NCBI GenBank assembly: GCA_902500995.1
Contig: CABVSR010000029.1
Span: 1-44,183, forward strand
DNA from: an uncultured Nitrospira sp.
Lineage (GTDB): Bacteria > Nitrospirota > Nitrospiria > Nitrospirales > Nitrospiraceae
Direction: 5' to 3'
Length of the DNA stretch: 44,183 nucleotides
The notes under the pieces are model-generated. The model had not been told where the DNA came from and ran no database searches. It was given only the letters and a program-made list of their open reading frames with translations. Of this stretch, positions 1-44,183 are shown one piece after another. Made by a program: the position numbers and the translations under genes. Numbering within the stretch: position 1 is the stretch's first letter; the number at the start of each line of letters is the position of its first letter.

Positions 1-1344
1 CTTCGCGGCCTCGTCGAGTTTCCCTTGGGCGACGGCCACATCCCCGAGCCGGTCATAGGAGATGCTGAGGTCGCGTTGCCACTGGGTGTTGCCGGGGTCG
101 TCAGTTGTCAGGCGTTGAGCGTTGCGGCGGGCCTCTTCATAGTCGCGTTGGGCATCGGCTACAGTAGTGCGGACACGAGCGAGGTCCCCTTGATCAGTGA
201 GGAACCAGAAGAAGGCATGGAGAGCCTCTGGCCAGTCCGGCTCAACAGCGAAGATGTCTGTATAGAGATTGCGGGCCTCGGTTGCTTGGCCCTTGGCCTG
301 GTACAGAGCAGCAGTCGGGAGGAATGGCCGGAGGTCGGCACGATTGTGTTCGCGAGCTGCTGCCGCCCGGGCGCGAATGTTCTTGAACATAGAAGTGCGC
401 TGCGTCTCCACATAGGCGATCGCCTCGTCCACTCCCTGTTCGGTCAGAATGCGGGTCATTTCCTGAAAGACGCTACTGGCATTGCCGCGACCCTCGATTT
501 CGGCAAAGGAGGCGGCCAGCTCCTCGATACGAGACAGCCGCAGGTGGTGCGCATTGTCGGCGACTTCGCGTAATTCCTGCCGCCTCTTCCAGTCGATCGC
601 TACCTCGGCATCCGCCAGCTCGCGACGATGGGTTTCTTCCGTGGTCTGCAGCAGGTGGGCACGAATCTTCTCGGTATTCACGACGCTGACCTGCTGCACC
701 CCGAGATAGAGACGCTGGTAACCCCACCAGCCACCACCAGCTAGGAGCACAAGACCCAACAGGATGCCGATGACGGCCTTGGTGAGTCGGCGCTCTCTGC
801 GCTCGGCCTGTTGACGCAACTTGCCCAAGTCATCGCGTAGACGGAGAATGATGTTTTGCAACTCGGTGTCGTTATTTGCCGTATGGCGGAGATGATTGTC
901 CCTTTTGAGCAGGGCAACGTAGTCCTGCTGCAGCGTTTGCCGCTCTACCTGATAGCCAGTGGGGTTGGGATGTCCAGCCTCGCGTGGGAGGTCGAGTTGA
1001 CCGAGCGGTTTGTCGCGTCGGCAATCCTTGGCGATCACAATGACCCAAGTCTTCTTGCCTTGCTTGCGCGCGTACAGGAACTCGAGTTGGGTGTAGGAGA
1101 CACGGCCGTATTCCGGATCTGCCTCAGGCGGCTCGGCGCCGTACCCCTCGCCGATAAGCTGGATGAGGCCTTCGCAGGAATCGAGCTGCTCGCGTAGCCA
1201 CTGGCGCAACTCGCCATAACCGGTGGGGAAGTCGTCTTGGGAGACGGGATCGAACCCGAGGGTGCGTACCGTTGCGGCCACGGTTTGGCGGGCGCTACGC
1301 AGTTCCTCCGTGACGGCGGAGAGAAAGAGACGAGGGTGGTTCAT
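1..1344 (-). CDS. DUF4062-transmembrane-TPR protein, 3' end beyond window
   Basis: The minus-strand frame is open from ATG 1344 to base 1 without a stop (448 codons). Residues 1-75 match the DUF4062 pattern (NHPRLFLSAVTEELRSAR, then LDSCEGLIQLIGEGYG), a TIR-like Rossmannoid module often found at the N terminus of STAND/TPR conflict proteins. A basic and charged linker (about 165-187) leads into one membrane segment (about 188-209). The rest is helical and ends in TPR-type units of the style DDPGNTQWQRDLSISYDRLGDV, which usually occur in tandem, so more repeats probably lie outside the window. The start lies 96 bp after the patatin gene, same strand, so it is probably the last visible gene of the cluster. 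Function is inferred: a membrane-anchored sensor or effector in a conflict system. Confidence 0.82.
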   Translation of the reverse strand, partial: MNHPRLFLSAVTEELRSARQTVAATVRTLGFDPVSQDDFPTGYGELRQWLREQLDSCEGLIQLIGEGYGAEPPEADPEYGRVSYTQLEFLYARKQGKKTWVIVIAKDCRRDKPLGQLDLPREAGHPNPTGYQVERQTLQQDYVALLKRDNHLRHTANNDTELQNIILRLRDDLGKLRQQAERRERRLTKAVIGILLGLVLLAGGGWWGYQRLYLGVQQVSVVNTEKIRAHLLQTTEETHRRELADAEVAIDWKRRQELREVADNAHHLRLSRIEELAASFAEIEGRGNASSVFQEMTRILTEQGVDEAIAYVETQRTSMFKNIRARAAAAREHNRADLRPFLPTAALYQAKGQATEARNLYTDIFAVEPDWPEALHAFFWFLTDQGDLARVRTTVADAQRDYEEARRNAQRLTTDDPGNTQWQRDLSISYDRLGDVAVAQGKLDEAAK

Positions 1345-1440
1345 GCCGTTATACAGCCTTGCATTTCCATTTCCAGCGGTTACTTTTCAGGCCCAAACCT
1401 ATCTCGCACAGGAACCAGCTCCATGTCGCTACCTTCGACA

Positions 1441-2628
1441 TCAGATGTGGGAACTGCAGAATGGCTGGAGATGACTCAGACTCACATTCTGCTTGGCATA
1501 CGTCGTTCCGACCATCTGAATGTCTTTGATATGGGCAATCGAATCCATCACCTGCACGGTCTCGGGTCGCATGTCTCCGAGTTTCATGGCCTTCAATCCA
1601 GCTTGGCTGACGTCCGGATCATACCGCACATACGTGAATTGTTTCGTTCCCGTCCAGTTGGAGGTCTGCGCGTCTGCCGCCATCACCATGTCGCCGATTT
1701 CGCGGTCGATCTGAGCGCCGAAACGGCAGTCCCCCAGCATGCGGCAGGCCATATCCCATCCGGCGCAGGCCGCATTCATCAGAGCGCGCGGAACATTCCT
1801 CGCGTGATCTCCTAACCACAGATCATTTGCTTGCAAGTCGGGACGCGCTTTGGCGGCGCAGCCGGTCCCGACCGAGACGATCAACAGCTGGTCCCGGCCG
1901 GTGGACCAGTTGAGCTTATAGGGCGCTGCCGTCGCCATTTGGAAGGCAAGGAAGGCCGGATTGTTGTAGGTGGTCACTCCGCCATCGACGAACACGAACT
2001 GATATTCACTCGGCGTGCCGGGCGCGAAAGTTACCACCTCGGGCGGAAAGAAGGTCGGCGCAGCCGTACTGGCCCTCACCAATTGCCAGAGGGGAAGGTT
2101 CAAATTGCAGTCTTTGCGCTCAAGCTGGTTGTACTTGGCGTGGGGATTGTTCCAGACCGGCCATGGAGAATCGGTGGTGTGATTGCGAAGGACCATCATC
2201 AGCAGGGTGCGCAGCCCTTTGTCGCCGAGGGTAGCCAGCGGCGATCCAACGGGGTATCCCAGCGCGCGATTGAGTTCGGTGCGCAGTTTTGCCGCCAGCG
2301 GTTCATCGTTGTAGCTATAACGCAGCCGCTTGAACACGGAGGCCTTGTCGAACATCTGCTCGCCGCTCGACACATAAAAAGTGCGGATCTTCTCCATGGA
2401 CATGCCGGTCGCGATGCAGGCGGCGATGATGGCGCCGGTGCTGGTTCCGCAGACGAAATCGAACCAATCGGCCAGCACCAATTCGGGTTGGCCGAGTTCA
2501 GCGCGAAGATCGGATTCCAGCTTGGCGAGAATCTCCACGCTGATCAGTCCAAGTATTCCCCCGCCGTCGCAAGCAAGGATTTTTTTCGGGGTGGTGGGAT
2601 TCAGCTTTGCTTTCAACTTTGAGGTCAT
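1441..2628 (-). CDS. Patatin-like phospholipase
   Basis: This 395-residue protein has the patatin signatures: the glycine-rich oxyanion loop DGGGILGL (21-28), the nucleophile elbow GTSTG (61-65, Ser63) and the catalytic Asp in VDGGVTTYNNP (Asp215). The Ser-Asp dyad is complete, so an active acyl hydrolase acting on membrane phospholipids is expected. Patatins of this type serve as membrane-damaging effectors in anti-phage systems (for example CapV of CBASS), but no CD-NTase or other cyclic-nucleotide synthase is visible here. The ATG is preceded by GGAG at suitable spacing. It lies 88 bp after the nSTAND gene and 96 bp before the DUF4062 gene on the same strand, which suggests co-transcription. 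Its role as effector of the cluster is inference. Confidence 0.93.
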   Translation of the reverse strand: MTSKLKAKLNPTTPKKILACDGGGILGLISVEILAKLESDLRAELGQPELVLADWFDFVCGTSTGAIIAACIATGMSMEKIRTFYVSSGEQMFDKASVFKRLRYSYNDEPLAAKLRTELNRALGYPVGSPLATLGDKGLRTLLMMVLRNHTTDSPWPVWNNPHAKYNQLERKDCNLNLPLWQLVRASTAAPTFFPPEVVTFAPGTPSEYQFVFVDGGVTTYNNPAFLAFQMATAAPYKLNWSTGRDQLLIVSVGTGCAAKARPDLQANDLWLGDHARNVPRALMNAACAGWDMACRMLGDCRFGAQIDREIGDMVMAADAQTSNWTGTKQFTYVRYDPDVSQAGLKAMKLGDMRPETVQVMDSIAHIKDIQMVGTTYAKQNVSLSHLQPFCSSHI

Positions 2629-2657
2629 GTTGGCTCCGACGAATTTTCTCAGCTGGT

Positions 2658-2676
2658 CCTACCCATTGAGGGTAGG
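2658..2676. other. Short hairpin between nSTAND and patatin genes
   Basis: Perfect 7-bp arms CCTACCC and GGGTAGG around a 5-base loop in the 88-bp gap. There is no T-run after it on the minus strand, so it is not a convincing terminator. It could affect mRNA processing or be chance. Confidence 0.35.
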
Positions 2677-2716
2677 GTCTTCTTCCACATCACTGAAAAT
2701 CAGGGAGAGTGATCAT

Positions 2717-5700
2717 TCACCGAATTCCAAGTTCTGCCAGGTCACTGATGCCCTTCAGCGCCGTTTCATCACGGGGAGAAAGTTTTGCCGCCTGTTGATA
2801 GGCTTTTAACGCAAGGCCATACTCCACCAAGGATTTTTCTTTTAGGCCGTCCGCATCGAGTTCATCGGCCAGGTATTTTCGCATTTCCGCCAGCTTGTTC
2901 TGATGCTCAGGGTTTTTTCTGTCGATAGTGGCAGCGGATTGCAGATAGACTATGCCTATGCGCACCGCTTCTTCCCACCCGGCTTTTTGAGCTGCTCTTC
3001 GCACCAAGCCTTGTCCATAATGAGCGTTGCTTAGGTCCCAGAGACGATCCGGATTTTTCGGGTTCCTTAGTAAGATCGCCTCCGCGTCAGCGACCTCATC
3101 CTGCACCACGGCCAACGCCTCAGCCAAGCGGTTGCTGTTATAGAAGGACAAGCCAAGCGTGCGGCGTGCCGCAAGCAAATGGTCATCCATCGGTTGCGCA
3201 TCATGCTCGGGTTTGAGCAATGTCGCGATCCATGCCATGTGAATCATCAGACTACGTGCGGCCGCTCCTTCCTTTGTATCGCCGAGTTTTTCATGCGTAA
3301 GCTGGATCCAGTTATATATGTTGCGGAGGTTGTTATATCCGCTGAATGCCGTGGGCTGTAGTCCGATGTATTCACGCAGATCTGATTCTGCAGCGCGGAA
3401 CTCGGCAAGTGCGGCAGTGTGTTCGCTCCTCCTGAACAGGTCGGCGCCTTTGCTCACATGTGTAAAGTGTGAATCATTTAACGTTTCGGCATCAGCTTTC
3501 TCTTGTTTTACAATTCGTGAGAGGTGCTCGTAGCGGTCTTCTAACCGTTTAACATTCTGGTCGGTCAGATCAGGATCTTTTTTGCCCTCGGTCTTTCGCC
3601 GGAGTTTGTTCTCAAGGGCTTTGGCATCCAATAGATACCCGACGATGACCAAACTTTCTTCGTGAGCCGTAAGATCAAGATGTTCGAACATGACGATGGA
3701 TCTTTGCAGCGTGGCTTTGGCCTCGGCCCAGCGATCGAGGTCTGCCAGCGCTTTGGATTGATCCAATAAGGTCGCCGCAAGTTGCATTATTCCTTCCACA
3801 TCTGAGCCACGGTCGAGAATAGAATCATTGTAGAGCCGTTCGGATTCCTGCAATGCTGCCAGGCGCTCAGCTAGGCGAGCTTGCGCTGCAAGCACTTTTG
3901 CCCGCCCCTGACGCGCCCAACCGAGATCGCGTTGCCATGCCATATCGCTGCGGTCGAGCGTTGCCAAGGCGCTGAGCGTCGCAGTTCCCTTTAAATTCGT
4001 GATTTCCGCTTCTTTGAGCGAGGACATCGATTTACAGTCTTTTGTTTTGCTCTGGTTGCAGACCACGATCCCTTCAGCTATCAATAGCTGGACCGCTGCA
4101 TATTCCCTTTCCCATAGCCGATTGGTGGGATCTTGACGTCGCAACTCGTCGAATTCAGCCAGGACTCGATGGTAATCCTCCAACGCATGATGAGGTTTTT
4201 CAAAAAACCTACTGTTCGCTAGATAGGCGAGGGCCGTGGCTTTTTGCCTTGTGGCTGATGTTGACGCCGGACTCAGCCTTGTCGCTTCCCTTGCCAGTCG
4301 GACCGCTCCTTCATAGTCCTCCGTCACGTAATAGATGTTCGCCCGTAACATCTGGGCTCGACTGAGCACTTCGAGTGCCTTTGCGTCCGGATAAGGCGCA
4401 ACTTTGCTTGCCACCTGGCCGCAGCGTCCAAAAGGGACGGTTGTGACAATGTTGAGGGCTTTGGCGAGGTTTTTTCCAGCCAGCGACGTGTTGCCCATGC
4501 GGTTATTCAGTTCACCTGTCGACGTGAGGCTGTCGGCGAAGCTGGTGCAATCGTCCACGTTTACTGCTGCATTGGTGATTATCTTGCTCCACAGCGCTAC
4601 CGCGGCTTCGTACTGGTTCAGCGCCTGGACAACATGGCCCTGCACGGCCAACGCTTCTCCCAATCGCTCATGAGTTCTCGCAATCTCTCGCGCACGATCG
4701 AGAGTGTCGGGACTGTCCTCGATGGCTTTTTGGGCCAGTTGGAAAGAATTGACTGCGTGTTCGAGTTCGCCGTGAGTTCTCTGAAGATCGCCGGTATTGC
4801 GTAGGGCGAGCCCGCGAATGAGGGCCGTTCTTTGTTTTGCATCGGTCTCGTAAGCCAGTACCTTGGCCTGCACCTGCTCGAGGATAGTATTGCGTCCCAC
4901 ATCACGAATCTGTCCAAGGAGCTGTTCGCCGAGCAAGAAACCGAGCAATTCTTCCGCATGCCGTTGGGCCGACTCCGCTGTATCTCTAGCCTGATAAAGC
5001 AAGATCGCGGAGCCCGCGGCAAGAATGAAGAGGAACCCGACAAGGAGACCAAAAAACTTTATCCGTGTGGCCTCGGCCTGTGCTTCTTTCGCCAGACGTT
5101 CCTGCTCATCCCGCTGCCGCTTAATTTTACGTTCGTCTCTGGCCTTCCGCACCACTGGAACGAGCCGGTCGTGGATCAACTCCACACGGGCGGTATCGGG
5201 ATGATGGACGAGTCGCAGCAAACGATGCCTGTCGGTTAGTGCGGCCAGTTGTTTCTTGGTGAGTAAATTTTTGCTCAGGGCTTCTTCGTTTGGAAAGGCA
5301 CCGCGAAAGTGATCGCCTTGGATCAAATAGTCTTCGATGAACAAGGCCACGTCGGGTGGTCCCTTCACGTCATCATCGTCGAGCGACTCTCGGTAGAAAC
5401 CCTCCAAAATGTCTTTCCCGGTTTGCTCAACCAATGCCTGATCGATTGTTGCGCCGTCGCCCCTTCGAGCATTGAGCCTGGAACAACAAAGGCTCAACAG
5501 AACAGGCTCAATAACCATCTCGGCCATACCGGCTGCATCGTGGTCTCGTTTGCCGACCAGATCGACGATGGATGGCGCCACATCAGCGTTGAGCACTTCT
5601 TTGCCGGCGTGCGCGACCGCTTCGATCGCACACTCCCTTGACATCGGGTTAAGTCGTAAATAGTTCTTGAGCAATGAGGGAATTTTCTGCTCCCACGCCT

Positions 5701-6349
5701 GTACCTCGGGCAGGAAATCCTCTCGGAAGGACAGGACCATGCGATAACGTTGGGATTGCAGGTCCAATGTTGAGCGCGCGGCTCCTGCTTCTTCATTGAA
5801 GATCTCAGGCGGGAACCGGTTTTCTATAAGGTCTGCCAAGCTAAACATCACGTTCGTGATCAACCCGGCATCGCTGCTCCTATTCGTAAACAGCTCTTCA
5901 AACTGATCGAACACGAGGACGGGGGTGAGAGGGAAGTTGTCGTGGCTCCACATTCTTAAGTCTTTGCGATGCAGATACTCCCATATTCCTCCGCCATGGC
6001 GAGGTTCAGGATATTCTGCCTTCTCTTTGTCCAATTCCTCCCTGAGCCTTCGCATGACTTGTTCGAGGGGCGGGTCTTTCATAACATCGGAAAACTCCAT
6101 TCGCACATGGACGGGTAAATAGTGTTGCTCGCGCAGCTTGGGGTAGAGTCCCGCTTGCAGAAGGGATGTTTTGCCCAATCCGGACTTGCCGTACACGACT
6201 GTCAGCGGAGCCGATCGGATGAGTCGATAAAGTTCTTGTGCTTCGTCATTCCGGCCGAAGAAGAATGCGCTCGAAGCCTCCTCGTAGGCAGCCAACCCAG
6301 GCCATGGATTGTAGGCATTCAGGTCGGGTGAAATCTCCAGCAACATCAT
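2717..6349 (-). CDS. nSTAND NTPase with transmembrane segment and TPR-rich C-terminal half
   Basis: The product is about 1210 residues. The N terminus has the nSTAND entry motif (NPWPGLAAYEE, FFFGRNDE), a P-loop GKSGLGKT (about 54-61) and Walker B VLVFDQFEELF (about 144-154). The STAND winged-helix boundary motif ELIHDRLVPVVRKAR lies near 391-405. A basic/charged helix leads to one membrane segment (about 432-453), then roughly 750 residues of TPR-like helices. STAND proteins are NTP-driven switches in which the superstructure repeats sense a ligand and the NTPase oligomerises. The start is ambiguous: ATG 6349 overlaps the upstream TGA (TGATG) and GTG 6352 is also possible. Either way it is translationally coupled to the SIR2-TIR gene. 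It has no effector domain of its own, so the neighbouring patatin, TIR or SIR2 proteins are candidate outputs (inference). Confidence 0.9.
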   Translation of the reverse strand: MMLLEISPDLNAYNPWPGLAAYEEASSAFFFGRNDEAQELYRLIRSAPLTVVYGKSGLGKTSLLQAGLYPKLREQHYLPVHVRMEFSDVMKDPPLEQVMRRLREELDKEKAEYPEPRHGGGIWEYLHRKDLRMWSHDNFPLTPVLVFDQFEELFTNRSSDAGLITNVMFSLADLIENRFPPEIFNEEAGAARSTLDLQSQRYRMVLSFREDFLPEVQAWEQKIPSLLKNYLRLNPMSRECAIEAVAHAGKEVLNADVAPSIVDLVGKRDHDAAGMAEMVIEPVLLSLCCSRLNARRGDGATIDQALVEQTGKDILEGFYRESLDDDDVKGPPDVALFIEDYLIQGDHFRGAFPNEEALSKNLLTKKQLAALTDRHRLLRLVHHPDTARVELIHDRLVPVVRKARDERKIKRQRDEQERLAKEAQAEATRIKFFGLLVGFLFILAAGSAILLYQARDTAESAQRHAEELLGFLLGEQLLGQIRDVGRNTILEQVQAKVLAYETDAKQRTALIRGLALRNTGDLQRTHGELEHAVNSFQLAQKAIEDSPDTLDRAREIARTHERLGEALAVQGHVVQALNQYEAAVALWSKIITNAAVNVDDCTSFADSLTSTGELNNRMGNTSLAGKNLAKALNIVTTVPFGRCGQVASKVAPYPDAKALEVLSRAQMLRANIYYVTEDYEGAVRLAREATRLSPASTSATRQKATALAYLANSRFFEKPHHALEDYHRVLAEFDELRRQDPTNRLWEREYAAVQLLIAEGIVVCNQSKTKDCKSMSSLKEAEITNLKGTATLSALATLDRSDMAWQRDLGWARQGRAKVLAAQARLAERLAALQESERLYNDSILDRGSDVEGIMQLAATLLDQSKALADLDRWAEAKATLQRSIVMFEHLDLTAHEESLVIVGYLLDAKALENKLRRKTEGKKDPDLTDQNVKRLEDRYEHLSRIVKQEKADAETLNDSHFTHVSKGADLFRRSEHTAALAEFRAAESDLREYIGLQPTAFSGYNNLRNIYNWIQLTHEKLGDTKEGAAARSLMIHMAWIATLLKPEHDAQPMDDHLLAARRTLGLSFYNSNRLAEALAVVQDEVADAEAILLRNPKNPDRLWDLSNAHYGQGLVRRAAQKAGWEEAVRIGIVYLQSAATIDRKNPEHQNKLAEMRKYLADELDADGLKEKSLVEYGLALKAYQQAAKLSPRDETALKGISDLAELGIR

Positions 6350-7728
6350 CACGATGGCCTGCCCTCATCTCGAACGTTGCGTACCAGCTTCTTGAGCTTC
6401 GCTTCCAAGCGTGTGTCAGGTATGCCTTCTGGAGCGTGGGCAAAATCGATATGACGCTCGTCTCTCCATTTCGGAATGAACGGTGCGGTAAAGAGACTTG
6501 GTTCGAAATCATCATCAACGATGATCGGGAAGAGGAATTCGCGGTTCATGGGAAGGCGATCATCTGCCTGTTCCCACTCTTTGAACAGAAAGGCTTCTGT
6601 GCGATTGTTGCAAGACCTTGAAAGCAGCGGCAGAAAGTATTGGCAGTTACGGATCCCGTCCAGGATACGGCGACGGTATTCATTTCCAGGCTCAATAGTC
6701 TGACGGTCGAACCATATCTCGTTCTCGGTCACGCCCATATTGCGCAGTGATTGGCGCAGCGATTCGGCCCGATGCCGATCGGTTTGTCGCGAATAACTGA
6801 TGAAAAACATCGTTCCGCGAGGTACCGTCTCCTCCGCCTGGCGTTCTGGTTCATTCGCGGTTGCTCCATGTTCTGCCATCCAGCGACGGTGCAGTTCGGC
6901 GACGAACTCAACCGGTGAAAGATCGGAGAGAACCTCGGTCCCTCCCCCGTAGCTGCTGAGAAAGCAGGTAAAGCTTTCTTCCGGCCTCAGCTGATCGATC
7001 AACCATGAGCGCCTATATTTTTCAGCGAGTCGTTTGTCGTTCGTGGCACGGAGGAAGAATCGGCTCAACCATTCCGGGAAATTGCACCCGATCAGCAGCA
7101 GACTGCGATTCCGAAGTTCACCCAGGAACACGTTAAGCGTCTTGTGACCATCAGCGATCACCTTATGGGCATATTCCAGGACATCCTCATCGTGAATCGC
7201 GAAAGACGACTTGGCATGCGCTTTCCCAAATAAGTACAAGAGGTGCACTTCGCCGGGTTTCTTTTCCCAATCACGCGGCAGGTCACTCCCTTCACTTGTC
7301 GTCAGATTGAGGGCATGAATGATCTCGTTCACCGTGCAACGATGCGACAGGCTACGGGCGAGCAGGTCGTCTGGAGTCAATGTGACGAACAGTCGAAAGT
7401 CGGCTATAGCGGCCAATTGCGTGATGGGTGCCGGTATCGTAAAGTCCTTAGCATTGCTCACCGCATGTAGCGCTCTCCGCACGTCGTCGCAAAGGTCCAA
7501 TAGGTCGATCCTCCCCTTTAATTGCGAGACGATTTCGTTGATTTCTCGGAACGGCGGCAGCGCGATCGCTCCTGCCTCCCTGCCATAGTCGTTTATGAGG
7601 CGCGCGGCGACTTGTGCTTGTAGTGAACTTGTTCCAGTGGCTCCGACCAGCAGTCTCGTTCCGATGATCGGGACGACATTGTTCTCACTGATCTTTTCCA
7701 GCAGTCTCGCCCATCCTGCTTCGTTCAT
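6349..7728 (-). CDS. SIR2-like-TIR fusion protein
   Basis: The 459-residue protein joins two NAD-related folds. Residues 1-280 follow the SIR2-like layout: VVPIIGTRLL (18-27, nucleotide loop), FVTLTPDDLL (114-123, in place of the TTNYDxxL motif), LLYLFGKAH (163-171, where catalytic SIR2 has His-Gly) and LLLIGCNFPEW (210-220). Residues 307-455 are a TIR domain: MFFISYSR, EIWFDRQTIEPGNE, and LFKEWEQA with Glu384 as the likely catalytic glutamate. The SIR2 Asn and His appear replaced, so this half may bind rather than cleave NAD or ADP-ribose, while the TIR half could be the NADase. The ATG has GAGGGA upstream. The stop overlaps the nSTAND start, implying coupled expression. Activity is inferred. 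Confidence 0.88.
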   Translation of the reverse strand: MNEAGWARLLEKISENNVVPIIGTRLLVGATGTSSLQAQVAARLINDYGREAGAIALPPFREINEIVSQLKGRIDLLDLCDDVRRALHAVSNAKDFTIPAPITQLAAIADFRLFVTLTPDDLLARSLSHRCTVNEIIHALNLTTSEGSDLPRDWEKKPGEVHLLYLFGKAHAKSSFAIHDEDVLEYAHKVIADGHKTLNVFLGELRNRSLLLIGCNFPEWLSRFFLRATNDKRLAEKYRRSWLIDQLRPEESFTCFLSSYGGGTEVLSDLSPVEFVAELHRRWMAEHGATANEPERQAEETVPRGTMFFISYSRQTDRHRAESLRQSLRNMGVTENEIWFDRQTIEPGNEYRRRILDGIRNCQYFLPLLSRSCNNRTEAFLFKEWEQADDRLPMNREFLFPIIVDDDFEPSLFTAPFIPKWRDERHIDFAHAPEGIPDTRLEAKLKKLVRNVRDEGRPS

Positions 7729-7751
7729 GTGTCCCTCAATGTGAGAGTCTT

Positions 7752-7875
7752 GGCAGGATGCGGAAGAGGTCTCCCAGCGTGTTCTCGCGTCGCTCGGAGG
7801 CTACATATACTGAAGAGAAGGTGTTGCCTCTTCGCTTGTTGCGGCCTTGCTGGGCGACTTGTTCCGCATCCTGCC
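7752..7875. repeat. MITE/REPIN-like repeat, copy A
   Basis: A 124-bp element with perfect 14-bp terminal inverted repeats (7752-7765 and 7862-7875, GGCAGGATGCGGAA outward). The arms can be extended to about 30 bp with a few mismatches. The reverse complement of 34842-34965 has the same structure and long identical stretches, and 31061-31095 matches the left end. It fills most of the 175-bp gap between the DRHyd-TPR gene and the SIR2-TIR gene, so it may alter transcription within the cluster. Confidence 0.82.
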
Positions 7876-7903
7876 GGCTGATGCCTCACATGAGCTGAGC
7901 CTC

Positions 7904-9973
7904 TTAGAGTGTTCTGCTGTCGATCCATGTGACTCTTCCGGTCCTTCGCTTCACTTCTTCGTACATGTGAGCTGTACCGCCTGGTCCATCCCCGCCGCTA
8001 CCGTCCCACAGGCAGAGAAAGCGCACGCTGTTGATGCCATACGACAGAGCGGTATAGAGCAGCCACCGATTGCAGCGTTCAAACGGGTTCACACCGTCCG
8101 GCAGCGGCCCAAGTTCATCACGCATGATGCGTGGCTCGTCCTTGAGGCCGGCCGTGAGTGCGTAGAATCGATCACGCCACATAGCGCCGTCAGCAGAAGG
8201 CAGGATCGACCGTTCGATGAATTCCGGTACCTGGAAGGGCAGCATGAGTTGCAGGCGAAGGTTGCGCTTGCGGCAGGCTTCCAGGAATAGTATGTCCCCT
8301 CCGCTGGCCCCCTGCGCGAGGGCGAGGTCGTCCGGTCCCGCGCCCAGTCGATCTAAAGCCTCGGCAATACATTCTTCCGCGACTGCTTCTTTTGCCGGTG
8401 GAAAGCGTGGTGTGGGACGATCTGGCTGGTCGATCATGTGGCCGCTGAAGAGGACGACCAGTCGTGGTTGCCATTGTGCTTCGGGCTGTACGTTTTTCAG
8501 CGCGCGGTCGAACACGGCGATCCCGGCCTCGACATTGTCAGGGTGAAAATCTAAGTCTTTAAGCAATTGTAGCTGCGCGCGCGAGGAGTTCAGCGCGAAC
8601 CAATCTTTGTCATTCTTCGCGATGGCCTCCTTGTAGACGGATTTGACCCTGTCAGGTGTCCCCAGCAGCAGTTCCAGATCTCCGAGGGTGGCTTTAGCCC
8701 AGAAGAGCGCATGTTCGTTCGGTTCGTGCTCGGCGGCGAATCGGACGGCACCGGCCATGCTCTCCATTTCCTTGTCAAAGCGGTCGTCGTGCGTGAGGTG
8801 CCGATGCAGATGCATTAAAGTGAGTGCATTAATGCCGGAGTAATAGTGGTGAGGATTGCGCCGATAGGCGATCGTGTAGCTCTCAATGGCCTCGCGCAGC
8901 AACGCATCCTCTTCTGCCGCCTCTACGCGCCACTGGTCCACGGTGTTGCCATGCCGGCGCCAAGCTGAGATCCAGGCGTCTTTATCTACCCGACCGAGGC
9001 CTGCCCAGATCTCCGGATCGGATGGATAGGTCTCCAAAACCTTTCGGTAGTGTGCTCGTGCACGATCCAACGAATGGCCGGCTCTGCCCGCCAGGGCGAG
9101 TCGTTGCAGGCAGAGCCCTTGCTCACTGAGTCCCTTCAGGTTATGTGGCTCAATAGATAGGCCGCGCTCGAGTTGTTCCAACGCGAAGCCGAAGCGTTCG
9201 GCCTTCCTCAATGTCTCGCCTGCCTTGATCCAAGCCTCGGCGCGGAAGGCGGCAATCGGTCCTTCGTCGGCTAGTACGAGGACATCGCCAATGTGTCCGG
9301 CCTTTCGCGCCAGGGAGATGCGGCGTTCCCATGCGTCATGCTGCTCCCAAAATTCCTGCACATCACCGATGCGGAGTGATTTCCAATCGGGTTCCTGCAG
9401 GTTGGGCATCAAGTGATAGACAGGACTCACCTTGTGGCCGTGCCACGACTCCATCGTCGCCTTGACCATGTCGGCAAGATTTTTCTTGTCCTGTTCGACT
9501 GTCGCAGGATCTGGTCCACCGCTCTTGACGTCGTAGCGCAACTTGCGATCGGTATAAAGGTCGAATGCAGTTGGGACTCGTCCGCCGGAAATCAGAACGA
9601 TACCGCGTGCCCGTAGCGCATGGCGCACGCCCACTTCGTACCAGACGTTGGGATTGTCAATTGTAAGGTCAGCCACAACCAGGTCGGCGATCAGGAGCTC
9701 CTGGAACATGTCCGTGCGAATGTCACCTGGCTGCACTTCCTTATCGGCCCGAAAAGGGTTAAGCCCGGCCGCTTCTAGAGCCGGCTTGATCAGCTCCGCA
9801 TAGACCCGGTTGAAATCAATTTCGTTGCCTTGGCGGTCTGTTTTCACGCCAAACGGCATGGCGACAAAGGCGTGGGGCTTCACGGCATTCTCCGAAGGAA
9901 GAACAATCTCATCTGACGCGAGAGCCAGGTTTGTATTCCGGAATACTCGGGGCGCATCATACTCTTTTTGCAC
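7904..9973 (-). CDS. TIR-like (DRHyd)-TPR (DUF4071)-SLOG-like protein, ASK-type architecture
   Basis: The 689-residue protein has three parts. Residues 34-150 form a TIR-like/DRHyd Rossmannoid domain (HAFVAMPFG, PFRADKEVQPGDI, LLIADLVVADLTIDNPNVWYE). Residues about 200-490 are TPR-like helices resembling DUF4071, the central region of MAP3K5/ASK1. Residues 502-689 form another Rossmannoid with LVVLFSGHMID and QGASGGDILFLEAC (around 555-566), which resembles SLOG-type nucleotide-binding domains. Similar bacterial proteins are usually annotated 'TRAFs-binding domain/tetratricopeptide'. The start is GTG 9973 with no clear ribosome-binding site; an alternative in-frame start is possible but would cut into the first domain. 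It is the promoter-proximal gene of the cluster. A signalling or nucleotide-processing role is inferred. Confidence 0.82.
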   Translation of the reverse strand: MQKEYDAPRVFRNTNLALASDEIVLPSENAVKPHAFVAMPFGVKTDRQGNEIDFNRVYAELIKPALEAAGLNPFRADKEVQPGDIRTDMFQELLIADLVVADLTIDNPNVWYEVGVRHALRARGIVLISGGRVPTAFDLYTDRKLRYDVKSGGPDPATVEQDKKNLADMVKATMESWHGHKVSPVYHLMPNLQEPDWKSLRIGDVQEFWEQHDAWERRISLARKAGHIGDVLVLADEGPIAAFRAEAWIKAGETLRKAERFGFALEQLERGLSIEPHNLKGLSEQGLCLQRLALAGRAGHSLDRARAHYRKVLETYPSDPEIWAGLGRVDKDAWISAWRRHGNTVDQWRVEAAEEDALLREAIESYTIAYRRNPHHYYSGINALTLMHLHRHLTHDDRFDKEMESMAGAVRFAAEHEPNEHALFWAKATLGDLELLLGTPDRVKSVYKEAIAKNDKDWFALNSSRAQLQLLKDLDFHPDNVEAGIAVFDRALKNVQPEAQWQPRLVVLFSGHMIDQPDRPTPRFPPAKEAVAEECIAEALDRLGAGPDDLALAQGASGGDILFLEACRKRNLRLQLMLPFQVPEFIERSILPSADGAMWRDRFYALTAGLKDEPRIMRDELGPLPDGVNPFERCNRWLLYTALSYGINSVRFLCLWDGSGGDGPGGTAHMYEEVKRRTGRVTWIDSRTL

Positions 9974-10261
9974 CGGTCAGCACATTGAGCGTGACAAAGC
10001 GCAACGATGGGATCTGCTCATCAACCGAAGTAGCAAAGGTGATGCCGAGAAAATCGCTCAAATGGCATCACTGATTTTTCACGGTGATACGAAATGCAAG
10101 TATTAAAGTGGAAAGAAGATAGAAGCGAACGTTGTAATCGAAAAGTGGATCAGCGTTATCCAAAAAGATACAACTGATTGTACCGTTTGAGAGATTGAAC
10201 GCGGGCACGGTTGAATTGATGTGAGTTCAATGAACTGGTAAGAGCCACCGGTCTAGGCATA
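9974..10261. promoter_or_regulatory. Intergenic region, probable promoter of the conflict cluster
   Basis: 288 bp between the kup stop and the first cluster gene, more AT-rich than its surroundings. No gene seen. The cluster's promoter must lie here or upstream in kup, but I find no convincing -35/-10 pair. An 8-bp inverted repeat lies within it (10039-10071). Confidence 0.45.
10039..10071. promoter_or_regulatory. Inverted repeat, possible operator
   Basis: Arms GTGATGCC (10039-10046) and GGCATCAC (10064-10071) are perfectly complementary with a 17-base spacer, about 70-100 bp upstream of the first conflict gene. It could be an operator; a terminator is unlikely because there is no T-run in the needed direction. 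Confidence 0.35.
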
Positions 10262-12145
10262 TCAAATCTCCAGCACCAATCCGATCTCCACCGCTTGTTC
10301 CGACGGCAGGTGGAAGTAGGAACTGGCGCGCTGAGTATTGCGCGACAACACCACAAAGAGCTTTTCCCGCCAGATCGCCATGCCCGGCGTAGGTGTGGCG
10401 AGAAACGTAATTCTGCTCAGGAAAAATGGGGTGTCCTGTATCCGTAGCACATGCCCATGCGTGGCCAGCTGCTCCAGGACGCGAGGAATATCCGGGGTCT
10501 CCATAAATCCGCAGCGGGCGATCACTTGAACAAGATTGTCCTGAATAGCCGTGATCTCCAAAGGCGCTGTCGCCGGAACAAACGGTACATGCTCCGTGCG
10601 AACGGTGAGCAGATACACGCGTTCGTGCAAGGTTTTGTTGTGCCGGACGTTTTGCAACAGGGCCGGCGGCGTGATGTCGGGATGTTGCGAGAGGAACACG
10701 GCTTGACCCGCCGTCCGGCATTCCACCTTCGCTAGGACTTCAGCGGCGAATTGGCGCAACGGTGGAAATTGCACCCGCAGGTGCTCGGCGACGATGGCGC
10801 GACCTCGTGCCCAGGTGCTCATCACCGTGAAGATGGCCGCCCCGAGCAGCAGCGGAAACCACCCGCCGTGAGGGATCTTCTGGGCATTCGCGAGAAAAAA
10901 CGCGAGGTCGATCAACAGGAACGTCCCGACCGCCAGGATCGCCGGCGGCGCGCTCCAGCCCAAGTGGTGGCGGGTGACACGATACATGAGCAGCGTCGTA
11001 ATGATCATGGAGCCGGAGACGGCAATGCCGTAGGCCGCGGCCAGGTTGGTGGACGAGCCGAACGACAGGATCAGCCCGACGGTGCCGATGAACATCAGCC
11101 AGTTCAGCAGGGCGAAATAGATCTGTCCATGTTGCTCCGCGGAGGTATGCGTGATCCGTAAGGGCGGAAGATAGCCGAGCTGCACCGCTTGCAAGGTCAA
11201 CGAGAAGGCGCCGGACAACATGGCCTGCGAAGCGATGATGGTCGCCGCCGTCGCGAGCGCGATCAGCGGGTACAGCATCCAGTCCGGGGCCAGATGATAA
11301 AAGGGGTTGGCAAGAGCCGCCGGGTCTCGCATGAGAAGCGCGCCTTGGCCGAAATATTGAAGCAGCAATGCAGGCAGCGCCACGGCAAACCAGCCGAGTT
11401 GAATCGGGCGGCGGCCGAAATGCCCCATGTCTGCGTACAGCGCTTCGGCTCCCGTCAGCACCAGAAACACACTACCCAATACCAGAAAACCGATTCCCGC
11501 ATGGTGAATGAGAAAGCCGGCGGCATACCACGGATTGGCGGCGATGAGCACGGCGGGGGTGTGGATCACGCTCTGCAGCCCCAGCAGAGCCAAGGCGGCG
11601 AACCAGACAAGCATGACCGGACCGAAAATACTGCCTAACGTGCCGGAGCCACGGCGTTGGATGGTGAACAGCAGCGCGACCAGTGCGACCGTCAGGGGCA
11701 GCACGTAAGGGGTGAAGAGGTCGGTCGCCAACGTCAGCCCTTCCACTGCGCTCAGGACGGAAATGGCCGGCGTGATGATGCCATCGCTGTACAGAAAGGC
11801 GACGCCCACCAGGCCCAGCGAGACTACCAGGCTCAGCCCTTTGCGGAGGTTGACGGGATGGGCGCGTTGGCTGAGCGCCATGAGCGCCAGCATGCCGCCT
11901 TCCCCGTCGTTATCGGCCCTCATCACGAAAAGGAGATACTTCACCGTCACGATGAGCACGAGCGACCAGACGATCAGCGAGACGATGCCCAGCACGTTGT
12001 CCGGCGTGACGGCGAGTCCATGTGATTCATGGAAACATTCGCGCAGGGCGTAGAGCGGGCTGGTGCCGATGTCTCCATACACCACACCCATGGCAGCCAC
12101 GGTGAGGGAGGCGGAGGCCGGTGCGTTGTGCGGCTGTTTCGGCAT
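10262..12145 (-). CDS. kup: KUP-family potassium uptake protein
   Basis: The 627-residue length and sequence fit the KUP/HAK/KT family of proton-coupled inner-membrane K+ transporters. The N terminus carries the family motif GVVYGDIGTSPLYALRE, with about twelve hydrophobic segments following (e.g. PAISVLSAVEGL, TGAEALYADMGHFGRRPIQ, GQGALLM). A roughly 170-residue hydrophilic C-terminal domain ends the protein (VFLSQHPDITPPAL, FFLSRITFLATPTPGMAIWREKLFVVLSRN). The ATG at 12145 has no strong ribosome-binding site. It is read divergently from tex, convergent with nothing, and appears to be a stand-alone gene. Confidence 0.97.
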   Translation of the reverse strand: MPKQPHNAPASASLTVAAMGVVYGDIGTSPLYALRECFHESHGLAVTPDNVLGIVSLIVWSLVLIVTVKYLLFVMRADNDGEGGMLALMALSQRAHPVNLRKGLSLVVSLGLVGVAFLYSDGIITPAISVLSAVEGLTLATDLFTPYVLPLTVALVALLFTIQRRGSGTLGSIFGPVMLVWFAALALLGLQSVIHTPAVLIAANPWYAAGFLIHHAGIGFLVLGSVFLVLTGAEALYADMGHFGRRPIQLGWFAVALPALLLQYFGQGALLMRDPAALANPFYHLAPDWMLYPLIALATAATIIASQAMLSGAFSLTLQAVQLGYLPPLRITHTSAEQHGQIYFALLNWLMFIGTVGLILSFGSSTNLAAAYGIAVSGSMIITTLLMYRVTRHHLGWSAPPAILAVGTFLLIDLAFFLANAQKIPHGGWFPLLLGAAIFTVMSTWARGRAIVAEHLRVQFPPLRQFAAEVLAKVECRTAGQAVFLSQHPDITPPALLQNVRHNKTLHERVYLLTVRTEHVPFVPATAPLEITAIQDNLVQVIARCGFMETPDIPRVLEQLATHGHVLRIQDTPFFLSRITFLATPTPGMAIWREKLFVVLSRNTQRASSYFHLPSEQAVEIGLVLEI

Positions 12146-12441
12146 GCGTGAGCCGCCCGGTGCCGAAGATTCATGGAGTAGGTGGGCTCTGACCGGCGGC
12201 GAACGCGACTATACCATGTCCGAACGGGAATGTCGGCGTGCCTGGCGCAGACAGATGCCACGGGTCCGCCCTGGAAGTTCCTCGAATCTTCTGCTAAATT
12301 CCGGTCGTCGATTCCAAAGGAATCGCTTCGGGATCGCTTCGCGCCGTCCCAGATCATCCCATTCATCCGACAAGAAAGCTCCTGAGACCGGCCGCATGTG
12401 AGTCGGCCGGGCCTCGCTTTCGGAAAGCCTGATAGACGCCC
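12146..12441. promoter_or_regulatory. Intergenic region between divergent kup and tex
   Basis: 296 bp expected to hold both promoters. No gene is supported. The only structure I see is the GC-rich hairpin at 12388-12410 just before tex. Confidence 0.45.
12388..12410 (+). other. GC-rich hairpin in tex leader
   Basis: Arms CCGGCCG and CGGCCGG with a 9-base loop, 31 bp before the tex ATG. It is followed by GCCTCGCTTTC, a weak T-tract. It may be a leader attenuator-like structure or simply a stable stem; function unknown. Confidence 0.35.
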
Positions 12442-14841
12442 ATGACTGCTTCCACGACGCCGACAGTTTCAGCCGAAGCCCAGCAACGTATCGTCGATCT
12501 GCTCGCCAAGGAACTCGGCGTCACCTCTTTGCAAGTGTCGGCCGCGGTAACCCTGCTGGACGGAGGAGCAACGGTACCCTTCATTGCGCGGTATCGCAAA
12601 GAGGCCACCAACAACCTGGACGATACGCATCTGCGCACATTGGAAGAACGGCTCCTCTATCTGCGGGAATTGGAAGAGCGGCGGCAGACGATCCTAGCCT
12701 CGATCGAAGAGCAAGGCAAATTGACCGATCAACTGCGCCGCGCAATCGAGCAGGCGGCAACGAAGCAGGCGGTCGAAGACATCTATCTGCCGTTCAAGCC
12801 GAAACGCCGCACCAAGGCGCAGATCGCCCGCGAGGCCGGCTTGGAGCCACTGGCTGACGCGCTACTCGCCGATCCGACGCTCGATCCTGAACAAGAAGCG
12901 GCCACGTATGTGAAGGTGGTGGCCGCCGCCGAAGGTGTTGAGGCCATCAACGTGCCGGATGCGAAGACAGCGCTGGAAGGCGCCCGCGATATTCTCGTGG
13001 AACGATTCGCCGAAACCGCCGACCTGCTGGCCGTTCTCCGCGCGAAATTGTGGAATGAAGGCATCGTGACCTCGACGGTCCTGCCCGGAAAGGAAACGGC
13101 GGAAGAAGAGAAGTTTCGCGACTACTACGCCTATTCCGAAACCATCCGCACGATCCCCTCACATCGGGCCCTGGCGATGTTCCGCGGGCGGACACTGGGC
13201 GTGCTGAAACTTGACCTGGGTCTCGGCGACCAGCTCGATGCTCAAATCCCGCATCCCTGCGCCGCGCTCATCGCCGCCCGCTTCGGCATTGAGAACCGCG
13301 GCCGGCGCGCCGACAAATGGCTCAACGACGTCTGTTACTGGGCTTGGCGTGTGAAAGTCCATCTTCATCTCAGCACCGAGTTGCTACTGCAAGTGCGCGA
13401 GGCGGCGGAAGCGGAGGCGATCAAGATTTTCGGCCGCAACCTCCACGAGCTTTTGCTTGCAGCCCCGGCGGGGCCGAAAGCGGTGCTCGGGCTCGATCCC
13501 GGTATCCGCACCGGCTGCAAGGTCGCCGTGGTGGACGCCACGGGCAAACTCCTCGACACCGCGACGATTTATCCGCATCAACCGCGCAATGACTGGCAGG
13601 GAGCCCTCGCCACCCTCGTTGAACTTGTTATCCGGCATGGGGTGGAATTGATCTCGATCGGGAACGGCACGGCCAGCCGGGAGACGGACAAACTGGCGGT
13701 CGAGGTCATCAAAATGGTGGCCGAGCGGAAACCGGAGCAGAAGCTGGCCAAAATCGTAGTGAGTGAGGCGGGCGCGTCGGTCTATTCGGCCTCGGCATTT
13801 GCGGCGGCCGAATTTCCAGCATTGGATGTCAGTTTGCGCGGCGCGGTGTCCATCGCCCGCCGGCTGCAAGATCCGCTGGCTGAGTTGGTCAAGATCGATC
13901 CCAAATCCATCGGGGTGGGGCAGTATCAGCACGATGTGAACCAGCGAGCGCTGGCGCGATCGCTGGATGCCACCGTCGAAGATTGCGTCAACGCGGTCGG
14001 TGTGGATGTGAACACCGCCTCGGCGCCGCTGCTGGCGCGAGTGTCGGGATTGAATCGAGTGCTGGCTCAAAACATCGTCGAGTATCGTGACGCGCACGGC
14101 CCCTTCCCCAATCGAGCGACGATCCGCAAGGTTCCGCGCGTGGGCGAAAAAACCTTCGAGCAGGCGGCGGGCTTTTTGCGCATCAATCACGGCGACAACC
14201 CATTGGACCGGTCGGCCGTCCATCCGGAAGCCTATCCGGTGGTCGAGCGTATGCTGGCGAGGTTGAACAAGGGAATCGGCGAGGTCATGGGGAAGCCGGC
14301 TCTGTTGAAGGAGCTTTCGGCGGAGGAATTCACCACCGAGACATTTGGTCTTCCCACGGTGCGGGATATTCTTTCGGAATTGGAAAAGCCCGGCCGGGAC
14401 CCGCGCCCGGAATTTAAAACCGCCACGTTTCGTGAGGGCGTCGAGTCACTGGCGGATTTGCAGGCAGGAATGGTGCTGGAGGGCGTGGTGACCAATGTCG
14501 CGGCGTTCGGAGCGTTTGTCGATATCGGCGTGCACCAGGACGGCCTCGTGCATGTGTCGGCCTTGGCGAACTCCTTCGTGAAAGATCCTCACGAGGTAGT
14601 GAAGCCAGGCCAGATCGTGAAAGTAAAGGTCTTGTCGGTGGATGTGCCCCGCCAGCGCATTTCGCTGACGATGCGGATGGATGATGGGGCGGCGCCGGCA
14701 ACACCATCTGACCTTCGCACAGACGCTTCGCGAGAGAGCAGGGACCGGCGTCCGGCCGAGGCGTCGAGGCTCGCCTCTCGCCCTCCGCAACCAGCAGGCG
14801 CCTTTGCGTTGGCCATGGCACGCGCACAGCAGAAAAAGTAA
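12442..14841 (+). CDS. tex: Tex family RNA-binding transcription accessory protein
   Basis: The 799-residue protein has the full Tex layout. The N-terminal helical part contains [20 protein letters not shown] and [29 protein letters not shown] YqgF/RNase H-like domain begins near residue 345 ([19 protein letters not shown]). Helix-hairpin-helix motifs lie near 520-580 ([37 protein letters not shown]). A C-terminal S1 RNA-binding domain spans about 673-747 ([31 protein letters not shown]). Tex is a cytoplasmic nucleic-acid-binding factor linked to transcription and RNA quality. The last 50 residues are a low-complexity Arg/Ala/Pro tail. Nothing unusual in context. Confidence 0.97.
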
Positions 14842-14876
14842 TGGCGTCGGATTCCGAAGCCGCCACGAAGAGACGG

Positions 14877-15479
14877 CTACGGAGTGATCCTAAAAAAGTT
14901 CCCGCCTTTGAGCCGTTCGTCGTCTGTGCCCCAGACGATCTGTTTCTCGCGTTTCGCGAGGAGCGGGACATGTTTGGAGCAATGGATGTAGGTTTCTTCC
15001 ACGCCGACCACAATCCAGGCTTTCGGCCGCCGGCCGCCCGAATGGCGGGCAGCTTCGATCATCCCTGCGGTGACGTTGGGCAGGGCAGCGATGTCGCCGG
15101 GATCGATGACGCGCGCGGTTCCGTTGACGTGGAGTCCGACCGTCGTCTGATAGTAGTCGAGAAAGATCATGCCGATGTGGGGATTCTCCAGGATATTTCC
15201 CATGCTGGCCAGTACGCCGTTGCCCCGGTATTCCGGATAGGCAAGCGTCTTGTCATCCAATACCTGCACAAAACCGGGCGCGCCGGCCCGAAAGGAGCAA
15301 TCGCAGTTCCCGCGCGCATCCGCGGTTGCGATCGACATCATCTCCATACGCGCGATGAAGTCCCGCATGGATTGATTCAAATACGCCAGGACTTGATGGC
15401 CATAAAATGCCGCGGCGCGCTCGGAGGTTCCGAATCGTGCCTGAGCCTCTTGCTCGCCTGATGATCCCGGCCCTGTCAT
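14877..15479 (-). CDS. Pyridoxamine 5'-phosphate oxidase-like FMN-binding split-barrel protein
   Basis: The 200-residue product fits the PNPOx-like split-barrel family: MRDFIARMEMMSIATADARGNCDCSFRAGAPGFVQVLDDKTLAYPEYRGNG-type sequence, then NPHIGMIFLDYYQTTVGLHVNGTARVID, all typical of flavin reductase-like members. Such proteins bind FMN or F420/haem-like cofactors in the cytoplasm; the substrate cannot be read from sequence. The C terminus has a Cys-containing stretch (TYIHCSKHVPLL) common in this subgroup. The gene converges with tex (35 bp between stops) and lies downstream of the response regulator on the same strand, about 115 bp away, so co-transcription is possible but unproven. Confidence 0.87.
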   Translation of the reverse strand: MTGPGSSGEQEAQARFGTSERAAAFYGHQVLAYLNQSMRDFIARMEMMSIATADARGNCDCSFRAGAPGFVQVLDDKTLAYPEYRGNGVLASMGNILENPHIGMIFLDYYQTTVGLHVNGTARVIDPGDIAALPNVTAGMIEAARHSGGRRPKAWIVVGVEETYIHCSKHVPLLAKREKQIVWGTDDERLKGGNFFRITP

Positions 15480-15594
15480 ACTCGTCGCTCCTGTGATGCC
15501 AGGTTCAGATCCAGAGGAGATGCCCTCGCGGTCCTGGTCCGGCAGTTCGTGGCCCGCCGTCCTCGGGCATAAGCCGTCGACAGGCGCCCGGCCC

Positions 15595-16953
15595 TCAGCT
15601 GCTGGCTTCGTATTTTTTCAACTTGGCCAGCAGGGTCTTGTAGTCGATCTGCAATGTCTGAGCGGCCTTGGTCTTGTTGCCGCCGCAAGCCTGGAGGACG
15701 CGCTCAATGTGCAGACGCTCGATGTCTTCGAGCGGGCGCTGTGTCTCATCGTCCGCCGCGAGGGCCTTGGATGATCGTGGCAGCGCCTCCGCCAGTTCGT
15801 CACGTGTGAGAGGGCCGCTGTTCGGACTCATCAGCACGAGGCGTTCGATGACGTTGCGCAATTCACGCACGTTCCCCGGCCAGGGATAGGCGGTCATGGC
15901 GGCCAGGCTTTCAGTCGTCAATATTCTCGCTGCGGTGCCGGGAAGGCGAAACCGCTCCAGCATGTGGCTCACGAGCGGTGCGATGTCTTCAGGCCGTTCC
16001 CGTAACGGCGGCACAGGCAGCGTGACGGTATTGATGCGGTATAGCAGATCATCGCGAAAGCGGCCCTGGAAGACCAATTCCTGAAGGTCCCGGTTGGTAG
16101 CGCAGATCATGCGCACATCGGCCCGCAGCGTGCGTGTGCTTCCGACGGGGCGGTATTCATTGCAATCGAGAAACCGCAGGAGGCTCACCTGCATGGGCCC
16201 TGGCATTTCCCCCACTTCATCCAGAAACAACGACCCGCCGTCGGCAGCGGCGATGAGGCCGGGTTTCGCCGCCGTGGCGCCGGTGAAGGCACCTTTTTCG
16301 TAACCGAACAATTCACTTTCCAGTAATTCGCGACTGACGGCCCCGCAATTGACCGCGATACAGGGGCCTGCGGCGCGGCGGCTCAACGCATGCAGGCGTC
16401 TCGCCACCACTTCCTTGCCGGAACCGGTCTCGCCTTGAATGAGGACCGGAGCGTGAGAGGGCGCCACTTGAGCGATCCGGGTTTCCAGCGCCCGCCACGC
16501 CTTGCTGATGCCGGTGACCACGAGCTCCTGGCGATAGCCGCCATGCCTCGCTGCAAGATTTTCGCGTCGCAGTTCGCGCAGGGTGCGGAGTTTGGCCAGG
16601 GCCGCCTTGACGGCCGCGCCATCGAACGGCGTGTCCTTGATCAGAAAATCCCAGGCCCCGTCCTTGATGGCCGCCACCGCGTCCTTGACGTCGCCGTGGC
16701 CAGTCAAGACGATGACATCGACATCCGGTTGATGCTCCTTGACCCAGCGCAGCACGGCGCGCCCGTCGACGCCGGGCATTCGCAGATCGGTGATGACGCA
16801 GTCGTAGTCGCCGGAGCGCAGCAGATCGAGACCCTGCTGTCCGCCGGCGGCCGTGCGAGTCTCGCATCCTTCTTCGCGGAGCGCTTGCTCGACGACCAGG
16901 CGGACAAACTCTTCGTCATCGATGATGAGGGTGCGAATGCGTTCTGTGCTCAT
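15595..16953 (-). CDS. NtrC-type sigma-54-dependent response regulator
   Basis: From ATG 16953 the protein has 452 residues. The receiver domain has acidic IDDEE, phosphoacceptor Asp56 (CVITDLRMPGVDG), Thr84 (VLTGHGD) and Lys106. The AAA+ domain has Walker A GETGSGKE (173-180), the sigma-54-contacting GAFTGA loop (221-226) and Walker B SLFLDEVGEMP. A Fis-type HTH ends the protein (IERVLQACGGNKTKAAQTLQIDYKTLLAKLKK). I reject a longer start at 17082 because the extra 43 residues are antisense-like, overlap the kinase gene, and precede the receiver motif. The start lies 4 bp after the kinase stop, so the pair is a classic two-component operon. It activates sigma-54 promoters; targets are not visible. 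Confidence 0.95.
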   Translation of the reverse strand: MSTERIRTLIIDDEEFVRLVVEQALREEGCETRTAAGGQQGLDLLRSGDYDCVITDLRMPGVDGRAVLRWVKEHQPDVDVIVLTGHGDVKDAVAAIKDGAWDFLIKDTPFDGAAVKAALAKLRTLRELRRENLAARHGGYRQELVVTGISKAWRALETRIAQVAPSHAPVLIQGETGSGKEVVARRLHALSRRAAGPCIAVNCGAVSRELLESELFGYEKGAFTGATAAKPGLIAAADGGSLFLDEVGEMPGPMQVSLLRFLDCNEYRPVGSTRTLRADVRMICATNRDLQELVFQGRFRDDLLYRINTVTLPVPPLRERPEDIAPLVSHMLERFRLPGTAARILTTESLAAMTAYPWPGNVRELRNVIERLVLMSPNSGPLTRDELAEALPRSSKALAADDETQRPLEDIERLHIERVLQACGGNKTKAAQTLQIDYKTLLAKLKKYEASS

Positions 16954-16957
16954 GCTG

Positions 16958-18544
16958 TCAGACCGGCGGCAGGCGGGAGGATGATGAGGTGCGATCCAGG
17001 ACGATCTCCGCCCGTTCGGGAAAGGCCAACGAGAACTTGCTGCCCGCGCCCGGTGCGGACTCGGCCCACACGCGCCCCTCATGTTTGTCCATTACCAGCT
17101 TGACGATCGCCAGGCCCACTCCCGTGCCTTCATAGTCCTGCGGATTGTGCAGCCGCTCGAAGAGGCCGAAAATCTTGTCGGTCTGTGCAGGATCAAAGCC
17201 GATGCCGTTATCCTGAATCCAGACGATCCGTTCATGATCGGTCCTGCTACCGCCGATGGTGATGGTGGGCGCCGCCGTGCGGCGGGAAAACTTCGCCGCG
17301 TTGTCGAGCAAGTTGGCGATCGCCTGGCGAATGCTCACGGGCTCGCCGTAGAGGTCGGCGAACGGGAGGGCGACGTGGATTTTGGGTTTCGGCGTCTGCA
17401 GGCCATGGAAGCGGTCGGTGATCAAGGTCGTGATCATCTCCAGCACATTAAACCGTTGCCGCGGCAGGTCCTGCTGTTCCAAGCGCGAATACTTGAGCAG
17501 CGCGTCGATCATGTGCGTCAGCCGCAGCGAAGACCGGCGGATGACCTCGATGTGGTGGCGGGTTTCGGCGTCACCCTCTTCGAGAAATCGTTTTTCGAGT
17601 AACGAGGAAAATCCTTCGATCTCCCGCAGCGGACCTTTGAGATCGTGGGCGACGGAGTAGGTGAAGGCTTCGAGCTCCTTGGTTTTTCTGGCGGTGGCGG
17701 CCGTTTGTTCGCGCAGGCTCGTGACCATCGAGGACAGCGAGGCCGCGAGGGTGCCGACTTCGTCACGGGCCGCCCACGATTCGAACTGCGCGCTCAGGTC
17801 GTGATGCGCCACGCGGTCCGCGGTAATCGAGAGGCGTTGGAGCGGTTTCGCAATGCGGCGGTTGACCGAGACATAGATCACCCCGATGACGAGCCCGAGC
17901 ACAGCGACGAGCCCCAGCGCGACCATCCGGGCCTGTTGGAGCAGGAGGTCCCCTTCGATTTTCATTTCGACATCGATGTCGCGGTGGGCGGCCACCAGCT
18001 GGTCGAGGTTGCGGGTGAGCGTCGCAATGAGCGCGTCTGCCTTGCTGGTCGGCGACTGACCGGAGCCGGGGACCGGCGGCTGCGCGAGGGCCGCGCTCCA
18101 TAAGCCGTTCAACTCCTGCAAGGCATGGTCGATCTCGGCGATGGCCTGGTCTTCCTGGTCGGCCAGATCCAGGCGCTGATGTTGGTTGAGCATCCCCAAG
18201 AGAATCGGGTGGGTGCGTGCCGCATGGGTGGATCGATATAGCTGCAACGCATCGCGGATCTCATCGGCATGCCGGGTCAAGTCGGAGAGGGTCTCGTCTG
18301 CGCCGGCTTTCGTCATCTGTTCCAGGAACAGATGCAGCGTCAGGTTCATGTCATAGGCGGAGCGCTGCATCGTCGCCGCGGTGACGATGGCCGGCACGGT
18401 GATCCGCTTGTGGCGGTCCACGTAACTGTTGATCCGGCTGAGATAGACCAGGAGCGCCGTGAGGCTCAACGCCAGGAGGCTGAGGATGACTCCGAAGGAA
18501 AGGAAAAATTTCTGTCCGATCGAACGGTCATGGAGCCAGCGCAT
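16958..18544 (-). CDS. Membrane sensor histidine kinase with HAMP domain
   Basis: The 528-residue kinase has TM1 (12-35), a periplasmic helical sensor region (36-205, four-helix-bundle-like, with no recognisable ligand motif), TM2 (206-228), HAMP (about 228-282), a HisKA domain with phosphoacceptor His300 (SVAHDLKGPLREIEGF) and an HATPase domain with N box NLLDNAAKFS (411-420), G1 DNGIGF and G2 GTGVGLAIVK. It should phosphorylate the adjacent response regulator. It lies 126 bp after the sulfate-type binding protein on the same strand. That places the two-component pair at the end of the minus-strand porin/binding-protein arm and suggests, by context only, sensing of an oxyanion or envelope cue. 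Confidence 0.94.
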   Translation of the reverse strand: MRWLHDRSIGQKFFLSFGVILSLLALSLTALLVYLSRINSYVDRHKRITVPAIVTAATMQRSAYDMNLTLHLFLEQMTKAGADETLSDLTRHADEIRDALQLYRSTHAARTHPILLGMLNQHQRLDLADQEDQAIAEIDHALQELNGLWSAALAQPPVPGSGQSPTSKADALIATLTRNLDQLVAAHRDIDVEMKIEGDLLLQQARMVALGLVAVLGLVIGVIYVSVNRRIAKPLQRLSITADRVAHHDLSAQFESWAARDEVGTLAASLSSMVTSLREQTAATARKTKELEAFTYSVAHDLKGPLREIEGFSSLLEKRFLEEGDAETRHHIEVIRRSSLRLTHMIDALLKYSRLEQQDLPRQRFNVLEMITTLITDRFHGLQTPKPKIHVALPFADLYGEPVSIRQAIANLLDNAAKFSRRTAAPTITIGGSRTDHERIVWIQDNGIGFDPAQTDKIFGLFERLHNPQDYEGTGVGLAIVKLVMDKHEGRVWAESAPGAGSKFSLAFPERAEIVLDRTSSSSRLPPV

Positions 18545-18670
18545 GCAGGCCTCGTGTGAGGGCCTACGGTACCATAGTGACCAGCCAGGTGCCAGTCAGG
18601 GCGATCGCGATGCACGTTCTCGCTGAGGAGAGCCATTGCCGGTCCGGGATGTTCCTGCGCGCTGACCATC

Positions 18671-19678
18671 TCATTTTTCCACTGCCTTCGTCCAGGCGCC
18701 GTGCGGGCCGAAGAGCGCGGCGAACACGCGATCCCATCCGCCGAGCGAGGCGATCGTGAACACATGGGGCGGATGGGCGAAGGTCGCCGCCGTGGATCGG
18801 GCAATCGCGTCGTTGGTCGGCCTGAATCCGAATGCGGCAAAAGCCTGTTGTGCTTCCTCTCCATGCAGGAATGTCACAAAGGCCTCGGCGATGTCTCGCA
18901 CTTGGTGGCGGTCGGCATTACGGTCCACCAGCGCGACGGGATTTTCCACGACGACCGTTTCAGCGGGATACACCACCTCGTACGGGCGGCCTTGGGCGAT
19001 CCGAGGGAGCAATTCATTCTCGTAGGTGATAATCACATCTCCCACCCCGCGCTCGAATGTCGTCACGGATTCCCGGCCGCTCTTGTCCATCACCTTGACG
19101 TTCCCTTGAATCCGGCTGATGAGATCGACGGCATAGTCCCGTGACGCGGACTCGGGCAATCCTTTCTTGTTGCCTAGCTGGAGCCCGGCTCCATAAATGG
19201 CAATGATATCCCACATGGCGCCGCCGGATGTTTTCGGGCTCGGATAGAGCACCTCCACTCCGGATCGCGCCAGGTCTTCCCAGCCCTGTATGGTTTTCGG
19301 ATTCCCTTTGCGGACGCCCAGCGCGACGAGCGACGTGGTGACGATGCCGTGCTCTGGTCCCAGCTTCCACTCGTGGGTCACGAGACCGGCTTGGACCAAC
19401 TGCTGAAGGTCACTCTCCAACGAGAGCGCGGCGATGTCCGCCTCCAGGCCTCCGACAATGGCACGGGCTTGTGCGCCGGACGCGGCGAATGAACTGCGGA
19501 CTTGGATGGTCTCGCCTGTCCGTTGTTTCCATTGATGTAGGAAAGCCGGGATGATGCGTTTCTCATACACTTCCTTGGGGACGCTGTAGGCGGCCAGGAG
19601 CACTTCGCGCGTGTCCGCCTCACACGGTGAAGAAAGCGGGACGAGAAACAGCAGAATCACAAAGACCAGGATCGGCAT
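18671..19678 (-). CDS. Sulfate-type ABC transporter periplasmic binding protein (Sbp/CysP-like)
   Basis: The 335-residue protein has an N-terminal signal peptide (cleavage probably after CEA near residue 21). It follows the sulfate/thiosulfate-binding protein pattern: LLAAYSVPKEVYEKRIIPAF, SFAASGAQARAIVGGLEADIAALS, LYPSPKTSGGAMWDIIAIYGAG, and VVYPAETVVVENPVALVD. It would bind a tetrahedral oxyanion in the periplasm. No CysT/CysW/CysA-type permease or ATPase is adjacent; the only ABC core in the window is ModBC in the divergent arm. It follows the lipoprotein gene by 32 bp. Whether it delivers to ModBC, to a distant sulfate permease, or acts as a sensor for the kinase next door is unknown. Confidence 0.9.
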   Translation of the reverse strand: MPILVFVILLFLVPLSSPCEADTREVLLAAYSVPKEVYEKRIIPAFLHQWKQRTGETIQVRSSFAASGAQARAIVGGLEADIAALSLESDLQQLVQAGLVTHEWKLGPEHGIVTTSLVALGVRKGNPKTIQGWEDLARSGVEVLYPSPKTSGGAMWDIIAIYGAGLQLGNKKGLPESASRDYAVDLISRIQGNVKVMDKSGRESVTTFERGVGDVIITYENELLPRIAQGRPYEVVYPAETVVVENPVALVDRNADRHQVRDIAEAFVTFLHGEEAQQAFAAFGFRPTNDAIARSTAATFAHPPHVFTIASLGGWDRVFAALFGPHGAWTKAVEK

Positions 19679-19710
19679 GGGTACTCCTTTTTTCCCCCGG
19701 CTCAGTGCCG

Positions 19711-20436
19711 TTATGGGGCCGGTTTGTTGTCTCGTTCCAGTCCTGGTTGCGCGGGCATGGCGGAGAGCGCATCCCGGTAGCGAATGAGCAGTTCTTCCTG
19801 TTGATCCGGCGCGAAGAGACTGCCGCCCGACCGGACCGTCACGAGGTATTCTTCCGGCTCAAAGGTGGCATCGAAGGCCGGAGACCGTTCCGGCACGTTC
19901 GGCATCTGCCGGTCATACTTGCTGATATCGGGTCCCGGACCGTGCCGGTCGTGCGCTTCCCGCAAGGCCAGATGGAGGATCGCGTCTTGTAGAGACAGCC
20001 ATCCCGTGCTGGTTTCCTCTTCGCCATGTTCGGTCGCATGGCTGAGATGGTACGTCACTCGCTCCGAGGGCGAGGCCTGCGACAGGGCCTTGGCCAGGGC
20101 CGGGGCCAGGACTGCAATTTCCCCGTCACGGAAGGCGCGAGTTTTGTCGGCTTGCCCGACGAAGAGACGGTGCAGCGCGTTGCGCCGCTCCCAGATCCGT
20201 ACGCCTCTCAAGAGCGTGCCCACTTCGGTGGCGGTCAACGAGGCGGGGTGAGCGTTCGTCGTGGAGACAGGATCGGTCTCGATTCGCACCTGGTTCAATC
20301 CCGACTGGTAGACCGTCTTCGCCGGCGTTGGAGTCTGTCCCGCGCAACCGGCCGTGGCCATGACCGTGACCAAGGCAAAGAGGAGTGTGGTTCGATGGAA
20401 TGAGGGTTGTTGTTGCCACTGTCTGATGCTGATCAT
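19711..20436 (-). CDS. Lipoprotein, paralogue of the 25405-26076 product
   Basis: The 241-residue protein has a lipoprotein signal (TVMATAGC, Cys31). I do not recognise a named family. Its middle matches the lipoprotein in the divergent arm: LTATEVGTLLRGVRIWERRN and FRDGEIAVLAPALAKAL here correspond to LTDAELTTLLRGFSIREQQR and FRDDDLRALAPHLARGF there, with ERVTYHL/ERVRFEV after. Both end with a segment containing an EEYLVTVRSG- or YILYFEPG-like strand. The gene's ATG overlaps the ModA-like stop (ATGA), and it precedes the sulfate-type binding protein. A role in envelope oxyanion handling is inferred from this repeated linkage to porin and binding-protein genes. Confidence 0.85.
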   Translation of the reverse strand: MISIRQWQQQPSFHRTTLLFALVTVMATAGCAGQTPTPAKTVYQSGLNQVRIETDPVSTTNAHPASLTATEVGTLLRGVRIWERRNALHRLFVGQADKTRAFRDGEIAVLAPALAKALSQASPSERVTYHLSHATEHGEEETSTGWLSLQDAILHLALREAHDRHGPGPDISKYDRQMPNVPERSPAFDATFEPEEYLVTVRSGGSLFAPDQQEELLIRYRDALSAMPAQPGLERDNKPAP

Positions 20437-21254
20437 GGTTTCACCTCTTCTCGTTGAGCTGATCCGACGTCGGACGACACGCGGTCGAACCCGAATTCTT
20501 GCAACAGGGTTTGGATCGGTGGACTGAGCAGAAATTCAATGAAATCGCCGGCTGCCGAAATGTTCTGCGCCGTCCAGGCGGCCGCGACGCCGTAGCGTAC
20601 CGGTGTGTGAGAGCCGGCCGGCGCGATGTCGAGGATGCGAACAGCCGGATTCGAGATGGCATCCGTGCGATAGACCACGCCGATTTCAGCCTCGCCCTTG
20701 GCCACCAGATCGAGGACGGCTCGTGAATGTTCACCGAAGACGTATTGCGATTTCAGCTTCGGCTCAAGTTTGCTGTATTTCAAAAACTGCGCGGACACTT
20801 TTCCCACCGAGGAGGTTTTGGGGTCGCCGACGGCCATGCGCCGTACCGGGACCGTCTCCAAATCCTGAATGCTGCGGATGGGGGCGGGGAGGGCTGCTCC
20901 CGTAATGAGGACCAGCGAGGTTGCGGCAAAGGCGCGCTTGGTGCCTTGAATGATCAGGCCCTTGGCTTCGAGTTGATCGATTTCTTCGAACAGCGACGGC
21001 AGGAAGATATCCACCGGCGCCCCCTGCTCGATCTGGCTGCGGAGTGTTTGGGAAGGGCCGTAAATCACCCGCACGTTGATATTCCGACGCTCCGCCTCGA
21101 ACTGCGGGAGGATTTTCCGCAGCGCGTCCTTCAGGCTGTTGGCGGCGGCGATGGTGATGGTTTCCGGCTGTGCCTGGGCCGGCTGGGCGATTGTTCCCAG
21201 GGCGACCACGAGACCGGCGATGGCAATAATTCCTCTGACAAAAGCTGCTCTCAT
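20433..21254 (-). CDS. modA: ModA-family molybdate-type periplasmic binding protein
   Basis: From ATG 21254, preceded by a strong GGAGG, the product has 273 residues; an upstream in-frame GTG (21266) is less likely. A Sec signal ends near AQPAQA. The mature part has ModA motifs: ITIAAANSLKDALRKILPQFE, VRVIYGPSQTLRSQIEQGAPVDIFLPSL, MAVGDPKTSSVGKVSAQFL and EAEIGVVYRTDAI. It binds molybdate, tungstate or a similar oxyanion. Position 2 of the minus-strand arm: porin, this gene (40 bp gap), lipoprotein (4-bp overlap). It is one of three ModA-like proteins in the locus and is clearly divergent from the one at 27896, so specificity may differ. Confidence 0.92.
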   Translation of the reverse strand: MRAAFVRGIIAIAGLVVALGTIAQPAQAQPETITIAAANSLKDALRKILPQFEAERRNINVRVIYGPSQTLRSQIEQGAPVDIFLPSLFEEIDQLEAKGLIIQGTKRAFAATSLVLITGAALPAPIRSIQDLETVPVRRMAVGDPKTSSVGKVSAQFLKYSKLEPKLKSQYVFGEHSRAVLDLVAKGEAEIGVVYRTDAISNPAVRILDIAPAGSHTPVRYGVAAAWTAQNISAAGDFIEFLLSPPIQTLLQEFGFDRVSSDVGSAQREEVKP

Positions 21255-21293
21255 GCTGTCCTCCACCTTCGTACGATGCCTGCTATGGCCGGG

Positions 21294-22931
21294 CTAGAAG
21301 TAAAACTGGTATTGCACATTGATGCGGTTTTCTATGAGATCGCTGCCGAATCCCGGCTGGCTTTCAAACGGAAACCGGTCCGGCGCCCGCCCGCCGCTCC
21401 CCATGGTGATGTTCGAGTAATCGATCACGAGCCGGTTATTGTACGTACCGTCAAAACTGTAGTTGATCGCCGCGCCGAATTCTTTCACCAGGTCGTTGAC
21501 CTGCTGGGTGGACGGATCCATGAATCCATAGCGCACCGCCAGTTCGAGTTTGCGCGGGATGATGTATTTGCCCACTTGTGCGTACCATCCATAGGCCTGC
21601 CCCAGGTTGACCGGTGGCCCCAGAAATTGGGCTGTCGGAATCGTATTCAGATCGAACGCGCTGGTGCCGCTGTTGGCGTTCCGGAGCCGCTGGTGCCGGT
21701 AGTACCCTTCCGTTTGGAACGACCAGCCCTGATACTTGGCGATGAAGTCGACTTCGTAGGTCTGGAAATCCCAGATGCCGCCGGCGAGAAGCCGCCCGTT
21801 ATACGCCTTGACGACCGCCTGCCGGTAGGCACGATCGACAATGTCCGAGCGGATGGAGCTCAGATAGTTCTGCGCCGGGTTATAGGCGTAACCGAACGCG
21901 ATCGCCGATTGCAGGGTGCGGGAATTCAAAATATCACCCTGGCCATAACCGGGGTTGCCGGCGATTTTGTACAGCAGCCGGGCGGTGTACATCATTTCGC
22001 CGGTCATGAAACGCGTGTTGTAGTTATAGGTGCGTGTGGTCGCCGCGCCCGGTGCACCGGGTGTACCGGTTTGAGGAAGGACATTCTGACTGACGGAGGT
22101 GCCTTCCCGCGCGAGATTGGCTCCCACGCCGCCCCAGATTCCGAAGGCGTAGTTGAACTTGTATTGATCCTCATCGCTGGAAATGCTGACTCCGATATCG
22201 CGGGCCCCTTGCTGATTGGCAGAGAACGCGTTTTGGACGATCAGATTATCGGCGAAGGTGGAGGTCGCCATGGAACTGATGGTTGCGCGGTTGAACCAGA
22301 CGCGTTGTTGTCCCGCCTGAATCGTGAGCCAGGGAATGTGCCACGAGGAGATGTAGGCATCGAGCAGGCCCGCTCTGCCGCTGCCGCCTTCCTGGTTCCA
22401 GGTCGTCTGATCGAAGGCCCAGGAAATGTTGTAGCGAAAATCCGGATCGAAGGCATAACCCAGGAATTGGAGCCGGGCGCGGGGCACGCTGAATTGATTG
22501 GAGTCGCTCTGTTTCCGGATCGCCCGATATTCGACCTGGCCGCCGAGAATTTCCGGATTACGCGAATCGCCGATCGTCCCCCAGGCGCTGTTGTAGGCGT
22601 TGTGGGTATACCGAACCTGGGTCAACAAGCGCAGCTTGAGAAAAAATTTGTCTCCCACGCGGAAGTTCAGCCCGTTGTTCACGTCGATCGTGTAGTTCGG
22701 TTTAGAGACCTGCTCGCGCTTCTCGATCACTTTGAGGCCCTTGTCATATTCCTCCTGGGTGATGATGCCTTTGAGCAAGAGATATTTCAGGCCGGGGTCC
22801 TCGCCGGAGTAGTACTCCCACTTTCCGTCCTTCTTGATGAACTGGCCTTCCTCCACCGCGTGCGCAGCAACGGTCAGGCTGCCCAACAGTATGGCGAGGC
22901 CGGCGCCCAGGGCTCGTGCAGATAGTGTCAT
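21294..22931 (-). CDS. Outer-membrane porin, OprP/OprO-like (porin 1)
   Basis: The 545-residue protein has a signal peptide (cleavage after AHA), then a short conserved helical segment (KYLLLKGIITQEEYDKGLKV) resembling SHOCT-type motifs. A long beta-strand-rich region follows with alternating aromatic residues, typical of phosphate-selective-porin-like barrels (PF07396 style; assignment by pattern). It ends in QYQFYF with a terminal Phe, the usual BAM insertion signal. It is paralogous to the porin at 26153-27883: both have the ITQEEY segment, FFLKxRxxxQxRxT, FDPDFxYxI, VQYQ endings. First gene of the minus-strand arm, so it probably carries the oxyanion across the outer membrane to the adjacent ModA-like protein (inference). 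Confidence 0.9.
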   Translation of the reverse strand: MTLSARALGAGLAILLGSLTVAAHAVEEGQFIKKDGKWEYYSGEDPGLKYLLLKGIITQEEYDKGLKVIEKREQVSKPNYTIDVNNGLNFRVGDKFFLKLRLLTQVRYTHNAYNSAWGTIGDSRNPEILGGQVEYRAIRKQSDSNQFSVPRARLQFLGYAFDPDFRYNISWAFDQTTWNQEGGSGRAGLLDAYISSWHIPWLTIQAGQQRVWFNRATISSMATSTFADNLIVQNAFSANQQGARDIGVSISSDEDQYKFNYAFGIWGGVGANLAREGTSVSQNVLPQTGTPGAPGAATTRTYNYNTRFMTGEMMYTARLLYKIAGNPGYGQGDILNSRTLQSAIAFGYAYNPAQNYLSSIRSDIVDRAYRQAVVKAYNGRLLAGGIWDFQTYEVDFIAKYQGWSFQTEGYYRHQRLRNANSGTSAFDLNTIPTAQFLGPPVNLGQAYGWYAQVGKYIIPRKLELAVRYGFMDPSTQQVNDLVKEFGAAINYSFDGTYNNRLVIDYSNITMGSGGRAPDRFPFESQPGFGSDLIENRINVQYQFYF

Positions 22932-23238
22932 CGCGTTCGCTCCATGTGGGTTGTGACGGAGGTCATGTTTAAGTGCTCATTAATAAATGCTATTATAAAT
23001 ATCTGTTATCCGATGAGGTATGAATTAATCCAAGTTTAATAACTTTGTCAACAATAAAATTAATCATGCCATTCCTTTTTCCTGGCCCGCGGCAGCAATG
23101 CGCGTTTCCTCCCCGGTCTCGTCGCTAAGCAAGCGCAGGGCTATACCCGATGCATTACTCCGGCGAGCAGCTTCCGAGCAGGAGACAATGTCATGATAGT
23201 TGACACCATTTAATCTATCGTGATATCACCCGAACGCC
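22932..23238. promoter_or_regulatory. AT-rich divergent promoter region of the two oxyanion arms
   Basis: The 307-bp gap between porin 1 and the regulator is markedly AT-rich (22970-23070) in a GC-rich neighbourhood. On the minus strand TTGACA (23046-23051) followed 17 bp later by TTAATT could drive porin 1; a TATAAT also lies within TTTATAATAGC further down. On the plus strand TTGACA lies at 23200-23205. No gene is present. Confidence 0.6.
23189..23229 (+). promoter_or_regulatory. Two palindromes over the regulator promoter, probable autoregulatory operators
   Basis: TGTCA-N7-TGACA (23189-23205) includes a TTGACA -35 box, and the perfect palindrome GTGATATCAC (23220-23229) sits where the -10 should be, ending 9 bp before the ATG. 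This layout suits autorepression by the HTH protein encoded next. Binding is not demonstrated. Confidence 0.5.
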
Positions 23239-24432
23239 ATGAGTGAAAAAAGCAAAGCAGAACCGGCCTCGAACGTCGTCAATTCCCTCCGCGCCTTACG
23301 CATGGCGAAAGGTCTGTCGCAAGGCCAGTTGGCCGACGGGGCTCTCATTACCCGCCAGGCTGTCTGCGCCATCGAAGCGGATCAGTATCTCCCGACCACG
23401 GCCGTAGCCCTGCGACTTGCCAGTGTTCTGGGTTGCCACGTCGAGGATATCTTCAGTCTGAAAACGACCGGCGAGTTGATCGAAGGCGATTGGGTATGGC
23501 CCGGATTGGCCGTGTCGGCCGTTCAGCCGCGCACCAGAGTCAAGGTCGCCAAAATCGAGAATCGTTTCGTGGTTCGCCCGGTGGCGGCGCTCGGAGAAAT
23601 ATTGAACTACACCGTGCCTGCCGATGGTCTCATCATCGGCAAGGCAGGATCCGGCGCGCGCTCAGCGAAATCCGATCGCCGCGTGCTCGTCCGGTTGCTG
23701 CGCGAGCGGCAGCTCGTCGAACGCGAAATCGCGGTGGCTGGGTGTGATCCGGCCATCAATCTCGCCAGCGAATATCTGCACCGGCACAAAGACACGTCCA
23801 CGGTCGTCGGCTGGTCGATGGGCAGCGCGGCGGCGCTGGAGGCGCTCAAGCGGAAAGAAGTGCACATGGCCGGCTTGCATATTCTGGATGCCAAAACCGG
23901 CGAGTCGAATCTGCCTTACCTCCGGCGGCACCTGCAAGGCGATGACTATATCGTCGTGACGTTTGCCGCGTGGGAGGAAGGGCTCATCGTGCGAGCGGGG
24001 AACCCCAAGCGAATTCGGGGTGTGGAGGATCTGGTGCGTGGGAACGTGACGCTGGTCAACCGCGAAGAGGGAGCCGCGGCCAGGATGTTGCTGGATCAGC
24101 GCCTGCAGGCATTGGGCATCGAGGGCACTGTGGTAAAGGGATATGGCGTGGCGGTCGCCTCCCATTTTGAGGTGGCGCGGCATATTGCGGACGGACAAGG
24201 TGACACTGGGATCGGCGTGCGATCTGCGGCCCAGATTTTCGGGCTCGATTTCGTCCCGTTGCAGCAGGCCCGCTACGATCTGGTCTTGCCGAAGCGATAT
24301 CTCTCCAGCCACCCGGGCTTGTCGCATTTGCTCGATGCCATCGCCAGCCGGCAGTTTAGGACCGAAGTCGAAGCGCTGGGTGGATACGATATGACCGAAA
24401 CGGGGAAGGTTCGGAGTTTACGAGTCGGATAG
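23239..24432 (+). CDS. XRE-type HTH regulator with periplasmic-binding-protein-like domain
   Basis: The 397-residue protein starts with an XRE HTH (about 14-70: LRALRMAKGLSQGQLADGALITRQAVCAIE). The second half resembles the PBP_like sensor domain (PF12727 style): ELIEGDWVWPGL in the linker, AVAGCDPAINLASEYL, STVVGWSMGSAAALEALKR, HILDAKTGESNLPYLRR, GDTGIGVRSAAQIFGLDFVPL. Such HTH-PBP proteins are cytoplasmic regulators that sense a small ligand, often linked to molybdate or cofactor genes. It is the first gene of the plus-strand arm, 41-68 bp ahead of the ModA-like gene, and palindromes overlap its promoter. A molybdate or related oxyanion is the likely ligand by context (inference). Confidence 0.9.
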   Translation: MSEKSKAEPASNVVNSLRALRMAKGLSQGQLADGALITRQAVCAIEADQYLPTTAVALRLASVLGCHVEDIFSLKTTGELIEGDWVWPGLAVSAVQPRTRVKVAKIENRFVVRPVAALGEILNYTVPADGLIIGKAGSGARSAKSDRRVLVRLLRERQLVEREIAVAGCDPAINLASEYLHRHKDTSTVVGWSMGSAAALEALKRKEVHMAGLHILDAKTGESNLPYLRRHLQGDDYIVVTFAAWEEGLIVRAGNPKRIRGVEDLVRGNVTLVNREEGAAARMLLDQRLQALGIEGTVVKGYGVAVASHFEVARHIADGQGDTGIGVRSAAQIFGLDFVPLQQARYDLVLPKRYLSSHPGLSHLLDAIASRQFRTEVEALGGYDMTETGKVRSLRVG

Positions 24433-24500
24433 CATAGGCACACAGGGAGCCGGGCTCTGTTCGACGAACGGCAATGGCTGTGATGAAAAGGCAGGGACAT

Positions 24501-25325
24501 ATGAAGCATGTGGTGCGGGCCTTCCTCTGTGCAGTCTTCTTTCTCGCGCTGTCCTCCGGGGCAGGAGCAAGGCAGGCACAGGCGGCCGAGTCGTTTGTGA
24601 TTGCGGGTTCGCCGAGCCTCAAAGGATTGCTGGAGCGATTAGGGGGCGGCTTCGAGAAAGCCCATCCGGAAGTGAGGGTGAAACTCTATTTCGACTCGGG
24701 GCTCAAGCTGCGTCAAACCATCGCCGGGATGGAAAACAGCATGGTCGGTCAATATTTCATCGGCAGCGGCCCGATCAGTCTGGTGGCGCCCGGGGGGGAT
24801 GAAGTTCTTACGCGGCTGCAGGTGAAGTACTACGTCTTGCCCGGCACCACACATGCGTATGCCATGGATCAGTTGGTGCTGGTTGTGCCTGAATCGCTGG
24901 TGGAGGCTCCTGAGTCGCTCGAGGCGATCGGTCAGGGGCAGGCGCGGCTCGCGATTGCCGAGCAGACGCGGACGAAGTTAGGCGCGCAGACGGCCGACCT
25001 GCTGCGAGCATTGGGGATGGAAGGAAAACTACAAGGGCGATTGGATGTGGCAACCGACGGTCGCGGGGTCATCGACCATGTGCTGAGCGGGCAAGCAGAC
25101 GCCGGCATCATCTACGGCGATCAGGCGGTTGCACACCAGCAGCGGGTGCGGGTCGTGGGGCGCTTCAGCACAGGGTACAAGCCGACCGTGCACTCAATGG
25201 CGATGGAGCGATACTGCCCAGATCGGCGCTTGTGCGAAGAATTCCTGGCCTATATTCAAAGCGCCGAGGCGCAGCAACTGGTGCGGCAAGCAGGCTATGC
25301 GGTACCGCCTGCGAGTGGACGATAA
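24501..25325 (+). CDS. ModA-like periplasmic binding protein, divergent
   Basis: From ATG 24501 the product has 274 residues with a signal peptide ending near AQA; an ATG at 24474 would add nine residues. The mature part follows the ModA fold pattern (ESFVIAGSPSLKGLLERLGGGF, VRVKLYFDSGLKLRQTIAGM, QARLAIAEQTRTKLGAQTADLL, ADAGIIYGDQAVA) but lacks typical ModA residues such as the AASSL start (it has AGSPSL) and contains MVGQYFIGSGPISLVAPGGDEVL instead of the usual GAPVDIF-type element. This suggests a changed ligand or delivery partner. It follows the regulator by 68 bp and precedes the paralogous lipoprotein by 79 bp. Confidence 0.82.
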   Translation: MKHVVRAFLCAVFFLALSSGAGARQAQAAESFVIAGSPSLKGLLERLGGGFEKAHPEVRVKLYFDSGLKLRQTIAGMENSMVGQYFIGSGPISLVAPGGDEVLTRLQVKYYVLPGTTHAYAMDQLVLVVPESLVEAPESLEAIGQGQARLAIAEQTRTKLGAQTADLLRALGMEGKLQGRLDVATDGRGVIDHVLSGQADAGIIYGDQAVAHQQRVRVVGRFSTGYKPTVHSMAMERYCPDRRLCEEFLAYIQSAEAQQLVRQAGYAVPPASGR

Positions 25326-25404
25326 AAATTTTGCCTCTGATGCAAGTATACATATATTTAATATCTGTATTCATAATTTACCTATGTGGTGTGAAGGAGG
25401 GGTG

Positions 25405-26076
25405 ATGCGGAACAGATTCATCAGAAGCGACAGGCGTGGGGTAGCGGGCCTCGCGCTCGTGCTTGTATGGGCCCTGGCCGCCGCCGGATGTGCCAGATTG
25501 CCCTATATCACGAAGACGATTCATGAAGATGAGCGCGTCGTCGTGGTGACGCAGCGGGAAGTGCAACCGCGAGCGTATACACATCCGGTCGCACTCACCG
25601 ATGCCGAACTCACCACGCTGTTGAGAGGATTCTCCATCCGTGAGCAGCAACGGTTGCCGTTGCGCTGGTTCGCGGAAGAGCAACCACCGAAGCCGCTCTT
25701 CCGGGACGATGACCTCCGCGCCCTGGCGCCGCATCTTGCGCGTGGATTTCAGCAGGTCGGCGCCGAAGAGCGGGTGCGCTTCGAGGTTCGCAATCCCGGG
25801 TTCAATCCGGTCTACGGTCGCGACACCATTGCCGGTTGGATGGCCGTGCGAGATCCCTACCTCTACCTGACGATCGACTATTTCCATACGCAGATCCCGG
25901 TGCGGAAGTCGGATGACTACGATTCAAACTATCCGCTCCCCCCGCCGACGCCGAAAGACTACATCCTCTACTTCGAGCCGGGCCGCTTTTATACGAGCGA
26001 CGATAAGCGTGTGCCGGCGGTCGTGTTTCGGGGTTTCTTACAGTCGGGAGAAGCCGGTGCCGCGGCGCCTCGCTGA
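25405..26076 (+). CDS. Lipoprotein, paralogue of the 19711-20436 product
   Basis: From ATG 25405, just after an AAGGAGG-type ribosome-binding site (about 25393-25400), the product has 223 residues. An open frame extends upstream into the previous gene but lacks support. The signal ends in the lipobox AAAGC (Cys29). The segment LTDAELTTLLRGFSIREQQR...LFRDDDLRALAPHLARGF matches the lipoprotein of the minus-strand arm. The C-terminal part is rich in Tyr/Pro (YDSNYPLPPPTPKDYILYFEPG). I do not recognise the family. The conserved co-occurrence with porin and ModA-like genes suggests an envelope partner of oxyanion uptake. Confidence 0.86.
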   Translation: MRNRFIRSDRRGVAGLALVLVWALAAAGCARLPYITKTIHEDERVVVVTQREVQPRAYTHPVALTDAELTTLLRGFSIREQQRLPLRWFAEEQPPKPLFRDDDLRALAPHLARGFQQVGAEERVRFEVRNPGFNPVYGRDTIAGWMAVRDPYLYLTIDYFHTQIPVRKSDDYDSNYPLPPPTPKDYILYFEPGRFYTSDDKRVPAVVFRGFLQSGEAGAAAPR

Positions 26077-26152
26077 CGGGTGGTAGGCCGGATATACCTC
26101 TGATCATTCAACGAATTCATTCACCGAATATACGACAGCGATGGAGCCGCCC

Positions 26153-27883
26153 ATGAATAGATTGCAGCAAGGTCTGCTCATTGTCCGTGATCACTTCTCG
26201 CCTTATCGCCTGTTCGCCTGCGCGTTCGTCATATTTGCTGCGTGGCTGTGCCAGGCTGGAACAGGGTCGGCGGCAGAGACCGGAAAGCTGGTCGAAAAGG
26301 ACGGCAAGTACGTCTTCGTCGAAAGCATGGATCCTTCGCTGAAGCTCCTGCTCGAACGATCGCTCAAGAGCGGCATGATTACGCAAGAGGAGTACGAACA
26401 GGTCGTCAAAGATTCCGAAGAACGGAGGCAGTTGCTTTCTCCTACGTTCCGCGGATGGTACGACCGTGGATTCAATCTCTCAATGAACGACAACGCCTTT
26501 TTCCTCAAAATCCGCTTCCGTTCTCAACTCCGGTTCACGCAACGGTTCCGCAACGATGCCTGGCGGAATCCCGGTGAAGCCAAAAACTTCCCCGAGCTTC
26601 TTGGCGTATTCGGCGACTACCGGGCCAACCGGTCGGAGAACAGCGCATCGTCATTTAATGTCCGCCGCCTGCGGTTCTATTTCATGGGTCACCTGTTTGA
26701 TCCGGACTTCAAATACTACATCCAGATGCGGGCGGAGACGGCGGAAAATGCGCAATCGCCCGGTTCGCTGTCTCTTTTCGATGTGAACTTCACCTATACG
26801 AAACTGCCCTGGGCCAACGTGCAGTTCGGGCAGTACAAGGTGTACTTCAACCGGTCGCAGATCAATTCGACGGCGTCGATGCAATTCGCCGAACGGGCCC
26901 TCGTGCAGGACGCTTTTACCGCGAGCGGCCTCGACCGCCGCGATATCGGCATCACGATCATGAACGATGAAGAACTCTTTCCCGTCAATTATTACTTTGG
27001 AGTGTTCAACGGGGCCGGTCCGAGCTTCAATCGACTGGGCTCATTTATCTCCGAGGAAGCGACCGTCGGATGCCCCGGCGGTCAGACGGGCGGGAATCCC
27101 TTTCCTTCTCCCGCCGGCTGTCCCGCCAATCAGCGTAATTTGAATGCGAATACGCGGATCGACGTGGACCGGCTTATGTACGTGGCCAGGTTGAATTGGA
27201 ATATTCTCGGCCGCCCTGGCTACGGGGAGGGTGATCTGGCCTATTCCGAAACGCCGCAACTCGCCGTCGGTGGAGGCTATTCCTATAACCCCGGGGTCAA
27301 TACCAGCTCCGACAACGCGTTTGTCGGCCTCGACCTGGCCAATCTCAACATCAGGCGCCAACTGGCGGCGTTCGGCAACGGCCGGCAGCTCGGTCTTGGG
27401 ATCGTCGACTATTCCACCTGGGCGGCGGATGGCGTGTTCAAATATCGCGGGTTCTCGCTGCAGGGTGAGTTCTACTTCAAGAACGTCATTCGTCACGACA
27501 AAGGATTGCCCTGCATGAACACCGCCTGCAGCGCGACGGCGCCGAACAACTTCGGCAACGCCATGGGCTGGTATGTGCAAAGCGGCTACTATCTCATCCC
27601 GCGCACGGTGGAGGTGGCGGCCCGCTATGCCTATTGGGATCCTGATACCAACTCCGCCAACGACCTGATCAGGCAGGCCGATGTGTCGTTGAACTGGTTC
27701 TTGAACGGAACCTATGACCACCAGATCATGGTGACCTACAGCAACACGCAATTCGGGACAGGCGGTTATGCCATCGGCCGGAGCGCGCCGCTGCCGCCGG
27801 GGTCAGGGGCAGTGCCGCTCGATCTGGTGGGGGGCACCTTGATTGAAAATGCCATACGCGTTCAATATCAGATCTTCTTTTAG
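26153..27883 (+). CDS. Outer-membrane porin, OprP/OprO-like (porin 2)
   Basis: From ATG 26153 (GGAG 6 bp upstream; ATG 26141 is an alternative) the protein has 576 residues. The signal peptide is long (cleavage near GSAAE). It shares with porin 1 the ITQEEYEQV helical segment, FFLKIRFRSQLRFTQRF, FDPDFKYYIQ, a GYGEGD motif (GYGQGD in porin 1) and the C-terminal VQYQIFF. A loop carries four cysteines in two clusters (CPGGQTGGNPFPSPAGC and CMNTAC), absent from porin 1, which may form disulfides in an extracellular loop. The gene is 76 bp after the lipoprotein and 12 bp before modA, so it is within an operon. Confidence 0.9.
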   Translation: MNRLQQGLLIVRDHFSPYRLFACAFVIFAAWLCQAGTGSAAETGKLVEKDGKYVFVESMDPSLKLLLERSLKSGMITQEEYEQVVKDSEERRQLLSPTFRGWYDRGFNLSMNDNAFFLKIRFRSQLRFTQRFRNDAWRNPGEAKNFPELLGVFGDYRANRSENSASSFNVRRLRFYFMGHLFDPDFKYYIQMRAETAENAQSPGSLSLFDVNFTYTKLPWANVQFGQYKVYFNRSQINSTASMQFAERALVQDAFTASGLDRRDIGITIMNDEELFPVNYYFGVFNGAGPSFNRLGSFISEEATVGCPGGQTGGNPFPSPAGCPANQRNLNANTRIDVDRLMYVARLNWNILGRPGYGEGDLAYSETPQLAVGGGYSYNPGVNTSSDNAFVGLDLANLNIRRQLAAFGNGRQLGLGIVDYSTWAADGVFKYRGFSLQGEFYFKNVIRHDKGLPCMNTACSATAPNNFGNAMGWYVQSGYYLIPRTVEVAARYAYWDPDTNSANDLIRQADVSLNWFLNGTYDHQIMVTYSNTQFGTGGYAIGRSAPLPPGSGAVPLDLVGGTLIENAIRVQYQIFF

Positions 27884-27895
27884 GGAGAACCGAGT

Positions 27896-28654
27896 ATGAA
27901 ACAAATTCTGGCCCTTGTTCTTCTCGTCTTCTGTGCGGTAACTCCTCTCCGTGCGGAGGAGATTGCCGTGGCCGCCGCGTCCGATCTCAACTTTGCGATC
28001 AAGGACGTGATCGGCGAGTTCGAAAAGCAGACCGGCCATCACGTGAAGTTGTCGTTAGGATCGTCGGGGAACTTTTACGCGCAACTCCAACAGGGTGCGC
28101 CTTTCGATCTGTATTTCTCAGCAGACATCGGGTATCCCAAAAAGTTGGAGGAGGCGGGGCTGACCGTACCCGGCTCATTGTACCGGTATGCGGTGGGGCG
28201 GGTGGTGTTGTGGGTGCCGAAGACCTCGCCACTGGATCTGAGCAAGGGACTGACCGTCTTGCGGGAGCCGGCGATCAAAAAAATCGCCATCGCCAACCCC
28301 AAGCATGCGCCATACGGGCGCGCAGCGGTGGCTGCGATGGAACATGCTCAGGTCTATGCCGATGTGAAAGACCGATTGGTGTTGGGAGAAAATATTTCCC
28401 AGGCGGCGCAATTCATTGAATCGGGTGCTTGCGATGTGGGGATCATTGCGTTGTCGCTGGCGATGGCGCCGGCCATGAGCACCGCCGGCCGTTATTGGGA
28501 AATTCCGGCGGACGCGCATCCGCCGTTGGAACAGGGGGCCGTCGTATTGAAGCAATCGAAGCACCAGGAGCTGGCCCGAAGTTTTCTGAGTTTTCTGCAA
28601 GGGCCGGAAGGCCGGGAGATGATGACCCGCTATGGCTTTACCGTACCGAAATAG
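27896..28654 (+). CDS. modA: Molybdate ABC transporter substrate-binding protein ModA
   Basis: The 252-residue protein has a Sec signal (cleavage after LRA near residue 20) and canonical ModA sequence: EEIAVAAASDLNFAIKDVIGEFEKQTG, VKLSLGSSGNFYAQLQQGAPFDLYFSAD, KKIAIANPKHAPYGRAAVAAM, and CDVGIIALSLA. GGGAGA lies upstream of the ATG. It is periplasmic and should bind molybdate/tungstate and deliver it to the ModBC core encoded less than 700 bp downstream. This is the best candidate for the cognate binding protein among the three ModA-like proteins in the window. It starts 12 bp after porin 2. Confidence 0.95.
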   Translation: MKQILALVLLVFCAVTPLRAEEIAVAAASDLNFAIKDVIGEFEKQTGHHVKLSLGSSGNFYAQLQQGAPFDLYFSADIGYPKKLEEAGLTVPGSLYRYAVGRVVLWVPKTSPLDLSKGLTVLREPAIKKIAIANPKHAPYGRAAVAAMEHAQVYADVKDRLVLGENISQAAQFIESGACDVGIIALSLAMAPAMSTAGRYWEIPADAHPPLEQGAVVLKQSKHQELARSFLSFLQGPEGREMMTRYGFTVPK

Positions 28655-28994
28655 CGAATGGAGATGGCTGCTGTGCGCGGCTTCGTTCCTGGCGGCCGGC
28701 TGCTCGCAAGCGGTGCTCATGGAACAGGAGTCCGAGCAGGGCGGAGTCGTGACCTACAGCTACAAACAGGATAGGGGCGGGCCGATGGGTTCCCCGTATC
28801 GGAAGCAGGCGCTGGATTTCATCCAGGCCAAGTGTGCGGGCGCTTCACGGTTGGTCAGAGAAGGCGAAGTCCTGGGCTATACCAGCGCCGGCATGGGCAC
28901 CATTGAGGGTACCGAAGACGAGGAACGTGGCAGACGGTGGGGCATCCGATTTGAGTGCAAGCGGAGTGGGGGCAGCGACAAACCAGCTGAATGA
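28632..28994 (+). CDS. Small lipoprotein of unknown family
   Basis: The 120-residue protein has a lipoprotein signal (FLAAGC, Cys24) and a small mature domain with one further Cys pair (KCAGAS... and FECKRS) that could form a disulfide. Its ATG overlaps the end of modA by 23 bp, indicating translational coupling, and the mop gene follows 27 bp later. No family recognised. Its place between modA and mop suggests a periplasm-facing accessory of the molybdate system. Confidence 0.78.
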   Translation: MALPYRNSEWRWLLCAASFLAAGCSQAVLMEQESEQGGVVTYSYKQDRGGPMGSPYRKQALDFIQAKCAGASRLVREGEVLGYTSAGMGTIEGTEDEERGRRWGIRFECKRSGGSDKPAE

Positions 28995-29021
28995 CTTCGG
29001 CGCAAATAGAAGGGAGCGGAG

Positions 29022-29225
29022 ATGAAACTGAGCGCACGGAATCAATTTCAAGGCACGGTGGTCCGGATCAATGAAGGGCAGGCAATGGCCGAAGTGGTCG
29101 TGAAGGTGGGCACGCTGGAGTTCGTGGCTGCCATTACTGAGGGGTCCGTGAAAAATATGGAACTCAAGGTCAACGACCAGGTCACCGTGGCCGTGAAGGC
29201 GACCGAGGTCATGATCGGAAAATAA
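29022..29225 (+). CDS. mop: Molbindin (Mop/TOBE single-domain protein)
   Basis: The 67-residue protein is a single Mop domain: MKLSARNQFQGTVVRINEG, VVKVGTLEFVAAITEGSVKNMELKVNDQVTVAVKATEVMIGK. Molbindins assemble into rings that bind molybdate or tungstate in the cytoplasm, buffering or storing it. GGAG lies before the ATG. It sits between modA and modB, so storage and uptake are encoded together, and this is the strongest single clue that the locus handles molybdenum or tungsten. Confidence 0.96.
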   Translation: MKLSARNQFQGTVVRINEGQAMAEVVVKVGTLEFVAAITEGSVKNMELKVNDQVTVAVKATEVMIGK

Positions 29226-29307
29226 GAGGTCCGGCAGTTGACCTTCCCGGCCGCGGTTCCTAGGATGGCGCCGGTCGGGAACCTCTGATCTAGGCTGGGG
29301 CGCGCGC

Positions 29308-29982
29308 GTGAACTGGATTGCTATTTGGGTGACGTGTAAGTTAGCCGGCCTGACGGCGGTCGCGTTGCTCGTGGTCGGTCTCCCCATTGCCTATTGGTTG
29401 AGTTTCTCCCGGTGGCGCTGGAAGTTTCTGGTGGAATCCGTGGTGGCCTTGCCACTGGTGCTCCCTCCCACCGTGTTGGGCTTCTATATTCTCATCGCCA
29501 TCGGTCCTCATAGCCCCTTTGGCCGACTCTATACGGAGTTGGTCGGCCATCCGCTGCCCTTCACCTTCGAAGGTCTCCTCTTCGCGTCGATCCTCTACAG
29601 TCTGCCGTTTGCCGTGCAGCCGTTCGCGGCGGCGTTCGATCAAGTGGATCGGCGGCTGATCGAATCCTCCTGGACATTGGGGGTCTCGAAACTCCAGACA
29701 TTCTTTAAACTGATCGTACCCCTGTCCACCGCCGGGCTGGTGACCGGGGCGGTCTTGAGTTTTGCCCATACGATGGGCGAATTCGGCGTGGTGTTGATGA
29801 TCGGCGGCAACCTCGAAGGCTCGACGCGCACGGTGTCCATCGATATCTACGATGAGGTGCAGGCGTTGAACTATGCCGGCGCGGCGCAAACGGCGTTGTT
29901 TCTTCTGCTGGTCTCCTACGCCGTGCTCCTGGTGGTCTATGCCGTGAATCGCAACGTGTGGGCAGCATGGCCGCAGAAATAA
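29308..29982 (+). CDS. modB: Molybdate ABC transporter permease ModB
   Basis: The 224-residue inner-membrane protein has about five to six hydrophobic segments and the permease EAA-type loop (DRRLIESSWTLGVSKLQTFFKLIVPLS). VALPLVLPPTVLGFYIL and AHTMGEFGVVLMIGGN are characteristic of ModB. It starts at GTG 29308, 82 bp after mop. The modC start lies inside its 3' end, so the two are coupled. It forms the transmembrane channel of the ABC importer. Confidence 0.95.
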   Translation: MNWIAIWVTCKLAGLTAVALLVVGLPIAYWLSFSRWRWKFLVESVVALPLVLPPTVLGFYILIAIGPHSPFGRLYTELVGHPLPFTFEGLLFASILYSLPFAVQPFAAAFDQVDRRLIESSWTLGVSKLQTFFKLIVPLSTAGLVTGAVLSFAHTMGEFGVVLMIGGNLEGSTRTVSIDIYDEVQALNYAGAAQTALFLLLVSYAVLLVVYAVNRNVWAAWPQK

Positions 29983-31061
29983 CGATCCATCTCGTCAAGA
30001 CGTTCCCCGGCCGGGCGCCGATTCGCGCGCACATCCGGTACCCGATCGACGGGTCGACGGTGCTGATTCTCTTCGGGCCATCCGGGTCGGGGAAGACGAC
30101 GATTCTGCGATCTATCGCGGGCCTCGAATGGCCGGAGGAAGGCACCATTCGTTTTGTGTCACGGGTGTGGCTGGACACCGCGTCGGGCATCAGGATTCCG
30201 CCCCAGGACCGCCATATCGGCTACATGTCGCAAGACTATGCCTTGTTTCCGACCTATACCGTGGCGGGAAATATCGCCTATGGCCTGAGCCATCTTTCCT
30301 CCGCGGAACGCAGGAAACGGGTGGATGAAGTGATGGAGCTGTTTCAACTGCGCGGGTTGGGAGAGGCCAAGCCCAGAGAACTGTCCGGTGGGCAGCAACA
30401 GCGTGTCGCGCTGGCCAGAGCCGTGGCGCCTCGGCCATTATTGTTGTTGCTGGATGAACCACTCTCCGCCTTGGATGCGCCGACCCGGCTGCATGTGCGT
30501 GATGAGCTTCGAACGCTCCTCAAGCAGCTGGCTTTGCCGTCGATTATCGTGACGCACGATTGGGCCGAAGCCCTGACGCTGGGTGATGTCATGGCGGTCA
30601 TCAGCGCGGGGGACGTGTTGCAGGTCGGCGCGCCGATCGACGTGTTCAGCCGCCCGCAGAATGCAGAGGTCGCGCGCGTGGTGGGTGTCGAAACCGTCGT
30701 CAAGGGACGGGTCGCGGAAGCCGCCGGCGGAATGTTGCGCGTGAACGTCAACGGGATCAGTCTCATGGCGCTGGAGACGGAATCGACGGGACCGGACGTG
30801 TTTGCCTGTATCCGGGCGGAGGATGTGGTCCTCGAACAGGGGCGAGCCTCCGGGAGCAGCGCGCGCAATCATCTCACAGGCACGGTTCAATCGGTCACCA
30901 TGTTGGGTGCGCTGGCGCGGGTCACTCTGGATTGTGGATTTCCCCTGGTCGCCATGGTGACCAGGTCCACCGTGGAGGAGTTCAAACTTTCCACCGGGAC
31001 GGCGGTCACGGCCGCGATCAAGGCCGGAGCTGTGCATGTGATTTCGAGGCAGGCCGACTAG
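29967..31061 (+). CDS. modC: Molybdate ABC transporter ATPase ModC with C-terminal TOBE/Mop region
   Basis: From ATG 29967 the product has 364 residues (GTG 29958 also in frame). The ATPase has Walker A GPSGSGKT (37-44), signature LSGGQQQRVALARA (139-152) and Walker B LLLLDEPLSALD, with switch His in IIVTHDWAEA. The C-terminal part includes a TOBE/Mop-like segment (LTGTVQSVTMLGALARVTLD, then FKLSTGTAVTAAIKAGAVHVI), usual for ModC and able to sense oxyanion. It overlaps modB by 16 bp. A truncated copy of the interspersed repeat begins exactly at its stop codon (31061), so the repeat may have landed at the operon end. Confidence 0.96.
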   Translation: MAAEITIHLVKTFPGRAPIRAHIRYPIDGSTVLILFGPSGSGKTTILRSIAGLEWPEEGTIRFVSRVWLDTASGIRIPPQDRHIGYMSQDYALFPTYTVAGNIAYGLSHLSSAERRKRVDEVMELFQLRGLGEAKPRELSGGQQQRVALARAVAPRPLLLLLDEPLSALDAPTRLHVRDELRTLLKQLALPSIIVTHDWAEALTLGDVMAVISAGDVLQVGAPIDVFSRPQNAEVARVVGVETVVKGRVAEAAGGMLRVNVNGISLMALETESTGPDVFACIRAEDVVLEQGRASGSSARNHLTGTVQSVTMLGALARVTLDCGFPLVAMVTRSTVEEFKLSTGTAVTAAIKAGAVHVISRQAD

Positions 31062-31095
31062 CAGGACGCGAAAACGTCCGCCAGCGGCGTTCTCG
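31061..31095. repeat. MITE/REPIN-like repeat, truncated copy C
   Basis: 35 bases (GCAGGACGCGAAAACG onward, through CCGCCAGCGGCGTTCTCG) match the left end of copy A and the reverse complement of copy B with few differences. The right half is missing; a different 7-bp-period sequence follows. It starts within the modC stop codon. Confidence 0.7.
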
Positions 31096-31114
31096 AAATC
31101 CGTGAAGCAGATTG

Positions 31115-31177
31115 GTGAAACGTGAGACGTGAAATGTGAAACGAAAGACGAGAGACGAACGACGTTTCACGCACGAC
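31115..31177. repeat. Degenerate tandem tract with 7-bp period
   Basis: Nine consecutive heptamers of the form GTGAAAC/GTGAGAC/GTGAAAT/GAAAGAC/GAGAGAC/GAACGAC, the eighth (GTTTCAC) being the reverse complement of the first. It lies in the non-coding gap after modC, next to repeat copy C. No function visible. Confidence 0.65.
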
Positions 31178-31300
31178 GGACAATGAAGACGGCCTGTTTG
31201 CGTATCTTGCGAGCGATGCTGACGCGAGACGGCTCGTGTGTGACACACGTCGTCTGACGCAATCATCGAGTTGTTCCGCAACCTGCCTGGTGGATGCGCG

Positions 31301-32032
31301 CTAGAAGGGACCAGTGATGCTGGAGACGAACTTCTCGCGCACGATCGGTGTGGCTTCTTCGATGTTCAGGCGTTTTTGGAGGACATGCGCGACCGACCGC
31401 ATCTTGTAGGTTCGTGCCGGAGCATTCTGTGCCCGCTCGGTGACCAGCACGTCGGCCACACAGAGGTAGATGCTCTCGTCGTTCTGTGGCGGCTGACCCA
31501 TCCCGGGATACCCGCCGCGGCCGTTCATGGCCATTCGCATCATGGCATTCATGTCCGGCATCCCGCCTCCGCCCATGCCTCGCATGGCCTGCGCGTTCAT
31601 GCCACCGCCGCTCATGCCTGAGAACATCCCGGCCATGGCCTCCATGTCGAAACCGCCGGCATTGCCGAGCGGAGTTCCTCCGCTGCCGATGCCTGCGCCG
31701 AAGCCTGCCTTGGCCACCGCTTCCGGCCGCACGCCCTCACCCGCCTTGTGACAATAGATCACTTGCGTTTGCAGCCAGTAGGCGGCCTCCATGGGGTCAG
31801 CGACCACGCGGTAGCCCTTGGCCGCCAGCCTGGACGGGATATCCGTCGGAGCCGCCGTTTGGTTTTCCGAAGTGTTGCGGATTTGCACATAAATGGTCCG
31901 CGCGGCGCTGGGCGGCAGCAGAATCGAAGACTCATTCACCAGCCCCGAACGCAACACATTGCTGCAGCCGGTCAGCAAGAGCAGTCCGGATACCATGCCT
32001 ATTGCCGCGCTCAGAGACCGCATCCTGTTCAT
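31301..32032 (-). CDS. TraT-like lipoprotein with Met/Gly-rich insert
   Basis: The 243-residue protein has a lipobox (LLTGC, Cys23) and the TraT pattern: SILLPPSAARTIYVQIRNTSEN, IPSRLAAKGYRVVADPMEAAYWLQTQVIYC, and a C-terminal strand region YLCVADVLVTERAQN...YKMRSVAHVLQKRLNIEEATPIVREKF. TraT is an outer-membrane lipoprotein known from conjugative plasmids (surface exclusion, complement resistance). In the position where TraT has glycine-rich hydrophobic helices, this protein has about 60 residues rich in Met and Gly (e.g. MAGMFSGMSGGGMNAQAMRG). It is the second gene of a tandem pair, 24 bp after its paralogue. Confidence 0.85.
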   Translation of the reverse strand: MNRMRSLSAAIGMVSGLLLLTGCSNVLRSGLVNESSILLPPSAARTIYVQIRNTSENQTAAPTDIPSRLAAKGYRVVADPMEAAYWLQTQVIYCHKAGEGVRPEAVAKAGFGAGIGSGGTPLGNAGGFDMEAMAGMFSGMSGGGMNAQAMRGMGGGGMPDMNAMMRMAMNGRGGYPGMGQPPQNDESIYLCVADVLVTERAQNAPARTYKMRSVAHVLQKRLNIEEATPIVREKFVSSITGPF

Positions 32033-32056
32033 GCCAGATGTCCTGCCGATGATGAT

Positions 32057-32773
32057 CTAGAAGTGCCCGGCCACAGCCGCGCTGAGCCGCTGTTGAACCA
32101 GCGGGGTCGCTTCCGGTTCATCCAGTTTCTTTTGATGCACGTTGGCCGCCAGCCTGGTTTGGTAGACGCCCGGAGGAGGCGGCGTGCCAGGCTGGGAGAC
32201 GGGCAGAATCCCACCCGTGGCGCTGCGATCCGTGATTTGCAGATCGGCGATGCAGGCATAGCTGATGTTTTCATTGGCATCGGGCCGGGATGGCCCGCCG
32301 AACATGCTGCCCATGGCGTTTCCGATGCCCTCGGCCGCATTGAGGCCCAGGCTCGCGGCGCCGCCGACGAGGGCGCCCTGCGGTCCCGCCATACCGGCCA
32401 TCCCGGTCAATCCATGCAGCCCGGACATGATCGAACCGCCGAGTCCCGATCCATACCCGCCGGCGACCATGTCTTCCACCGGCATTTCAATCTTGGTCTG
32501 GTTGCAGTAGACGATGTTCGTCAGCACGACATAGGCCGCAGCCTGGGGATCCTGTACGACGTGATACCCTTTTGCGCCGAGCCGTGCGCCCAAATCGTGG
32601 AGCGAGACGTCTTGATTATCGGAGGAATTGCGGTTTTGCAGGAAGACCGTTCGCGCGGTCGAGGGGGCCAGCATGAGGCTGTTGCTGGCCAGGAGGTCTG
32701 TGTCCCGGACGTTGGCGCTGCAGCCACAGGTGAGAAGAATAAGCGCCAGGAAACTTCGTGAGCCTCCTGCCAT
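32057..32773 (-). CDS. TraT-like lipoprotein
   Basis: From ATG 32773, with AGGAG 7 bp upstream, the product has 238 residues. The signal ends in TCGC. TraT features: SLMLAPSTARTVFLQNRNSSDNQ, DLGARLGAKGYHVVQDPQAAAYVVLTNIVYC, then a glycine/alanine-rich hydrophobic middle (SGLHGLTGMAGMAGPQGALVGGAAS) as in true TraT, and DLQITDRSATGG...YQTRLAANVHQKKLDEPEATPLVQQRLS. It is paralogous to the next gene. No conjugation genes are visible, so this is a chromosomal TraT-family pair of unknown role, probably outer-membrane located. Confidence 0.86.
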   Translation of the reverse strand: MAGGSRSFLALILLTCGCSANVRDTDLLASNSLMLAPSTARTVFLQNRNSSDNQDVSLHDLGARLGAKGYHVVQDPQAAAYVVLTNIVYCNQTKIEMPVEDMVAGGYGSGLGGSIMSGLHGLTGMAGMAGPQGALVGGAASLGLNAAEGIGNAMGSMFGGPSRPDANENISYACIADLQITDRSATGGILPVSQPGTPPPPGVYQTRLAANVHQKKLDEPEATPLVQQRLSAAVAGHF

Positions 32774-33248
32774 GGTGCCGCTCCTGAACGTACCCAAAAC
32801 CTCTGGAATAGAGACGAAGTCGCGGCGCGATTCTAGGTGAATGGGTCAGAGGTTTCAATCAAGAAAAGGGGATTGTTTCGAAAAAATCCTCTCCCCAAAA
32901 TCTGTGGATATCTCTGTTGATAGTCCTCCAGCCGAGTGCGAACAGCGCCGCTAATTCACGCCTCACACCAGGTTGCCTATTTATTGAGCATAGCGAAGCG
33001 GCGTCAGGCGACCACAAGATATTGGGGCAGGTATCCGATGTGTATGTATTAGCATTCATATTTGTACACTATGCCAGCCTCTGCTGATTGGTTCTGTGGA
33101 TACGGAGATTCTTTTTGCGACCGGGCACAATGGCTCTTGACTTATGCACAGAAGCGCATCGATTTCACCGCATTTTTGCCCTTCCCCCTCTCAAACTCGT
33201 CTCTGGGAGAGGGAAATAAAATAGTCAAGAAAATGATGCACCGGACCG
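32774..33248. other. Gene-free stretch upstream of the TraT pair and LexA-like gene
   Basis: No supported gene. Short frames in both directions lack ribosome-binding sites and family features. It should contain the TraT-pair promoter and holds one stem-loop (33186-33213). Confidence 0.45.
33186..33213. other. Stem-loop, arms CCCTCTC / GAGAGGG
   Basis: Seven-bp perfect arms with a 14-base loop, followed by AAATAAAATAG. It lies 36 bp before the LexA-like promoter. It could be a palindromic repeat unit; no T-run for a clear terminator. Confidence 0.4.
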
Positions 33249-33285
33249 TTGACAAGATGATCGCCGATGTGTAACCATTGGTTAC
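33249..33285 (+). promoter_or_regulatory. Promoter with perfect palindromic operator abutting the start codon
   Basis: TTGACA (33249-33254) is followed, 17 bp later, by TAACCA (33272-33277) as a weak -10. The perfect palindrome GTAACCATTGGTTAC (33271-33285; 7-bp arms, one central base) covers that -10 and ends directly before ATG 33286. There is no room for a Shine-Dalgarno sequence, so the transcript may be leaderless. The likely binder is the HTH-LexA-like protein itself. Confidence 0.6.
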
Positions 33286-33837
33286 ATGATGACGCCAAAA
33301 CAATTTCGAAGTTGCCGGGAGCAGTTGGGGCTCACGCAGGAGCAGCTGGCCGAGGCCTTGCGAACGACGCGCGTGTCAGTGGCTCGTTATGAATCAGGGA
33401 TGCGCCGTATCGGCGGGGCGGTTGAGGTCGCGATGACTCAACTGGCGGGCAAAACGCAGGTGCTCATGGCAGGCATGGTGGCCGCCGGGGTGCCCATCGA
33501 ACCGGTGGCCCAATCCGAGTGGGTTGATGTGCCTCCAAGCATGGTGCGAGCCGGGGAGACCTTCGCGCTCCGGGTCAAAGGCGATTCGATGATCGAAGAC
33601 GGGATTCTTCCCGGCGACTTGATTGTGGTCAGGAAGCAGGCGACTGCGCGGAACGGCCAGACGGTGGTGGCCTTGGTCAACGGGCACGCGACGATTAAGA
33701 CCTATTACAAGCGGGAGCGATCCGTCGAACTTCATCCCGCCAATGCCGCAATGAAGCCGTTGCTGGTCACACCCGCAGATGAATTCGCCATCGAAGGGGT
33801 TCTCGTCGGGGTGATCCGTCATTGCGACAAATCATAA
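33286..33837 (+). CDS. XRE-HTH/S24 LexA-like self-cleaving repressor
   Basis: The 183-residue protein has an N-terminal XRE HTH (about 5-50: FRSCREQLGLTQEQLAEALRTTRVSVARYE) and a C-terminal LexA/CI-type S24 peptidase domain. The catalytic Ser is in VKGDSMIEDG (Ser101) and the Lys in GHATIKTYYK (Lys138). A probable cleavage site Ala67-Gly68 lies in MVAAGVPIE, as in LexA. The architecture is that of phage CI-type rather than LexA-type repressors, but it may serve as an SOS-like switch. ATG 33286 and 33289 are both possible; a perfect palindrome abuts the start. Two small genes follow on the same strand, probably its operon. Confidence 0.93.
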   Translation: MMTPKQFRSCREQLGLTQEQLAEALRTTRVSVARYESGMRRIGGAVEVAMTQLAGKTQVLMAGMVAAGVPIEPVAQSEWVDVPPSMVRAGETFALRVKGDSMIEDGILPGDLIVVRKQATARNGQTVVALVNGHATIKTYYKRERSVELHPANAAMKPLLVTPADEFAIEGVLVGVIRHCDKS

Positions 33838-33852
33838 TCCAAGGAGGGCACT

Positions 33853-34098
33853 ATGATGACCCAGCAGCAACACCTGATGGTCGAACGGGTGGATGAGCTC
33901 GAGCGTATGATCGTCCGGCTGAACGGGCGGATCGGGGAATTGCAGCGGGAGTTACAGCTCACCAAGGGGATGAGCTTAGGAGTGACCGGGAGTTCACGGT
34001 TGCGAGCATTTTTTGGTGGGATGAAGCCGACCACGACGACAACCCAGCCCATTCGAGAAAACAGGAGGGTGCAACGCCATGATGTCTGTCTTTACTGA
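33853..34098 (+). CDS. Small coiled-coil-like protein in the repressor operon
   Basis: The 81-residue protein has AAGGAGG at proper distance from the ATG, 15 bp after the repressor stop. Residues 9-38 form a likely amphipathic helix/coiled coil (VERVDELERMIVRLNGRIGELQREL). The rest is basic and Thr-rich. Its end overlaps the next gene by 20 bp. No family recognised. The good ribosome-binding site and overlap argue that it is real; it would be controlled with the repressor. Confidence 0.68.
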   Translation: MMTQQQHLMVERVDELERMIVRLNGRIGELQRELQLTKGMSLGVTGSSRLRAFFGGMKPTTTTTQPIRENRRVQRHDVCLY

Positions 34099-34261
34099 AA
34101 GGGACACCGCGACCGCCGGTTGTTGTGCCGATTGCGGTCAGGTTGTGATGCGCAGAACGCCGCTCTCTGATGAGCACACGAAGATCGTGCGAGAGGTCTG
34201 CATCCGCTGCCTGGTCCTGGCCTATCAGCGCCGGCAGTTTGAATCCGGTTGCTGTGGCTGA
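34079..34261 (+). CDS. Small putative zinc-finger protein
   Basis: The 60-residue protein has an AGGAGGG ribosome-binding site 10 bp before its ATG. It carries CCADCG (15-20) and CIRC (42-45), a four-cysteine arrangement suited to a zinc ribbon, and ends CCG. It overlaps the preceding small gene in another frame and would be co-transcribed with the LexA-like repressor. Function unknown; a regulatory or nucleic-acid-binding role is possible. Confidence 0.65.
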   Translation: MMSVFTERDTATAGCCADCGQVVMRRTPLSDEHTKIVREVCIRCLVLAYQRRQFESGCCG

Positions 34262-34841
34262 GGGCATGTTGGCCCGATGAAGCCAACCGCAACTACGCCT
34301 GGAGCAGTCGCTTTCTCTCGGTCGACCTCGCAAGGTGATCGTGCCGCAGTCGTTCATCTCCCGGGATACGCCATGCGGCCGATCACAGCATTCATGTTCA
34401 GGCTTGTGTGTATGCCCTCGCTGGTGTCGTCTTCTCGACGTCAGCACTTCTTCTGAGGTTTTTTCCTTGCCCTCCCTTGCTCATTGAGCAGGCGCTTCGT
34501 TCCAGAGGTTTACAAGTCAGAACCCCGCAGAAGGGGGCGATATTAGCTCCAGCCGGTGGAAGGTTCGGCAATCAACCAGGCAACCGCCACGCTGAAAAAT
34601 TTACCGAGGCCCTCCTATTGTTCAAGCTTTGGAATACCCCTATGATGATGAAGGAGCGTCAATCGAGCGGCTACAGGTTTTACGTTAGACCATCCTGCGT
34701 ATCCAGCGGGCGGATGTGGGATGACGAACCTGGGCGCTGAAATAGCAAATCGCAAGGGCCTTCTAACAGGCTGCGGAAAAACTCGATTATTGCGTCATAC
34801 GTCGCGTTTCACATAGGGGCCGTCTCGCGTCAGAATAGCCC
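34262..34841. other. Gene-free stretch
   Basis: 580 bp with no supported gene on either strand: frames present are short and lack ribosome-binding sites and family motifs. AACAGGCTGCGGAAAAACTC at 34765-34784 resembles the repeat ends (GCAGGATGCGGAAAAAG) and may be a decayed relative. Confidence 0.4.
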
Positions 34842-34965
34842 GCAGGATGCGCAAAAAGGCCGCCAGCAAGGCCGCAGCGAATGAAGAGGCGAATCGTACT
34901 TGTGCCGTACGGTGAGCCTCTGAATGACGCGAGAACGCCGCTGGCGGACTTTTTCCGCATCCTGC
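34842..34965. repeat. MITE/REPIN-like repeat, copy B
   Basis: 124 bp bounded by perfect 10-bp inverted repeats GCAGGATGCG (34842-34851) and CGCATCCTGC (34956-34965); about 26 of the outer 30 bases on each side pair. Its reverse complement aligns with copy A throughout, including GTTCTCGCGTC, GAGGCT, CCTCTTC and TGCGGCCTTGCTGG. It ends 20 bp before the next ATG, so it forms the upstream region of the haem protein gene. Confidence 0.83.
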
Positions 34966-34985
34966 TAGGGCAAGAAAGGAGGACT

Positions 34986-35747
34986 ATGCGCATATACCTG
35001 TTGTGTTTCGTCGCAGTATGGTGCCTGTCGCAGGCTGTGAGTGTGGCAGCGGAAGATACGGACTCCGACGTGTCCGAGACCGCGCGACTCCTGGCCATAT
35101 TGCTCGATTCCGGCCGGGTAGCGATCGGGCGCAATCAAGCGCAGATCAATGACCCATCAGGCGCGCAGACGGCATTTACGCAGGAACTCTTTGCCGCCCA
35201 GACCGCAGGCATCTTTAAAGAACGTACCGGACATAATGTGAATGATTTGCCCAACGCCAGCATGCCGGCTTTAGCGAAACGATTATTGGAGCGCTTATTT
35301 CTGGAGAGTAAAAAGACCGTGGAGAGTTACCAGCCCGTGCTCAATATGAAAGGGCTGAAGTACAAGGGGCTTATTCCTGCCACGTTCGGCACCGAAACGG
35401 CCACGCGGTTTCAGAAGTGGTCCGGGGTCTATCTGAAGCAAACCGCGCCTGAGCACCTTCTACGCAATGCCAACAACAAGCCCGACTCGTTTGAAGCGGA
35501 ACACATGAAGGAACTGAGCGAGGCCTCTTTCCAAGGAAACAAAGGAACGGTCATCAGCAAGATCGACGGCGGCAACAGCGTGCGGGCGCTGCTGCCGCTC
35601 TTCTATGAGAAGACCTGTTTGAGTTGCCATGGAGAACCCAAAGGCGAGCGGGATATTTCCGGCTATTCGAAGGAAGGCGGGAAGGAAGGTCAACTGGGCG
35701 GGGTGATCAGCGTGAAAATCGACATGAGCCAACTCGCGGGCCGGTAA
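34986..35747 (+). CDS. Tll0287-like (DUF3365) haem-domain protein
   Basis: From ATG 34986 with AAGGAGG (34976-34982) upstream, the product has 253 residues. I reject the longer frame from 34881 because it runs through the repeat. A signal peptide ends near VAA. The mature protein has the DUF3365 layout ending in a c-type haem motif CLSCH (211-215) and GVISVKIDMSQL. KYKGLIPATFGTETATRFQKWSG is typical of the family. Such periplasmic domains bind haem c and are proposed redox or gas sensors; here no kinase or cyclase is fused, so it is a soluble stand-alone version. Confidence 0.9.
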   Translation: MRIYLLCFVAVWCLSQAVSVAAEDTDSDVSETARLLAILLDSGRVAIGRNQAQINDPSGAQTAFTQELFAAQTAGIFKERTGHNVNDLPNASMPALAKRLLERLFLESKKTVESYQPVLNMKGLKYKGLIPATFGTETATRFQKWSGVYLKQTAPEHLLRNANNKPDSFEAEHMKELSEASFQGNKGTVISKIDGGNSVRALLPLFYEKTCLSCHGEPKGERDISGYSKEGGKEGQLGGVISVKIDMSQLAGR

Positions 35748-35883
35748 ATGTCAGAGGAGAGGAACGCAAAAATCGCGACCTGTTGATCAGTCGAACCCTA
35801 CGGTGGGGTATACTGGTGAATCTAGAATGACATCAGTGTGCCGTAGCGGGTGAGCACGTCAGCGGACTACTCGGTGAGAGTCG

Positions 35884-36060
35884 ATGAAAAAAGAAGAGCC
35901 TAGTCACTCTTGTCCCACTTGCCATATTCCGGTTGTACCGGAGCGTCTGCTTCTCAGGCCGGAATCCCCCGATCGGCGGAGAACTACTCTTAGACCTGAG
36001 TGGCACTGCAACAAGTGCGGGCGCAATTTCGCGCCGGACTACTTCGATCCTCTCCCCTAG
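35884..36060 (+). CDS. 58-residue zinc-ribbon protein
   Basis: A short frame from ATG 35884 to TAG 36060 encodes 58 residues starting MKKEEPSHSCPTCHIPVVPE and later WHCNKCGRNFAPDYF. CPTC and CNKC make a clear CxxC...CxxC zinc ribbon. The ribosome-binding site is weak (GTGAGAG). The frame is too short for most gene calls, but the paired motifs and acidic-aromatic tail (DYFDPLP) suggest a real protein. The antisense frames here are shadows. Confidence 0.65.
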   Translation: MKKEEPSHSCPTCHIPVVPERLLLRPESPDRRRTTLRPEWHCNKCGRNFAPDYFDPLP

Positions 36061-36394
36061 CAGGATTACCCTGCAGCCTGTGAGAGTTCCAGCCTCTAAA
36101 TGAAATAACCTCCCGTACGTTGAGCTCTTTGTTGAGAAAGATCTTCGCAAACATTCGACTCTTTCCCGGTCGTATCACCTGTCGCTGAGGAATACACTTC
36201 TCGGAGTGGGCCGTTGCGGATAGTTTGCTCGGCCATGCGAAGGTGTCGGAGACGGCGTGGCTACCAGCCATGGTACTTGATTCCGGCCAGTAGCGATGGG
36301 ACGAATCAAGCCGAAGGCGGTGGTCTCACATCGCCGGCCCGATTAATACGATGATCGTGTCTATAAGTAGTACAGTTTAGTGTCGCCTGTTCAC
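36061..36394. other. Gene-free stretch
   Basis: About 330 bp with no supported gene. It ends at the IS3-type remnant; GTGTCGCCT at 36380-36388 recurs in direct orientation at 36730-36738, close to both ends of the remnant. Confidence 0.4.
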
Positions 36395-36741
36395 ATGAAG
36401 GATGACTCGTCTGCCTGTCAACGAAACGATACACCCGGCGACCTCTGTCGGCAGTTCGGCGTCAGTGAAGCTGGTGTACGGAGCGCGGGATCGAACTGCG
36501 GTACATCCAGCCGGGGAAGCCTGACCAGAATGCGTTCATCGAGCGATTCAACCGCACCTATCGTACCGAAGTGCTCAATGCCTATGTGTTTGAGTCACTC
36601 GAACAGGTGCGGGACATCACGGGGGAATGGTTGCAGAGTTACAACGAGGAGCGGCCCCATGACGCGTTGGCCGGCCTGCCGCCGGCCACGTATCGAGCCA
36701 ATCTTGAAGCCCGAAGTTCTCCATTAGCCGTGTCGCCTTGA
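36395..36741 (+). pseudogene. IS3-family transposase remnant (OrfA HTH piece plus OrfB C terminus)
   Basis: From about 36469 to TGA 36741 the plus strand encodes the C-terminal end of an IS3-type OrfB integrase core: ERGIELRYIQPGKPDQNAF, IERFNRTYRTEVLNAYVF, LQSYNEERPHDALAGLPPA, with the catalytic Glu in the IERFNRTYR segment. This is the C-terminal pattern of IS2/IS407-group elements. In another frame just upstream, GDLCRQFGVSEAG resembles the OrfA helix-turn-helix (CRxxGISEATFY). Everything between is missing, so this is an internally deleted, inactive element. No clear terminal inverted repeats are left. Confidence 0.8.
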
Positions 36742-36861
36742 CGAGGAAGCTTACGAATGAACTGCTCATTGTCTGGCGCACAGACCAGCATTACCACCTG
36801 CTCCTCATTACGACTGCCTAAGTACTTACTCCTCTGACGGTTAGGGACTATCCTCTTGTTC

Positions 36862-38703
36862 TTACTCCGGACTGATAGGACAAGACATCCTAGCTTCAGA
36901 GATATTACTTTTTGCAAAGGTCCGAACGGATTCCGATGGAAGTGAGCCATTAGCGTTCCAATAATAGCGCAGGTCTTCCCCCGGACCGTGAAGATAGGAA
37001 CACTGGACTACAAAGTATTTATTTTCTTCAAGTGCCTGTTGCACATCGTCAGGCAATTTGATCCTTGTGTATGTGCGGTCTGGAGTGAGATCCCTGAGAG
37101 CGAGCGCGGAAATCCTGACTGACCGCAACGCCTTACGCCCACTATCTTTGTTGACCCATATAAAGATCTCTTCACCGTCGGATGGCACCGGGAAATCGGG
37201 AGAAAAGGTCGGCGGAACTCCTTCGTAAGCTCGTTCAATAAAGGCACCGTGTCCCGATTCTCCCCCTATCTTCTCCGTGTAGGGGTATGAGCCATTGACA
37301 GGTTTCGCAGGCTCATACGCATCGGAAGAGTAATCGTGAGTGACATGTCGATTTAGATTATCCATAAAACGGACTATGCCTGGCTTTCCACAGGCCTCTG
37401 GAGAGAGCAGTACCTGAAGAGACGCGTTGGCTTTCTCTATTCTTTCTCTCTCTTTCTGCGATTCCTCCAGCATGATAGCGCCCTTATTCAAGATGTCATT
37501 CCAGAGACCAGGACGACGAGTCACTCGCTCATTAACATCCTTCTGAGAATGCTTTAACGCGGCTACGATGTTTTTGCCGAACGTAGATCGGAAGGCTTGC
37601 TCGTATCGACGCTCCATATAGGACGTGTCTGTAATCTTTTTAGTAACCGTCGTCATGGTGCGCGTGAGGGGATTCCACTCCTGGTGATCGAAAACTTCGA
37701 CGGTCTCCTCCACACGGATGCGATCGCTAAAGGATTTGTGACATAATTTGTCATATCTAGACATGGCATTCCTGTACAGGATGATCGGAAGATCTTGAAT
37801 CTCGTTTCTCTTAGAAAGTTCAACATGACGACCTTCATAGATCATGAGGAAGAGCCTCTTGTGCTCATTGTCAATTCCCGAGAGTGATAACTGGCCGTCA
37901 GCCGTGACAGTCGCTTCGGCAAGCTTTTGTTCGGCTGCTTCTTCAGCAGCGCGCCGCTGTGCTGTGGACTCCTCTGCCCGCTTTTTCCATCTATTTCGAA
38001 ACTCCTCGTCTTTGGCCATCTGTTGAGGCAGTGCCTCACGCATAGCTCGAAGTGCCGCGAGGCTTTCATGCCGATACATTGTGTAAGTAAGCATCCCCTC
38101 AGGATTGATCATAACGTTCATCATGCTGACTGGTTGTTCAGGCTCTGACATTGATTCGTCTTCTCTATACTCCTTCATCCACTGATCGATTCTCACGCCT
38201 TTAATGTAGTGATCAATATGAACTCTCTTGAGCGATTTGCACCGAGCCTTTAAAACTGGAAGTATTTCTTGTTCGAATCGTTGCGCATAGATCTCATCGT
38301 CTTTGATGACAAAATCGGCATCGACTTTATAGATCTGCTTCACCCCAGCTTCATAGTCTTGGAAGCACCAATTGCCTGAATAAGAAGACTTTCCGTAAAG
38401 CTCATAGAGATCTGTTTCAAGAAGCTTTTCTCCCGTGCCACGGATAGGATCGGTTGTTTGAGCGGGCGGCTTCAACGGTCCTCTACGCGGACCCTCACGA
38501 TTAGCCGCTTGACCTTCATTCGTTGATCGCCTGTTAGGTGCACCCGAGGCTGCCACACGCGGCTCCTGCCCCAGGGGCTTTTCTTCCCTTACAGCCTTCT
38601 CTATGGGCGGTTTAGGTGGCGAATCCGGAGCGCGCCTGTGCCACGCCACGCAACTTGATATGTCCAATGTACAGAACATTGATGCGACAATTAGCCAGCG
38701 CAT
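36862..38703 (-). CDS. Unrecognised 613-residue exported or membrane-anchored protein
   Basis: The protein begins MRWLIVASMFCTLDISSC with a short hydrophobic stretch that could be a signal or lipoprotein-like leader (Cys18). A Pro/Arg-rich low-complexity linker (25-90) follows, then a mixed globular region. Features include QDYEAGVKQIYKVDADFVIKDDE, an Ala/Glu/Arg-rich helix (about 235-270: RWKKRAEESTAQRRAAEEAAEQKLAEA), and a C-terminal part with RYYWNANG. Base composition is more AT-rich than the mod locus. I recognise no family and no catalytic motif. It stands alone between an IS remnant and an integrase piece, so it may be foreign cargo. The long uninterrupted frame supports a real gene. 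Confidence 0.75.
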   Translation of the reverse strand: MRWLIVASMFCTLDISSCVAWHRRAPDSPPKPPIEKAVREEKPLGQEPRVAASGAPNRRSTNEGQAANREGPRRGPLKPPAQTTDPIRGTGEKLLETDLYELYGKSSYSGNWCFQDYEAGVKQIYKVDADFVIKDDEIYAQRFEQEILPVLKARCKSLKRVHIDHYIKGVRIDQWMKEYREDESMSEPEQPVSMMNVMINPEGMLTYTMYRHESLAALRAMREALPQQMAKDEEFRNRWKKRAEESTAQRRAAEEAAEQKLAEATVTADGQLSLSGIDNEHKRLFLMIYEGRHVELSKRNEIQDLPIILYRNAMSRYDKLCHKSFSDRIRVEETVEVFDHQEWNPLTRTMTTVTKKITDTSYMERRYEQAFRSTFGKNIVAALKHSQKDVNERVTRRPGLWNDILNKGAIMLEESQKERERIEKANASLQVLLSPEACGKPGIVRFMDNLNRHVTHDYSSDAYEPAKPVNGSYPYTEKIGGESGHGAFIERAYEGVPPTFSPDFPVPSDGEEIFIWVNKDSGRKALRSVRISALALRDLTPDRTYTRIKLPDDVQQALEENKYFVVQCSYLHGPGEDLRYYWNANGSLPSESVRTFAKSNISEARMSCPISPE

Positions 38704-38741
38704 AGTCTCGTATCAACCTTTCCGGCTTCACCAGCCGCTGT

Positions 38742-39218
38742 TTGCCAAGACCGCCCTTCAAGCAGATTGGTGAGGTCTGGGATATCCGCCGCGCGTCTCA
38801 TTACCATGAAGAATGTGTGAATGCCACGAAGAATTTCAGGGGGAAGGTCACCGAGCTGGAAAACATGTCGAAGAATGGTGATGAGCTACCTTGGGTATTT
38901 CTCTCACCCGAAGGTAAGCGATGGGAGGAAAGGAATCTACGTCGAGGATGGTATAGCTGCTTGGTGAGAGCAGGAATGCGGAGGATCAGGTTTCATGATC
39001 TCCGGCACACCTTTATCTCTCTGTCGATTGAGCAGGGAGCTCATCCCAAGTACATTCAGGAGCAGGCAGGGCACAGTAGTATCCAAGTGACAATGGATAC
39101 GTATGGGCATCTGTTCCCCAATCGGGATGGAGGATGGACCGATAAACTGGACGATGTGATGCCGGAAAGGGAAACCGCACCCCCGCGCACCCTGCAAAGG
39201 TGTTGGTACAGGAGCTGA
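38742..39218 (+). pseudogene. Tyrosine integrase, C-terminal remnant
   Basis: The frame encodes the catalytic C-terminal part of a phage-type tyrosine recombinase: WVFLSPEGKRWEERNLRRGW, then HDLRHTFISLSIEQGAHPKYIQEQ (His-x-x-Arg), AGHSSIQVTMDTYGHLFP (Gly-His and the nucleophile Tyr). The N-terminal DNA-binding half and the first catalytic Arg are missing, and the start codon would have to be TTG 38742, so this is a truncated remnant. It ends only 20 bp before the tRNA 3' fragment, the usual arrangement of an integrase next to its attachment site. Confidence 0.85.
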
Positions 39219-39238
39219 GTCGTAAACCGCTGGAAATT

Positions 39239-39283
39239 TGGTGGCGGTGACCCGGATTGAACGGGTGACCCGCGGCTTATGAG
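39239..39283 (-). tRNA. 3' fragment of tRNA-Met(CAU), probable attachment site
   Basis: Read on the minus strand, 45 nt comprise an anticodon loop CTCATAA (anticodon CAU), the 3' anticodon strand GCCGC, a T arm ACCCG-TTCAATC-CGGGT, acceptor strand CACCGCC, discriminator A and CCA. The 5' half (acceptor, D arm, 5' anticodon strand) is absent: the bases preceding the loop (AATCAA) do not pair with GCCGC. A tRNA 3' half beside an integrase remnant is the signature of an integrated element's att site. Not a functional tRNA. Confidence 0.85.
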
Positions 39284-39765
39284 TTGATTAAGTAGTAGTG
39301 CTATTGCAGGGATTTCCTTGTATAAACAGAGAATAGGTAGGCAGGAGGGGACAACTAAGCCCCTCCTGTCCGCGCTTTTCATACCCGCTTGATACCCAGA
39401 GGCCGCAGATCATGACCCATCTGACTACGGATCAGATGGTTATAGGTAGAAGCATCTGCCCCCGGGGGTATCCTTGGGACGACCTAGCCCCCCGTCGCCG
39501 GTGCGGGTACCGGTACCAACAGTTACGGTCGCTTAAAGCATTGGGGGGGCTTAGTGGTCGAACGCTACTAGTGAATGATTGGAATTTTTTGGAATCAACA
39601 AAAAGAGGCTCCTACGCAACAGCTAGACTTGTTTGGTGATTGGCTTAGTAATTGGCGCGGGCGGTTGGGGGCAAGAGCTGATGAATGACATGAATCAGAT
39701 GATACAGTGGAACCGCCTGCTAGAACGTGGGAGTTGACGAGAAGGAAATCTTTGAGAAAGCGTAT
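39284..39765. other. Gene-free stretch after the att-like site
   Basis: About 480 bp with no supported gene; a 75-residue frame at 39412-39639 has no family features or ribosome-binding site. It contains a strong terminator-like hairpin at 39342-39368. Confidence 0.45.
39342..39368 (+). terminator. Terminator-like hairpin
   Basis: Perfect 9-bp arms CAGGAGGGG and CCCCTCCTG with a 9-base loop, followed by TCCGCGCTTTTC. GC-rich stem with a short, displaced T-run: a plausible intrinsic terminator for plus-strand transcription from the integrase side. Confidence 0.5.
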
Positions 39766-40711
39766 ATGGCTACAGTAATCCCAAATCTCACTTTTGTAAT
39801 GGATGCTTCAGGCCGCTGTTCACACGAACCGGGTAGTCCCCTCGTTTTTGCCGGGGTTGCTATAAAAACTTCCGCCGTCGATTCCACGCGCGAGGCCTTG
39901 CTGGTTTCAACAAACGGTATTCTCTCAAAATGGTCTCAAGCGAATACGCCAGAAGAAGCACAGGCAATCCTTCGTTTTATTGCGAAGAAACAATTGTACA
40001 TATATGTAAGAATTATATGGAAAACAGGCGAGGCGTGGTCAAAGCATTTTGATGATGGACAACAAATATACGAGAAGGGCGTATTCAAAGCTCAAGAGCC
40101 AATGCCATACGCGAAACCCATGAACACATTTAAGTCACATATGTTTGGTATGACTGGATCTGGTCTAGCGGGAATGTACCTGGGCCGTCATATTGCGAGT
40201 TTACCGGGAAAAAATATGCCAGTCAGAACTATCAATATTACGGAAATACTGGATTCTGATGTTCAGGGACAAACAAACCAAGAGATTTGCCGTAACGTTT
40301 TGATAGGTGCTGGGGGGGGATTTGCCGCAGACAGTACAGAGTACGAGAATAAAGCCTATTTTTGATGTGTTAATCAAGACTGAGCAGGAAGAGCCGTTGC
40401 TTTTATTGGCGGATCATGTGGCGGGTTATTTCTACTCTGACAGGATGTACGGCCAAAGGGAAGAGAACAGTCGAGCCAGCATGTTATATGCCGCTAAGGA
40501 GAGCGTGTTGAAAATTCCGGAGTATTGTTTGATGGTTCAGGAAGGCCCATTCAACGAAGATTATTTGCTATCTAAAGAAATATTTGAGCATGTAATTCCT
40601 CGTAAGCAGCGTGAGAAGTTACGTGCCAAACTCATTGAACATGCTTTTGCTAAATCTGATGATGATTTCTTTACGGAACCTTCCAAAACCCTGCTTCCAG
40701 AAAGCTCTTGA
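39766..40711 (+). pseudogene. DUF3800-like protein, frameshifted at a G8 tract
   Basis: Two overlapping frames encode one protein. The first (ATG 39766, or GTG 39727) gives MATVIPNLTFVMDASGRC and continues to VLIGAGGG, then ends at 40365. The second (from about 40307 to 40711) continues with RIKPIFDVLIKTEQEEPLLLLADHVAGYFYSD. The DASG start and the ADHVAGYFY element resemble DUF3800 proteins (DESG near the N terminus and LADxxAG near the C terminus); this assignment is by pattern. The frames join at GGGGGGGG (40312-40319): seven G would restore a single product of about 313 residues. It is either mutated, phase-variable or a sequencing error. Confidence 0.65.
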
Positions 40712-41528
40712 GACCGGTGGGCGTTACAATCGCTATAGGTCTAACAAACTCCTGATACAAAATACCTGCAATGTCCTTATGCTGGTTCGAACGTTCGCGT
40801 GAATGTAGTAGACCGGGAGACTGATGGTATTGATACCACAACCAATCAACGGCTTCGACTCTTAGCTTGTCAGCAGCCATCTTTCCCGTATCTGGGGCTG
40901 CGGTGGAAAGTTCGTAATTTGTGGCCCACAGGTTTGCAGTGGTTAATATGACAGGGACAAACGCGGCATGACTGCCGGGTGCAATCAAGAAAGGGTGTTT
41001 ATAGAAAAATTCAATCAAGCCATTTAGTTCCCGGCAAACCTGCGTTGCAGCCTCCTCGATCTGACCCCGTCCTTTTGCGTTGGAATCTCCTTTTGACGGA
41101 TGCTTAACATCCAAAGCTATTTGATAGAGTGCATTTGTTTGGTGCAATGTAACGACTTGAGAACGGAGAACGCCGAGCCCAATGTCTATGATGTTCTCCG
41201 CATATACTGCAGTTGAAAGCTTATTGGGAGATTTGAACGCAGTCTTTGCAAAGCATCAATTAGATAGAGCTGGATTGCTGCGTTTGCACTCGAATACTAG
41301 ATACAGGTTTCTCTGCTCATTGGTATATATAAAGTCTATACGGGTGTGGACACCCTGGACTTCCACAGGAAGCTCAGGTGCCCAAGGTCGCCAATCAACA
41401 GTGAAGACAGATGACACATTGATTCGATTTATCTCGGCCACCATTGTTTCTTGAAACAAATAACCGTGTTTGTTTAACTCCTCGCTGAAGGAAGTAGCTA
41501 CCTGCTCGGGTGTCTCTTTCGCGCTCAT
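40671..41528 (-). pseudogene. PD-(D/E)XK-like nuclease gene with in-frame TGA
   Basis: The frame opens at ATG 41528 (TTG 41549 possible) and is interrupted once by TGA at 41256-41258. It then continues in the same frame to 40671, giving about 285 residues if read through. The N-terminal part contains RIDFIYTNEQRNLYLVFECKR: Asp, then Glu-x-Lys, the core of restriction-endonuclease-like folds. After the stop the sequence reads CFAKTAFKSPNKLSTAVYAEN and continues with a helical C-terminal part (QIALDVKHPSKG). The simple reading is a nonsense mutation. It converges with and overlaps the preceding frameshifted gene's end by 41 bp. Confidence 0.65.
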
Positions 41529-41549
41529 TGTGGTTAGTTCTCCCAACAA

Positions 41550-42249
41550 TTATCGGGGGCAATTTTTCGCTAACCGATACCCCACGGATTCGGCTTCTGT
41601 TGGACTTGTAAACATCTGCCGAGTCTTTGGCGCAGTTCCCGTATAGCTTGGGCAGTCAGGACGATGATAGATCCGTGTCTTCTTGTTGCCGATGATCGGG
41701 GCCGAGTCTGGGTCATGGGCAACGGATGAGGGATTGGCCCCCGCTGGTAACATACGGACTTCTTGCTGCCGTGGGTGCCGGATCTCCCAGGGGGGCACAG
41801 GGTCCGGGTCTGCCCATAACCCCCGTTTAGCTAGCCTAGCTTCAGCCTCTAGCTTCTCTAGTTCCTCATCCTTAGAGTACTTCCGGCCACCAAGCTAGGC
41901 CTAGTTTAACTAGCTCATAGCTTATATTCTTGTGTTCAACCAGGACATCAGCCACTGTTCTACCGTGACGGTCTTTGCTGTAGGGCCGTACAGTGGCTTC
42001 TTTCCCGAAGGCTAGGCTTGAGGTCAATTCCTTAGCCTTGGTTCCGAAGGCTTGTTTCTTTTCTGGGCAGTCGATGCCGTTCAATCTAATCCGTTCTGCT
42101 TGGCCGTTGTGAAGAACGTCTATCGTGTCGCCGTCAACGATGCCGACGACTTTTCCAGTGAAACTTTCTGCAGCAACGGAATAAGCGAAGAGTAGAATAA
42201 CTGCGCTAACGAGTGGGCCAATTTGTGTTCGAAAGCTGCGGACAGTCAT
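41550..42249 (-). pseudogene. Secreted thermonuclease (SNase) with C-terminal Ada-type zinc motif, frameshifted
   Basis: ATG 42249 starts a signal peptide (ending near VAA) and an SNase domain: VVGIVDGDTIDVL, RIRLNGIDCPEK, KDRHGRTVADVLV, YELVKLGLAWW. The frame then hits a stop at 41872. In another frame the expected continuation appears: RKYSKDEELEKLEAEARLAKRGLW, then IIGNKKTRIYHRPDCPSY...GYRLAKNCP, an Ada-type metal-binding tail commonly fused to SNase. Compared with the usual AWWYRKYS the gene lacks about two bases near 41884, which a homopolymer error would not explain. Its start overlaps the previous gene's stop (ATGA), so it is the second gene of an operon. Confidence 0.8.
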
Positions 42250-42815
42250 TTAGTCTTTAAATACTCTAGCCCCCGGTCAGCCACTGACTTCAACTGGCTG
42301 AGCGAATCCATAGTTAAAATTGCGTTCGCCCCACCTATACGTCCTGACTTGGTAAATGCCATCGCCTCACCTTTGTCGTGGTAAAAACCTACCTGGAAAT
42401 CCGCCTTCGTAGACAGAAGCACTTCCGTATTTTCTCGAGATTGGCCTTGCCATTCCTTCGCAAGCGAGGACATATAGGCAATGCCTTTTGATAAAGCCTC
42501 CACCTCTTCAAGGTCTAGGAGAGACGTGTGCTCCTTTTCCAGTCTTCCGCTTCCCGTTACCTCTATTCTCAAACCCCGTTTTTTGATATTGGGGTCCGAC
42601 GGGTCGGAGAGAATCAAAGCTTCTATACTCAATCGTGTACCATGCTGCCCAGCAACAGCCCCTACAGGATGGAACTCCTTCATAACAATGTGTCCTTTGG
42701 TCTGCATGAGAGCTTCTAGTTCTGTCGAGGAGTGTTTGGGCTGAGATTCATTGCCCTGGGCATATGCAGTTGTGGCAAGGAGAAGGAGTGCTATCGAAAT
42801 ACGGCAAAGGTTCAT
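42246..42815 (-). CDS. Small exported protein of unknown family
   Basis: From ATG 42815, with GGAGG 5 bp upstream, the product has 189 residues and a signal peptide (ISIALLLLATTAYAQG). An upstream extension to 42929 is open but lacks support. The mature part is polar and probably mixed alpha/beta: IVMKEFHPVGAVAGQHGTRLSIEALIL, LRIEVTGSGRLEKEHTSLLDLEEVEAL, FQVGFYHDKGEAMAFT. I do not recognise a family. Its stop overlaps the SNase start (ATGA), so the two were co-translated. Periplasmic. Confidence 0.78.
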   Translation of the reverse strand: MNLCRISIALLLLATTAYAQGNESQPKHSSTELEALMQTKGHIVMKEFHPVGAVAGQHGTRLSIEALILSDPSDPNIKKRGLRIEVTGSGRLEKEHTSLLDLEEVEALSKGIAYMSSLAKEWQGQSRENTEVLLSTKADFQVGFYHDKGEAMAFTKSGRIGGANAILTMDSLSQLKSVADRGLEYLKTK

Positions 42816-42876
42816 GCGACCTCCGATGCAATTAAGGGGGTGTCCTTGTCTAAAATGCATTCTAAGTAGACCGCTC

Positions 42877-43200
42877 TTATGGCCGCACCGAGGGGGGTAT
42901 GCTTCGTCCAGTCGTAAATTGGGGGCCATCCGGTTCTAAAATTTGGCCTGGGAGTCTAAGCGCTTCTATGGCTTGATTGGTTTGATTCAACTGATATTGA
43001 ACATTCTTTATGCGGCTCTCAACCTCCTCTAACCGCTTTAGAATCTGTTCTTCTCCGCTGCGTCTTTCTGCCAAGGCTGTCTTAGTTTGCTTATAGACGA
43101 TAATAGCTAACGCAGCAACTACGCTCTCTTTCCAATTATATGATAGGTACTCAAATGCCCATGCGATAAGTCCGATCAAAATGAGAAAAAAGTGTTCCAT
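42877..43200 (-). CDS. Small membrane protein with coiled coil
   Basis: The 107-residue frame has one to two hydrophobic segments at the N terminus (HFFLILIGLIAWAFEYL, VVAALAIIVY) followed by a heptad-like coiled coil (about 50-82: EEQILKRLEEVESRIKNVQYQLNQTNQAIEALR). No strong ribosome-binding site precedes ATG 43200. It may be the first gene of the small-protein/SNase operon. The composition suggests a real membrane-anchored protein, but no family is recognised. Confidence 0.55.
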   Translation of the reverse strand: MEHFFLILIGLIAWAFEYLSYNWKESVVAALAIIVYKQTKTALAERRSGEEQILKRLEEVESRIKNVQYQLNQTNQAIEALRLPGQILEPDGPQFTTGRSIPPSVRP

Positions 43201-43473
43201 GAAATTCGTGGGAAGGGTATGCCGACTCTAGATCAGAGTCAATATTGGGCTTCAATTTCTAAGGCTCAGTATCTAACGGAAATTACGATTCGAGGATTTA
43301 TGAAAGGAATCGTATAGGCAGACCATATATGCAAAGGAAACCCCAGGCCGATGGGGATAGGGGCAAGTATTCCATGATGAACAGGGAAAGGAGTTCGCAG
43401 ACTCTTCTTCCGAGGGATAGCACAGACAGTGGCTCTCCCTGCAGAATACGGCCTGTGCGCTGGCTCCGAAGAT

Positions 43474-44133
43474 ATGCGAATACAACCTAACCAAATGCTC
43501 TGCGGTTTCCCGGCTAAACAGATTAGAGATCTTCTGCGGGGGGCTAATCAATTTGTGACAATAGAATACGCAGCCCACGTACTAGGCTGCTCTCCTGAGA
43601 CCGCCCGCGAAGTTATCGAAAGCCTGAAACAAGACGCGTATCTTGAGGGACCCTTGGAAGGGCGGGAATATTGGGAGCTTACGTTGAAAGGCTCTCAGCT
43701 ACGGGCAGCCACTGCGGCGAAGCCTATATCCCGAAAGACAGCGGAACGGCTGGTAAAGGAACTGCTGAGTCGCGTCGGGGAGATAAACGATTCTCCAGAC
43801 TATTTGATGCGCGTTTCTTGTGTGGCAGTCTTTGGAAGCTATCTCAGGGAAGTCGAAGTGTTGAGCGATTTAGATATAGGCTACTGTCTTCAACCAAAAG
43901 CGACAGAACCTGCTGAGCATCAGCGGTTATGGCATGAGCAAATCAAGGCTGAGGAGGTCAATGGGCGTCGATTTGGGAATATACCAGAGAGGGTCTGTTG
44001 GCCTCATATCAAAGTGGTTCAAGCATTAAGGGGGCGTGCTCGAAGTCTAAGTTTGGAACCTCTAGATGGTCTGATTGAGCAGATGCCCCCCGATTTTCGA
44101 TACAAGATTCTCTATGGAGAACTTCTCCCTTGA
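43474..44133 (+). CDS. HTH-nucleotidyltransferase (MNT-like) protein
   Basis: The product has about 219 residues from ATG 43474; GTG 43429 and ATG 43495 are alternatives and no ribosome-binding site decides. The N-terminal part looks like a winged HTH (ANQFVTIEYAAHVLGCSPETAREVIESLKQDAYLEG, then ELTLKGSQL). The C-terminal part has the minimal nucleotidyltransferase motif VAVFGSYLREVEVLSDLDIGY: Gly-Ser followed by the Asp-x-Asp metal pair, and a later basic segment. MNT proteins often act as antitoxins with HEPN partners; none is visible in the 50 bp left. It could add AMP to an unknown target. Position within the island region suggests mobile cargo. Confidence 0.78.
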   Translation: MRIQPNQMLCGFPAKQIRDLLRGANQFVTIEYAAHVLGCSPETAREVIESLKQDAYLEGPLEGREYWELTLKGSQLRAATAAKPISRKTAERLVKELLSRVGEINDSPDYLMRVSCVAVFGSYLREVEVLSDLDIGYCLQPKATEPAEHQRLWHEQIKAEEVNGRRFGNIPERVCWPHIKVVQALRGRARSLSLEPLDGLIEQMPPDFRYKILYGELLP

Positions 44134-44183
44134 CGTTGGTCCCGTAACGAGACAGTCATTAACTAGAACAGAGGGCGTCTTCG

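Follow-up and report, generated by a model that had tools for sequence, protein, structure and literature searches.

A Nitrospira protein joining DRHyd, ASK1-like TPR-S and YpsA-like SLOG domains is probably the control subunit of an anti-virus defence system

We analyzed a 44,183-nucleotide stretch of DNA (the window) from an uncultured Nitrospira sp. and examined a minus-strand gene, here called gene A, whose product is probably the control subunit of an anti-virus defence system. Gene A heads a four-gene operon on the minus strand, in which it is followed by genes for a SIR2-TIR protein, an nSTAND1-TPR protein and a patatin phospholipase. Its domains, conserved motifs and operon, as well as the exchange of its partners, its mobility, and its fusion and fission in other genomes, were established by computation. 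The features of the locus are as follows:

1441-2628, minus strand: gene D, patatin-like phospholipase of 395 aa in which the GTSTG and DGG motifs are intact
2717-6352, minus strand: gene C, nSTAND1 NTPase with TPR, 1211 aa (nSTAND1, 105.6 bits)
6349-7728, minus strand: gene B, SIR2-like and TIR protein, 459 aa (Pfam)
7752-7875, unstranded: dispersed repeat of 124 bp, bounded by 27-bp terminal inverted repeats and lying in the gap between genes A and B
7904-9883, minus strand: gene A with corrected start, DRHyd-TPR-S-SLOG protein, 659 aa
7907-8467, minus strand: YpsA-like SLOG domain of gene A, residues 473-659 (separate model and fold matches)
8294-8302, minus strand: GGD (GxD) motif, residues 528-530 (alignment)
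8480-9358, minus strand: TPR domain resembling the central regulatory region of ASK1, residues 176-468 (fold, Pfam and profile)
8813-9184, minus strand: Pfam TPR-S part of the TPR domain (PF20308)
9449-9883, minus strand: DRHyd domain, residues 1-145 (fold, profile and conserved Glu83)
9889-9893, minus strand: GGAGA Shine-Dalgarno-like motif, 5 nt upstream of the GTG at 9883
10262-12145, minus strand: kup-like potassium transporter gene flanking the cassette, named by sequence inspection only

The initial annotation had placed the gene at 7904-9973, which is the extent of its longest ORF (689 aa from a GTG). This ORF is present and lies on the minus strand, but its start was revised to the conserved GTG at 9883. 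In all close relatives the protein begins at the position matching residue 31 of the longer ORF (MKPHAFVAMPFG), and the GGAGA motif precedes this GTG; therefore, the true product has 659 aa. Residue numbers below refer to this protein, and those used earlier are higher by 30. The AlphaFold2 model, built from an input alignment of 25 natural sequences, has a mean pLDDT of 89 and a pTM of 0.82, with three separate domains. Comparison of this model with the top 1000 PDB chains by VIA-align yielded three distinct sets of matches (residues 1-142, 181-468 and 473-659). The Foldseek matches of the whole model were swamped by TPR proteins. The N-terminal extensions of three relatives (L007, L008 and L010) were taken as over-long ORF starts. 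In another close relative, L035 (G018:C217), the gene A copy is broken into three ORFs with a stop within the middle part. PADLOC contained no system model matching gene A, the promoter and terminator scans of the locus gave nothing above chance, and the Rfam search gave no match.

The N-terminal part had been described as TIR-like/DRHyd; the DRHyd half of this description stands and the TIR half does not. The nearest fold of residues 1-142 is human DNPH1 (8rpt, Z 14.5 over 118 residues at 2.1 A), nucleoside deoxyribosyltransferases are also matched by this region, and the DRHyd profile matches DNPH1/Rcl at an E-value of 3.9e-4, with YELG aligned over YELG. Glu83 (codon 9635-9637) aligns with catalytic Glu104 of DNPH1, which is the nucleophile of that enzyme (PMC10603095). 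Glu83, Asp72 and Asn79 are invariant across the sampled, highly divergent DRHyd domains, including those borne by phages. Asp58 lies one residue out of register with the general acid of DNPH1, Asp80, in the HMMER alignment, and its position is occupied by Pro in two-domain relatives. With regard to the substrate, a residue known to differ between related enzymes is a Tyr in the deoxyribose-specific enzyme DNPH1 (Tyr24) and a Phe in the ribose-specific enzyme MilB (Phe17), a Phe at this position being linked to ribose substrates (PMC10603095). Structural alignments pair residue 1 of the model with residue 19 in 8rpt and with residue 12 in 4jem. Provided that there is no gap in the first six residues, Phe6 would occupy this position, which would point to a ribose substrate such as NAD+. 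YELG-containing DRHyd proteins, mostly of 200-330 aa, were also observed on many phage or prophage contigs (L038-L117 and phage matches H38-H52). In the listed Streptococcus phages, the DRHyd genes lie near one end of the record and are perhaps prophage-borne defence genes.

The central part of the protein matches Pfam TPR-S (PF20308) with 52.9 bits against a cutoff of 27.6. For residues 181-468, the best of all PDB rows is the ASK1 central regulatory region (5ulm, Z 16.8 over 256 residues at 3.5 A). Over model residues 7-468, the ASK1 cryo-EM structure 8qgy was aligned with a Z of 14.0 and an rmsd of 10.8 A, a deviation which reflects different domain placement. The domain order proposed initially, that of the N-terminal half of ASK1, is thus borne out: a DRHyd domain is followed by an ASK1-type TPR domain. 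Because helical repeats easily reach middling Z scores, the fold match was cross-checked by sequence. The DRHyd-TPR-S family profile matches ASK1 8qgy at an E-value of 1.8e-8 and 5ulm at 1.1e-7, each as a single stretch. Designed consensus TPRs and other TPR proteins score well in this search too, so the result obtained with Pfam MAP3K_TRAF_bd (PF13281), which we take to be the present name of DUF4071, is more specific. This family is matched by 12 of 13 relatives (best E-value 8.7e-52), and the gene A protein itself reaches 16.4 bits, below the cutoff of 24.1. Hence, the earlier wording "DUF4071-like TPR" is supported as regards the relation to ASK1, by fold, by sequence and through the relatives, but not by a Pfam match above cutoff in this protein. 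Pfam did not find a protein kinase domain in the gene A protein, whose C-terminal part is a SLOG domain instead.

This C-terminal domain, modelled alone, has a pLDDT of 92.8, and its best match is Bacillus subtilis YpsA (Foldseek E-value 1.2e-5, Z 15.9); the same region of the whole model (residues 473-659) matches YpsA 2nx2 with a Z of 15.3 by VIA-align. YpsA is followed by DprA, ShosA, Moco carrier proteins, LOG, TRPM N-terminal domains and PpnN. The Z scores are 12.0 for DprA, 9.2-9.6 for LOG, 8.2 for TRPM and 7.1 for PpnN, and the first rows outside the SLOG superfamily reach 6.9 and 6.2. As the best 37 structural rows all belong to the SLOG superfamily, the original suggestion that the Rossmannoid with the QGASGGD motif resembles SLOG domains is supported, and the alternative of a non-SLOG fold, which would have refuted it, is not. 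A GxD/E motif after strand 2 is the signature of the YpsA clade (PMC6459960), and gene A carries it as GGD 528-530 within GASGGDILF; in the family alignment Gly528 is invariant and Asp530 nearly so. The family also has a signature of its own, GHMIDxPDRxxPRFP ... GDGPGGTAHM. Pfam and PDB sequence searches with the C-terminal domain alone gave chance matches only. Profile-profile comparison of the domain with DprA, LOG and cpYpsA gave nothing significant; in this comparison cpYpsA against DprA or LOG fails too, and only the DprA-LOG pair matches. Furthermore, no protein in the phylum scores above the cutoffs of the Pfam families LSDAT_prok and YpsA, so these did not serve as references. The SLOG domain of gene A is a new SLOG family without a Pfam model.

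As regards the other genes of the operon, gene B has a TIR_2 match above cutoff (58.5 bits) and a SIR2_2 match just under it (24.1 bits, cutoff 24.5), and its end is overlapped by 4 nt by the start of gene C; nSTAND1 as a kind of domain has already been published (PMC8195603). In one relative (L003, 11500-15702), the TPR half of the STAND protein has 51% identity to residues 415-1211 of the gene C product (2717-6352), whereas the ATPase halves are only about 29% alike, which suggests that the N-terminal half has been swapped. Genes A and B are separated by 176 bp here, whereas relatives that have this gene pair show gaps of about -3 to 23 bp; for this reason the 124-bp repeat lying between the two genes looks like a MITE-like insertion. 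Its terminal inverted repeats are 89% complementary, and it has 37 matches in its own genome, this copy included.

To describe the gene neighbourhood in other genomes, 30 non-redundant full-length loci were counted by hand after removal of duplicates (L165=L003, L167=L001, L180=L009 and L181=L002). Patatin, TIR or caspase genes lie beside gene A on the same strand in 23 of the 30 loci, and patatin genes do so in 15; no recognised effector gene was found beside A in seven, two of which are on short contigs. Genomes of the genus (about 4 Mb) carry about 4.3 patatin genes each, so that roughly 0.4% of 7-kb stretches would be expected to contain one on a given strand; the comparison with 15/30 is a guide and carries no P value, as the loci are partly related by descent. 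In close relatives, gene A is kept (79-81%) and the middle cassette varies (SIR2-TIR with nSTAND, TIR with nSTAND, TIR-nSTAND, or TIR-WD40), that is, partners are swapped at one chromosomal site while gene A persists. This site lies between kup and trmL, where the cassette sits in L001, L003, L166 and L169. In seven of nine genomes without A, kup and trmL are immediate neighbours (separated by about 75 bp in those measured), so the cassette is an inserted element. The SLOG domain is patchily distributed (25 of 120 relatives), and plasmid-borne relatives exist. In other Nitrospirota, the partners of A, or of the SLOG domain alone, are a caspase and a CHAT/LCAT protein. L172 encodes, next to gene A and a caspase gene, a protein of 1878 aa (11247-16883) that combines two lipase-like parts with a CHAT protease domain and a TPR-S domain of its own.

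The three domains are also found apart or in other combinations. In Rhizobium leguminosarum, SLOG and DRHyd-TPR-S are separate genes in a run with genes for a SLATT protein, a muramidase and a patatin, and in Paraburkholderia they adjoin on opposite strands. Genes for SLOG, caspase, TIR-TPR-S and patatin succeed one another in a Nitrospirota genome (L145), and on an Escherichia coli IncP plasmid a DRHyd-TPR-S gene is accompanied by one SLATT and two TIR genes. Moreover, a C-terminal adenylate/guanylate cyclase domain is present in a TPR-S-SLOG-cyclase protein (L014, 1981-3846) and in two cyanobacterial RyR-TPR-S-SLOG-cyclase proteins with an N-terminal RyR domain (L015, 7401-9785; L016, 7434-9785). 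TPR-S and SLOG together thus form the constant core, to which an exchangeable nucleotide enzyme is attached. PLSDB lists a 102-bp "GIM-2 beta-lactamase" with 100% identity immediately behind the Paraburkholderia PGU19 SLOG gene (L239, 7572-7673); so short a match is probably an annotation artefact.

Several known systems resemble parts of this one. Burroughs and Aravind reportedly described TPR-S systems (J Bacteriol, 2020) and are said to have proposed a prokaryotic TPR scaffold as the source of part of the ASK signalosome. TPR-S systems (PF20308) share with gene A a TPR-S scaffold with nucleotide-processing domains and the relation to the ASK TPR, so the ASK1-like nature of gene A is not new in kind. 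Gene A differs in that DRHyd, TPR-S and the YpsA-like SLOG are fused into a single protein whose effector set is exchangeable. No description of this SLOG-fused form with exchangeable effectors was found in the literature searched, to which Burroughs and Aravind 2020 did not belong; what appears to be new in gene A is the SLOG family, the fusion and the exchangeable effector set. The N-terminal half of human ASK1 (MAP3K5), like gene A, has a Rossmannoid followed by the TPR central regulatory region, but in gene A the SLOG domain takes the place of the kinase domain, and the N-terminal domain of ASK1 binds thioredoxin (PMC10972558). From YpsA, with which it shares the nearest solved fold and the GxD/E motif, the SLOG domain differs by having only about 15% identity and its own family signature. 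The common TIR-DRHyd-SLOG fold class and its part in NAD+-based defence have been published (PMC9503650). Thoeris (ThsA, SIR2-SLOG; ThsB, TIR) has the same SIR2, TIR and SLOG kinds of domains in one operon, but membership was rejected, as SIR2 is here fused to TIR and SLOG to DRHyd-TPR-S, with STAND and patatin added. The gene D patatin matches phospholipase models of CBASS, a system known with the patatin effector CapV; membership was rejected here too, because the score (111.6 bits) is below the NCBIfam cutoff of 200 and none of the four operon genes encodes a CD-NTase. Something else must thus activate the patatin.

From the evidence described above, we estimate about an even chance that the gene A protein, as the constant subunit that both cleaves and senses nucleotides, controls a mobile abortive-infection system of the threshold type. 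The killing modules exchanged around it are SIR2-TIR, TIR-STAND, patatin, and caspase with CHAT/lipase, and in split relatives also SLATT membrane proteins. Upon infection, the SLOG domain would bind a nucleotide or NAD+-derived signal, which the TPR-S scaffold would pass on, and the DRHyd domain would cleave the N-glycosidic bond of a ribonucleotide or NAD+. Its product, or the assembled complex, may then activate the patatin, which would damage the membrane, and the TIR/STAND proteins, which would deplete NAD+, and the activated effectors would kill the infected cell. That the protein would couple sensing to the production or recognition of a nucleotide, as the initial annotation supposed, is made stronger by the conservation of Glu83 and the GxD motif and by the operon partners. 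More tentatively, the system might be a bacterial ASK-like complex, in which SLOG senses one nucleotide, DRHyd makes or destroys another, and the scaffold triggers a phospholipase as well as NAD+-consuming proteins in the absence of a CD-NTase.

The main alternative to such an enzyme-plus-sensor model is a DRHyd domain that does not cleave, with A merely sensing and recruiting: DRHyd and SLOG would be non-catalytic pockets reading a TIR-made messenger, and A would recruit and open the effectors. The SLOG domain of Thoeris ThsA senses cADPR isomers produced by a TIR protein, TIR genes are common neighbours of gene A, the general acid of DRHyd is uncertain, and the thioredoxin-binding domain of ASK1, its equivalent, works by protein binding (PMC10972558). 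However, mere binding needs no Glu such as Glu83, which is invariant even in the phage domains, and at several loci the neighbours of A include no TIR gene but only patatin (L159 and L173) or caspase with CHAT (L176 and L178). We regard this alternative as possible but somewhat doubtful. It is unlikely that A itself is the toxin, with the DRHyd domain as a NADase or nucleotidase switched on by the SLOG ligand and the downstream genes as separate defence cargo of the island. Although DRHyd domains have been listed as NADase effectors of conflict systems (PMC9503650) and the kup-trmL site may serve as a hotspot for defence genes in general, patatin adjoins A or its parts in Nitrospirota, Rhodocyclaceae and Rhizobium, beyond the expectation for a random hotspot, and the 4-nt overlap of genes B and C also argues against this explanation. 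A housekeeping regulator of nucleotide stress with no role in defence, comparable to YpsA in cell division and ASK1 in oxidative stress, appears very improbable: oxidative stress is the setting in which both YpsA and ASK1 act, but the patchy presence, empty sites, swapped toxic partners and plasmid-borne relatives are marks of a conflict system.

If gene A is indeed the control subunit of a defence system, it may reveal a new route by which patatin phospholipases are triggered without cyclic oligonucleotides. The new SLOG family is found repeatedly alongside TIR, patatin, caspase, SLATT and cyclase partners. So far, it is from sequence that a bacterial origin of the ASK1 scaffold has been proposed, and the gene A family offers a compact system that retains the predicted ligand pockets and lets the ligand sensed by this scaffold be probed. 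Should the ASK-like complex prove true, it would reveal the role of the ASK1 scaffold in its ancestral state, before the addition of a kinase.

Follow-up and report, generated by a model that had tools for sequence, protein, structure and literature searches.

Why should half a tRNA gene lie next to the remains of an integrase, and what was inserted there? The question arises at one end of a 44,183-nt stretch of DNA from an uncultured Nitrospira sp. (GenBank assembly GCA_902500995.1, contig CABVSR010000029.1). This whole stretch, hereafter the window, is the entire contig C29 of the genome that we searched (G000; 3.97 Mb, 56 contigs). A first-pass annotation had described a 45-nt tRNA-Met 3' piece on the minus strand, running from the anticodon loop to CCA with its 5' half lost, and had proposed that it marks a relic attachment site, possibly used by two elements in tandem.

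A tRNA-Met(CAU) fragment and its intact source gene

The description of the fragment was accurate in all but its length, which is 46 nt. The minus strand of positions 39239-39284 equals nt 31-76 of tRNA-Met(CAU) at 46 of 46 nt, from anticodon loop to CCA, and the match grows to 47 nt if the A at 39238, after the CCA, is included. As the annotation had anticipated, an intact tRNA-Met(CAU) gene, and with it a second copy of the 45 nt, is found elsewhere in the genome, on contig C2 (G000:C2:262430-262505). This gene scores 64.3 bits against RF00005 and is also called as tRNA-Met by ARAGORN (locus L107); the exact counterpart of the fragment is G000:C2:262460-262505. At up to three mismatches the 45-nt core occurs at exactly two places genome-wide, the intact tRNA on C2 and the window on C29, and a reversed control pattern gave 0 matches in the 3.97-Mb genome. 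Within the window, ARAGORN called no tRNA and Rfam returned no match at gathering score, as expected because only half a tRNA gene is present there. We interpret 39239..39284 (minus strand) as the core of attR of an island, here designated island B.

Gene order in relatives places the chromosome on the CCA side

To place the fragment in its genomic context, the tRNA-Met loci of 27 relatives were taken together with C2, and the window and C2 proteins were placed on them. The backbone order in relatives is acyl-CoA-dehydrogenase-like (presumably, as we name it), mscS-like, tRNA-Met, (Tll0287-like), LexA-like, modC. In G000 the two halves of this backbone are split, one lying on C2 and the other on the window. 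Downstream of the intact tRNA, 19 of the 27 relatives carry a homologue of the window's LexA/S24-type repressor gene (33286..33837, plus strand), within ~3 kb in 15 of these 19 and at 9-15 kb in four (G007, G019, G023 and G024). In G005 the Tll0287-like gene alone was seen, 17 kb from the tRNA. The LexA-like gene is absent from the stretches examined in G002, G009, G010, G011, G018, G020 and G032 (7/27), and those of G002, G010, G011, G018 and G020 cover just 3 bp to 5.5 kb beyond the tRNA. Upstream mscS-like and downstream LexA-like genes were both seen in 8/27, the upstream stretches often being too short to tell. The window's own Tll0287-like gene (34881..35747, plus strand) has a counterpart in G027 whose end lies 70 bp past the intact tRNA.

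Because Tll0287-like and LexA-like genes stand behind the tRNA in relatives, the window's left portion is the chromosomal DNA that should follow the tRNA. The first-pass orientation, with an element on the 5' side of the fragment (to the right) and chromosome on its CCA side, is thus borne out by the LexA-like gene in 19/27 relatives. Comparison with island-free genomes, also suggested at that stage, found the window's left genes directly downstream of an intact tRNA: G027, G008, G001 and others have the tRNA and then backbone genes within ~1 kb. With the intact tRNA on one contig and the fragment on another in a 56-contig draft, the half gene might instead be an unrelated partial duplication or an assembly artefact. 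We find this scarcely credible, as the fragment has the same boundaries as one in G019 (nt 31-76) and its flanks are the expected backbone. Further into the left part of the window, the reading frame at 10262-12145 (minus strand) presumably encodes a KUP-like potassium transporter, an ordinary gene.

Island B probably spans the end of one contig and the end of another

The attL end of island B lies on C2. Immediately adjoining the CCA end of the intact tRNA, and convergent with it, is a 409-aa tyrosine integrase whose reading frame is open throughout and overlaps the tRNA by 22 nt. The protein matches PF00589 over nearly the full length of the domain (E 1.1e-28) and carries a SAM-like N-terminal domain. 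A scan of genome contigs for close relatives of this integrase returned 13 loci, the best at 35-36% over most of the protein. Behind the integrase gene, C2 encodes a glycosyltransferase-9-like protein, a DUF3854/AAA_25 protein that resembles phage primase/helicase families, and two smaller ORFs, and the contig stops 8,697 bp past the tRNA.

The distal part of the island, up to an IS insertion, occupies 39285..44130 of the window, as delimited by synteny, IS ends with AGGG, Pfam matches and a lower GC content. Pfam identifies an Ada-type metal-binding ORF (41550-41798) and a staphylococcal-nuclease-like gene (41872-42249). For most of B's window-side ORFs, neither Pfam nor PHROGs gave a convincing family, and a 212-aa ORF among them has one relative outside its own genome (G111) among the 98 genomes searched.

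No direct overlap was found between the ends of C2 and the window; searching both contig ends in the genome revealed IS ends instead. C2 closes with 55 bases that form the left end of an IS; C20 and C21 carry further copies of this element, which, to judge by its transposase, we assign to the IS3 family. The last 53 bases of the window (44131..44183, minus strand), within which the contig stops, are the right end of the same element, similar to the IS right ends in G000:C20 and C21 and also to C21:1-71. The same four bases, AGGG, stand beside both IS ends, with one copy of this candidate target duplication at 44127-44130 of the window. Given that C2 ends in the left end and the window in the right end of the same IS, both by AGGG, a single IS copy flanked by a 4-bp target duplication probably bridges the two contigs. 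The copies in C20 and C21 have no clear target duplication, and AGGG is therefore a less dependable rule for this IS3-type element. If the contigs are joined in this way, island B would measure ~14.7 kb, with ~8.6 kb on C2, 1.2 kb of IS and 4.8 kb in the window.

The attL arm of B on C2 contains GCGGGTACGAA and GCGGGTACGAT side by side, two adjacent copies that are candidate arm sites. In the window, GCGGGTATGAA (39378..39388, minus strand) resembles these copies and is likewise a candidate arm-type integrase site; the background of the motif is 3 matches at up to two mismatches in the 12,942 bp that form the rest of the island. The ties between the two halves of B are three, namely synteny, the IS ends and the arm motif, and a B-like block in G009 (below) has no window-side homologues nearby. 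That block was considered as independent proof of the unity of B and failed as such, with no window-side genes in the stretch examined.

An integrase relic behind the fragment points to a second element

The integrase remnant noticed in the first pass lies to the left of the fragment. The ORF at 38742-39218 (plus strand) reads towards the CCA end of the fragment and matches Pfam Phage_integrase (PF00589) with an E value of 9.6e-14, over profile positions 84-170 of 172 only. Its TTG start at 38742 is a mechanical ORF start, as homology to the intact integrase begins only at about 38844 and spans 38844-39185. Aligned with residues 267-380 of the 409-aa protein, this C-terminal tyrosine recombinase part has 61% amino acid identity over 114 residues, and the DNA is 80% identical over 122 bp. 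The relic has no N-terminal domain or first catalytic Arg region and keeps what we take to be the HxxR, H and Y stretches. Read past one TGA in frame 1 translation (39219..39260, plus strand), its frame ends in GGGDPD-stop inside the tRNA fragment, an ending that B's intact integrase shares. The window aligns with C2 at 69% from -45 to +347, through the core and 347 bp into the integrase gene.

The C-terminal wreck of a related integrase behind the old tRNA 3' end indicates that another element, here element A, was inserted there. As the relic is convergent with the tRNA, in the same orientation as the intact integrase, its most plausible origin is a second, older element, and the earlier suggestion of two elements in tandem gains support. 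Between the relic and the backbone lies a 613-aa ORF (36862..38703, minus strand) with no convincing family in Pfam or PHROGs. It is present in 2 of 29 genus genomes, the second copy sitting at another place, and is possibly cargo of element A or a later insertion. Backbone similarity starts at window position 36078 (G009), 35789 (G022) or 35759 (G027), so that at most ~3.2 kb beside the fragment is element A or later insertion. No third att copy was found in the window, besides the 46-nt fragment, that would mark the far end of element A, the genome having two copies in total, and no intact A-type integrase was found at tRNA-Met in relatives. In a search of 98 genomes, 26 of which gave a match at E <= 1e-15, the relic's best hits were the integrase of island B (62%) and one in G029 (59%), which adjoins tRNA-Arg.

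Similar stacking is seen among relatives, three of which bear on how many elements were involved. In G019, the intact tRNA is accompanied by a second 46-nt fragment (nt 31-76) 1.8 kb downstream, with A-type arms at both. G011 has the same arrangement with a decayed second copy, detected by alignment alone, and in G003 the intact tRNA is followed by a shorter integrase relic and then the LexA-like gene. Had there been one element only, with the relic a piece of B that was duplicated or left by rearrangement, the relatedness of relic and intact integrase, their shared position behind the CCA of a tRNA 3' end and the lack of a surviving far-end att of A would all be accommodated. However, 61% amino acid and 80% DNA identity are too divergent for a recent duplicate, and G003, G011 and G019 have A-type arms or relics but no B, making a single element very unlikely.

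The order of insertion is a separate matter, because the layout by itself gives no order of A versus B. It would be compatible with entry of element A into the attR of B after B arrived, followed by loss of the far end of A; the 46-nt core of attR may retain the crossover region and would then be a possible target. This sequence of events is nonetheless unlikely, as element A is a fragment with an in-frame stop whereas the integrase of B is fully open, and in G003 an A-type relic comes straight after an intact tRNA, with nothing like island B between it and the LexA-like gene. We infer instead that element A was once complete and is older than B.

Overall, we favor, with a probability of roughly 0.88, assignment of the fragment as the attR core of island B at tRNA-Met(CAU), beside a decayed related element A at the same site. 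Element A, with its related integrase, would have occupied this site earlier and then decayed. A tyrosine integrase would have inserted island B into tRNA-Met(CAU), with crossover somewhere in the 46-nt core; the island's own copy of nt 31-76 would have rebuilt the tRNA next to the integrase (attL, C2), and the old tRNA 3' end would have been displaced to the far end of the island (attR, window). The first-pass term, relic attachment site, is too weak for the fragment, which is attR of an island with an intact integrase.

Further copies and stacking at tRNA-Met across the genus

The 46 nt are matched in 25 of 29 genus genomes at up to three mismatches, and an extra copy without the 5' half occurs in six of the 29 (G000, G002, G009, G010, G019 and G024). 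The CCA side of the extra copy carries the Tll0287-like gene in G002 and G009, an A-type arm in G019 and just a short backbone-like arm in G010; the copy in G002 is the first 46 bases of a contig, with its 5' side outside the contig. In G024 the extra copy lies elsewhere, beside another integrase-like stretch. The first-pass annotation had held that fragments common without integrases would count against its reading. Extra truncated copies do occur in 6/29 genomes, yet that argument is inapplicable as worded; an attR without an adjacent integrase is expected, because the integrase sits at the attL end.

The copies in G009 and G024 are distant from their intact genes. In G009, a single contig, tRNA-Met with the mscS-like gene (L045, C1:3.80 Mb) and the fragment with the Tll0287-like gene (L141, C1:2.70 Mb) are 1.1 Mb apart on one strand, suggesting rearrangement through the island or misassembly. 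In G024, the 46-nt fragment (G024:C1:2051761-2051806, L144) has 2 mismatches and is ~1 Mb away from the intact gene; on its CCA side it resembles the arm behind the tRNA in G018, perhaps reflecting an element in a secondary site.

The 1.8-kb cassettes of G019 (L062) and G011 (L044), between the tRNA and the second copy, contain a 389-aa ORF, and no integrase was detected in them; they may move in trans. One end of the G019 cassette and island B have the GCGGGTACGAA motif in common. A speculative and rather doubtful extension is that tRNA-Met serves as a dock shared across the genus, where one integrase family moves full islands and, in trans, integrase-less cassettes. In that case, stacking and shuffling of such cassettes might be the work of integrases of the B or A type. 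tRNA-Met(CAU) is an insertion point used repeatedly in the genus.

Comparison with known tDNA islands

In the parts of the Islander description used here, tDNA islands comprise an intact tRNA gene, a displaced 3' fragment and an integrase between them; 2083 of 3919 islands use a site in the anticodon region (site A), and 125 tandems of two or more are counted (PMC4383910). Island B shares with them the intact tRNA gene at one end, a displaced downstream 3' fragment in the same orientation, a tyrosine integrase at the tRNA end of the interval and the anticodon-region site (PMC4383910), the orientation and position of the fragment coming from the backbone order of relatives. Unlike those islands as described there, B has its two ends on two contigs, and their join is inferred; if the join holds, ~14.7 kb on one replicon would lie within the Islander size range of 2-200 kb (PMC4383910). 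Relatives also provide the empty site for B, a feature added here to those of Islander.

Islander tandems similarly line up two elements in succession at a single tRNA, and each member needs an integrase and a fragment, whereas element A has a partial integrase and no far-end fragment (PMC4383910). Here the integrase of B is intact and that of A merely a C-terminal relic, and the two copies in the genome leave no tRNA fragment for A, so that the locus is a decayed tandem and not an intact array. Partial tRNA genes left by integrating elements, which also trace later rearrangements, are described in PMC9897764. Those are likewise partial copies at the far end of an island, but the examples considered here are archaeal and the Nitrospira fragment has a second integrase relic behind it (PMC9897764). 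Mx8 and SSV integrases are named as extending across attP (PMC4383910). The integrase ORF of island B also enters the tRNA sequence, with the difference that its 22-nt overlap is wholly within the 46-nt core, so integration leaves the end of the protein unchanged.

Island B is an ordinary, integrase-bearing tDNA island with an older, decayed neighbor behind it. The process is well known and of a textbook class, and no new mechanism is called for. With this assignment, both ends of one island are located in a draft genome and two contigs are probably linked, and the locus illustrates cleanly how stacked insertions can be read from a tRNA 3' fragment together with an integrase relic.

Gene-block exchange and related integrases at other tRNA genes

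The B-like block of G009 (L174, 9239-16542) comprises GT9-like, AAA_25, 122-aa and 322-aa proteins at 75-88% identity; the element bearing it has another integrase, located next to tRNA-Ser. As judged from sequence, this block appears to represent an integrase exchange between islands.

In a set of 29 related-integrase loci, mostly the best one per genome and not a random sample, a tRNA lies within the stretch in 21; 20 of these integrases converge on the tRNA 3' end, and in 10 of the 21 the integrase ORF overlaps the tRNA, by 22 to 89 nt. Where such an overlap passes the crossover region, integration should alter the integrase C-terminus, as for phage Mx8. Integrases at tRNA-His, -Thr, -Val and -Arg (L110-L113, L119, L120 and L132-L134) extend antisense into the tRNA gene or all the way through it, by 44-89 nt.
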